Shown here: in pieces, positions 1 through 34,880 of the stretch
How the letters are laid out: the number at the start of each line of letters is the position of its first letter
Position numbering within the stretch: the first letter of the stretch is position 1
Assembly: GCA_017436605.1 (NCBI GenBank)
Contig: JAFSCW010000069.1
Coordinates: 1 to 34,880, forward strand
Origin: Clostridia bacterium
GTDB lineage: Bacteria; Bacillota; Clostridia; Christensenellales; Aristaeellaceae
Length of the DNA stretch: 34,880 nt
Direction: 5' to 3'
Notes under the pieces: generated by a model
Seen by the model: the letters and a program-made list of their open reading frames with translations, nothing else
Told to the model about the DNA's origin: nothing
Database searches by the model: none
Position numbers and translations under genes: made by a program

Positions 1-1141
1 CGACGAGAAGATCCTCAACAAGGCCAACGTCAAGGAATCTCAGTTCCTCAAGCCGCTGTTTGAGTTCTCCGGCGCCTGCGCTGGCTGCGGCGAGACCCCG
101 TACGTCAAGCTCATCACCCAGCTCTTCGGTGATCGCATGATGATCGCGAACGCGACCGGCTGCTCCTCCATCTATGGCGGTTCTGCCCCGACCGTTCCGT
201 ACACCACCAACGATAAGGGCCATGGCCCGGCTTGGGCGAACTCCCTGTTCGAGGACAACGCTGAGTTCGGCTTCGGCATGAACCTGGCGACCACCCAGCG
301 CCGCGAGAAGCTGGCTGCGCTCGTGACCGAGCTGGCCGCGAAGGACGAGTCCAAGAAGGCCGTCTGCGAGGCTTGGCTGGAGACCATGATGGACGGCGAG
401 AAGTCCAAGGATTCCTCCGCTGCTCTGTATGAGGCTGTCAAGGATTGCGACTGCGAGCTCTGCAAGGAAATCGCGTCCATGAAGGACATGATGGTCAAGA
501 AGAGCCAGTGGATCTTCGGCGGCGACGGCTGGGCCTACGACATCGGCTACGGCGGCGTCGACCACGTCCTGGCTCAGGGCGAGGATGTCAACATCCTGGT
601 TCTGGATACCGAGGTGTACTCCAACACCGGCGGCCAGGCTTCCAAGGCGACCCCGACCGGCTCCATCGCCAAGTTCGCGGCCTCCGGCAAGAAGACCCGC
701 AAGAAGGATCTGGGCATGATGGCCATGTCTTACGGCTATGTGTACGTTGCGACCGTCGCCATGAGCGCGAACCCGGCGCAGCTGCTCAAGGCCATGACCG
801 AGGCTGAGGCGTATCCGGGCCCGTCCCTGATCATCGCCTATGCTCCGTGCATCAACCACGGCATCAACATGGCGCACTCTCAGCTCGAGATCAAGCGTGC
901 GGTTGCCTGTGGCTACTGGCCGCTGTACCGCTACAACCCGGCTCTCGAGGAGCAGGGCAAGAACCCGCTGACCGTCGACTCCAAGGATCCGACCGAGTCC
1001 TATCAGGACTTCATCAAGTCCGAGGTTCGCTACGCCTCCCTGGCCAAGCTCTTCCCGGGCAAGGCCGAGGAAGCCTTCGCGACCAACGAGGCCGATGCGA
1101 AGCGCCGTCTGGCGACCTACAAGAAGCTGGCCAGCGACTGA
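1..1141 (+). CDS. nifJ: Pyruvate:ferredoxin (flavodoxin) oxidoreductase, C-terminal part (5' end outside window)
   Basis: This enzyme oxidatively decarboxylates pyruvate to acetyl-CoA and CO2 and reduces ferredoxin or flavodoxin; it is a soluble central-metabolism enzyme of anaerobes. The open frame enters from the left edge (first full codon at base 2), so about 380 C-terminal residues of a protein usually near 1,170 are visible. The CAGCGE motif at bases 74-91 supplies two cysteine ligands of the cluster nearest the thiamine diphosphate. GDGWAYDIGYGG (about 524-559) followed by LDTEVYSNTGGQ (about 602-637) is the thiamine diphosphate/Mg binding fold. The cysteine of APCINHG (about 842-862) is the remote cluster ligand. 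Codon choice is strongly biased to C/G-ending codons, as expected for an abundant protein. The gene ends in TGA and is followed by a strong terminator. The identification is firm; only the upstream domains are unseen. Confidence 0.96.
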   Translation, partial: DEKILNKANVKESQFLKPLFEFSGACAGCGETPYVKLITQLFGDRMMIANATGCSSIYGGSAPTVPYTTNDKGHGPAWANSLFEDNAEFGFGMNLATTQRREKLAALVTELAAKDESKKAVCEAWLETMMDGEKSKDSSAALYEAVKDCDCELCKEIASMKDMMVKKSQWIFGGDGWAYDIGYGGVDHVLAQGEDVNILVLDTEVYSNTGGQASKATPTGSIAKFAASGKKTRKKDLGMMAMSYGYVYVATVAMSANPAQLLKAMTEAEAYPGPSLIIAYAPCINHGINMAHSQLEIKRAVACGYWPLYRYNPALEEQGKNPLTVDSKDPTESYQDFIKSEVRYASLAKLFPGKAEEAFATNEADAKRRLATYKKLASD

Positions 1142-1205
1142 TTCATACGCATAAGCGGCGAATCGTCCGGCGTCTGCCGAATGTAGTCTCCTAACTGCAT
1201 AAGGA

Positions 1206-1245
1206 GCCCCCTCTCTGAGGTTATCCTCGGAGCAGGGGGCTTTTT
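1206..1245 (+). terminator. Intrinsic terminator after PFOR
   Basis: A GCCCCCT/AGGGGGC outer stem (1206-1212 with 1234-1240) encloses a second CTGAGG/CCTCGG stem around a TTAT loop. TTTTT follows directly. Confidence 0.9.
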
Positions 1246-1357
1246 CTGCGTGTCTTTGGCGGGCTGATGGCATGCCGGAGGATCGCACGGCAGAAACCGA
1301 TCTGCCGGTTCATCGGATGAAGCGGGCTGCCTAATTTTTAAAACCGGAAGAAAAGAC

Positions 1358-1386
1358 TTGCATACGCTTGTCATAAACTTTATAAT
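1358..1386 (+). promoter_or_regulatory. Sigma-A promoter of the SH3b-protein gene
   Basis: TTGCAT (1358-1363), a 17-bp spacer, then a perfect TATAAT (1381-1386). Transcription should start near 1393, which rules out the in-frame TTG at 1358 as a translation start and leaves the ATG at 1424. Confidence 0.85.
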
Positions 1387-1423
1387 AGAGGAAGCGTATT
1401 GTATGTTCGAGGAGGAGCAAGTC

Positions 1424-2977
1424 ATGGCCAATGAGCGCGAATATCACGAGGATCTTGGACAGACCAAAAGGATCAGTCCGTATCAGGAGCCGATGAGCGA
1501 TCAGAGCGGCTATGATGAAAAAGAATACAGGCAGGCGTATGATCAGGAAGAGGATCTGGATTACGATCATTACGCAGGCGAGGAATATGAGGACGACGAG
1601 CAGGAGAGTCAGGGCGGCTTTCTTTCCACGACGATCGGCAAGCTTCTGCTGGGCGTGATTGCGCTGCTGGTGGTGGTGCTTGTGGCGCTTCTGGTTGTCC
1701 GCTTTGTCAGCAGCCCGAAGACGGCGGAGCTCCCGGAGCAGGAAAGCACGACGCAGCAGGCGCCGGCTGCGCTGCCGGGCGATCTGCCGCAGGAAAATGA
1801 GCCGCAGGATACGCAGGAAACGGCCAAGCCCGGTCTGATCGTCTTCTCTCCGTCCATGCAGCAGCCGACGGATGCGCCGACGCAGGCGCCGACGGACGCG
1901 CCGCAAGAAACGCAGAGCGAGCCGACGGCGACGCCCCTGCCGATTATCCTGACCAATACCCCGACGCCGAGCCCGACGCCCACCATGACGCCGACCCCGT
2001 CGCCGACCTTTACGCCCGCGCCGACTGCGACGCCGGAACCGACCAAGGCGCCGGAAATCGGCACCGGCAAGGTCAACCGCGATGCAAACCTGCGCGAGTC
2101 TGCGGCCTCCAACGGCAAGGTCAAGGAGACCGTCAGCAAGGGCGAGACGGTGACGATTCACGAAACCACGCTGGATCAGGACAACAAGGTCTGGTATATG
2201 CTGACCGTCGACGACATGGCGACGAGCGGCTGGATGCGAGATTATGTTGTCGATGCCGATGAGAAGCTTGCCAAGCCAACCCACACGCCCAAGCCCACGG
2301 CAACGCCTGACGCGGAGGAAGAGGCCGAGGAAGAACCGGCGCAGAGCGAAATCACGCCCGAACCGACGCAGGCCCCTGAGGGTGTGGTCGGCACGGCGGT
2401 GACGCGCAAGGAAGCCAATGTGCGCAAGGTTATGAACGGCAAGGTGCTTGTGCAGCTGCGAAAGGGCAAGAAGGTCGATATCCTTGGCGCACGCACGGAT
2501 AAGAACGGCGATCTCTGGTATCATGTGAGGCCGCAGGGCAGCACGACGGAGGGCTTCGTCCGCGACTATCTGCTGGACCTGGACGACGATGCGAAGATTG
2601 CGCTGCCGACGGCGACGCCGAAGGCAACGGCGACGCCGGAGCCCACGGCAGTCCCCGAAGAGGAAAAGACCGAAGAGACGGCGCCGGCTGAAGAGGAGAA
2701 GGAAGAGAGCATTCTGGACCGCGAGGTCATCGGCAGGGCGAGAACGAATCGCGAAGCCAATGTCCGCGTGAAGCCCGTCGCCGGTGCGAAGCTCGTACGC
2801 CAGCTTTCCAAGGGCGTCGATCTGCTGATTCTGGATAAGTATCAGGATGACATGGTCAACTTCTGGTATGAGGTCGCCACCGAATCCGGCCGGACGCATG
2901 GTTTCGTCCGCGATTATCTGCTGGATTTCGAGGAGATGGACGACGATTACGAGGCCAAACTCTACGAAGCTGAATAA
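1424..2977 (+). CDS. Membrane-anchored protein with three bacterial SH3 (SH3b) domains and Pro/Thr-rich linkers
   Basis: A 517-residue single-pass protein, probably binding the cell wall from outside. The ATG at 1424 is chosen because GGAGGAG lies 6 bases upstream; the in-frame ATG at 1403 lacks such a site. Residues 1-65 are very acidic and tyrosine-rich and should be cytoplasmic. Residues 73-95 are one hydrophobic segment. Residues about 100-210 are a disordered linker of TPTPSPTP and PTATPEP type. SH3b domains follow at about 214-276, 323-385 and 437-501, separated by further Pro/Thr/Glu linkers. Each domain carries the (D/E)ANVR-like start, a (Q/T)LSKG-like middle strand and a G(F/W)(V/M)RDY end. 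The SH3b family commonly recognises peptidoglycan stem or cross-bridge peptides, but no hydrolase domain is present, so a sensor or scaffold role is inferred. It is a monocistron with its own promoter and terminator. Confidence 0.85.
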   Translation: MANEREYHEDLGQTKRISPYQEPMSDQSGYDEKEYRQAYDQEEDLDYDHYAGEEYEDDEQESQGGFLSTTIGKLLLGVIALLVVVLVALLVVRFVSSPKTAELPEQESTTQQAPAALPGDLPQENEPQDTQETAKPGLIVFSPSMQQPTDAPTQAPTDAPQETQSEPTATPLPIILTNTPTPSPTPTMTPTPSPTFTPAPTATPEPTKAPEIGTGKVNRDANLRESAASNGKVKETVSKGETVTIHETTLDQDNKVWYMLTVDDMATSGWMRDYVVDADEKLAKPTHTPKPTATPDAEEEAEEEPAQSEITPEPTQAPEGVVGTAVTRKEANVRKVMNGKVLVQLRKGKKVDILGARTDKNGDLWYHVRPQGSTTEGFVRDYLLDLDDDAKIALPTATPKATATPEPTAVPEEEKTEETAPAEEEKEESILDREVIGRARTNREANVRVKPVAGAKLVRQLSKGVDLLILDKYQDDMVNFWYEVATESGRTHGFVRDYLLDFEEMDDDYEAKLYEAE

Positions 2978-2982
2978 GCAAA

Positions 2983-3011
2983 GCCCCGGATCCGATGATC
3001 CGGGGCCTTTT
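2983..3011 (+). terminator. Intrinsic terminator after the SH3b-protein gene
   Basis: A perfect 10-bp stem GCCCCGGATC/GATCCGGGGC (2983-2992, 2997-3006) with loop CGAT, followed by CTTTT. Confidence 0.9.
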
Positions 3012-3033
3012 GTATCGGCATGCAGCGCATCAG

Positions 3034-3076
3034 AAAAAGGATTCCTCTCCGCCATGCGGGGAGAGGAATCCTTTTT
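3034..3076 (-). terminator. Intrinsic terminator overlapping the murG stop codon
   Basis: A 17-bp perfect inverted repeat (3034-3050 with 3060-3076) ends in five A/T pairs on each side and can act on both strands. The murG stop codon (3075-3077) overlaps the stem, so the terminator starts at the end of translation. Confidence 0.85.
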
Positions 3077-4136
3077 ACTTCATCATGTACTTGTGAATCT
3101 GCTCGAGCACGGCCTGCGTGCCGTCTGCATCCTCCTGCGCGCTGAGCCGCTGGATCAGCAGATCGCGATCCTCCCACAGGGCATCGATGGCCGCAGCCAG
3201 TGACTGCGCGTTCATGTCGCTCTGGATCATCACATGCGCAAGCCCGCGGGCCTTGAGCGAGTTGGCATTGAGCACCTGATCGCCGCGTCCGCTATGATAG
3301 GGGATGAGCAGTGCGGGCTTTTTAAGCGCCATCAGCTCGGAAAGGGAATTCGAACCGGCACGAGAGAGAACGATATCGGCGCAGGCGAAGGCGTCCGGAA
3401 GCTCGGCAGAGAGGTATTCAAACTGCCTGTAGCCCGCCATGCTGTCAAGCTCGGGCTTGAGGTTGCCCTTGCCGCAGACATGCAGGACGTCGTATTTCTT
3501 GGTCAGCGCAGGAAGCGCTTCGCGAAGCGCGGCGTTGACCGTCTGCGCGCCGAGGGATCCGCCGATCATCATCAGAACAGGGCGCGTTCCGCTGAATCCG
3601 GCAAGCTGCAGGCCCTTCTCGCGGGAGCCGGAAAAAATCTGCGCGCGCAGCGGCGTGCCGGTCTGCACGCCCTTGCTGCCAAGGAGCTTGGCACATTCCG
3701 GGAAGGTCGTGCAGACGGCCTTGGCGAAGGGCTTGCAGAGCTTGTTGGCCAGTCCGGGCGTGATGTCGCTTTCATGCATGACGACGGGTACGCGGCAAAG
3801 CGCAGCGCCGACAACGACGGGCACGCTGACAAAGCCGCCCTTGGAAAAGACGATCGAAGGCTTCAGCCTGCGGATGATGCCGAAGCTCTGGAAAGCGCCT
3901 GCGATGACGCGGAAGGGATCAGTGAAATTCTTCCAGTCAAAATAGCGGCGCAGCTTGCCGGAGCTGACGGCGTGGTACGTGACGCCCGGCATGGATTCGA
4001 TGAGCGTGCGCTCAATGCCTGCCTTGGTTCCGATATAGTGAATCTCCCAGCCCTCCTCAAGCAGCAGCGGAATCAGCGCCTGATTCGGGGAAACATGACC
4101 GGCAGTGCCGCCGCCGGTCAGAACAATACGCTTCAC
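3075..4136 (-). CDS. murG: Undecaprenyldiphospho-muramoylpentapeptide beta-N-acetylglucosaminyltransferase (MurG)
   Basis: Transfers GlcNAc from UDP-GlcNAc onto lipid I to make lipid II on the inner face of the membrane, the last cytoplasmic step of peptidoglycan synthesis. The start is a GTG at 4136, with AAGGAGGT 6 bases upstream; the longer in-frame reading to 4169 runs back into the -10 box and is rejected. The product is 353 residues, the normal family length. The N-terminal VLTGGGTAGHVSPN is the MurG glycine-rich signature. FSKGGFVSVPVV and MHESDITPGLANK are the lipid-acceptor side, and GGSLGAQTVN, LSRAGSNSLSELMAL and HSGRGDQVLNA form the UDP-GlcNAc site (the family norm there is ...GDHQ..N). 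It lies outside any division/cell-wall gene cluster, as a monocistron with a strong promoter and a terminator. Confidence 0.96.
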   Translation of the reverse strand: MKRIVLTGGGTAGHVSPNQALIPLLLEEGWEIHYIGTKAGIERTLIESMPGVTYHAVSSGKLRRYFDWKNFTDPFRVIAGAFQSFGIIRRLKPSIVFSKGGFVSVPVVVGAALCRVPVVMHESDITPGLANKLCKPFAKAVCTTFPECAKLLGSKGVQTGTPLRAQIFSGSREKGLQLAGFSGTRPVLMMIGGSLGAQTVNAALREALPALTKKYDVLHVCGKGNLKPELDSMAGYRQFEYLSAELPDAFACADIVLSRAGSNSLSELMALKKPALLIPYHSGRGDQVLNANSLKARGLAHVMIQSDMNAQSLAAAIDALWEDRDLLIQRLSAQEDADGTQAVLEQIHKYMMK

Positions 4137-4168
4137 AAAAGGACCTCCTTGTCTGGTCGTTTGGATCA

Positions 4169-4197
4169 ATTATACCAACTGCGCTGTGCAAGGTCAA
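4169..4197 (-). promoter_or_regulatory. Sigma-A promoter of murG
   Basis: On the reverse strand: TTGACC (4197-4192), 17-bp spacer, TATAAT (4174-4169). TGG directly before the -10 box gives an extended -10 as well. Confidence 0.88.
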
Positions 4198-4330
4198 GGC
4201 GGCGAAAGAAGGTTTTGTGGAAAGCGCCGCATGGTAGGGGTAACAAGCGCGGATTGTATCTGCATATTTTGTCGCAAGCAGACAAAAATGACGCGATGAA
4301 TAAAGTTTTGATTATTTCTATGAAAAAATG

Positions 4331-4339
4331 TGGTATAAT
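4331..4339 (+). promoter_or_regulatory. Extended -10 promoter of the PRPP synthetase gene
   Basis: TGGTATAAT (4331-4339) is a perfect extended -10. The best upstream box, TTGATT at 4308-4313, is 20 bp away, so the extended -10 probably carries recognition. The leader to the ATG is about 50 bases. Confidence 0.7.
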
Positions 4340-4397
4340 ACAAACGAATCTGTCTATCATTCCTTGAGTGATCACTGAAGAAAGGGAATCATCCATC

Positions 4398-5582
4398 ATG
4401 AGCAACATGAACGAAGTGTCCAAGAAGTTTCCGATGATGCCGATTGCACCGCTTGGCATTATCGCGATGCGCGGCTGCGAGGAAATGGGAAAGGCCGTCA
4501 ATGAATACCTGACCAGGTGGCAGGTGGACAATGCGACTGACGAGATGCTGCACAGCTTTTATGGCTCCGAGGCGAACGGCTTCCTGATTAACGCAACCTG
4601 TCCGCGTTTTGGCACCGGCGAGGGCAAGGGCATGCTGCTGGATTCTGTTCGCGGCTATGATCTGTATATCATCTGCGACGTCGGCGCATATCAGTGCACC
4701 TATAAGCTCTACGGCAAGGAGATTCCGATGACGCCGGACGAGCACTATGCCGATCTCAAGCGCCTGATTGCGGCCGCCAGCGGCAAGGCCAAGCGCATCA
4801 ACGTCATCATGCCGATGCTCTACGAAGGCCGTCAGCATCGCCGTACCGCGCGTGAATCCATGGACTGCGCGCTGATGCTGCAGGAGCTCGTCGCGATGGG
4901 CGTTTCCAACATCATCACCTTCGACGCGCATGATCCGCGTGTGCAGAATGCGATTCCGCTCAACGGCTTCGAAAGCATCATGCCCACCTATCAGATGCTC
5001 AAGGCGATGTGCTCGACTTACAGCGATCTGAAGATCGACAAGGATCACATGATGGTCGTCTCCCCGGATGAGGGTGCGATCGGCCGCAATATCTATTACA
5101 GCTCCGCGATGGGCGTGGATCTGGGCATGTTCTATAAGCGCCGCGATTACACCCGCGTGGTCAATGGCCGCAACCCGATCGTCGCGCATGAGTACATGGG
5201 CGTCGACGTGGAAGGCAAGGACGTCTTCGTTGCGGACGACATCATCGCTTCCGGTGATTCCATCCTCGATCTGGCTTACAACCTCAAGAAGCGCGGCGCC
5301 AAGCGTGTTTTTGCCGGCGCGACCTTTGCGTTCTTCACGAGCGGCCTGGACGCGTTCAACAAGGCGTACGCAGAGGGCGTGATTGACCACGTCTTTGCGA
5401 CCAACCTGACCTATGCTTCTCCGGAAGCGCTCGCGGCGCCGTGGTTCACGCAGGCGGACATGAGCAAGTATATGGCCTTTGTCATCGCGACGCTCAACCA
5501 TGATCAGTCTATCAGCTATCTGCTCGATCCGTGGAAGCGCATTGAGAAGCTCCTCAAGAACTACCGCGAGAACCAGAAGTAA
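4398..5582 (+). CDS. prs: Ribose-phosphate pyrophosphokinase (PRPP synthetase), long form
   Basis: Makes 5-phosphoribosyl-1-pyrophosphate from ribose-5-phosphate and ATP for nucleotide, histidine, tryptophan and NAD synthesis in the cytoplasm. ATG 4398 is preferred over the in-frame GTG at 4368; AAAGGG lies about 12 bases upstream, slightly long, and ATG 4407 is an alternative. The 394-residue product is clearly longer than the usual ~315 residues and belongs to a variant common in Clostridia, with extra sequence between the N-terminal half and the active site. Visible motifs are FDAHDP (about 175-180), VSPDEGAIGR (221-230), the FYKRRDYTR flexible-loop region (245-253) and the PRPP-binding loop VFVADDIIASGDSILD (276-291). 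Strong C-ending codon bias suggests high expression. It is flanked by its own promoter and terminator. Confidence 0.93.
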   Translation: MSNMNEVSKKFPMMPIAPLGIIAMRGCEEMGKAVNEYLTRWQVDNATDEMLHSFYGSEANGFLINATCPRFGTGEGKGMLLDSVRGYDLYIICDVGAYQCTYKLYGKEIPMTPDEHYADLKRLIAAASGKAKRINVIMPMLYEGRQHRRTARESMDCALMLQELVAMGVSNIITFDAHDPRVQNAIPLNGFESIMPTYQMLKAMCSTYSDLKIDKDHMMVVSPDEGAIGRNIYYSSAMGVDLGMFYKRRDYTRVVNGRNPIVAHEYMGVDVEGKDVFVADDIIASGDSILDLAYNLKKRGAKRVFAGATFAFFTSGLDAFNKAYAEGVIDHVFATNLTYASPEALAAPWFTQADMSKYMAFVIATLNHDQSISYLLDPWKRIEKLLKNYRENQK

Positions 5583-5601
5583 TTCAGCCGCAAGGCTCAG
5601 C

Positions 5602-5630
5602 AAAAGGAACGGCAATACCGTTCCTTTTTT
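5602..5630 (+). terminator. Intrinsic terminator after prs
   Basis: AAAAGGAACGG (5602-5612), loop CAATA, CCGTTCCTTTT (5618-5628), then more T. Confidence 0.9.
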
Positions 5631-5645
5631 GTTTCCGGGCAGAAG

Positions 5646-5671
5646 AAAACCCCCTGCAGATCTGCAGGGGG
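5646..5671 (-). terminator. Intrinsic terminator of the DUF3048 gene
   Basis: A perfect 22-bp palindrome (5650-5671, centre AGATCT) followed on the reverse strand by TTTT. It lies 29 bases beyond the stop codon and back to back with the prs terminator. Confidence 0.82.
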
Positions 5672-5699
5672 CTTTGCGCGTTTTGAAATTTCTGAAATA

Positions 5700-7004
5700 T
5701 CAGCCGCCGAAGGAGATGTCGCCTTCCTCCTCGACGTTCATCGCCGGGGCCGGAGTCGCCTTCGCAGCACGCGGGGTGCGGGTCGGCTTCGGGGTGCGGG
5801 TCGGCTTCGGAGTCGCGGTCGGCTTCGGAGTCGCCACAGCGGTGCCGCCCTCGATGGACTCGGAAGCGCTGACGACGACTTCCTGATCGTTGTTGACGAT
5901 CTGGATGAAGGTCTTGCCGGGCTTCATTTCGAGCTCGTTGCCGTTGTCGTCGAGGAAGACCATGCGGCTGGACAGGGAAGCGAACTCATCGGCCTTGTTG
6001 GCGTCGTGGGTACGCACCCAGGTGCCGCGGATGTACTTGCCGTTCTGGAAGATCTCGGCAGTACCCTGACCGACCAGCTGGATGACCGGACGCTGCTGCG
6101 CGCCGTTGAACCAGGAAACGTCGGTACGCAGAACGATCACGTTGGCATAGGCGGTCGCCATGCCGTTGAGCGCGTCGTAGTAAGTCTCGCCATTGCGGTA
6201 GCGGTCGTACAGGCCGGTCATCTCGTTGTACCTGTAGGTGGAGATGTAGGCCGGCTTGGTGGTCTTGTAGTTGATGGTGATCTCGGAAACGTCCGTGCCG
6301 TGATCAAGACCGGTATCGGTGAACTTGAACGGATGCATGGCCGGCTCCTCGGTGAAGAGCGCTTCAACGGCCTTCATGTCGATCTGGACGTTGTGCGGCG
6401 CGACATGCTCGCCGTCCTTCTCGCGGTGGAACAGGTCGGCGTAGTTGCGCTCGGTGCCTTCGATGAACGGGAAGACCCAGCGGCCCTTCTGGCGGGCGTC
6501 CGGATGCAGGTGAGTCGCCCAGTTGACAACGTCAACCACGAGGTTCTCGCCGCGGAACCAGGTCTGCCAGCCGTAGAAGATCCAGGCGCTGCCCCACATT
6601 TCGCGCAGGGAGCCCATCGGAACGCGGGCGGAGCGGACCGGGCCGGCATAGGCCGGAATCTCGCCCATGAACAGCGCGAAAGAACGGGTGGAACCATCGG
6701 CCTGAATGGGCATTTCGTAGATGATGTCCGCAGAGGAAACGCCCCAGTGCGGCAGGGCTTCCGGATGCGCGTCGATGTTGACGCCGATCGGATAGTAACG
6801 GCCATACCATGCTTCGCCAGTCAGCGGGTTGATGCCGTCCTGAGCGGGATTCTCATCCGGGACAGCAACCGTGATATCCATAGAAGAAGCGATGCCATCC
6901 GTCGGAAGAGCGAGATAATAGGAACCTTCTGCAGCGGCCACGCCGGTCACGGCCAGGCAAAGCATCAGAGCCGCAGCAAGGATCCACTTGATCGTGCTGT
7001 GCAT
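5700..7004 (-). CDS. Exported DUF3048 domain protein with Pro/Thr-rich C-terminal tail
   Basis: A 434-residue secreted or surface protein of the DUF3048 (YerB-like) family, biochemical function unknown. The ATG at 7004 has GGAGGT 7 bases upstream. Residues 1-25 form a Sec signal peptide (MHSTIKWILAAALMLC..., cleavage near GVAAAEG). No convincing lipobox cysteine is present, so unlike the B. subtilis YerB lipoprotein it is probably not a lipoprotein. The family core shows NPLTGE, then PIGVNIDAHPEALPHWG, SADIIYEMPIQADGSTR and GPVRSARVP (about residues 55-135), and a second domain with TDVSWFNGAQQRP and the late GTWVRTHDANKAD. Residues about 385-420 are TPKPT repeats, like the linkers of the SH3b protein at 1424, which suggests a shared wall-spanning style. 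It is a monocistron. Confidence 0.88.
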   Translation of the reverse strand: MHSTIKWILAAALMLCLAVTGVAAAEGSYYLALPTDGIASSMDITVAVPDENPAQDGINPLTGEAWYGRYYPIGVNIDAHPEALPHWGVSSADIIYEMPIQADGSTRSFALFMGEIPAYAGPVRSARVPMGSLREMWGSAWIFYGWQTWFRGENLVVDVVNWATHLHPDARQKGRWVFPFIEGTERNYADLFHREKDGEHVAPHNVQIDMKAVEALFTEEPAMHPFKFTDTGLDHGTDVSEITINYKTTKPAYISTYRYNEMTGLYDRYRNGETYYDALNGMATAYANVIVLRTDVSWFNGAQQRPVIQLVGQGTAEIFQNGKYIRGTWVRTHDANKADEFASLSSRMVFLDDNGNELEMKPGKTFIQIVNNDQEVVVSASESIEGGTAVATPKPTATPKPTRTPKPTRTPRAAKATPAPAMNVEEEGDISFGG

Positions 7005-7050
7005 GGGAATACACCTCCATATAAATTCGCAAAGTAACACTACCTACCAT

Positions 7051-7079
7051 ATAATAGCGCAAAAAGTCGAATCTTTCAA
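7051..7079 (-). promoter_or_regulatory. Sigma-A promoter of the DUF3048 gene
   Basis: On the reverse strand: TTGAAA (7079-7074), 17-bp spacer, TATTAT (7056-7051). Confidence 0.78.
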
Positions 7080-7244
7080 GTATTTTGCCGTAAAAGAAGA
7101 ATTTGTCACGCGCAGTTCACAATGTGCATAGCGTTAAGGAGAAAAAGGCTGACGAAGATATGCAGGTTTGCGGCTTCTTCGAATGGATTTGCAGGATTAG
7201 AAATGATAATATTCAGAAATTGAAAGAAAATATCGGAATAAGGG
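7080..7244. other. Intergenic stretch between divergent promoters
   Basis: The 315-base gap between 7004 and 7320 is AT-rich and holds the two divergent promoters at its edges. The middle has no convincing gene, hairpin or repeat; the small open frame crossing it overlaps the aminotransferase promoter and ribosome-binding site. Confidence 0.6.
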
Positions 7245-7273
7245 TTGCAAAATTGATAAAATGCGTATATAAT
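7245..7273 (+). promoter_or_regulatory. Sigma-A promoter of the aminotransferase gene
   Basis: TTGCAA (7245-7250), 17-bp spacer, perfect TATAAT (7268-7273). Confidence 0.87.
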
Positions 7274-7319
7274 AATCCAAGAATTCATTTGCTTGCTATT
7301 TCCGAAGGAGGAATTTAAA

Positions 7320-8573
7320 TTGTCTCTTGAGCTTTCCCGCGTTTGCAGCGCCATCTCCCCGTCCCCGACACTCGCGATTGATGCCCGCGCCAAGGAAATG
7401 GCGGCAAGCGGACGCGACGTTGTTTCGTTCTGCGCCGGCGAGCCGGATTTCGTGACGCCCCAGTACATCCGTACCGCAGCGCATGAGGCGCTGGATATGG
7501 GCCTGACCAAGTATACGCCTGCTGCGGGCACGCTGCAGCTGCGTCAGGCGATCTGCGATAAGCTGCTGTGCGATAATGCGCTTTCCTACAGCCCGTCCCA
7601 GATCGTCGTGTCCAATGGCGCGAAGTTCTCGATTTACGCCGCGCTGTGCGCGCTGCTCAACCCCGGCGACGAGGTCATCATTCCCACGCCGTGCTGGGTC
7701 TCCTATCCGGAAATGGTCCGTCTGGCCGGCGGCGTGCCGGTGCTGGTTCAGGGCACGAGGGATAAGAACTACGTGACCGAGGCGCGCGATCTGGCGCCCT
7801 ATGTGACCGAGAAGACGAAGGCGCTGCTCATCAACACGCCCGGCAACCCGACGGGCGCCGTCTGGAAGCGCGAGCAGCTGCGCGAGATCGCGAAGCTGGC
7901 TGTCGCCCGCGGTTTCTATGTCATTGCCGACGAGATCTACGAAAAGCTGATCTATGACGGCGAGCAGCATGTGTCCATCGCGTCCTTCGGCGAGGAGATT
8001 TACGACCAGACGATCGTCGTCAACGGCGTGTCGAAGGCGTATGCGATGACCGGCTGGCGCATTGGCTATGCCGCCGCTCCGCTGCCGATTGCCCGAATCA
8101 TGAGCAGCCTCCAGAGCCAGGTGGCTTCCGGCAGCAATGCCATCGCGCAGTATGCCTGTGTGGAAGCGCTGACCAGCTTCAAAGGCGTGACGCAGGTTGA
8201 AAACATGCGCCAGCAGTATGATCGCCGCCGCAAGATGATGGTTTCCAGGCTCAATGCGATGCACGGCGTCCACTGCAACATGCCCAAGGGCGCGTTCTAT
8301 GCGATGATGGATATCACGGACCTGTTTGGCAAGTACTACGGCTATGTGCAGGTGAACGATTCCATGACCTTTGCGGAGCTCCTTCTGGAAAACGCCGACG
8401 TCGCGGTCGTTCCGGGCAGCGCGTTCTGCTCCGAGGGCTTCTGCCGCCTGTCCTATGCGACCTCCATGGAAAACATCCAGCGCGGACTGGTGCGTATTGC
8501 AGCCTTTGTCGATGCGCTGAGCGACGAGCCGCAGGAGCTGATTGCAAACCTGCCGCAGGATCAGCACGAATAA
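7320..8573 (+). CDS. Pyridoxal-phosphate-dependent class I/II aminotransferase (aspartate aminotransferase-like)
   Basis: Transfers amino groups between amino acids and 2-oxo acids using PLP in the cytoplasm; aspartate is the likely but unproven donor. The start is a TTG at 7320 with GAAGGAGG 7 bases upstream; no ATG fits. The upstream in-frame TTG at 7293 would put the ribosome-binding site inside the gene. The product is 417 residues. Visible are VSFCAGEPDF (about 35-44), LTKYTPAAGTLQLR (62-75), NTPGNPTGAVW (172-182), the PLP-ring aspartate in VIADEIYEKL (D204), the Schiff-base lysine in NGVSKAYAMTGWRIGY (K239) and the phosphate-binding arginine R247. The pattern matches the I-gamma subgroup typical of AspC-like enzymes in Bacillota. 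It is a monocistron with its own promoter and terminator. Confidence 0.93.
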   Translation: MSLELSRVCSAISPSPTLAIDARAKEMAASGRDVVSFCAGEPDFVTPQYIRTAAHEALDMGLTKYTPAAGTLQLRQAICDKLLCDNALSYSPSQIVVSNGAKFSIYAALCALLNPGDEVIIPTPCWVSYPEMVRLAGGVPVLVQGTRDKNYVTEARDLAPYVTEKTKALLINTPGNPTGAVWKREQLREIAKLAVARGFYVIADEIYEKLIYDGEQHVSIASFGEEIYDQTIVVNGVSKAYAMTGWRIGYAAAPLPIARIMSSLQSQVASGSNAIAQYACVEALTSFKGVTQVENMRQQYDRRRKMMVSRLNAMHGVHCNMPKGAFYAMMDITDLFGKYYGYVQVNDSMTFAELLLENADVAVVPGSAFCSEGFCRLSYATSMENIQRGLVRIAAFVDALSDEPQELIANLPQDQHE

Positions 8574-8585
8574 TGCAGATTGACG

Positions 8586-8614
8586 GGCCCGGATGCATGC
8601 CGGGCCTGTTTTTT
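8586..8614 (+). terminator. Intrinsic terminator after the aminotransferase gene
   Basis: GGCCCGG (8586-8592) and CCGGGCC (8600-8606) around ATGCATG, then TGTTTTTT. Confidence 0.88.
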
Positions 8615-8637
8615 GTTTGTTTTTCCTGTTTGAACCC

Positions 8638-8669
8638 GCCGGGTCAACAGTTTTCGTTGACAGCCCGGC
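8638..8669. repeat. Inverted repeat overlapping the nitroreductase -35 box (possible operator)
   Basis: GCCGGGTCAAC (8638-8648) pairs with GTTGA plus CCCGGC (8656-8669, two-base bulge AG). The right arm contains the TTGACA -35 box at 8657-8662. No T-run follows, so it is not a terminator. A repressor site is a reasonable reading. Confidence 0.45.
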
Positions 8670-8686
8670 ATGGAACATGCTAGACT
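8657..8686 (+). promoter_or_regulatory. Promoter of the nitroreductase gene
   Basis: Perfect TTGACA (8657-8662), 18-bp spacer, TAGACT (8681-8686). An alternative AT-rich -10 follows immediately. Confidence 0.7.
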
Positions 8687-8725
8687 ATATATTACATGAT
8701 TTTGTAAACACGGGAGCGATTGACG

Positions 8726-9445
8726 ATGTTTGAACTGAAACTTGAGAAGAGCTGGTATGACGCGATGTACCGCCGCAGCTCTGTGCGTACATACACCGGC
8801 GCGCCGGATAAGGAGCAGCTGGATCGCCTGGGCGTGCTCTGCCGCAAGGCGAGCTGGCAGGGCGTGACCATCCGCATGTTCAAGGGCCCCGGCCTGAAAA
8901 ACCAGATCAAAGGTACCGACGTCTATGCCGTAATCATCGCCAAGCAGAATGCGCCGGCGGAGATGGAGGGCTTCATGGGCGAGGCGCTCGTTCTGGAGGC
9001 GACTGCGATGGGCCTTGGCACCTGCTGGCTCGGCGCCGGTTTCCATCGCGACGTGGTCAGCCGCAATGTGAACCTGCAGAACGACGAGCGCATCAACTGC
9101 GTGATTTCGATCGGCAAGTGTGAGCCGAAGGCCTTCAACCCGAAGCGCCGCGAGCTTGAGAAGATCTGCGGCAAGACCGAGGAGCAGCTCGCAGCGATCG
9201 GCGCCTGGCAGAAGGAAGCCGTCATGGCTGCGCGCATTGCGCCCAGCGCTGTGAATATGCAGCCCTGGAAGATCACCGCGGACGGCAGCAGCGTCACCAT
9301 CGAGGAGCCGCAGTTTGTGCTCTATAAGAAGTATGCTGCGCTGGATCGCGGCATCGCGATGCTGCATGCGGCGGTCGGCGCGCATCATGTGGGCCGCGAG
9401 GCGTCCTGGAAGAAGGTCGACGGCGGCTACGCGATGAGGGCCTGA
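8726..9445 (+). CDS. Nitroreductase-family protein (TM1586-like)
   Basis: A 239-residue predicted FMN-binding, NAD(P)H-dependent oxidoreductase; the natural substrate cannot be read from sequence. The ATG at 8726 has GGGAG about 10 bases upstream. The N-terminal YRRSSVRTYTG (about 12-22) is the family's RRSxRxY motif that contacts FMN phosphate. EALVLEATAMGLGTCWLGAGF (about 86-106) is the central conserved helix-strand of the family. ARIAPSAVNMQPW (about 171-183) is the second flavin-binding motif. The arrangement of two half-domains in one chain is that of the TM1586-type group. It is a monocistron with its own promoter, a possible operator and a terminator, which would suit inducible redox or detoxification use (inference). 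Confidence 0.85.
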   Translation: MFELKLEKSWYDAMYRRSSVRTYTGAPDKEQLDRLGVLCRKASWQGVTIRMFKGPGLKNQIKGTDVYAVIIAKQNAPAEMEGFMGEALVLEATAMGLGTCWLGAGFHRDVVSRNVNLQNDERINCVISIGKCEPKAFNPKRRELEKICGKTEEQLAAIGAWQKEAVMAARIAPSAVNMQPWKITADGSSVTIEEPQFVLYKKYAALDRGIAMLHAAVGAHHVGREASWKKVDGGYAMRA

Positions 9446-9500
9446 GCATTTCTTTCCATGCAGGAGAGCGCTGCTTTGGCAGGTATCCGTAAAACAGTTT

Positions 9501-9535
9501 ACGGAGCGTATCGATTGTGATACGCTCCGTTTTTT
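9501..9535 (+). terminator. Intrinsic terminator after the nitroreductase gene
   Basis: A perfect 12-bp stem ACGGAGCGTATC/GATACGCTCCGT (9501-9512, 9519-9530) with a 6-base loop, then TTTTT. Confidence 0.93.
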
Positions 9536-9612
9536 ATGTAATAGGAAATTGTGCAGAAGAATGTGCAGCGAGCGCCAAATTGCATAGGATGATGAGGTGG
9601 TTCGGAAGTGGG

Positions 9613-9634
9613 AGCGGCCACTGGCCGCTTTTTT
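9613..9634 (+). terminator. Second intrinsic terminator with no gene in front
   Basis: AGCGGC (9613-9618), loop CACTG, GCCGCT (9624-9629), then TTTTT. It sits about 80 bases beyond the first terminator, with no coding sequence between. Confidence 0.7.
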
Positions 9635-9661
9635 ATGCGAATGCACCGTGTCACGTGGCCC

Positions 9662-9809
9662 CCTTGGCTCTCCCCTTGGGAGAGCTGTCACCACAGGTGA
9701 CTGAGAGGGTGCTTCGGCTTTATTTAAATGGACTGATTTGCAGAAGGGCATTGTCTGCCCTCTCCGTCCTCGCTGTGCTCGGCCACCTCTCCCAGAGGGA
9801 GAGGCAAGG
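9662..9809. mobile_element. MITE-like intergenic element with imperfect terminal inverted repeats
   Basis: The left end reads CCTTGGCTCTCCCCTTGGGA and the right end, reverse-complemented, reads CCTTGCCTCTCCCTCTGGGA: 20-base ends differing at only a few positions, 148 bp apart. Each end itself folds into a short hairpin (CTCTCCC..GGGAGAG). Inside the left half is GTCACCACAGGTGAC, another hairpin. There is no coding sequence, so any mobility would need an enzyme supplied elsewhere. A related half-copy is at 15019-15065. Confidence 0.62.
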
Positions 9810-9884
9810 GATGCTTGTACGGAACATCAAGCAGGATATAGAAGTGTACGATTGCGACTGTAAGATAGATTGGAATTGGTCGAT

Positions 9885-10313
9885 TCATTCCATACACGCA
9901 GAAAGTTGCTCCAATGCCCAGTTTTGCATTTCAAGAAACATCTTTCCTTTTAATCGGTCATATTCTATCCAGCACAGAATGTGGTCGGTTTCTGTGCGAG
10001 TAGACTCTCTATCCAGCAATTTCCCAAAGTAGTATGTTTGGATTGGATGAAAGTATCCAATTGTCGGATGCTTGATATATGCTTCCGCAGAACAGAGTCT
10101 ACCATCAACGCAGGGCAAATAGCCCGATTCTTCAAGGCATTCTCTTTTCATGCAAGTCAAATGGCTTTCTCCACTTTCCAATCCGCCGCCTAAGAAGAAA
10201 TAACCTTTTGGTGTTCGAACAACACCAACTTGATTATTACGGCAAGGAATGAGGTATGCACCTTCTCTGTCTAAGTATTCAGCATCTTCCTTGATTCCAA
10301 AAACCTTATGCAT
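9885..10313 (-). CDS. NUDIX hydrolase
   Basis: A 142-residue NUDIX-fold pyrophosphohydrolase; the family cleaves nucleoside-diphosphate-linked compounds, and the substrate here is unknown. The NUDIX box is readable around residues 43-65 as G-x5-E-x7-RE-x2-EE-x-G (GLESGE, then SHLTCMK, RECLEESG), with all catalytic acids present; the usual hydrophobic residue after RE is a cysteine. The ATG at 10313 has GGAG about 6 bases upstream. Base composition is clearly more AT-rich than the genes on either side and codon choice differs (many A/T-ending codons). It also sits next to a MITE-like element, so recent acquisition is likely. No clear promoter or terminator was found for it. Confidence 0.85.
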   Translation of the reverse strand: MHKVFGIKEDAEYLDREGAYLIPCRNNQVGVVRTPKGYFFLGGGLESGESHLTCMKRECLEESGYLPCVDGRLCSAEAYIKHPTIGYFHPIQTYYFGKLLDRESTRTETDHILCWIEYDRLKGKMFLEMQNWALEQLSACME

Positions 10314-10383
10314 ATTTTGCTCCGTCGAATTTAAGTTTGATGAACTGATTCTACAATATCATAACTAGTCCGGATATACAAGA

Positions 10384-10455
10384 ACAGGCACAGCAGAATG
10401 AGCGGTTATGCCTGTCAGCAATTTGATGAGCCGCACGGGCATGAGGCTTTTTTCT
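10384..10455 (+). other. Hairpins upstream of the YetF-family gene
   Basis: ACAGGCA/TGCCTGT (10384-10390, 10409-10415) is a 7-bp hairpin without a T-run. About 15 bases on, AGCC/GGCT (10429-10432, 10445-10448) is followed by TTTTTTC, a weak terminator-like element. Whether they belong to a leader of the following gene is unclear. Confidence 0.3.
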
Positions 10456-10531
10456 TTTCTCCCGGCCGGTTTGATGGCGCGCATGCTTTTTTCCTTCCTG
10501 CGCACAATAGGGGAACGAGGGGGGAGGGCAT

Positions 10532-11257
10532 ATGCTCACTGGCTTTCTGCGCACGGTGATTCTGTTTTTCGTGACGACGATCGTTCTTCGGCTCATGGGC
10601 AAGCGGCAGCTCGCGGAGCTTCAGCCCTATGAGGTGGTCATCACGCTGATGATTTCGGATCTGGCGACGCAGCCGATGGGCGATGTCGAACTGCCGCTTC
10701 TGGGCGGCGTGGTCGCCATCGTCACGCTTTTGCTCATGCACAGCCTGCTCAGCGCGCTGGCGTTTTGGAGCATACCGCTGCGGCGGATCATCTGCGGGCG
10801 GCCGAGCGTGCTGGTAAGGAACGGGCGGATCTGCGAGGACGAGCTTTCCAGGCTCTGTTTCGATCTGTCGGACCTGATGGAGGGCATCCGATCTCAGGGG
10901 CTGATCGGTCTGCAGGAAACCGGCAGTGTGATTCTGGAAACCAACGGCGCGCTGAGCGTCTTTCCGGCTTCGGACAGGCGGCCTGTGACGCGCGGCGAGC
11001 AGGGATTGCCGAAAGTCTATGACGGTATTCCGCTGACGCTGATCCTCGACGGAAAAGTGCAGAAAAGGACGCTCGCCATCTCCGGGAAAGACGAGCGCTG
11101 GCTGATGCAGATGCTTGAGCGTGCCGGAGCAGCGCAGGCGAGGGATGTACTCGTCGCGCTGCTGGATACGCAGGGTGTTTTGCTCATTCAGGAGAAGGGC
11201 AAAGCCGGCGGCGTGAACCGGGTTCAGGCGATGCAGCCGGATGAGGTGAGGTGGTAA
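10532..11257 (+). CDS. YetF/DUF421 family membrane protein
   Basis: A 241-residue inner-membrane protein of the DUF421 (YetF) family, function not established; family members are widespread in spore formers. The ATG at 10532 has a strong GGGGAGGG site. There are about three N-terminal membrane segments (roughly residues 3-20, 36-55 and 58-80), with the family hallmark RLMGKRQLAELQPYEVV at about 20-36. A soluble cytoplasmic domain follows, beginning with RRIICGRPSVLVRNGRI and containing LRSQGL-like DLMEGIRSQGL. The C-terminal ~100 residues (DGIPLTLILDGKVQ..., then ...DVLVALLDTQG) resemble the second YetF cytoplasmic subdomain. It overlaps the ribosome-binding site of the next gene by position and is surely co-transcribed with it. 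Confidence 0.88.
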   Translation: MLTGFLRTVILFFVTTIVLRLMGKRQLAELQPYEVVITLMISDLATQPMGDVELPLLGGVVAIVTLLLMHSLLSALAFWSIPLRRIICGRPSVLVRNGRICEDELSRLCFDLSDLMEGIRSQGLIGLQETGSVILETNGALSVFPASDRRPVTRGEQGLPKVYDGIPLTLILDGKVQKRTLAISGKDERWLMQMLERAGAAQARDVLVALLDTQGVLLIQEKGKAGGVNRVQAMQPDEVRW

Positions 11258-11259
11258 CG

Positions 11260-11643
11260 ATGCGAAGGAAGCTCATCATTGTATGCAGCGCGCTGGCGTT
11301 CCTCGCGCTGCTGTCCGCGGTCGAGCAGATGGCCGTCCGCAGGATCACCGACGCTGCGCTTATGCATACGCACGAGATTCTTGTGGATATACACGATGGC
11401 GAATTTGAAGCGGCGAAAGAAAAAGCCCACACCCTGGACAGGGCGTGGGACAGACAGGCGGGGTGGCTCGAGACGCTGGTCGATCACAGTTCGACCGACG
11501 AGGTACGTTATGCGCTCTCGCGGCTGCTTGCCGCGCTGGACGGCGAGGACCGGGCGGCGGCGCTGATTTACGGCTGCGAGCTGGAGGGCGGCATTGAGCA
11601 TGTCTTTGAGCGTCAGGAGCTGACGCTGCAGAACATCTTATAA
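11260..11643 (+). CDS. DUF4363 family membrane-anchored protein
   Basis: A 127-residue protein with one N-terminal hydrophobic segment (about residues 5-22) and a helical extracytoplasmic domain; it resembles the DUF4363 family, whose role is unknown. The ATG at 11260 begins 2 bases after the stop of the YetF gene, and its Shine-Dalgarno (GAGGTGAGGTGG) lies inside that gene's last codons, so translation is coupled. DUF4363 genes regularly follow DUF421 genes in Clostridia, which supports a joint function. The W..Q..WL..L.DH pattern in residues about 65-80 is typical of the family. It ends 6 bases before the convergent HD-domain gene with no visible terminator between. Confidence 0.82.
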   Translation: MRRKLIIVCSALAFLALLSAVEQMAVRRITDAALMHTHEILVDIHDGEFEAAKEKAHTLDRAWDRQAGWLETLVDHSSTDEVRYALSRLLAALDGEDRAAALIYGCELEGGIEHVFERQELTLQNIL

Positions 11644-11649
11644 TCCGGG

Positions 11650-12222
11650 TTACAGCGCGGCCATTTCGGCAAGGATCGCGGCTTCGTCCGGCTTCATCGC
11701 TTCGAGCGTACGGGAGAGCAGGGTATCCAGCTCCCAGCCGAGCATGTCAGCGCCCTGCGCGATGACCTCGCGGGAACAGCCGGCGGCAAAGCCCTTGGAC
11801 TTGTACTTCTTCTTCAGGCTCTTGAGATCCATGTCCGTGATGCTGCCGGAGGGACGCATCTTCGCGCAGGCGCCGATCAGGCCGGTCAGTTCGTCGCAGG
11901 CAAAGAGCACCTTTTCCATCTCCAGTTCCGGCGCGACGTCGGTGCAAAGGCCATAGCCATGGCAGACCACGGCGTGAATCAGCTTCTCATCGCAGCCGGC
12001 CTCCCGGAGCAGCTCGGGCGCTTTTTTGCAGTGCTCGTCGGGCCACTGCTCAAAGTCGATATCATGCAGAAGACCGACGACGGCCCAGAAATCGGCCTCG
12101 TCGCCGTAGCCGAGCTCACAGGCCATGCGGCGCATGACCTTCGATACGGTGATGCCGTGGAGGATATGGAACGGTTCTTTGTTGTATTCCCGCAGCAGGG
12201 AAAGCGCCTCATCGTATTTCAT
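11650..12222 (-). CDS. HD-domain metal-dependent phosphohydrolase
   Basis: A 190-residue cytoplasmic protein of the HD superfamily (HDIG-like), a putative metal-dependent phosphohydrolase with unknown substrate. The ATG at 12222 has AAGGAG about 9 bases upstream. The metal ligands fit the H...HD...D pattern: H22 in LHGITVSKVM, the H53-D54 pair in GLLHDID, H88 in VVCHGYG and D110 in ACDELTGL. Single-domain HD proteins with the sequence LHDIDFEQ and CDELTGLI are common in Clostridia. A K-rich segment follows (about 130-145). Its promoter matches the sigma-A consensus exactly, so it should be constitutively well transcribed. Confidence 0.87.
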   Translation of the reverse strand: MKYDEALSLLREYNKEPFHILHGITVSKVMRRMACELGYGDEADFWAVVGLLHDIDFEQWPDEHCKKAPELLREAGCDEKLIHAVVCHGYGLCTDVAPELEMEKVLFACDELTGLIGACAKMRPSGSITDMDLKSLKKKYKSKGFAAGCSREVIAQGADMLGWELDTLLSRTLEAMKPDEAAILAEMAAL

Positions 12223-12296
12223 GTCAGGAATCTCCTTTTGGTGATTTTGAGAATCTGTCAGTCCGGATAGGGTAGTCGGCAAGGATAATTAAGGGT

Positions 12297-12325
12297 ATTA
12301 TAGCAAGGCTTTCGGCGGCTGTCAA
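12297..12325 (-). promoter_or_regulatory. Perfect-consensus sigma-A promoter of the HD-domain gene
   Basis: On the reverse strand: TTGACA (12325-12320), 17-bp spacer, TATAAT (12302-12297), no mismatch. The leader is about 68 bases. Confidence 0.92.
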
Positions 12326-12586
12326 TTGCCCGGCCATGTGCGGGGATTGTGCCGGGACGGGCTTTCCGACGTAAAGAAAACGCACAAAGCATCGGATTGT
12401 ATGAACTGAGAATGCGAGAGAAAAAATAACGCAGGGAAATGGGCTGGATGGCTGCTTTTTGTCCAGACTGCTGATAGCCAAGCCCGGCGGAAAGCGCTAT
12501 AATGAGCGTACATACAGATGCGTATCGTGACGTATGCATTGAAAAGCATGCAGAACGAATGAATACAGGTAATGGGAGATGCAGCC
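12326..12586. other. Intergenic stretch between HD-domain and MATE genes
   Basis: The 363-base divergent gap holds the HD-gene promoter at its left end and a perfect TATAAT at 12499-12504, without a good -35, that probably starts the MATE transcript. Nothing else was recognised in it. Confidence 0.5.
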
Positions 12587-13945
12587 ATGGAGCAAAGGAC
12601 AGAAGCGACGCAGCGTCCGCTTTTTTCGCGTTCGGATATCAGGAAGCTGCTTTTTCCGCTTGTGCTCGAACAGCTGCTTGCCGTGTCGATGGGCATGGCG
12701 GATACGATGATGGTATCGAGCGTCGGCGAAGCGGCGATTTCCGGCGTGAGCCTGGTGGACAATGTCAACGTGCTGATTCTGCAGGTGCTCTCCGCGCTGG
12801 CGACGGGCGGCGCCGTTGTGGCGAGCCAGTATCTGGGCCGCGGGGATACCCGGAGTGCGCGCAGGGGCGCTTCCCAGCTGTATGCAACGCTGATGATCAT
12901 CACGGTATCCGTGGCGGCGCTTTGCATCGCGCTTTGCCGTCCGCTGCTGCGGCTGATTTTCGGCGCGATTGATGACGAAGTCATGGGCAATGCGATGACG
13001 TATTTTTACCTGAGCGCGGTATCGTATCCCTTTATGGGACTCTATGGCGCGGGCGCGGCGCTTTTCCGCGCGCAGGGCGATAGCAGAACGAGCATGCTCG
13101 CCAGTCTGGTGATGAATATCATCAACGTCACTGGCAATGCACTGCTGATTTTTGTATTCGATATGGGCGTTCTGGGCGCGGCGATTGCCACGCTGATCGG
13201 GCGCGTTTTCGCGGCGCTGTATGTCACATGGCGGCTGCAGCGCCCGGATAACCTCATGCGCATCGGTTCCCTGCGGGATCTTCTGCCCGATATGCCCTAT
13301 ATCCGGCGGATTCTGTCCATCGGCGTGCCGTCCGGTCTGGAAAACGGCATGTTCCATTTCGGCAAGCTGATTCTGGGCAGCCTGATCAGCACGCTGGGCA
13401 CGGCGGCGATTGCGGCCAATGCGGTCGCCAATTCGATCGGCAGCATGTGCAACATCCCGGGCAATGCGGTGTCGCTGGCGATGATCCCGGTCGTGGGCAG
13501 GTGTATCGGCGCAGGGAAGAAGGACGAAGCGAAGAAGAATGCCGATCAGCTGATGTGGATTGCCTTCTGGGGGCTTGCAGCGACGAGCGTGATTTCGTAT
13601 GCCGCGATTCCGCATATCACATCCTGGTTCAGCCTGTCGCCGGAGGCGGCGGAGCTGGCTGTCCGGGTCATTCGTTCATTCAACCTGCTGAGCATCCCGT
13701 TCTGGGCGACGAGCTTTACGCTGCCCAATGCGCTCCGTTCCGGCGGAGATGCGAAATTCACCATGACGGTCAGCATGTTCAGCATGTGGCTGTTCCGCGT
13801 GCTGCTTTGCTATGTGTTTGTCCTGCGCTTTGATATGGGCCTGATGGGCATCTGGACGGGCATGTATATCGACTGGATCTGCAGAACGCTGCTGTTCCTG
13901 CTGCGCTACCGCAGCGGCAAATGGATGGAGCACAAGGTCATCTGA
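12587..13945 (+). CDS. MATE family efflux transporter
   Basis: A 452-residue multidrug and toxic compound extrusion transporter, a cation-coupled exporter with 12 predicted membrane helices in two six-helix halves. The ATG at 12587 is chosen over the in-frame ATG at 12572 because GGGAG lies 8 bases before it. Family features are the N-terminal LLFPLVLEQLLAVSMGMADTMMVSSVGEAA, with the conserved D in the first helix, and LATGGAVVASQYLGRGD at the first cytoplasmic loop. The second half repeats this: LILGSLISTLGTAAIAANAVAN and MIPVVGRCIGAGKKDEA. The substrate is unknown. The M28 peptidase gene follows 52 bases downstream in the same direction without a terminator, so they may form an operon. Confidence 0.93.
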   Translation: MEQRTEATQRPLFSRSDIRKLLFPLVLEQLLAVSMGMADTMMVSSVGEAAISGVSLVDNVNVLILQVLSALATGGAVVASQYLGRGDTRSARRGASQLYATLMIITVSVAALCIALCRPLLRLIFGAIDDEVMGNAMTYFYLSAVSYPFMGLYGAGAALFRAQGDSRTSMLASLVMNIINVTGNALLIFVFDMGVLGAAIATLIGRVFAALYVTWRLQRPDNLMRIGSLRDLLPDMPYIRRILSIGVPSGLENGMFHFGKLILGSLISTLGTAAIAANAVANSIGSMCNIPGNAVSLAMIPVVGRCIGAGKKDEAKKNADQLMWIAFWGLAATSVISYAAIPHITSWFSLSPEAAELAVRVIRSFNLLSIPFWATSFTLPNALRSGGDAKFTMTVSMFSMWLFRVLLCYVFVLRFDMGLMGIWTGMYIDWICRTLLFLLRYRSGKWMEHKVI

Positions 13946-13997
13946 TACGGAGCGGATGAGGAGAGCCGCCGCTTGAGCTGATGAAAGACGGGGGAGC

Positions 13998-14936
13998 ATG
14001 GAGCAAGGAGTAAAGGATATTCTGCTGGGCCGGTATCAGGTCCGCAAGACCCGCCGGCAGAAGGACGCGTTTATCGAATGGGCGTGTATCTATGCCGGTG
14101 AGCATGGCGTGCCGGTTTCTGTGGAGGAGAGCGGGCGGTTTGTCCGCTCGCGCAACATCGTCTTCGGCGACGCCGACAACGCGCGCACGATCATCACTGC
14201 GCATTATGATACCTGCGCCGCGATGCTGCTGCCGAATTTCTCGACGCCGGGCTGCCTGCCGCTGTTTATTCTTGAGCAGACGATCCTTACGCTGGCGATC
14301 GTACTGTGCGGTATGCTGGCGGGCAGGGGCGCGCATGCGCTGATGGCTCCGTGGCTGCATCCGCTGGCGGCGGGTCTGCTTGCGTGGGCGGCCGGCTTTG
14401 CCGGTGCGGCGCTTGCGCTGTTTCTGATGCTCGCCGGGCCGGCCAATCGCCACACGGCGAACGACAACACCTCCGGCGTGCTGCTCGTGCTGCTGGCGAT
14501 GCGGTGCATGAAGGACAGGCCGGATATCGCGTATGTCCTGTTTGACAATGAGGAAAAGGGCCTTTTCGGTTCGCAGGCGTTCATGAAGGCGCATCCGCAG
14601 GCGGCGCGGCGCTTCTTGCTGAATCTGGACTGCGTGGGCGACGGCGATACGCTTTTGTATACCGGCATGAAGGGCGGCATGCGCATGCCGCAGGCAAAGC
14701 GGATGATGCATGCGCTGGAGGAAACCGCGCCGAAGTATGGCATGAAGACGGTCTTCGGCGATTTCCCGAAATGGATTTATCCGTCGGATCAGATGATCTT
14801 CCCCCGCGGCACGGCGATTGCGGCGCTCAAGGGCAAGCGGATTCTGTACATGGACAGGATTCATACGCGCCGGGATACGGTGCTGGAGGAACGGAATATC
14901 GAATGCCTGCTGGAGGCGCTGGCGCAGAGCCTCTGA
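13998..14936 (+). CDS. M28-family zinc peptidase with an inserted membrane segment
   Basis: A 312-residue metallopeptidase-like protein of the M28 (aminopeptidase Y-like) clan. The ATG at 13998 has GGGGGAG 2-8 bases upstream. All five expected zinc ligands or catalytic acids can be placed: H69 in TAHYDT, D156 in TANDNTSG, E185-E186 in FDNEEKGLFGS, D211 in LDCVGDG and H289 in DRIHTRRDT. Unusually, about 80 residues (75-150) between H69 and D156 are strongly hydrophobic (two or three helices, e.g. LAIVLCGMLAG and AAGLLAWAAGFAGAALALFLML), which would anchor the catalytic domain in the membrane. No signal peptide is seen, so the active site may face the cytoplasm. It lies downstream of the MATE gene. 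Family assignment is firm; the substrate is unknown. Confidence 0.83.
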   Translation: MEQGVKDILLGRYQVRKTRRQKDAFIEWACIYAGEHGVPVSVEESGRFVRSRNIVFGDADNARTIITAHYDTCAAMLLPNFSTPGCLPLFILEQTILTLAIVLCGMLAGRGAHALMAPWLHPLAAGLLAWAAGFAGAALALFLMLAGPANRHTANDNTSGVLLVLLAMRCMKDRPDIAYVLFDNEEKGLFGSQAFMKAHPQAARRFLLNLDCVGDGDTLLYTGMKGGMRMPQAKRMMHALEETAPKYGMKTVFGDFPKWIYPSDQMIFPRGTAIAALKGKRILYMDRIHTRRDTVLEERNIECLLEALAQSL

Positions 14937-15018
14937 AAAGGCGCTGTGAAGGGCGGGTGGAACGGCGCATAAGGAAGAGGAACGAAGCGCCGCGCATCAA
15001 GCTGCAGGCACGCCCGAT

Positions 15019-15065
15019 GGCTCCCTCAGTCAGCTTCGCTGCCAGCTCCTCTCCCGGAGGGAACC
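15019..15065. repeat. Half-copy of the intergenic repeat related to 9662-9809
   Basis: GGCTCCCTCAGTCAGCTTCG...GCCAGCTCC...GGAGGGAACC matches the reverse complement of the left end of the element at 9662, which reads CCCTCTCAGTCACCT...GACAGCTCTCCC. It forms a cloverleaf-like set of hairpins. It sits between the M28 peptidase and the dnaE terminator. Confidence 0.55.
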
Positions 15066-15137
15066 TGGATGATAGGCTGCTATTTGTGCTTTGCGTTGTT
15101 TTTTGTGTGGCGATGCGCATAATCTGCATCATAAAAA

Positions 15138-15167
15138 GAGTATCGGGTTTCTGATCCGATACCTTTT
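15138..15167 (-). terminator. Intrinsic terminator of dnaE
   Basis: On the reverse strand GGTATCGG pairs with CCGATACT across ATCAGAAA (15163-15156 with 15146-15139), followed by CTTTTTAT. It is nearly symmetric and may work in both directions. Confidence 0.85.
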
Positions 15168-15183
15168 ATCATTTAGGAAGCTA

Positions 15184-18100
15184 TCATTTCAGCACGACAT
15201 TCTTCGCGCCGAGCATGCCGATCAGCTCATCCATCAGCGCCTTCGTCGGCGCGATATGGAGCTCCCTGGGCGCGCGCAGCTTGACGCCGCTGGATTCGAT
15301 ATACAGCACCACGGGCTTGTCACCGCGATGGCGCGCGAGCACCGGGCTGACCATCTGAACGGCGCTGTCGCTGGGCAGGCGCAGGTAGAGCGTATTGCCC
15401 GGGAGCAGCGTCTGCGCGGCTGCGGGCGCAGCGGTGATCACGCCGTTTTTCTCGGCTTCAATGGATTCGGCATTGGTCAGCAGCGGCTCGACGCTGTCGA
15501 GCAGGAGCTTCACGTCGTCGTCCTCGCGGATGGACAGCCTGCCCGTGAGGATCACCGCCGTATCCGGCGCGAGATCCGGGCTGACGCGCTCGAGCACCTT
15601 CGGGAAGACGAGGGATTCGATCGTGCCGGTGAGATCCTCGAGCGTCACAAAGCCCATCAGGTTGCCGGCCTTGGTTGCCTTTTGCCGGACTTCGGTGAGC
15701 ATGCCGCCCATCTGAACGCGCAGTCCGTCGCTGGACAAACCGTGATCCGGCCCCTCGAGCAGCTCGGCGAGCTTGGCCGTGTCCATACTCATGCGCGAGA
15801 GCGAAGTCGTGTAATCGCTCAGGGGATGGCCGGTGATGTACAGGCCGGTGACGGCCTTTTCGTGGCTCAGGCGCGTGCGCAGCGGGAAGTCCGGAATCTT
15901 CGGCAGCGGCGGATTGACGTCCTCGAGCATGCCGTCGCCGAAAAGCGACATCTGTCCGGCGATGTTGCTCCTGCGCGTGCGGTTTGCGCCGTCGAGCGCG
16001 GCCTCGTAGACCGCCATCAGCTGCGCACGGTTTGCGCCCGTGCAGTCAAACGCGCCGGCGAGGATCAGCGATTCCACCACGCGCTTGTTGACCAGATCGG
16101 AGGAAAGGCGCTGGCAGAAATCGAAGATGTCCTTGAACGCGCCGGAACGCCTGCGGATGTCGATGATGGAATCAATCGCTTTCTCTCCGCAGGATTTGAT
16201 CGCGCCCAGGCCGAAGCGGATGCCGGGCAGGCCCTCTGCGTTTTTGCCCACGGAGAATTTGCGGCCCGACTGGTTGATGTCCGGCGGGAGCAGCGGGATG
16301 CCGTGCTTGCGGCAGTACTGCGAATACTCAGCAACCTTGCCGCTGTCGGAGGAGACGGAATTAAGGAGCGCAGCGAAGAACTGCACGGGGTAGTGGCGCT
16401 TGAGCCAGCCCGTGCGCACAGCGACGACGCCGTAGGCCGCGGCGTGGGACTTGTTGAACGCATAGGAAGCGAAGGCCGTCATCTCATCGAAGAGCTGGCT
16501 GGCGATATCCGCGGGGATGCCGTTGCGCACGCAGCCGGGCACGGTGATTTCGCCGTCCTCAATCATACCGTTGATGAAATATTCGCGCTCCTTGGCCATG
16601 ACGTCGTGCTTCTTTTTGCTCATTGCGCGGCGCACGAGGTCGCTTCGGCCGTAGGAATAGCCGGCCAGATCGCGGACGATCTGCATGACCTGCTCCTGAT
16701 AGACCATGCAGCCGTAGGTGACGTCGAGGATGGGCTTGAGTCTGGGATGCAGATACTGAATGGTATCCGGGTTGTGCTTGCCCTCGATATACCGGGGAAT
16801 CGAATCCATCGGGCCGGGGCGATAGAGCGAGATGGCGGCGATGATATCCTCGAAGTTCTGGGGCTTCATGTTCGAGAGGAACGCGCGCATGCCGCCGGAT
16901 TCCAGCTGGAATACGCCGTCCGTTTCGCCCTCGGAGATCATGTCGTAAACCGCTTTGTCGTCCAGCGGAATGTCCTCGGCCTTCATATTGACGCCGCTGT
17001 CGCGCATCAGGTCGAGCGCGTCGCGGATGACGGTCAACGTGCGCAGCCCCAGAAAGTCCATCTTCAGAAGACCCAGCCGTTCGATTGTGCCCATCGGGAA
17101 CTGGGTCGTGATGACCTCGTCGTTGCGCTGGAGCGGGACATACTCGGTGACGGGCTTGTCGGTGATGAGCACGCCTGCCGCATGCGTCGAGGCATGGCGC
17201 GGCATGCCCTCAAGGCTGCGGCTCATGTCGATCAGCTTTTTGACGCGCTCGTTTTCCGCATAGTTCTTCTTGAGCTCCGGCGAGATCGTCAGCGCGCGCT
17301 CGAGTGTCATGTTGAGCTCAAAGGGGATGGACTTTGAAACCGCGTCCACCTCGGCGTAGGGATAGCCCAGAACGCGGCCGACGTCGCGCACGACCGCGCG
17401 CGCGGACATCGTACCGAAGGTGATGATCTGGCTGACGTGATCCGCGCCGTATTTGCGGGCGACGTAATCGATAACCTCCTGCCTGCGCTCATAGCAGAAA
17501 TCCACGTCGATATCGGGCATGGACACGCGCTCGGGGTTGAGGAATCGCTCGAAGAGCAGGCTGTATTTGAGCGGATCGAGCTGCGTGATATGCAGGCAGT
17601 AGGCGACAATCGAGCCCGCGCCGGAGCCGCGTCCCGGGCCGACGACGATGCCCTGGCTGCGGGCATAGTTGATGAAGTCCCAGACGATGAGGAAGTAATC
17701 GACGTAGCCCATCTTGGTGATCACGCCGATTTCGTATTCCATGCGCTCGCGCGCTTCGGCGGTGATGGGCTGATACAGCTCGGAAAGCCCCTCCTCACAG
17801 AGTCTTCGCAGCATCTGCTCGCTGGTTTCGCCCGGCGCAGTGGGATAGCGCGGCAGCTTGGTCACGCCGAATTCGAAATCGACCTGACAGCGATGCGCGA
17901 TTTCCTGCGTGCGCTCGAGGGCCTCGGGCCAGGCGGCAAAGAGCTGCTTCATTTCCTCCTCGCTCTTGACGAACAGCTCGCTGGTCTCATGGCGCATGCG
18001 GTTTGTGTCGTCGAGCGTCTTGCCCGTCTGGATACACATGAGAACTTCCTGCGCTTCGGCGTCCTCCCGGCGCAGGTAATGGCAGTCGTTGGTGGCGATA

Positions 18101-18699
18101 AGGGGGATGCCGGTCGCCTCGCTCACGCGGACGAGCTCGGGCAGCGCGCGCTTTTCGTCCTCCAGACCGTGATTCATCAGCTCGATGAAGTAATTCCCCT
18201 TGCCGAAGAGCGCCTCCATTTCCTTTGCATGCGCGCAGGCCGCTTCGAAATGGCCGTCCAGCAGGAGCTTGTTCAGCTTGCCGGAAAGGCACGCGCTCGA
18301 TGCGATCAGGCCGCCCGAGTATTTGCGCAGCAGCGCCATGTCGATGCGCGGGCGGTAGTAATAGCCGCGCGTCCATGCCTCGCTGACCAGATGCGTGAGG
18401 TTTCTGTAGCCCTCCATGTTTTCGCACAGCAGGATCAGATGGCTGGTCGAGCGCATGCCAAGGCCCGGACTGCGGTCGTCCATGTTGTCGCAGACGTAGA
18501 CCTCACAGCCGATGACCGGATGGATGCCGCGCTTTTTGGCTTCGGTGTAAAAATCAATCACGCCGTACATGGCGCCATGATCGGTGACGGCGCAGGCGTC
18601 CATGCCCAGCTCCTTGATGCGGTCAAGCAGCGGGCCTATGCGGTTGGCGCCGTCCAGCAGGCTGTATTCGGTATGCAGATGCAGATGTGCAAAGGCCAT
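15184..18699 (-). CDS. dnaE: DNA polymerase III subunit alpha (DnaE)
   Basis: Replicative C-family DNA polymerase of 1,171 residues, the usual length for DnaE in Clostridia. The ATG at 18699 has AAAGGAG 6 bases upstream. The N-terminal PHP domain (about 1-210) begins AFAHLHLHTEYSLLDGA and has CAVTDHGAMYG and the metal-site motif. The palm carries GRGSGAGSIVAY and the catalytic aspartates in MPDIDVDFCYERR (about residue 400). The fingers/HhH part includes PMDSIPRYIEGKHNP and MVYQEQVMQIVRDLAGYSYG. GKVAEYSQYCRKHGIPLLPPDIN is typical of the tandem helix-hairpin-helix region. An OB fold occupies the C-terminal part (about 985-1080, KATKAGNLMGFVTLEDLTG). It is the second gene of an operon behind a small membrane protein, 11 bases downstream of it. 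Confidence 0.97.
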   Translation of the reverse strand: MAFAHLHLHTEYSLLDGANRIGPLLDRIKELGMDACAVTDHGAMYGVIDFYTEAKKRGIHPVIGCEVYVCDNMDDRSPGLGMRSTSHLILLCENMEGYRNLTHLVSEAWTRGYYYRPRIDMALLRKYSGGLIASSACLSGKLNKLLLDGHFEAACAHAKEMEALFGKGNYFIELMNHGLEDEKRALPELVRVSEATGIPLIATNDCHYLRREDAEAQEVLMCIQTGKTLDDTNRMRHETSELFVKSEEEMKQLFAAWPEALERTQEIAHRCQVDFEFGVTKLPRYPTAPGETSEQMLRRLCEEGLSELYQPITAEARERMEYEIGVITKMGYVDYFLIVWDFINYARSQGIVVGPGRGSGAGSIVAYCLHITQLDPLKYSLLFERFLNPERVSMPDIDVDFCYERRQEVIDYVARKYGADHVSQIITFGTMSARAVVRDVGRVLGYPYAEVDAVSKSIPFELNMTLERALTISPELKKNYAENERVKKLIDMSRSLEGMPRHASTHAAGVLITDKPVTEYVPLQRNDEVITTQFPMGTIERLGLLKMDFLGLRTLTVIRDALDLMRDSGVNMKAEDIPLDDKAVYDMISEGETDGVFQLESGGMRAFLSNMKPQNFEDIIAAISLYRPGPMDSIPRYIEGKHNPDTIQYLHPRLKPILDVTYGCMVYQEQVMQIVRDLAGYSYGRSDLVRRAMSKKKHDVMAKEREYFINGMIEDGEITVPGCVRNGIPADIASQLFDEMTAFASYAFNKSHAAAYGVVAVRTGWLKRHYPVQFFAALLNSVSSDSGKVAEYSQYCRKHGIPLLPPDINQSGRKFSVGKNAEGLPGIRFGLGAIKSCGEKAIDSIIDIRRRSGAFKDIFDFCQRLSSDLVNKRVVESLILAGAFDCTGANRAQLMAVYEAALDGANRTRRSNIAGQMSLFGDGMLEDVNPPLPKIPDFPLRTRLSHEKAVTGLYITGHPLSDYTTSLSRMSMDTAKLAELLEGPDHGLSSDGLRVQMGGMLTEVRQKATKAGNLMGFVTLEDLTGTIESLVFPKVLERVSPDLAPDTAVILTGRLSIREDDDVKLLLDSVEPLLTNAESIEAEKNGVITAAPAAAQTLLPGNTLYLRLPSDSAVQMVSPVLARHRGDKPVVLYIESSGVKLRAPRELHIAPTKALMDELIGMLGAKNVVLK

Positions 18700-18710
18700 G
18701 GAAAGCTCCT

Positions 18711-19262
18711 TTATGGTGCGTCGTTGAAGGAAAGCGTGGCGAGGATGGGGAGGACGCGCGCCGGCGGCATATTCGTTTCGAAGACGATCTGCAGGGTTTC
18801 GTCCCAGGTTTCGCAGGAATACCAGGTTTCGACGCCGTGCTCGCCTTCGACATGAGCAAGGTAACAGATGAAACGCCTGCCGCCAAAGTCGCGCATGCGC
18901 ACGTCGGCTGCGCCTGCGCGCATGTAATGGGAGACGACGCTTCGCGCATCGTGGTCGGCAAGGCGGTCGCCTGTCTCGTTATCGTAGCAGAAGAGATACA
19001 GGATATCTTCGTTGCCGGCCAGCGCAGCGGCGTAGAGCGCGTTTCCTCCGGCCATCAGGTTTTCTTCTGTGTGATCAAAAAGGCGGAAGTCCTGCGGAAC
19101 AGACAGGGTGAACCCGAATTCCGGAAAGGCCATTTCCTGACCGCCTGAAAGCGGCTCGATGCTCCGTTCGTCGATGGCGCGCAGAATCAGCGCGCCGCCT
19201 GCGCCCAGCAGAAAACACGCGATCAGCGCCGCGATATAGAGGATCACATTCTTTTTGCTCAT
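18711..19262 (-). CDS. Uncharacterised membrane-anchored protein, upstream partner of dnaE
   Basis: A 183-residue protein I do not recognise. The ATG at 19262 has GGAGAAG about 4-5 bases upstream. Residues 5-27 (VILYIAALIACFLLGAGGALIL) are one hydrophobic segment, either a membrane anchor or an uncleaved signal. The remaining ~150 residues are predicted to lie outside and are mixed alpha/beta, beginning PEFGFTLSVPQDFRLFDH, a layout seen in small lipoprotein-like PsbP/DUF1795-type domains (weak resemblance only). The dnaE Shine-Dalgarno lies in the 11 bases after its stop, so the two are co-transcribed from the promoter at 19297-19325. No functional link to replication can be read from the sequence. 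Confidence 0.75.
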   Translation of the reverse strand: MSKKNVILYIAALIACFLLGAGGALILRAIDERSIEPLSGGQEMAFPEFGFTLSVPQDFRLFDHTEENLMAGGNALYAAALAGNEDILYLFCYDNETGDRLADHDARSVVSHYMRAGAADVRMRDFGGRRFICYLAHVEGEHGVETWYSCETWDETLQIVFETNMPPARVLPILATLSFNDAP

Positions 19263-19296
19263 GTTCTTCTCCGGCTAGAGATAATAAATCAATTAT

Positions 19297-19325
19297 ATTG
19301 TACGATTCGCAAAGGAAAAAGTCAA
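19297..19325 (-). promoter_or_regulatory. Sigma-A promoter of the membrane protein-dnaE operon
   Basis: On the reverse strand: TTGACT (19325-19320), 17-bp spacer, TACAAT (19302-19297). Confidence 0.82.
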
Positions 19326-19328
19326 CGA

Positions 19329-19357
19329 TTGCGGCCTGCTCTCAGATGTGGTATGAT
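19329..19357 (+). promoter_or_regulatory. Sigma-A promoter of the dnaD-dnaC operon
   Basis: TTGCGG (19329-19334), 17-bp spacer, TATGAT (19352-19357), preceded by TGG (extended -10). Its -35 lies only 3 bp from the -35 of the divergent dnaE promoter. Confidence 0.8.
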
Positions 19358-19410
19358 AGACTTAACTATGCAAGCGATGAAATGGCAGGATCGCAGGAAG
19401 GAGGACACGT

Positions 19411-20889
19411 ATGGCGTTTTGTTCGTTTGATGAAACCGCCGCGCTGTTTGACGCTACGCCTGTGGAGAATATGTTTATTGCTGAATACATGCTTCGCGCT
19501 CCGGGAGAGTTTGTGAAGGTCTATCTGTATGGCCTGATGCATTGCTACCATCCCAACGCGAGGATGAGCCTTGCGTCCATGGCGCGCGATCTGGATGTGC
19601 CGCTGGAGGACGTCGAGCGCGCCATGCGCTATTGGGAGAGAGAGGGCCTTGTCCGCAGGACGGGCGATAACCCCGTGCGCTATACCTATATAAACCTCAA
19701 GCAGCTGACGCTGACCCGCGCGGAGAAGCCGGGCGAGCAGCTGTACAACCGCCATTTTATGGACGAGGTGCGCCGCGCGCTGGATGCGCAGACGCTGGGC
19801 GATCAGGACTTCGAAACCATTCTGGACTGGATTGAGGTCTATGAACTGACTGAAGAGGTCGTGATCATGCTCCTGCAGAGCGAGAAGCGCCGCAGCCGCA
19901 CGGGCCGCGTGTCCGTGAAGATCGCCGACGGCGTCGCGCGCGAATGGGCGCAGGGCGGCGTGCGCACGGTCGAGGATGCGGAAAAGATGCTGATCCTCAG
20001 CGGCGAGCGCGAGCGCGAGCTGAGGCGCCTGCTGGCGCGCCTTGGCATGAAGCATGCGCCCAGCGAGGATGAAAAGGCGCTGTATAAGAAGTGGATCGAC
20101 GAATGGGGCTTTACGCCGGAGGCGATTCAGGAGGCCTGTAGGGAAACGACCAAGGGCACGCCGACGATGGCCTATCTCGACGGTATCCTGCTGCGGCAGC
20201 ATCAGCTTGGCCGCCATGACGCGGCGCAGCTGCTCGGCGGCATCATGACCGAAAAGACGGCGAGGGACTTTGCGCGCGAGGTGCTCGCCGGTCTTGGCCG
20301 CACGGGCGTCACGCCGACCGCGGAGGATCTCAGCCTGATCGAGAGCTGGCGCGCATCGGGCAGCAGCGACGCGCTGATTCTCCTTGCCGTGGCGGCTGCG
20401 CACAGGCGCAGGGACGGCGGCAGCATGGACGACGTGGGGAACTGGCTGGAAACCTGGAAGCGCCAGGGCCTGACCACGCCGGAGGCCGTCAGCGCCGATA
20501 CCAACAGGAAAAAGGCGCTTAACGCGCAGCTGCGGGAGATTTACGAAGCGGCGGGCGTTGAGAAAAAGACCAATCAGCCGGATCGCGAACTGCTCTGCCG
20601 CTGGATGGGCGAGATGGGCATGTCGATGGAACTGGTGCTTCTGGCCGCGCAGTATGCGCGCGGAAGCGGCGCGCCGATGATGACGGCGAACCGTATTCTC
20701 GCCGACTGGCAGCGCGCGGGCATTGCGAGCGTCGAAGCCGCGCGAGCGGAGCACGAATCCCATATGAGACTGGCAGGACAGAAGAATAGTAGCAATGTTT
20801 TGCATACTAACGGGAACATGCAAAGACATCAGTATACAGATAAAGAATACAGAAACCTGATTACTGATCTAGATGAGGAGGATACCTAA
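19411..20889 (+). CDS. dnaD: DnaD-like replication initiation/primosome protein with repeated DnaD C-terminal domains
   Basis: A 492-residue protein of the DnaD/DnaB (Bacillota) family, which remodels DNA and helps load the replicative helicase during initiation and restart. The ATG at 19411 has GAAGGAGGA upstream. Residues about 20-95 form a winged-helix domain (FVKVYLYGLMHCYHP...LASMARDLDVPLEDVERAMRYWEREGLV). Three copies of the DnaD C-terminal (DnaB_2) pattern Y/L-x3-W-x2-WG then ...A-x-YLDxIL-x-x-W can be seen, at about 220-275, 305-360 and 390-445 (e.g. ALYKKWIDEWGFTPE, LSLIESWRASG, ELLCRWMGEMGMS). Typical DnaD has one, so this is a long variant. The last ~45 codons are AT-rich, unlike the body. 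It overlaps dnaC by one base. Confidence 0.87.
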   Translation: MAFCSFDETAALFDATPVENMFIAEYMLRAPGEFVKVYLYGLMHCYHPNARMSLASMARDLDVPLEDVERAMRYWEREGLVRRTGDNPVRYTYINLKQLTLTRAEKPGEQLYNRHFMDEVRRALDAQTLGDQDFETILDWIEVYELTEEVVIMLLQSEKRRSRTGRVSVKIADGVAREWAQGGVRTVEDAEKMLILSGERERELRRLLARLGMKHAPSEDEKALYKKWIDEWGFTPEAIQEACRETTKGTPTMAYLDGILLRQHQLGRHDAAQLLGGIMTEKTARDFAREVLAGLGRTGVTPTAEDLSLIESWRASGSSDALILLAVAAAHRRRDGGSMDDVGNWLETWKRQGLTTPEAVSADTNRKKALNAQLREIYEAAGVEKKTNQPDRELLCRWMGEMGMSMELVLLAAQYARGSGAPMMTANRILADWQRAGIASVEAARAEHESHMRLAGQKNSSNVLHTNGNMQRHQYTDKEYRNLITDLDEEDT

Positions 20890-21884
20890 TGCTAAGCCGT
20901 GAAAATGTTACTCGCGAGGTACTCTCTAGTCTGGAGAATCAGCGTGCAGTCAACCTCATGGAAGAAAAACGCAGGCGTGCCGAGGCGGAGGAAAAAAGCC
21001 CCGCCGTGCGCGCGCTGCTTGCCGAGCGCCAGCAGATGTTCTTTGCCGGTATGCGCGGCGCGTTTGCCTCGCCGGATAAAGCGAAGGAAATCTCGCAGAA
21101 CATGGAATCGCGCATGCAGGAGATCAACAAGGGCCTGCGCGGCGCGCTTCTTGCCGCCGGTTTCCCACAGGATTATCTCCAGCCGGTCTATCGCTGCAGC
21201 GCATGCCGGGATACGGGCTATGTCGGCGAGCCGGTGCATGAGATGTGTGGATGTTTAAAGCGTGCGGTCCTTGCCAGACTATATCAGTCTGAGGGACTAC
21301 AGGGGCTGGAAAAGGAGAATTTTGCTGCATTTAACGAGAATATTTTCCCTGATGAACCTATTGAGGGGCGTAAGAGTACGCAGCGTGGATATATTGTAAA
21401 ACTCCGAAAGCGTTGTGAGGATTATGCAAATACGTTTGCACCGGGAGAGGGAAAGGGATTGCTTTTGTGCGGCCGTTCTGGCCTGGGCAAGACGTTCCTG
21501 ATGAACTGCATCGCCCAGCGCGTCCTTGAACGGGGATATTCCGTCGTCGTGGTGTCGGCGTATAAGCTCATCGAGGCGATGCGCCGTTTCCAGTTCGGCG
21601 AGGAAGGCATGGATCAGGTGCAGGATATGCTCTCCTGTGATCTGCTGTGTATCGACGATCTGGGCAGCGAGCCGATGCTGCGCGGTATTACCATCAGTTC
21701 GCTCTATCACATAATTAATGAGCGCCGAAATACCAATCGTGCATTAGTCGTGACGACAAACTGCGATCCAAAACAATTAGAAGAAACGTATGATCAACGT
21801 ATTGCGGCAAGACTTTGTGACACTGGTCGTATGCAGATTTTTGAGTTTGTCGGCGTGGACGTCCGCCGCTTCGCCGGCAGGTAA
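20889..21884 (+). CDS. dnaC: DnaC/DnaI-like helicase loader ATPase
   Basis: A 331-residue AAA+ ATPase of the DnaC/IstB group that loads the replicative helicase. The start ATG shares its A with the dnaD stop (TAATG), with GAGGAGG upstream, so translation is coupled. Residues 1-100 are a charged helical region. C103-x2-C106...C120-x-C122 could bind zinc. Walker A is GRSGLGKT (195-202), Walker B LLCIDDLG (252-259), sensor I VVTTN (287-291), and R304 in YDQRIAARL is the arginine-finger position. Base composition alternates in blocks: AT-rich to about 20960, GC-rich to 21235, AT-rich to 21475, GC-rich to 21705, AT-rich to about 21845, then GC-rich. The reading frame stays intact throughout. This mosaic is discussed as a finding. 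Confidence 0.92.
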   Translation: MLSRENVTREVLSSLENQRAVNLMEEKRRRAEAEEKSPAVRALLAERQQMFFAGMRGAFASPDKAKEISQNMESRMQEINKGLRGALLAAGFPQDYLQPVYRCSACRDTGYVGEPVHEMCGCLKRAVLARLYQSEGLQGLEKENFAAFNENIFPDEPIEGRKSTQRGYIVKLRKRCEDYANTFAPGEGKGLLLCGRSGLGKTFLMNCIAQRVLERGYSVVVVSAYKLIEAMRRFQFGEEGMDQVQDMLSCDLLCIDDLGSEPMLRGITISSLYHIINERRNTNRALVVTTNCDPKQLEETYDQRIAARLCDTGRMQIFEFVGVDVRRFAGR

Positions 21885-21885
21885 A

Positions 21886-22320
21886 TCACAGATAGCCCCG
21901 GATGCTGTGCGCCAGCTGCTCCTCCAGATGGATCAGCCGCTTGCATACGTCCTTGGCGCTCTCGTCTGCCGCCTTGTACTGGTTCAGGTATTTGGACAGG
22001 GACTTGACGCCCATGTTGCACCCGTCGGTCATCAGATCTGCAATCGTATGATCGGAGGGGTCGACGGTCAGCTCCAGATTGGTCTTGAATGCCGACATCG
22101 TTTTGGCCATGATGCCGGGCTCCTTGCCCTCGTCGTGGAAGCGCTCAAGCGCCTGCTGTAGCTCGGTCTTCAGCTTCTCGTGTTCCGCTTTGCTCTGGCG
22201 CAGCTGCCTGCGCAGCTGAATGTCCTGTACGCGGGGGAGAACGTCGTCGATGGACGACACGCCCATCCTGACGCCGGCGTCGCATTCGCGAAGCAGACGG
22301 ACGGTATCCTGTTCAATCAT
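21886..22320 (-). CDS. Uncharacterised helical-bundle protein
   Basis: A 144-residue soluble protein rich in helix-forming residues, without cysteines in pairs or any catalytic signature I can name. The ATG at 22320 has AAAGGAGG 7 bases upstream, an excellent site. The sequence reads as four amphipathic helices (about 3-20, 30-65, 70-100 and 105-140), e.g. RRQLRQSKAEHEKLKTELQQALERFHDEG. The layout recalls ferritin-like or DUF2383-type bundles, but the metal-binding EXXH pairs are not evident, so this stays a guess. It runs head-on into dnaC: the two stop codons are separated by one base pair and no terminator lies between, so transcripts must overlap. Confidence 0.75.
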   Translation of the reverse strand: MIEQDTVRLLRECDAGVRMGVSSIDDVLPRVQDIQLRRQLRQSKAEHEKLKTELQQALERFHDEGKEPGIMAKTMSAFKTNLELTVDPSDHTIADLMTDGCNMGVKSLSKYLNQYKAADESAKDVCKRLIHLEEQLAHSIRGYL

Positions 22321-22374
22321 GAAATAGCCTCCTTTTCGGTTGTGTCTGCAGTATGCCCCGAATGAGGAGAGAAG

Positions 22375-23247
22375 ATGAGGCGGATGATGATCTACCTTGA
22401 ATCCATGACCTTTCCCGATGCCGAAAGCGAAACCTCATATATCATGGGAATCCGCAGAACGTGCTATTCGTCGTTTTATCCGTTCAAGATTCTCTCGCGC
22501 AGGCAGTTTGCGCGGATTGACTTCGAACCGGTGACGATCCTCTACGGCGGCAACGGAACGGGAAAATCCACTGCGCTGCATGTGATTGCGGAAAAGGCGC
22601 GGCTCGAGCGCGAAGCGCCGTTCAACAGAACGAGCTTTTTTGACGATTATGTCGGCATGTGCCGTCTGGAAGCGCGGCGCGCGATTCCTGCGGGCAGCTG
22701 CATCATCACCAGCGACGACGTGTTTGACCATATGCTTTCCCTGCGGGAGCTCAATGACGGAATCGACCGTAAACGGGAGGACGTCTTCGAGGAGTACATG
22801 GAGGCAAAGCATGCGAGGTTTCAGCTTTCCTCGATGGAGGATTATGACCAGCTGAAAAAGGTGGTCCGCGCAAGAAAGCGTACCCAGTCCCGCTATACGC
22901 GCGAGGAGCTGGGCATGAACGTGCGCACGTTTTCCAACGGAGAGAGCGCCTTTCGGTATTTCACCAACAGGATCACGGAAGACAGGCTCTATCTGCTCGA
23001 CGAGCCGGAGAACAGCCTCTCGCCTGAACGTCAGATGGAACTGTGCCGGTTTATTTTCGACAGCGCGCGCTTCATGGGCTGTCAGTTTGTAATCAGCACA
23101 CATTCTCCGTTTCTTCTGTCCATGCCCGGTGCAAAGATCTATGACCTGGACAGCGACCCGGTGGACGTGCGGAGATGGACGGAGCTGGGCAACGTCCGCG
23201 CATATTATGCATTTTTCCGCGAGCATCAGAATGAGTTTGAGGATTAA
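22375..23247 (+). CDS. Stand-alone ABC-type (AAA_21-like) ATPase
   Basis: A 290-residue soluble ATPase of the RecF/SMC/ABC group found as a single gene. The ATG at 22375 has GAGGAGA a few bases upstream. Walker A is YGGNGTGKST (57-66), the ABC-like signature TFSNGESAF (185-193), Walker B LYLLDEPENSLSP (205-217, catalytic E210) and the H-loop ISTHSPFL (240-247). The sector between Walker A and the signature is only ~120 residues, too short for a long coiled coil. Such ATPases often handle DNA or serve in defence pairs, but no nuclease or partner gene is adjacent, so the role is unknown. Strong terminators follow. Confidence 0.85.
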   Translation: MRRMMIYLESMTFPDAESETSYIMGIRRTCYSSFYPFKILSRRQFARIDFEPVTILYGGNGTGKSTALHVIAEKARLEREAPFNRTSFFDDYVGMCRLEARRAIPAGSCIITSDDVFDHMLSLRELNDGIDRKREDVFEEYMEAKHARFQLSSMEDYDQLKKVVRARKRTQSRYTREELGMNVRTFSNGESAFRYFTNRITEDRLYLLDEPENSLSPERQMELCRFIFDSARFMGCQFVISTHSPFLLSMPGAKIYDLDSDPVDVRRWTELGNVRAYYAFFREHQNEFED

Positions 23248-23253
23248 AAAACG

Positions 23254-23308
23254 GCCGCTTCCCAAATGACTTTGCAGTGTGAAGGCATTTGGGAAGCGGC
23301 ATGTTTTT
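23254..23308 (+). terminator. Intrinsic terminator after the ABC-type ATPase
   Basis: A 15-bp perfect stem GCCGCTTCCCAAATG/CATTTGGGAAGCGGC (23254-23268, 23286-23300) with a 17-base loop, then ATGTTTTT. Confidence 0.87.
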
Positions 23309-23334
23309 ACGCAGGTTTCCCTTCGATAAATCAA

Positions 23335-23366
23335 CAGCCGGAGCATGGTCTGCTCCGGCTGTTTTA
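23335..23366. terminator. Bidirectional terminator between the ATPase and the PBP gene
   Basis: CAGCCGGAGCA (23335-23345), loop TGGTC, TGCTCCGGCTG (23351-23361), with TTTTATT on the forward strand and TTGATTTA on the reverse. It is the only candidate terminator for the reverse-strand PBP gene. Confidence 0.75.
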
Positions 23367-23373
23367 TTGTGGT

Positions 23374-26268
23374 TTACAGAAGACCCGCAGCCTGAAGCTG
23401 GGAACGCAGGTTGTGCGTCGCGCCCTCGAGCGACGTATAGTCGATCGGCGAGATCGACAGAAGCGTCTGCACGGTGGTGATGGCGATGTTGATCTGCCTG
23501 CGCGTATCGTTGCTGATATACGGCGAAGAGCCGACCAGCTGATAGGCGGTGTAGGTCAGGTTATAGGCGTCCGTGACCAGCGCTTCGAGCTCGCTGGGCG
23601 CCTGAGACGAGGTGAATTCGTCGTGCAGCTGGCAGATGTGATTGGCGATGTCGTCCTGGCTTTGCAGGGTTGCGAATTCGCCGAGATACTTGCGGATGGT
23701 GCTGCCGTAGCTGCCGATGGCGTTGTACAGCGGATGTCCGCGGGGAATGAGCACGATGCCGCGGTTGTCGACGACGTCGCCCGGGCAGTATTCCGTGGCC
23801 AGAAGGCCGGAATCCGTGCAGACGGAAACCTGCTTGTGCATGCTGCAGTAGGAGGTGGGCACGCTGCCCTCATACCAGTAGTCCGTGATCGTCTTGTAGC
23901 CGCTCACGTCGTTGTAGCATGCGTCGGTCGCCAGCTGTCCGCTGACGCCGCAGGTCGTCACGCGCACGAGACCGTAGTCCGCAGGCGTTCCGTCGATGAT
24001 TTCGCGCGAGTCCAGCCCCTTGGCCTTGTGGATGCGCTCCATGAATTCCTGCCAGAGCGGAGCCGCGGCATTGCCGCCCGTCGCCTTGGAGGAAAGGGCC
24101 TTGTAGTTGTCGTGGCCAATCCACACGGAGCCGGAGTACCAGCCCGTCATGCCGGCGAAGAAAACGCCCTTGCTGTCGGAATTGGTGCCTGTTTTGCCGG
24201 CGACGACCTGCGAGGAGATCTTTGCTTTCGTGCCGGTGCCGCTTTGCACCGCGCCCTTGAGCATATCCACGACGAGATAGGCTGTAGAAGGCTTGAAGAC
24301 CTGATGGCGGTCCTGCTGCTGATGCATGTCCACGACGAGATTGCCGTTGCTGTCGAGGATCCGGGAGAAGGAGAGCGGCTGCTGGTAGACGCCTTTGTTG
24401 GCAATCGTGCCGAAGGCGACCGCCATCTGAACCGGCGTGATGCCGGAAGAGCCCAGCGCCAGACCGAAGGGGTCTGGGTTGATGTTTGAATCGCTGACGC
24501 CCATCAGGCGCAGGTATTCGACCGAGCGGCTTACGCCGACATAGCTCATCAGGATCTGCGCAGCAGAGGTGTTGTGCGAATTGATCAGCGCGTTGCGGAA
24601 GCTCTGGGGCCCCTTGTATCCGCCGCCGCCATAGTTCTGCGGCCATGCGTCCTTGCCGGCGGAATCCTTCCAGCCGGGGATCGGCACGGGCATGTTGTAG
24701 GCGATAGACGCGGGGGAGGCGCCCAGATCGATGGCCGGGGCGTAGACCGTCAGCGGCTTGATCGAGGAGCCGACGGGCATATTCATGTCGCTGGCGCGGT
24801 TGAGCGTCTTGCGTGCGGTCGGCTTGTATCTGCCGCCGACGATCGCCTTCAGCTCGCCCGTCCTGTAATCGTATACGCAGGCGGCGGCCTGCGGCTGCTC
24901 GATTTCGGTGTAGGTGCCGTCGCTGTTGCGCGCCTGATAGACCTTGTCGGATGGATCGCGCAGGCGGGGATAATCGTCCCAGGAGGCCAGCGTTTCTTCG
25001 ACAAGCTCCTGAATTTCGGTGTCCAGACACAGGTATACGCTGTAGCCGCCGGTACGCAGCTTGTTTTCCATGGCATAGCGGTTGGCGGAGGTATCCTCCA
25101 GACCGCCGAGTTCCAGGAACGTATCCACGACGTCGCTGATCGCGTATTCGACGTAATGCGGATAGGCGTACATGTCCGTCGAGGCCGGTGAGGTTTCCAG
25201 CACATAGGCGGTGGAGGTATCCAGCGCAGCCTGATATTCCTGCGTGGAGATCATGCCGTTCTCGCGCATCTGGCGCAGGACGTAGTTGGTGCGGTTATTG
25301 GTGATGTCTGCGGTTTTACTGCCTTCCGTATTGCGGGTGTAGAAGTTGCGGCGCGGGTTGTAGTAGTTCGGGCTTCTGGTCATGCCGGCGAGCATCGCAC
25401 ATTCGCGCAGGGTCAGCTCGCTGAGCTCCTTGCCGAAATAACCATACGCCGCAACCTTGACGCCGTAGTAGCTTCCGCCCAGGAAGATCGTGTTGAGATA
25501 GCTCTCCAGAATCTGGTCTTTCGTGTAGCGCGTTTCCAGCTCCATCGCCAGATACGCCTCCTGCAGCTTGCGCTTGTAGCTCTGCTCGCTGGAAAGAACC
25601 GTCATCTTGATCAGCTGCTGCGTGATCGTGGAGCCGCCCTGCGAAGAGCCGGTCGTCAGGTTCGTAACCAGCGCGCCGACAATACGCTTGACGTCCACGC
25701 CGTTGTGCTCATAAAAGCGCGCATCCTCGACGGCGATGAAGGCGTTTTGCAGCATCTGCGGAATCTCGTCGATGGAGACCATGACGCGGTCCTCGGTGCC
25801 TTTGTAGTCCGTGATCAGGTTGCCCTTGCTGTCATAGATGAAGGAGGTTTTGTCCTGTGCATCGAGCGCGGCCAGATTGAGCGTCGGCGCCGTATCGACA
25901 TAGGCTTTTGCGATGCCGACCAGCGCGCCGCCAAGCGCCAGGCAGATGCACAGAATCAGGATGATGGACAGGTTGATCGTCGAGACGGCGACGCTGAGCA
26001 GGAAATTCGGGTTTTTTGTCCTCGGGCGGAAGATGGAATGCGGACGTTCATCGTGCGAAGACTTCTTCTTTCCCGAGGCTTTTTTCTTTTTGCTCACAGT
26101 GGGTTCGGGCATGCGGGATACATGAACCTTCTGCGTGTCGCCGATCGAGGCGGGCATGTGGAGCTGGGTTTTATCCATCGCGCCGCCGGCTTCCTGTGCA
26201 GGCTCTGCGGAAGCCAGGGGCACGTTTTTCTTTGGCAGTTTGTTTTCGGGTTCGTCGCGTTTGGACAT
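23374..26268 (-). CDS. Class A penicillin-binding protein (PBP1A family)
   Basis: A bifunctional peptidoglycan synthase: glycan polymerisation and peptide cross-linking on the outer face of the membrane. The ATG at 26268 has AAGGAGG 6 bases upstream. The 964 residues comprise a cytoplasmic basic tail with K-rich SKKKKASGKKK (1-85), a membrane segment (about 90-120), a GT51 domain with catalytic E181 in VEDARFYEHNGVD and GGSTITQQLIK (211-221), and a transpeptidase domain. The latter has S501-S-I-K504, S564-H-N566 and K692-T-G694. The ~260 residues after KTG include a cysteine-rich part (CGVSGQLATDACYND..CSMHKQVSVC) and a helical end. The long cytoplasmic tail and C-terminal extension fit PBPs of Clostridia. 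It is divergent from yunB. Confidence 0.96.
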   Translation of the reverse strand: MSKRDEPENKLPKKNVPLASAEPAQEAGGAMDKTQLHMPASIGDTQKVHVSRMPEPTVSKKKKASGKKKSSHDERPHSIFRPRTKNPNFLLSVAVSTINLSIILILCICLALGGALVGIAKAYVDTAPTLNLAALDAQDKTSFIYDSKGNLITDYKGTEDRVMVSIDEIPQMLQNAFIAVEDARFYEHNGVDVKRIVGALVTNLTTGSSQGGSTITQQLIKMTVLSSEQSYKRKLQEAYLAMELETRYTKDQILESYLNTIFLGGSYYGVKVAAYGYFGKELSELTLRECAMLAGMTRSPNYYNPRRNFYTRNTEGSKTADITNNRTNYVLRQMRENGMISTQEYQAALDTSTAYVLETSPASTDMYAYPHYVEYAISDVVDTFLELGGLEDTSANRYAMENKLRTGGYSVYLCLDTEIQELVEETLASWDDYPRLRDPSDKVYQARNSDGTYTEIEQPQAAACVYDYRTGELKAIVGGRYKPTARKTLNRASDMNMPVGSSIKPLTVYAPAIDLGASPASIAYNMPVPIPGWKDSAGKDAWPQNYGGGGYKGPQSFRNALINSHNTSAAQILMSYVGVSRSVEYLRLMGVSDSNINPDPFGLALGSSGITPVQMAVAFGTIANKGVYQQPLSFSRILDSNGNLVVDMHQQQDRHQVFKPSTAYLVVDMLKGAVQSGTGTKAKISSQVVAGKTGTNSDSKGVFFAGMTGWYSGSVWIGHDNYKALSSKATGGNAAAPLWQEFMERIHKAKGLDSREIIDGTPADYGLVRVTTCGVSGQLATDACYNDVSGYKTITDYWYEGSVPTSYCSMHKQVSVCTDSGLLATEYCPGDVVDNRGIVLIPRGHPLYNAIGSYGSTIRKYLGEFATLQSQDDIANHICQLHDEFTSSQAPSELEALVTDAYNLTYTAYQLVGSSPYISNDTRRQINIAITTVQTLLSISPIDYTSLEGATHNLRSQLQAAGLL

Positions 26269-26313
26269 GGTGTTCCTCCTTGTAAAAAGGGGTGGTCATT
26301 CTCACTCCATCCT

Positions 26314-26322
26314 ATTATATCA
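26314..26322 (-). promoter_or_regulatory. Extended -10 promoter of the PBP gene
   Basis: TGATATAAT on the reverse strand (26322-26314). No -35 box at the right distance. Confidence 0.62.
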
Positions 26323-26348
26323 CACAATTCCGCTCTTCGCATTACAAA

Positions 26349-26360
26349 TGCAAATTTGCA
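26349..26360. repeat. 12-bp perfect palindrome between PBP and yunB
   Basis: TGCAAATTTGCA lies in the divergent intergenic region, about 27 bp upstream of the PBP -10 box, where a regulator could bind. It is a candidate operator only. Confidence 0.35.
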
Positions 26361-26395
26361 GCGGGATTTGAATATAAGACGAGGGGAGGGATCGG

Positions 26396-27073
26396 ATGAC
26401 TGCCATTCAGTTGAAAAAATACGAAAGAAGAGCGTCCAGGCGGCGCCTGCGCAGGAGATTCGTGCTGCTGGTCCTTGTCCTGATTTCGGTCTTTTTGGCG
26501 ATTGACAGGAATTTTAAGCCGGTTGTGTTTTCTCTGGCAGAGGCGAAATCCGCTGCCATGGCCGCGCAGGCGCTTTCACGCGCGCTGGCGGATGCGCTCG
26601 GCGACGGCGTGGGCTATGACGAGCTGATGAATGTCCGCCTGGATGAAAAAGGGCAGGTTGCTTTGCTTTCTGCCAATACGATGCGGATGAATCGTCTTGC
26701 GCAGAAGGCAGGCGAGGCGGCGCTTTTGCGTCTTTCAGGAATGACCAGCGAACGTGTGATGGTACCGCTCGGCGCTGCGCTGGGCATGACGCTCTTTGCC
26801 GGCAGCGGGCCGGGCATACCGGTTTCGATCGTGCCGATCGGTTCGATCAATACGGATTTTGCGACGGAATTTGAGGCGTGCGGCATCAACCAGACGCGGC
26901 ATAAGGTATATCTGCAGGTTTCCGCAAGCATCCGTATTGTCATTCCGACGGGAGCAAAAACGACGCAGGTATCCGCCAATATGCTGGTTGCCGAGTCCAT
27001 TATTGTCGGAGGCGTACCGGATGGATTTGTCGGATACAACCTCGGCGAGGAGGAACTGAATATGGTGCCCTGA
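26396..27073 (+). CDS. yunB: Sporulation protein YunB
   Basis: A 225-residue protein of the YunB family, known in Bacillus as a mother-cell (sigma-E controlled) sporulation protein; its molecular function is not established. The ATG at 26396 follows a GAGGGGAGGG site. A basic N-terminus (RRASRRRLRRR, about 11-21) precedes a single membrane segment at about 22-38. The family core follows: ALSRALADALGDGVGYDELMNV, then VMVPLGAALGMTLFAGSGPGIPVSIVPIGSINTDFATEFEACGINQTRHKVYLQV. The GINQT(R/L)H motif is typical. It reads toward spo0A. No clear sigma-E promoter could be fixed by eye. Confidence 0.92.
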   Translation: MTAIQLKKYERRASRRRLRRRFVLLVLVLISVFLAIDRNFKPVVFSLAEAKSAAMAAQALSRALADALGDGVGYDELMNVRLDEKGQVALLSANTMRMNRLAQKAGEAALLRLSGMTSERVMVPLGAALGMTLFAGSGPGIPVSIVPIGSINTDFATEFEACGINQTRHKVYLQVSASIRIVIPTGAKTTQVSANMLVAESIIVGGVPDGFVGYNLGEEELNMVP

Positions 27074-27177
27074 TCCGGTCGGGAAGTGGCGAAGAAAGGC
27101 AGTAGGCAGATGATTCTAAAATGACTGCGGATGCGTATATATGAAAAGTAGGGTGTTTCTTTGGAAAATAACAAAAA

Positions 27178-27193
27178 TAGATATTTATATCTA
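27178..27193. repeat. Inverted repeat covering the spo0A -35 region (possible operator)
   Basis: TAGATAT/ATATCTA with a TT centre (27178-27184, 27187-27193). It occupies the place where the -35 box would be, at the correct distance from the extended -10 at 27204-27212. Confidence 0.5.
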
Positions 27194-27203
27194 AAGAAGA
27201 CTG

Positions 27204-27212
27204 TGTTATAAT
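27204..27212 (+). promoter_or_regulatory. Extended -10 promoter of spo0A
   Basis: TGTTATAAT (27204-27212). No consensus -35; the region is taken by the inverted repeat at 27178-27193. Confidence 0.65.
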
Positions 27213-27268
27213 GATTGAAATGGATAGATACATCCAAATAATTGACAGATGCTGACGGAGGAATTGGA

Positions 27269-28054
27269 ATGGATAGGGTTCGGGTAGTCGTTGCGGACGA
27301 CAATGCGCAGTTGAGGGAAACGATTCAGGCGTTTTTGTGCCAGCAGGAGGGGATAGAGGTACTCGGCACCGCTGCAAATGGGATTGAGGCGATTAAGCTG
27401 ATTGAGGAAAGCGAGCCGGATGTTCTGATCTGTGATATGATCATGCCTCAGATGGATGGATATGCTGTTTTGGAACGGTTGAGTGAAATGAATCTGAAAC
27501 GCCGTCCCGGCGTGATTGCGCTGACTGCACTAGGACGAGATGATTTTGTTGCCAGGGCTGTGAATCTGGGCGTCTGCTACTATATGATTAAGCCGTTTGA
27601 TTATATGCTGCTGACTCAGCGGGTATATGAAGCGGCTGGAGCCGGGATTCAGGCGGAACGGATTGGCGACCGCATGCGCCGTGAGCGCGAGGCGGATCCT
27701 GCGGAAAGCCTTGAGGAACGCATCGCCAATCTGTTTCTGACCGTTGGCATCCCCGCCCACATCAAGGGATATCAGTATCTGCGCGAGGCGGTGAAGATGG
27801 TGATCGACAATCCCGACCTGATGGGACGGATCACAAAAGAGCTCTATCCCGGCATCGCACACCGGTTTGGCACGACCAGCAGCAAGGTAGAAAGGGCGAT
27901 CCGGCATGCTATAGAGGTCGCGTGGAACCGGGGACGAATCGAGGCGCTTGACGAGGCGTTCGGACGAAATGTGTGCAGTTTGGATGATAAGCCGACGAAT
28001 GGGGAGTTTATCGCGCTGGTCAGTGATAGGCTTAGAATTAAGGAATCTGCGTAA
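27269..28054 (+). CDS. spo0A: Stage 0 sporulation protein A (Spo0A), master response regulator
   Basis: The DNA-binding response regulator that commits the cell to sporulation when phosphorylated. The ATG at 27269 has CGGAGGA 7 bases upstream; the in-frame TTG at 27242 has none. The product is 261 residues, the family length. Receiver domain: acidic pair D10-D11, phospho-acceptor D56 in LICDMIMPQMDG, T86 and K108 in MIKPFDYM. The linker is charged (about 125-150). The C-terminal effector domain carries the strongly conserved YLREAVKMVIDNPDLMGRITKELYPGIA and the recognition helix SSKVERAIRHAIEVAWNRG. In many genomes spo0A follows spoIVB; here it follows yunB. A low-GC island with a recombinase begins right after it, and no strong terminator is visible. 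Confidence 0.98.
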   Translation: MDRVRVVVADDNAQLRETIQAFLCQQEGIEVLGTAANGIEAIKLIEESEPDVLICDMIMPQMDGYAVLERLSEMNLKRRPGVIALTALGRDDFVARAVNLGVCYYMIKPFDYMLLTQRVYEAAGAGIQAERIGDRMRREREADPAESLEERIANLFLTVGIPAHIKGYQYLREAVKMVIDNPDLMGRITKELYPGIAHRFGTTSSKVERAIRHAIEVAWNRGRIEALDEAFGRNVCSLDDKPTNGEFIALVSDRLRIKESA

Positions 28055-28143
28055 TAGCTCAAAAAGTGGGATATCGGGCTAGAAGGGGAGTGAATTTTTC
28101 TTTTAAAAACCAATAAAAATGACCATAATCCAATGAATAAAAT

Positions 28144-28165
28144 AGTATAAAAACATACTGTTTTC
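28144..28165. repeat. AT-rich inverted repeat between spo0A and the recombinase
   Basis: AGTAT-AAAAAC-ATACT at about 28145-28160, followed by GTTTTC. It could be a weak spo0A terminator or an operator. The 28070-28200 stretch is the most AT-rich part of the window. Confidence 0.3.
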
Positions 28166-28247
28166 GGTCGATAAATTGCTTTATCTCTCATAATTAAAAA
28201 TCGGGCCGACGAAGAACCTGTTTGTCGGTTTGAAGGGAGAAAAGCTT

Positions 28248-29234
28248 ATGAATATAGAAAAGATGATCGGTGTCTACGTCGAATACTGCCGCAGTGAAAT
28301 GCTGCGTCCAAAGACCATAGAGGCCTATAAGCAAGGGCTATATCTCTTCGCGGCATGGCTCAAGGAGAATGAAAACGTCACAGACTTTGAAGCCGTGAAA
28401 GACGTCATGATCCGGCGATACATGCTTGATCTGCAGAACAGAGGCAAGTATACATTCTCCGCAGACAGAAAGCAGGAGATGATCAACTGTCCGACGCATC
28501 GCCGTGATTATAATCAGAAGCTCAGCAACATCACGATCAACAATTATCTCCGATATATCCGCACGTTCTTTGCATGGCTGCTTGAGATGGAGTATATCGA
28601 GAAGACACCCATGAAGAAAGTGAGGCTGCTCCCGCAGGAACGGCCTCCCAAAGAATATTTGGAAGATTATGAGGTCAAGCGGCTGCTGCAAGTGCTGAAC
28701 ACAGATTTGTTTGTGGAGTACCGGGACAAGACGGTCATGATGATTATGCTTGACAGCGGCACAAGGTTGGGAGAGACACTTTCGGTTGAAACGGAGCAGA
28801 TTGATTTGATGGAGAAGTCGATCCTGCTGCCTGCTGAAAAGACAAAAGGCCGCAAGACGCGGACAGTGTTCTTTTCTCAGAAAACAGAAAAGGAACTGCG
28901 TAAGTGGCTCAAATACAAAGAGCGTTACTGCAGTTCCGATTATGCATTTCCGATCCGAAGCACTGGGCGGCCCATGACTGTTTCGCAGTATGGCACGAAT
29001 TTCAGAAAGTATGTGGTCAGGGCCGGGATTACGAAGAAGGTATCGCCGCATACTCTGAGAAATAACTTTGCAAAGCGCTGCTTGCTCAGCGGCATGGACA
29101 TCTACACACTTAGCCGCATTCTAGGTCATTCAAGTGTGAAGGTGACGGAGAGAAACTATCTTGACGTCAAGGATGAGGAATTGAAGGAGAAGTATCTGGA
29201 GCATAGTCCGATCAACAATATTTATCATAGGTGA
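28248..29234 (+). CDS. Tyrosine recombinase (phage integrase family)
   Basis: A 328-residue site-specific recombinase of the XerC/D-integrase superfamily. The ATG at 28248 has AGGGAG 8-9 bases upstream, behind a CCGAC/GTCGG hairpin (28205-28227). Residues 5-115 are the SAM-like core-binding domain, followed by a linker rich in E/K/P (RPPKEYLEDYEVKRLLQ). The catalytic set is complete: R173 in SGTRLGE, K200 in AEKTKGRKTR, H268-x2-R271 in SPHTLRNNF, H294 in LGHSSVKVT and nucleophile Y304. It therefore should be active. The length and absence of an arm-type N-domain suggest a Xer-like or small-element integrase. Codon use is lower in GC than the chromosomal genes. It is followed by a terminator and by a set of 22-bp-spaced repeats. 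Confidence 0.92.
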   Translation: MNIEKMIGVYVEYCRSEMLRPKTIEAYKQGLYLFAAWLKENENVTDFEAVKDVMIRRYMLDLQNRGKYTFSADRKQEMINCPTHRRDYNQKLSNITINNYLRYIRTFFAWLLEMEYIEKTPMKKVRLLPQERPPKEYLEDYEVKRLLQVLNTDLFVEYRDKTVMMIMLDSGTRLGETLSVETEQIDLMEKSILLPAEKTKGRKTRTVFFSQKTEKELRKWLKYKERYCSSDYAFPIRSTGRPMTVSQYGTNFRKYVVRAGITKKVSPHTLRNNFAKRCLLSGMDIYTLSRILGHSSVKVTERNYLDVKDEELKEKYLEHSPINNIYHR

Positions 29235-29241
29235 ATTGAGG

Positions 29242-29270
29242 GGAGAAGCTTGAGGGCTTCTCCTTATTTT
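29242..29270 (+). terminator. Intrinsic terminator after the recombinase
   Basis: GGAGAAGC (29242-29249), loop TTGAGG, GCTTCTCC (29256-29263), then TTATTTT. Confidence 0.87.
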
Positions 29271-29327
29271 CGTCTACAGAACAAGCAATCAAGGTGTAAT
29301 GAACTTAGAATCTTCTTTAAATCATCT

Positions 29328-29388
29328 TTGACGCATCTGCGAAACAAGATTGACGCAACTTCTGAACATCTTTGGATCAACTTTTGAA
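29328..29388 (+). repeat. Three imperfect 17-bp direct repeats with an exact 22-bp period
   Basis: The units start at 29328, 29350 and 29372: TTGACGCATCTGCGAAA, TTGACGCAACTTCTGAA and TTGGATCAACTTTTGAA. Each is separated by 5 bases. A degenerate fourth unit (TTAGAATCTTCTTTAAA) may start at 29305. A spacing of two helical turns places the sites on one face of DNA, as for iterons or integrase arm sites. The period is not a multiple of three, so they are not protein repeats. Confidence 0.65.
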
Positions 29389-29472
29389 GGCATGCGCAGG
29401 GAAGGTGTGTTTACAACATACATCAGGCTGAAGAAAAAGGAAAGATTATAAAAACATGTACCATTAAAGTGA

Positions 29473-29500
29473 CTGGACAAAGGAGGCGCTGTTGTATACT
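29473..29500 (+). promoter_or_regulatory. Promoter of the paralog pair
   Basis: CTGGAC (29473-29478), 16-bp spacer, TATACT (29495-29500). Confidence 0.55.
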
Positions 29501-29509
29501 GTGATCACA
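29500..29509. repeat. Palindrome TGTGATCACA at the -10/start region
   Basis: A perfect 10-bp palindrome that begins at the last base of the -10 box and covers the expected transcription start, a typical repressor position. It is short, so chance is possible. Confidence 0.4.
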
Positions 29510-29577
29510 ACGAAGGGAACAAAACCTTCAAACAAAAAACGACAGGGGCAAGCCCCGGAAAGAAAGAGGAAAGCATT

Positions 29578-30066
29578 ATGACTACCATCCAGATTAACCA
29601 CAAGAACAGCACCATCGAGATGACCAAAAAGTTCTACACCGAATCCTGTAAGTACGGTTCGGAAGCGTACAAGGCGCTTCAGGAAGTCCGCCGCGATTAT
29701 CCCGGTTATAAGCCGGTCGTTGCTAAGACCAAGAAGAGCGGCACGAGCGACCCTTTCAAGGGCCTGAACTACGAGTACATGGAACTCTACATTATGAAGC
29801 ATGACGATGAAGAGCAGAGCATCATGGCTGAATTCAAGATGCTACGTGCAGAGGATGATTTGTCTCTGGCGATGGATGCGGAGTCGGAATCCTATCTGAC
29901 GATTCGCAACTGGTTCCTTGAGCAGTATCCGGCAGTCCGCGAGTTCCATGAGAAGCGTGAACAGGTAGTCGGCAATATCCGTATGAAGAAGGAAGCGGAA
30001 AGACTGGCGAGGCTGGAGGCTGCGAAGAACGCCCGCCGTGAAAAGCTGCTGGCCCTGATTGCGTAA
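29578..30066 (+). CDS. Protein of unknown family, first of a tandem paralog pair (A)
   Basis: A 162-residue soluble protein I do not recognise. The ATG at 29578 has GAGG about 8 bases upstream. The N-terminus reads IQINHKNSTIEMTKKF, a probable beta-hairpin, followed by a helical core: EAYKALQEVRRDYPGYKPV (about 29-47), FKGLNYEYMELYIMKH (about 60-75) and YLTIRNWFLEQYPAV (about 106-120). The last ~40 residues (MKKEAERLARLEAAKNARREK) form a basic helix that its paralog lacks. There are no membrane segments, signal peptide or catalytic motif. The same three core motifs recur in the gene 31 bases downstream, so the pair arose by tandem duplication. It stands in a recombinase island with its own promoter and a possible operator. 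Confidence 0.8.
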   Translation: MTTIQINHKNSTIEMTKKFYTESCKYGSEAYKALQEVRRDYPGYKPVVAKTKKSGTSDPFKGLNYEYMELYIMKHDDEEQSIMAEFKMLRAEDDLSLAMDAESESYLTIRNWFLEQYPAVREFHEKREQVVGNIRMKKEAERLARLEAAKNARREKLLALIA

Positions 30067-30097
30067 CTGAGTGAGAGATAATAGGAGGATATGAATT

Positions 30098-30520
30098 ATG
30101 AAGAATACGCTGAAGCTGAATCATGAGAACCGCACCATCGTGATGGACCGCACGTTTGCCAAGCGCTCTGAGAATACCCGCAGTGAGGAATATGCGCATC
30201 TTCAGCAGGTTCGTCAGGACTATCCGACGTATGAGGTAATCAGGCGTCAGATTAGGACGAATCCCAAGAAGGAAAGCTACAAGGGCCTGACCTATGAATA
30301 CATGGAGGACTATATCCTGACCCATGGCAGCGCGGAAGACATCCGAAAGAATCTGGCAGAATATGAAGAACTGCTTCTGTTGTCCGAGTGCCATAGCCGC
30401 TCCCGTCGCTATCCGGCTATTAAACGTTGGTTCTTGGAGATGTATCCGGAAGTTGTTACCTACGGTTCTGCTGAAGAGAGGCCGAAGATTCTTCAGATTG
30501 GAGAAAAGAGAGCATCTTGA
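30098..30520 (+). CDS. Protein of unknown family, second of a tandem paralog pair (B)
   Basis: A 140-residue paralog of the preceding gene. The ATG at 30098 has TAGGAGGA about 8 bases upstream; the out-of-frame ATG at 30091 gives only a short stop-bounded read. Matching segments are LKLNHENRTIVMDRTF (3-18), EEYAHLQQVRQDYPTYEV (30-47), YKGLTYEYMEDYILTH (60-75) and YPAIKRWFLEMYPEVV (105-120). By eye about a third or more of positions are identical, with near-equal spacing, so both share one fold. The shared sets NH-x-N-x-TI-x-M, DYP-x-Y, KGL-x-YEYME-x-YI and I-x-x-WFLE-x-YP define the family. It is co-transcribed with gene A and ends at a strong terminator. Confidence 0.8.
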   Translation: MKNTLKLNHENRTIVMDRTFAKRSENTRSEEYAHLQQVRQDYPTYEVIRRQIRTNPKKESYKGLTYEYMEDYILTHGSAEDIRKNLAEYEELLLLSECHSRSRRYPAIKRWFLEMYPEVVTYGSAEERPKILQIGEKRAS

Positions 30521-30552
30521 AAAATAGAATAAAACTTCCATCCCATATTCCG

Positions 30553-30585
30553 AGACGAAGACCAGTTTGGTTCTTCGTCTTTTTA
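30553..30585 (+). terminator. Intrinsic terminator after the paralog pair
   Basis: AGACGAAGA (30553-30561) and TCTTCGTCT (30572-30580) with a 10-base loop, then TTTTTAT. Confidence 0.9.
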
Positions 30586-30647
30586 TATTTGGATGGACTT
30601 GTAGGAAATTACTTCTAGGTTATTCTAATAATCAGAGAAGGTATGAA

Positions 30648-30762
30648 TGATTTGTACGTGCTGTTTATTTAGCGCTTTGTGACATATTCTGCTTTATCTG
30701 TTGACGTTCATTTGATTTACATGATAGTTTTCGAGTTGAAAAGTGGAGTGTAATCATGTATA
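30648..30762 (+). repeat. 115-bp regulatory leader, copy 1 (upstream of the alpha/beta hydrolase)
   Basis: Matches 31522-31636 without gaps, with 8 differences (about 93% identity). It contains a conserved TTTAGCGCTTTG block (a LacI/CcpA-like centre), a TTGACG -35 box and an extended -10. It ends just before the ribosome-binding site of the hydrolase. Confidence 0.93.
30701..30730 (+). promoter_or_regulatory. Promoter in leader copy 1
   Basis: TTGACG (30701-30706), 18-bp spacer, TAGTTT (30725-30730) preceded by TGA (extended -10). Both boxes are identical in copy 2. Confidence 0.55.
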
Positions 30763-30776
30763 GAGGAGGTATAAAC

Positions 30777-31445
30777 ATGGAAGAAAGAGTTTTTGAAGGA
30801 CTGGAATATCTGATTTCGTATCCGAAAGGATTTCAGGAAGACAAGGAGTATCCGTTGGTGATCTTTTTGCACGGTGCTGGAGCCCGTGGAAAAACAATGG
30901 AGCGTCTGCGAAAGACTTCCAGTGTTCAAAATCTTCTGAAACGGCAGGATACAAGAGGCTATATTCTTCTTGCACCCTTTTGCAAAAGAGGGGACTGGAA
31001 CGAATGGATGGCAATGCTGATCCGTTTAGTAGAAGTATATCGTGAGATTCCGTATATCGATGAAACACGTATCCATCTGACCGGGAACAGTATGGGTGGC
31101 TATGGGACTTGGACGCTTGCGACACTGTATCCCTATTGGTTTGCGTCCGTGATGCCGATTTGTGGTGGTGGCATTAGCGGATTTGCCAAGAACCTTGTGG
31201 GGCTTCCTATTCGCGCTTTTCATGGCTTACGTGACAAAAATATAGATCCAATCGAGAGCTTACAGATGGCCAAAGCGGTGAATTTGTTCGGCGGTCATGC
31301 TGAGCTGATCCTTTTCCCTGAACTTGAGCATAATTGCTGGGATGCGGTCTATTCTGACGAAAAAAACTACGATTGGTTGTTTTCCTTTACTGCCCGACCG
31401 GATGAATTCGTGATAGAGGAATTATCTGGTGCATACTACGGATAA
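30777..31445 (+). CDS. Alpha/beta hydrolase (carboxylesterase/dienelactone hydrolase-like)
   Basis: A 222-residue alpha/beta-fold hydrolase, probably an esterase; the substrate is unknown. The ATG at 30777 has GAGGAGGT 6 bases upstream; the in-frame ATG at 30756 lies before that site. The oxyanion strand reads PLVIFLHGAGARG (26-38). The nucleophile elbow is G-N-S105-M-G-G in IHLTGNSMGGYG. The acid is D153 or D157 in HGLRDKNIDP, and the base is H185 in FPELEHNCWD. The set matches prolyl-oligopeptidase/phospholipase-like esterases such as those with GNSMGG(Y)GT. No signal peptide, so it acts in the cytoplasm. It is lower in GC than chromosomal genes and is driven by leader copy 1. Confidence 0.87.
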   Translation: MEERVFEGLEYLISYPKGFQEDKEYPLVIFLHGAGARGKTMERLRKTSSVQNLLKRQDTRGYILLAPFCKRGDWNEWMAMLIRLVEVYREIPYIDETRIHLTGNSMGGYGTWTLATLYPYWFASVMPICGGGISGFAKNLVGLPIRAFHGLRDKNIDPIESLQMAKAVNLFGGHAELILFPELEHNCWDAVYSDEKNYDWLFSFTARPDEFVIEELSGAYYG

Positions 31446-31521
31446 AAAAGCGAGATGAAATAATCTGCATTATTTATTGACAGGTATCGTATTACCTAAC
31501 GAATGGGTATAGTACAATAAT

Positions 31522-31636
31522 TGATTTGTACGTGCTGTTTATTTAGCGCTTTGTGACATGTTCTGCTTGATCTGTTGACGCTCATCTGATTTGCATGATA
31601 GTTTTCGAGTTGAAAAGTGGAATGTAATTATGTGTA
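31522..31636 (+). repeat. 115-bp regulatory leader, copy 2 (upstream of the G1P dehydrogenase)
   Basis: Direct repeat of 30648-30762, offset by exactly 874 bp. Most of the 8 differences are transitions. Confidence 0.93.
31575..31604 (+). promoter_or_regulatory. Promoter in leader copy 2
   Basis: TTGACG (31575-31580), 18-bp spacer, TAGTTT (31599-31604) with TGA before it. Confidence 0.55.
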
Positions 31637-31673
31637 AAAAGAGTATAGGATCATGTGCAAAGGGGGCATATAG

Positions 31674-32987
31674 ATGGAACTTCAATGGAGTAAGAAGGTT
31701 TGTGCATGTGGCAAGGCACATGTGACGACGGTGGATGAAGTGATCGTTGGCTACGGAGTGATCAGCCAGATTCCGCGATTGCTTGAGAAATACGGAAGCA
31801 AAAAGCCATTCATTCTTGCAGACTGCAATACATATCAGGCGGCGGGAAAGTGCATATGTCAGATGCTTGCAGATAACGGCATTGCCTATGGTAGCTATGT
31901 CTTCCCGCAGACGGCGCTTGAGCCGGACGAAGCGGCTGTCGGCGCTGCGGTTATGCATTTTGATCATAGCTGCGATCTGATCATCGGCGTGGGTTCCGGC
32001 GTCATCAACGATATCGGCAAGATCCTCAGCCGCACGTCCGGCAGGAAGTACATCATCGTTGCGACGGCCCCCTCGATGGACGGCTATGCTTCGGCGACGT
32101 CGTCCATGTCGATGGATGGTCTCAAGACGTCGCTGAATTCCCGCTGTGCGGATGTGATCATCGGCGATATCGATATCCTCAAGCATGCGCCGGAACACAT
32201 GCTCAAGGCGGGCCTTGGCGACATGCTGGCCAAATACGTGAGCATCGCCGAATGGCGCATTGCGCATCTGATCACAGGCGAATACTACTGCGAGACGGTG
32301 GCGGATCTGGTGCGCACGGCGCTGAAAAAGTGCGTGGATAACGCCGAAGGGCTGCTGCGCAGGGACGATGCGGCGATTGAAGCGGTCTTCGAGGGACTTG
32401 TGATCGGCGGCGTGGCGATGGCCTATGCGGGCGTGTCCCGTCCGGCTTCGGGCGTAGAGCATTATTTCTCGCACGTCTGGGACATGCGCGGACTGGAGTT
32501 CGGCACGCAGGTCGATCTGCACGGCATCCAGTGTGCTGTGGGTACGCTGCTTGCCGCGCAGCTGTATGAGCATATCCGTACATATAAGCCCGATGAAGAA
32601 AGGGCGAAAGCATTTGTGCAGGCGTTTTCCTATGATGCATGGAAGGAAGAGCTGCGCGCGTTCCTCGGCAAGGGCGCGGAGGCAATGATCGCGCTGGAAG
32701 CCAAAGAGGGCAAGTATGATCCCTGCGGACATGCTGCGCGCTATGGGATCATTGACGAGCATTGGGAGGACATTCTGAAGATTCTTGAGGAAGAGCTGCC
32801 TTCCGCCAAGGAGATCGAAAAGATCCTTGATACCATCGGCATCTGTGGTGATCCGCAGGTTCTTGGCGTCAGCAAGGCACAACAGAAGCTGTCCTTCCAG
32901 GCGACGAAGGATATCCGCGATAAGTATGTGCTCTCCCGCCTTGCGTGGGATCTGGGTATTTTAGACGAACTCTGTGATACCATCTGA
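31674..32987 (+). CDS. sn-glycerol-1-phosphate dehydrogenase (AraM/EgsA family)
   Basis: An NAD(P)H-dependent metal enzyme that reduces dihydroxyacetone phosphate to sn-glycerol-1-phosphate; in Bacillus the AraM product feeds G1P-linked prenyl lipids. The ATG at 31674 has AGGGGG about 8 bases upstream. The 437-residue product starts CxCGKAHVTTVDEVIVG, typical of the family. The nucleotide loop is LIIGVGSGVINDIGK (about 101-115), and ATAPSMDGYASATSSM is the family hallmark. Metal ligands are the D of GLGDMLAKY and the histidines in GVEHYFSHVW and VDLHGIQ. An extra C-terminal ~150 residues agree with AraM-type length. The first ~80 codons are less GC-rich than the rest. It is a monocistron driven by leader copy 2 and followed by a terminator. 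Confidence 0.92.
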   Translation: MELQWSKKVCACGKAHVTTVDEVIVGYGVISQIPRLLEKYGSKKPFILADCNTYQAAGKCICQMLADNGIAYGSYVFPQTALEPDEAAVGAAVMHFDHSCDLIIGVGSGVINDIGKILSRTSGRKYIIVATAPSMDGYASATSSMSMDGLKTSLNSRCADVIIGDIDILKHAPEHMLKAGLGDMLAKYVSIAEWRIAHLITGEYYCETVADLVRTALKKCVDNAEGLLRRDDAAIEAVFEGLVIGGVAMAYAGVSRPASGVEHYFSHVWDMRGLEFGTQVDLHGIQCAVGTLLAAQLYEHIRTYKPDEERAKAFVQAFSYDAWKEELRAFLGKGAEAMIALEAKEGKYDPCGHAARYGIIDEHWEDILKILEEELPSAKEIEKILDTIGICGDPQVLGVSKAQQKLSFQATKDIRDKYVLSRLAWDLGILDELCDTI

Positions 32988-32995
32988 ATATGAGA

Positions 32996-33035
32996 TTCCC
33001 TGCATGCGGCTTAAAACTGCATGCAGGGAATTATT
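32996..33035 (+). terminator. Terminator after the G1P dehydrogenase gene
   Basis: A 12-bp perfect stem TTCCCTGCATGC/GCATGCAGGGAA (32996-33007, 33019-33030) followed by TTATTG. It probably also serves the convergent AraC-family gene. Confidence 0.82.
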
Positions 33036-33041
33036 GTATGC

Positions 33042-33956
33042 TCACTTCTTCTTGCTGCGTTTGTATTCCGACGGCGTCATGCCGGTGCGCGCGCGGAAGG
33101 CATTGATGAACGAGGACATGCTGTGGAAGCCGGAGGAATCAAAGGCGAAGGTGACGCTCTTGCTTTCCTTGAGCAGGTTCTTGGCGTAGTCCACCTTGCG
33201 GTTGACGAGGTATTCGGAGAGCTGGATATTGTAGTATTGCTTGAAGATCCTGCTGACGTACTCTCTGCTATAATAGAAATGCTGTGCAATTTCAGAAACC
33301 GTATTCAGCGTCTGGAAGTTGCAGTCGACGTACTCACGCAGCGCGCGCACGTTTTCAGGGATGTCTGCGATGCGGTTGCTGTTCACATCGGAGTGATTGG
33401 CAATCAGGTGAAACAGTTGGGTCACATGGCTGTAAGCCAGCAGTGCAGCGTCGTTTTCGTCCGCGCGCAGGACAGATTTCAGCTTTTCCAGCAGATAGTA
33501 GAATTCTGCACGGTACTGCGGCTTGATGTGATGGAAGGAGGCGTGTTTCTCTGCAAAGAATGCAGGGAGCGCTAAAATATCCAGCGAGGAGAAAAACTGC
33601 GGGGAGAAATAGAACACATAGCGCTCGTAGGGCCCAAGATCGAGCAGCCGCGCCGTGTGCATGCAGCCCGGCGGAACGAGGAGAATATCATCCTTGTGCG
33701 GCAGCATCTCCTGATCGTCGGAGATGTAGGAGATCTGCCCGGTGATGTAGATATCCATTTCAAAGAAACGATGGCTGTGCAGCTTTTCAGGGAACATGCT
33801 CGCGCTGTAATCCGTTCTTCTATGGGAGAAAACGAGATGCCTGCCGATATAGAAGTCCTCCCATCCGGTATAGTTGCGGTACTTTTGCAGCCCCGGTCGG
33901 ATCAGCGCTTCGGGCAGATAGCGGGATTCGATATGCTCCTGCAGATAGGTTTTCAC
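33042..33956 (-). CDS. AraC-family transcriptional regulator
   Basis: A 304-residue regulator with an N-terminal cupin ligand-binding domain and a C-terminal double helix-turn-helix. The start is taken as GTG 33956, which has TGAGGTGA upstream. The in-frame ATGs at 34001 and 33998 lack a ribosome-binding site. The cupin part includes HSHRFFEMDIYITG and DDILLVPPGCMH (about 60-100). The DNA-binding part (about 200-304) has VSEIAQHFYYSREYVSRIFKQYYN, then NRKVDYAKNLLKESKSVTFAFDSSGFHSMSSFINAFRARTGMTPSEYKR, the AraC signature. The second HTH reads VTFAFDSSGF where VTEIAFxxGF is usual, a mild deviation. It is divergent from the FAD oxidoreductase, the probable target. Members of this kind commonly sense sugars. 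Confidence 0.93.
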   Translation of the reverse strand: MKTYLQEHIESRYLPEALIRPGLQKYRNYTGWEDFYIGRHLVFSHRRTDYSASMFPEKLHSHRFFEMDIYITGQISYISDDQEMLPHKDDILLVPPGCMHTARLLDLGPYERYVFYFSPQFFSSLDILALPAFFAEKHASFHHIKPQYRAEFYYLLEKLKSVLRADENDAALLAYSHVTQLFHLIANHSDVNSNRIADIPENVRALREYVDCNFQTLNTVSEIAQHFYYSREYVSRIFKQYYNIQLSEYLVNRKVDYAKNLLKESKSVTFAFDSSGFHSMSSFINAFRARTGMTPSEYKRSKKK

Positions 33957-34028
33957 GGCAGTCACCTCAAAGAGTTCACAAATTCGAAATTGAATCATCA
34001 CATGACGATAAGATTTTTCGTTCTGTGC

Positions 34029-34037
34029 TGTTATAAT
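34029..34037 (+). promoter_or_regulatory. Extended -10 promoter of the FAD oxidoreductase gene
   Basis: TGTTATAAT (34029-34037); no -35 consensus, which fits a need for an activator. Its -10 is one arm of the inverted repeat 34031-34048. Confidence 0.65.
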
Positions 34038-34048
34038 ATGAATTATAA
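34031..34048. repeat. Inverted repeat shared by both divergent -10 boxes
   Basis: TTATAAT-ATGA-ATTATAA, with a perfect TATAAT on each strand. Confidence 0.7.
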
Positions 34049-34071
34049 GAAAGATTCGTCTATTTTGTCAA
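34042..34071 (-). promoter_or_regulatory. Sigma-A promoter of the AraC-family gene
   Basis: On the reverse strand: perfect TTGACA (34071-34066), 18-bp spacer, perfect TATAAT (34047-34042). The -35 lies next to the ribosome-binding site of the FAD oxidoreductase. The leader to the GTG start is about 80 bases. Confidence 0.82.
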
Positions 34072-34087
34072 GAAAGGATGTGCAAAA

Positions 34088-34880
34088 GTGAACAACAGAT
34101 TGAAGACGATCTGTCACGAGGCGGACATCTGTGTGGTTGGCGGCGGCATTGGCGGCATGTTCTCTGCGATTTCTGCGGCGAGAACCGGCGCAAAGGTTGT
34201 CCTGATGCACGACAGGCCGGTGCTCGGCGGCAACGCGAGCTCCGAAATCCGCATGTGGATCTCCGGTGCGGGCACGCGCGTGCGCGACCTGCAGGAGACC
34301 GGACTGATGGAAGAGCTGCTGCTGGAAAACATGCACCGCAATCCCAAGCGCAACTTCTCCATCTGGGACAGCATCCTCTATGAAAAGGTGCGCTTTGAAG
34401 AGAATATCGATCTGCTGCTCAACTGCTCCTGCTGCGACGCAGAGATGGATGGCGATAGAATCGTTTCCGTGACGGGCTTCCAGCTGACGACCTACACCTG
34501 GCATACGGTGAAGGCGAAGATCTTCATCGATTGCTCCGGCGACAGCATCCTTGCGCCGCTGACGGGCGCTGAGTTCCGTGTGGGCCGCGAGAGCAAGGAC
34601 GAGTTTGGTGAATCCTTCGGCGTTGAGACGGCGGACAACCATACCATGGGCATGAGCCTGCTGATTCAGGCGCGCGAGACGGATCATCCCGTTTCGTTCA
34701 CGCCGCCTTCCTGGGCATATACGTTCAAGACCGACGAAGAAATGAACTTTAAGCCCCACAATCTCTACGCGATCAACACCAACTTCTACTGGGTGGAGCT
34801 CGGCGGCATGCAGGACAGCATTGCCGATACCGAAGAAATCCGCGATGAGCTGCTCAAGATCGCCTTCGGCGCGTGGGATC
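34088..34880 (+). CDS. FAD-dependent oxidoreductase, N-terminal part (3' end outside window)
   Basis: The first 264 codons of a flavoprotein of the FAD_oxidored (PF12831-like) family. The start is a GTG at 34088, with AAAGGA about 10 bases upstream; no ATG is in frame nearby. The dinucleotide-binding motif is ICVVGGGIGGMFSAISAARTGAKV (G18-G23 core), and VLGGNASSEIRMW (46-58) is the family's signature. IDCSGDSILAPLTGAEFRVGRES (about 150-172) is the second flavin-contact block typical of the family. Enzymes of this group often sit in carbohydrate-use loci under AraC-type regulators, as here, but the substrate cannot be read. The sequence is cut at the right edge of the window. Confidence 0.9.
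   Translation, partial: MNNRLKTICHEADICVVGGGIGGMFSAISAARTGAKVVLMHDRPVLGGNASSEIRMWISGAGTRVRDLQETGLMEELLLENMHRNPKRNFSIWDSILYEKVRFEENIDLLLNCSCCDAEMDGDRIVSVTGFQLTTYTWHTVKAKIFIDCSGDSILAPLTGAEFRVGRESKDEFGESFGVETADNHTMGMSLLIQARETDHPVSFTPPSWAYTFKTDEEMNFKPHNLYAINTNFYWVELGGMQDSIADTEEIRDELLKIAFGAWD

Follow-up and report, generated by a model that had tools for sequence, protein, structure and literature searches.

What do two small adjacent genes of no named family, here called A and B, contribute to the inserted DNA at whose end they lie? The pair was found downstream of a recombinase gene in the window, the whole stretch of 34,880 nucleotides of a Clostridia bacterium contig that was analyzed (Table 1). 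Elements of this kind are referred to below as islands, and two or more adjacent members of the A/B family as an array.

Table 1. Positions of features in the window and in related island loci
Feature	Sequence	Position	Strand	Remarks
spo0A	window	27269-28054		host gene at island end
Left end of inserted element	window	28046-28060		at spo0A stop codon; comparison of window, G005 and G026
Tyrosine recombinase/integrase	window	28245-29234	+	329 aa; Pfam Phage_integrase E 8e-33; PHROG integrase E 5e-50
Recombinase gene terminator	window	29240-29270	+	11-pair stem, T-rich tail; -16.4 kcal/mol
Conserved non-coding stretch, recombinase to A	window	29298-29480		two TTGACGCA repeats; aligned with G003:C134
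Operator-like inverted repeat near -35	window	29458-29473		GTA-N10-GAC here; GTC-N10-GAC in relatives
-10 box TATACT	window	29495-29500	+	aligned with invariant-position TATAAT of 39 relatives
Palindrome TGTGATCACA over predicted transcription start	window	29500-29509		window-type copies only
5' leader	window	29507-29556	+	hairpins 29512-29529 and 29545-29556; -14 kcal/mol, z -3.68
Protein A, first gene of pair	window	29578-30066	+	162 aa
Protein B, second gene of pair	window	30098-30520	+	140 aa
Terminator of A-B unit	window	30552-30584	+	strong hairpin and T-run; -16.2 kcal/mol, z -3.95
Restriction-modification genes downstream of arrays	L153; L152; L111; L120; L149; L106	12944-18261; 11195-15568; 10516-12078; 1204-5019; 9543-13789; 5246-8260
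Second family, 70-110 aa	L152; L111; L113; L066; L155	1703-1936; after 6690; after 7564; 5466-5723; (none given)
90-aa coiled-coil-like protein	L162; L163; L128	~5200; ~4790; ~12350	L128 minus

The A-B unit and its family

The frames of A and B are open, have good start contexts, and run in the same direction, with 31 bases between the A stop and the B start and an AGGAGG ribosome-binding site for B at 30083-30088. Because the recombinase gene before them has its own terminator and the pair ends in a strong one, A-B was taken to be a separate transcription unit; this agrees with the first-pass annotation, whose interval of 29473-30585 matches the extent of the unit. The terminator behind B was also found to be kept in the copy of another genome, G003. 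All four blocks that the annotation had described as shared (NHxNxTIxM, DYPxY, KGLxYEYMExYI, and IxxWFLExYP) were present in both proteins, which align by BLASTP at 37% identity over 118 aa (E 2e-23); by sequence, A and B are true paralogs, a chance likeness being excluded. When the window, G003, and G007 were compared, B displayed 26-31 synonymous and 1-4 non-synonymous changes (dN/dS 0.008-0.03), while the dN/dS of A was 0.09-0.30. Judged by these ratios, both are functional proteins and B is exceptionally constrained, being under extreme purifying selection; the near-invariance of B points to a strongly selected function.

The first-pass annotation could name no family for the two proteins, and profile searches gave the same result. 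A and B matched no known family in Pfam, PHROGs, or NCBIfam, and 25 family members searched against Pfam, NCBIfam, PHROGs, and PADLOC returned scattered weak single-member matches (those to PADLOC models at E 0.002 or worse) and no recurring family. The best PDB-profile match, homeobox NANOG (E 0.09-0.11), was judged to be chance.

Genome searches yielded 109 distinct family sequences, restricted to Clostridia in the genomes sampled: the family was present in 7 of 100 relatives, in 36 of 250 genomes of the window's taxonomic family, and in four other genomes of a class-level sample. It was absent outside the window's own genome from a 398-genome phylum sample, and viral contigs, phages, and plasmids held no relatives with the queries tried. 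Members were found in tandem at 43 of 50 loci, a count reduced by the many contig ends and possible mis-binning of arrays in sequences that come nearly all from metagenome-assembled genomes. The proposal of a real two-gene system held up against these loci, as isolated single genes with no mobile context were not the prevailing arrangement. Two array types were distinguished: (i) the ordered A-B pair, which is the type of the window; and (ii) an ordered 1-2-3 triplet.

In a tree of the 109 members, gene position tracks phylogeny. A-type first genes and B-type second genes of pair loci group separately, and in triplet loci the second genes cluster, the third genes cluster, and the first genes are spread over several clades; the short length of the proteins leaves the deep branches with only partial support, and tree supports, like E-values, are as output by the tools. 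Same-order A-B pairs occur in three taxonomic families by tool numbering (f1, f49, and f107). Since A and B each have same-order orthologs in other Clostridia families, the sequence comparison identifies A-B as an old, ordered operon and not a recent duplicate. The pairing is not strictly obligate, as in G005 a 90% identical A is kept and B is reduced to a relic.

The AlphaFold2 model of A, built with 25 family sequences, predicts a compact and confident fold (pLDDT 91.8, pTM 0.64) of two strands, two helices, a strand, and three helices, to which A adds a long C-terminal helix; the model of B (pLDDT 85.4) resembles it. Foldseek and VIA-align searches with the two models revealed no convincing solved or viral counterpart (best VIA Z 3.9 and 3.2) and no fold match to a nucleic-acid-binding domain, a result that for predicted models neither proves nor excludes a new fold. 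The strongly conserved positions (A numbering) were found to be hydrophobic (F19, A23, M68, I72, Y106, W112, and F113) or polar/basic (K17, S28, R38, and K/R110), the family alignment held no conserved His/Cys/Asp catalytic set, and the family cores are basic (median pI 8.8-9.3). With conserved residues that are structural or basic, no catalytic set, and basic cores, a binding protein is favored over an enzyme, and binding of DNA or RNA would be compatible with these features.

Promoter and 5' leader of the arrays

No TTGACA-type -35 was found upstream of A. Most arrays are preceded by TATAAT, always 10 bases ahead of TCACAAGGTTGAG (39/39), and transcription is predicted to start at the A of TCACAAGG, assuming the usual spacing from the -10 box. 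The roughly 20 bases from this predicted start onward are conserved (ACAAGGUUGAGRGAARCA), unlike the -35 hexamer, and an exact GTC-N10-GAC was found near -35, in one of two positions, at 17 of 44 leaders. The palindrome that the first-pass annotation had noted over the transcription start is present in the window, but its standing as a conserved operator was rejected outside the close clade: TGTGATCACA is limited to close window-type copies (L025, L026, L028, and L045), and other arrays read TATAATNNAGTCACAAGGTTGAG at this position. Thus, the conserved feature is the -10 box with the transcript start and not the palindrome.

The window leader was identified as a diverged two-hairpin homologue of the conserved ACAAGGTTGAGRGAARC leader. 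Leaders (n = 44) fold better than shuffled sequences (mean z -2.2), and the left arm pairs with a partner of at least 5 bases in 92% of cases versus 56% in shuffles; no RNA family of Rfam matched at the leader. An exact scan of 84,980 genomes detected the leader on 14 contigs, 10 of which also have family members, the named carriers being gut and rumen metagenome assemblies of Clostridia, including Christensenella sp. UBA4379 and Oscillospiraceae. Family members were found in 15 of 19 leader genomes compared with 36 of 250 overall (Fisher p 3e-11, not corrected for shared ancestry). As the leader also stands before other small island genes, it marks an island regulon.

Among the 14 exact leader matches, the clearest exception was L074 (JAUNJJ010000108.1, 603-700), where the leader precedes a hydroxylamine reductase (Hcp)-like gene outside any array. 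At L071 (CAMOHW010000072.1, 994-1016, minus strand), a leader region near-identical to that of L072 is followed by unrelated sequence with no family member; L071 is probably a truncated island. Other genes were recorded near the leader. These include (i) a second unnamed family of 70-110 aa (MKK.VK...IKA.AANGNDRTV... and relatives), often first after the leader and just before the arrays; (ii) a 90-aa coiled-coil-like protein (MSATEIQSKARELKELKTMKEELEAEIAAIED...), recurrent in islands and preceded by the leader or a close copy; and (iii) very acidic 160-aa proteins of no named family, under the same leader beside arrays (L029 8125-8610 and L153 10489-10971), which could be DNA mimics.

A leader and operator-like repeats before family members and other small island genes would lead one to expect a common regulator, and in p576 an autoregulated repressor holds such a role (PMC8708921). 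The A/B and 1-2-3 proteins might themselves be transcription or RNA regulators that recognize the repeated promoter/leader and set how strongly the early genes of the island are expressed, including their own. We consider this unlikely, as the proteins have no recognizable HTH, RHH, or other DNA-binding fold, 4 of the 19 leader-bearing genomes have no detected family member, and two or three paralogs in fixed order are unnecessary for a regulator. The repeats could also be read in terms of recombination, with the arrays as exchangeable gene cassettes and the leader as the recombination site of the recombinase. Leader repeats do flank successive genes, and the L071 and L072 leader regions diverge after near-identity. 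Counter to this reading, the genes keep an order and identity set by position, conservation sets in precisely at the predicted start of transcription together with an invariant -10 box, and A-B units have no leader between A and B, so that we give it only a very slight chance of being correct.

Island ends, integrases, and cargo

The window, G005, and G026 were found to be near-identical from GCGTAATAGCTCAAAAAGTGGGAT on, despite differing 3' coding ends of spo0A. The sequence after spo0A is unrelated in genomes of the genus without the recombinase, and relatives of the recombinase lie directly after spo0A in 6 of the 20 spo0A-positive genus genomes. By this comparison, the inserted DNA starts at the spo0A stop codon and continues with the recombinase, A, and B. 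Neither exact nor fuzzy searching with the spo0A 3' end located a right-hand attachment site in the window, and the downstream genes of the window gave no translated match to element-free spo0A neighborhoods. The copy in the window appears to be a reduced remnant that has kept the recombinase, A, and B intact. In G026, a spo0A-adjacent copy of the element (L044, G026:C11, near 8035) has a 99% identical recombinase and is missing A-B; its match to the window ends at position 29430, beyond which the sequence looks like that of an insertion-sequence transposase.

The association with integrases that the first-pass annotation had suspected was found to recur. At 24 of the 45 loci with enough upstream sequence, a tyrosine integrase is encoded 141-1424 bases ahead of the first family gene, on the same strand as the array or on the other one, and arrays sit at the 3' ends of housekeeping genes, namely spo0A, a GGGtGRT gene, and lysS (names read from the sequences). 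In G003, the A-B unit and 280 upstream bases are 90% identical to the window and lie beside the GGGtGRT gene, a different chromosomal site, without the recombinase; the non-coding stretch upstream of A, aligned there, thus moves with A-B. Comparison of the loci establishes the family, its gene order, and its mobility.

This location raises the alternative that A and B are recombination directionality (excision) factors for the adjoining integrase. Like excisionases, they are small proteins encoded beside a tyrosine integrase at an island end, and a conserved non-coding stretch separates the integrase from A. Unlike excisionases, they have no sequence or fold match to such factors (none in Pfam, NCBIfam, or PHROGs, though these factors are very diverse), and their ordered sets of two or three paralogs, unusual for an excisionase, are common to different integrases. 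Moreover, both array classes were found next to integrases of the short XerD-like and of the long kind, whatever the orientation, the distances among arrays correlated only weakly with those among integrases (rho 0.20, Mantel p 0.009), and G003 has A-B without an integrase; we therefore regard an excision role as quite improbable.

The genes that recur behind arrays were found to encode serine recombinases (11 loci), an unnamed 250-aa protein (10), a DEAD-like helicase (9), ArdC (8, Pfam-confirmed), and winged-helix-like proteins (5). Type I, III, or IIG restriction-modification genes were detected in all six islands tested, a few kb downstream of the arrays. The anti-phage activity once suggested for the pair is not supported by these comparisons, as no PADLOC family recurs among the members and the variable defense cargo of the islands is separate from the arrays. 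A related alternative is that A and B are paired anti-defense (e.g., anti-restriction) proteins that shield the incoming island and are functionally akin to ArdA/ArdC. It draws on the position of A-B in a co-regulated cluster at an island end, on the true ArdC genes in eight loci, on the restriction-modification systems that host elements carry and encounter, and on the precedent of anti-defense islands with shared promoters (PMC11541004; PMC8708921). Weighing against it, the cores are basic, unlike acidic DNA mimics, B is near-invariant, unlike arms-race proteins, the ordered A-B or 1-2-3 sets differ from a mosaic of unrelated inhibitors, and no match to anti-defense families was found in the libraries used. 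We judge an anti-defense function to be rather unlikely.

Proposed role and nearest precedents

The mobile location, the early promoter with a protected 5' end, the ordered paralogs, the basic non-enzymatic fold, and the strong selection best support a role in establishing or controlling the island. At a probability of roughly 0.4, A and B would be non-enzymatic, nucleic-acid-binding subunits in an integrase-proximal establishment/control module of gut Clostridia islands; that they are part of how the islands establish or control themselves is probable, with the biochemical activity being what we infer from the features above. When the island enters or is activated, the promoter with the fixed -10 box would fire, and the 5' end of the message would fold into hairpins with a probable role in its protection or regulation. 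Both proteins would be made from this one message and would act jointly, probably binding nucleic acid as a mixed oligomer, with the island's own ends or origin, or the leader RNA, as candidate targets; such binding may help the island settle or may control its genes. Weighing against this proposal are the ArdC genes that were checked, which are without the leader, the lack of a fold match to a nucleic-acid-binding domain, the absence of PF03432 and PF02534 from the array contigs, and the B relic in G005. A bolder version, in which A-B and 1-2-3 form a new multi-paralog nucleic-acid-binding machine of unseen fold, expressed early from a 5'-hairpin message, that lets restriction-modification-carrying islands establish in Clostridia, appears doubtful.

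This compact family, without a name or solved fold, and its dedicated leader are a mark of many integrative islands by which restriction-modification systems are spread through Clostridia of the gut and rumen, and the protein profile and leader provide a search handle for this island class. If the proteins are establishment or anti-defense factors, they would be Clostridia examples of factors known so far chiefly from plasmids of Bacillus and Proteobacteria.

In layout, the nearest precedent is the establishment regulon of the Bacillus plasmids p576 and pLS20, in which a common upstream regulatory sequence serves several small operons of mostly uncharacterized genes, operators are placed near -35 and in some cases just past the start, two short 5' inverted repeats are proposed to lengthen RNA life, and an anti-restriction gene lies within the cluster (PMC8708921). 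As in these plasmids, one regulatory sequence stands before several operons, the arrays of relatives having as many as five leaders and the window a single diverged copy. Unlike the plasmids, the A-B element is chromosomal with an integrase, its leader sequence is different, and its array genes all belong to one paralogous family and keep a fixed order. No leader match was found before ArdC in the scanned loci, unlike the anti-restriction gene of p576/pLS20, and neither of the two conjugation families searched for, the PF03432 relaxase and the PF02534 coupling protein, was found on the array contigs, themselves incomplete, of 26 genomes. Membership in this regulon is not claimed, since the searches placed no ArdC gene behind the leader and found neither conjugation family. 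The second comparison is with the anti-defense islands of leading regions, where early genes are clustered and Frpo single-stranded DNA promoters occur (PMC11541004). A promoter of the Frpo type was rejected for the arrays (mean z -0.6; -10 box mostly unpaired, with a mean pairing of 0.34 across 44 leaders), and the arrays, unlike Frpo islands, hold no known anti-defense gene family. Like those islands, the arrays display early genes clustered at one end of a mobile element behind repeated special promoters.

Follow-up and report, generated by a model that had tools for sequence, protein, structure and literature searches.

Two unrelated genes of one locus, an alpha/beta hydrolase gene and a glycerol-1-phosphate dehydrogenase (G1PDH)-like gene, are preceded by almost the same sequence. 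How did they come to share a leader, and to which of them did it first belong? We addressed this question in a 34,880-bp stretch of DNA from a Clostridia bacterium, referred to here as the window. Leader copy A (30648-30762), before the hydrolase, and leader copy B (31522-31636), before the dehydrogenase, were identical at 107 of 115 positions (93%) without gaps (E ~7e-44 against the whole genome), in agreement with the roughly 93% given in a preliminary description of this DNA. The likeness ended sharply at both edges (30647/31521 on the left, 30762/31636 on the right). The longest exact run common to the two copies was 38 bp, and seven of the eight differences were transitions. The copies are thus 115-bp direct repeats; the 874 bp previously given as the length of the repeats is their period. 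The two coding regions were as dissimilar as had been claimed: one falls in the alpha/beta hydrolase family and the other in Fe-ADH_2/G1PDH, which are unrelated. The leaders, their promoter elements, both genes and the spacer between them all lie on the + strand. The 7% divergence of the leaders suggests that the arrangement has lasted.

The preliminary description proposed a search of the genome for further copies, with copies in front of many random genes pointing to a mobile repeat. No such dispersal was seen. The assembly (2.65 Mb, 147 contigs, ~90% complete) contained only the two adjacent copies, and the next-best match was at chance level (28 bp, E 0.65). This match, upstream of an mraZ-like gene (C34), was judged to be chance, as was a 31-bp match inside coding-like sequence in G002. 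A MITE-like or att-like leader that mobilises the hydrolase as a cassette between its copies would fit a foreign gene bounded by direct repeats, and a tyrosine recombinase gene does lie 1.4 kb upstream. However, neither the order sample nor phages nor plasmids contained a match to the whole leader, and searches of viral contigs found neither its conserved core pattern nor relatives of the hydrolase or the dehydrogenase protein. In the congener G003, a single leader stands before the dehydrogenase. The recombinase gene follows spo0A in G005, G007 and G009, where the hydrolase was not found, and the conserved blocks of the leader resemble parts of a promoter. Copy number and distribution together make a mobile repeat or att site very improbable.

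We then examined the leaders for promoter elements. Each carries a putative promoter, TTGACG-N16-GATAGT, at 30701-30728 in copy A and 31575-31602 in copy B, with its ATCTGTTGAC and CATGATAG blocks kept in G003. The TTGACG -35 element reported in the preliminary description is therefore present; GATAGT is not the extended -10 described there, because no TG directly precedes it. Upstream of the -35 element, a CGCTTTGTGACA block (30673-30684 in A, 31547-31558 in B) was identical at 12 of 12 positions in A, B and G003, making it a candidate regulator site. The longer block noted earlier, TTTAGCGCTTTG, does occur in the leader; of this block, the relative conserves CGCTTTGTGACA. A three-way alignment of A, B and G003 retained TTA(G/T)CGCTTTGTGACA, TTCT, ATCTGTTGAC and GCATGATAG, with drifting spacers; in copy A, the first G of the GCATGATAG block is changed to A, giving ACATGATAG. 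None of the eight A/B differences fell inside CGCTTTGTGACA, TTGACG or GATAGT, which is not significant alone (rough chance ~0.15). In G003, the -35/-10 spacing is 15 and the -10 element is weakly conserved; because of this spacing, the -10 assignment is tentative. The promoter score by itself was not above chance (3 found vs 4.1 expected in a simple promoter scan), and it is the conservation in G003 that argues for promoter activity of the leaders.

The leaders were also considered as cis-regulatory RNAs, such as a riboswitch or T-box. A search against Rfam at E<=1 gave a single sub-threshold match, outside the leaders, and the fold z-scores of the two leaders were -0.99 and 0.29, so an RNA leader was rejected. 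At the presumed transcription start, both leaders contain a TTTTC-N5-GAAAA inverted repeat (30728-30742 and 31602-31616). In G003, two of its five pairs are changed on both sides and still paired, and one pair is broken, which is too little to claim an operator.

To which gene the leader belonged was examined in 28 congeners. A recognisable leader was found only in G003 (77% over 65 bp), where it lies directly upstream of an orthologue of the dehydrogenase (91% aa over 363 residues). The region around the dehydrogenase ribosome-binding site (RBS), GCAAAGGGGG, is likewise common to G003 and absent from leader A. Because the G003 leader precedes the orthologue, its blocks are kept and the RBS region is shared, the leader is, judging from this single comparison, native to the dehydrogenase; the promoter would be ancestral to that gene, as in promoter capture. 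Among the seven A/B differences that could be scored, G003 agreed with B at four, with A at two and with neither at one, a slight lean toward copy B as the older form.

The dehydrogenase gene (31674-32987) encodes a 437-aa protein with an Fe-ADH_2 domain. Its best solved relatives were G1PDHs, namely PDB 9h4x (E 2.5e-42), 5fb3 and 4rgq, so in domain and closest structures it resembles glycerol-1-phosphate dehydrogenase (EgsA/AraM family). However, it scored 193.6 bits with the NCBIfam G1PDH model NF002022, below the curated cut-off of 413 and short of equivalog level. We therefore call it G1PDH-like only.

The G003 locus bears on another possible origin of the repeat, in which the whole leader-dehydrogenase unit was duplicated in tandem and the hydrolase then replaced the first dehydrogenase copy. 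At a single G003 locus the dehydrogenase gene occurs twice: an FGGY kinase gene cuts off the 3' end of the orthologue behind the leader, and a complete second copy lies downstream. This suggests that the locus tolerates such changes. However, the second G003 copy has no leader. In the window, the stretch between the leaders showed no recognisable remnant of a dehydrogenase gene; it is donor-like to 31461, and the remaining 60 bp (31462-31521), a spacer between a broken terminator and leader B, had no significant match in the 28 congeners. Such a replacement of a duplicated dehydrogenase is accordingly rated as quite unlikely. Within the spacer, 31478-31498 holds TTGACAGGTATCGTATTACCT with an operator-like AGGTA/TACCT inverted repeat. 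In the G003 rearrangement (L042:5740-9944), the kinase gene that replaces the dehydrogenase 3' end has a promoter-like TTGCGT-N17-TATAAT of its own.

We next traced the origin of the hydrolase. The gene (30777-31445) encodes a 222-aa esterase-like protein (Peptidase_S9/Abhydrolase_2). It was not found in the 28 congeners, nor, at E 1e-50, in a sample of 395 further genomes of the order. Six close relatives (68-79% aa) emerged when 84,980 species genomes were scanned; all lie in metagenome-assembled genomes (MAGs) with the labels Clostridia, Clostridiales or Oscillospiraceae, and goat or sheep gut is named for three of these. All six start at the equivalent of ATG 30777, which is most likely the start here as well; a start at 30756 is disfavoured. 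The leader was absent from all six, each of which has a different upstream region. The low GC and GC3 of the hydrolase gene (0.457/0.453 vs 0.559/0.674 for the dehydrogenase) also agree with a foreign origin, and the gene seems to derive from a gut bacterium of the Clostridia or Oscillospiraceae that is only distantly related. A Ka/Ks of ~0.13 against the nearest relative, L053, rough because synonymous sites are near saturation, indicates a functioning protein family under purifying selection.

Alignment with L053 (blastn) placed both junctions of the foreign segment. The similarity (78% at the DNA level) was confined to 30773-31461, with dissimilar flanks; it begins at the edge of the RBS and start codon and ends in the middle of a terminator hairpin. 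In L053 this hairpin is complete (AAAAAAGCGAGGTGAAATTCACCTCGCTTTT, -19.7 kcal/mol), whereas the window keeps AAAAAAGCGAGATGAAAT of it and then continues with other sequence (-5.0 kcal/mol). The putatively acquired segment (30763-31461) would thus consist of the RBS, the hydrolase coding sequence and the 5' half of a donor-type terminator hairpin. As the homologues resemble it in the coding region and no further upstream than the RBS, the gene stands here without its original promoter, and it seems to have arrived with neither a promoter nor a working terminator.

These data also bear on a different history, in which both genes already shared a regulon in a donor and the two, each with its leader, arrived together in a single foreign block. 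The leaders would then have been alike since long ago and kept so by gene conversion or selection. From ~30593 onward, after the terminator of the small ORFs upstream, the window is not syntenic with G003, G005 or G007, and none of the relatives searched yielded the downstream AraC-type neighbour; the whole block may therefore have moved. However, the leader is missing from 6/6 hydrolase homologues, the congener G003 has the leader and the dehydrogenase orthologue with no hydrolase, and the two genes differ in base composition. Arrival as one block is thus unlikely, if somewhat less so than the other alternatives.

The most probable explanation, to which we assign a probability of roughly 0.7, is promoter capture by local duplication following horizontal transfer. 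It draws on the repeat, its copy number, the nativity of the leader, the apparently foreign hydrolase and the two junctions, all read from the DNA itself. The same promoter sequence (93% over 115 bp) before a native and an unrelated gene is what promoter capture by duplication leaves behind. The duplication of a regulatory cassette proposed in the preliminary description is supported, with a leader apparently ancestral to the dehydrogenase and a seemingly foreign hydrolase that lacks its own promoter and half of its terminator.

In this process, the leader would represent the dehydrogenase promoter region, comprising the upstream CGCTTTGTGACA block, TTGACG, GATAGT and ~34 bases beyond. A promoterless hydrolase with its RBS and half a terminator would have landed upstream of the dehydrogenase, and a local duplication would have placed a second leader copy immediately before the hydrolase RBS. 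The copied piece would extend over the upstream block and the -35/-10 region into the first transcribed bases. As the dehydrogenase RBS was left out of it, the hydrolase would use its own RBS. The hydrolase would then be read from the copied promoter, while the dehydrogenase would keep its own copy. In a simple route, the gene would insert upstream of leader B, a tandem duplication would then double it together with the spacer and the leader, and the outer gene copy would be lost up to 30648. This last step is needed because A and B are preceded by different sequences. Template switching would give the same arrangement. None of the 28 congeners, which included no other strain of the species, showed a promoterless hydrolase or, at this site, a leader without interruption.

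The identical promoter elements suggest one control over both genes, as was proposed earlier, and would tie the hydrolase to whatever controls the dehydrogenase, providing a lead on its role. Because no terminator-like site was predicted between the genes (31446-31521), hydrolase transcripts probably run into the dehydrogenase. The AraC-type gene next to the dehydrogenase (33042-34001) was considered as the cognate regulator. It was not found in 24 relatives searched, among them G003 (E<=1e-40), which retains the leader blocks, so this candidate is not supported.

Deletion of the hydrolase by recombination between the repeats, through the 38-bp identical run, is possible. Such recombination could in principle form a reversible or population-level switch, in which some cells drop the hydrolase and a hybrid leader remains before the dehydrogenase. 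The foreign hydrolase would then be kept as an optional, promoter-flanked cassette, a role for the leader pair that we regard as highly doubtful.

Regulatory switching, or horizontal transfer of non-coding DNA, was reportedly described by Oren et al. 2014, which PMC11111574 cites. It resembles the present case in that the promoter region changes without the gene that follows it; there, however, strains swap the promoter of one and the same gene, whereas here a copy of the leader would have been placed before a new gene at its own locus. Li and Bock 2019 are said to have treated how silent or horizontally transferred genes capture promoters through tandem duplication or deletion. Promoter capture via tandem duplication has been established experimentally, including for horizontally transferred genes (TDAH, PMC11111574). 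That article cites E. coli citT, from the long-term evolution experiment, as a case of promoter capture. The likeness to citT, TDAH and the cases of Li and Bock lies in a gene without a working promoter that comes under a neighbour's native promoter by a local duplication, after which the native gene still has a promoter copy. In contrast to those selection experiments, the present case is a natural genome with a putative activation, and only the 115-bp promoter region is retained as a repeat, not the whole repeating unit. On this reading, the locus is a natural instance of an established process, and its junctions are unusually clear. As the expression of foreign genes after transfer has been studied mostly through laboratory selection, a natural event in which both junctions can be read, with the donor promoter lost, the donor terminator cut and the native promoter duplicated, is of particular value.

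Several further features of the surroundings were recorded. A goat-gut Clostridia MAG (L052) has two related hydrolase copies (609-1274 and 3967-4272) ~3.3 kb apart, the second at the edge of the sequence examined. To the left of the leader, the window shares with G005 and G007 spo0A, the tyrosine recombinase gene and two small paralogous ORFs. The recombinase gene (28230-29234) lies directly downstream of spo0A, as in G005 (99% aa), G007 (71%) and G009 (61%), and is missing from this position in several other congeners. This patchy distribution suggests that the site downstream of spo0A is used repeatedly or that the recombinase gene is being lost. The two small proteins (29578-30520), which are 37% identical and followed by a strong terminator, had no match in Pfam or NCBIfam. 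Synteny on the left ends at this terminator (30562 in G007, 30592 in G003). The ORFs and terminator recur elsewhere in G003, and the module occurs in different contexts in G003, G005 (where only part of the second ORF is left) and G007. With 98.6% identity in both G003 and G007, the second small ORF (30098-30520) exceeds its neighbours in conservation.
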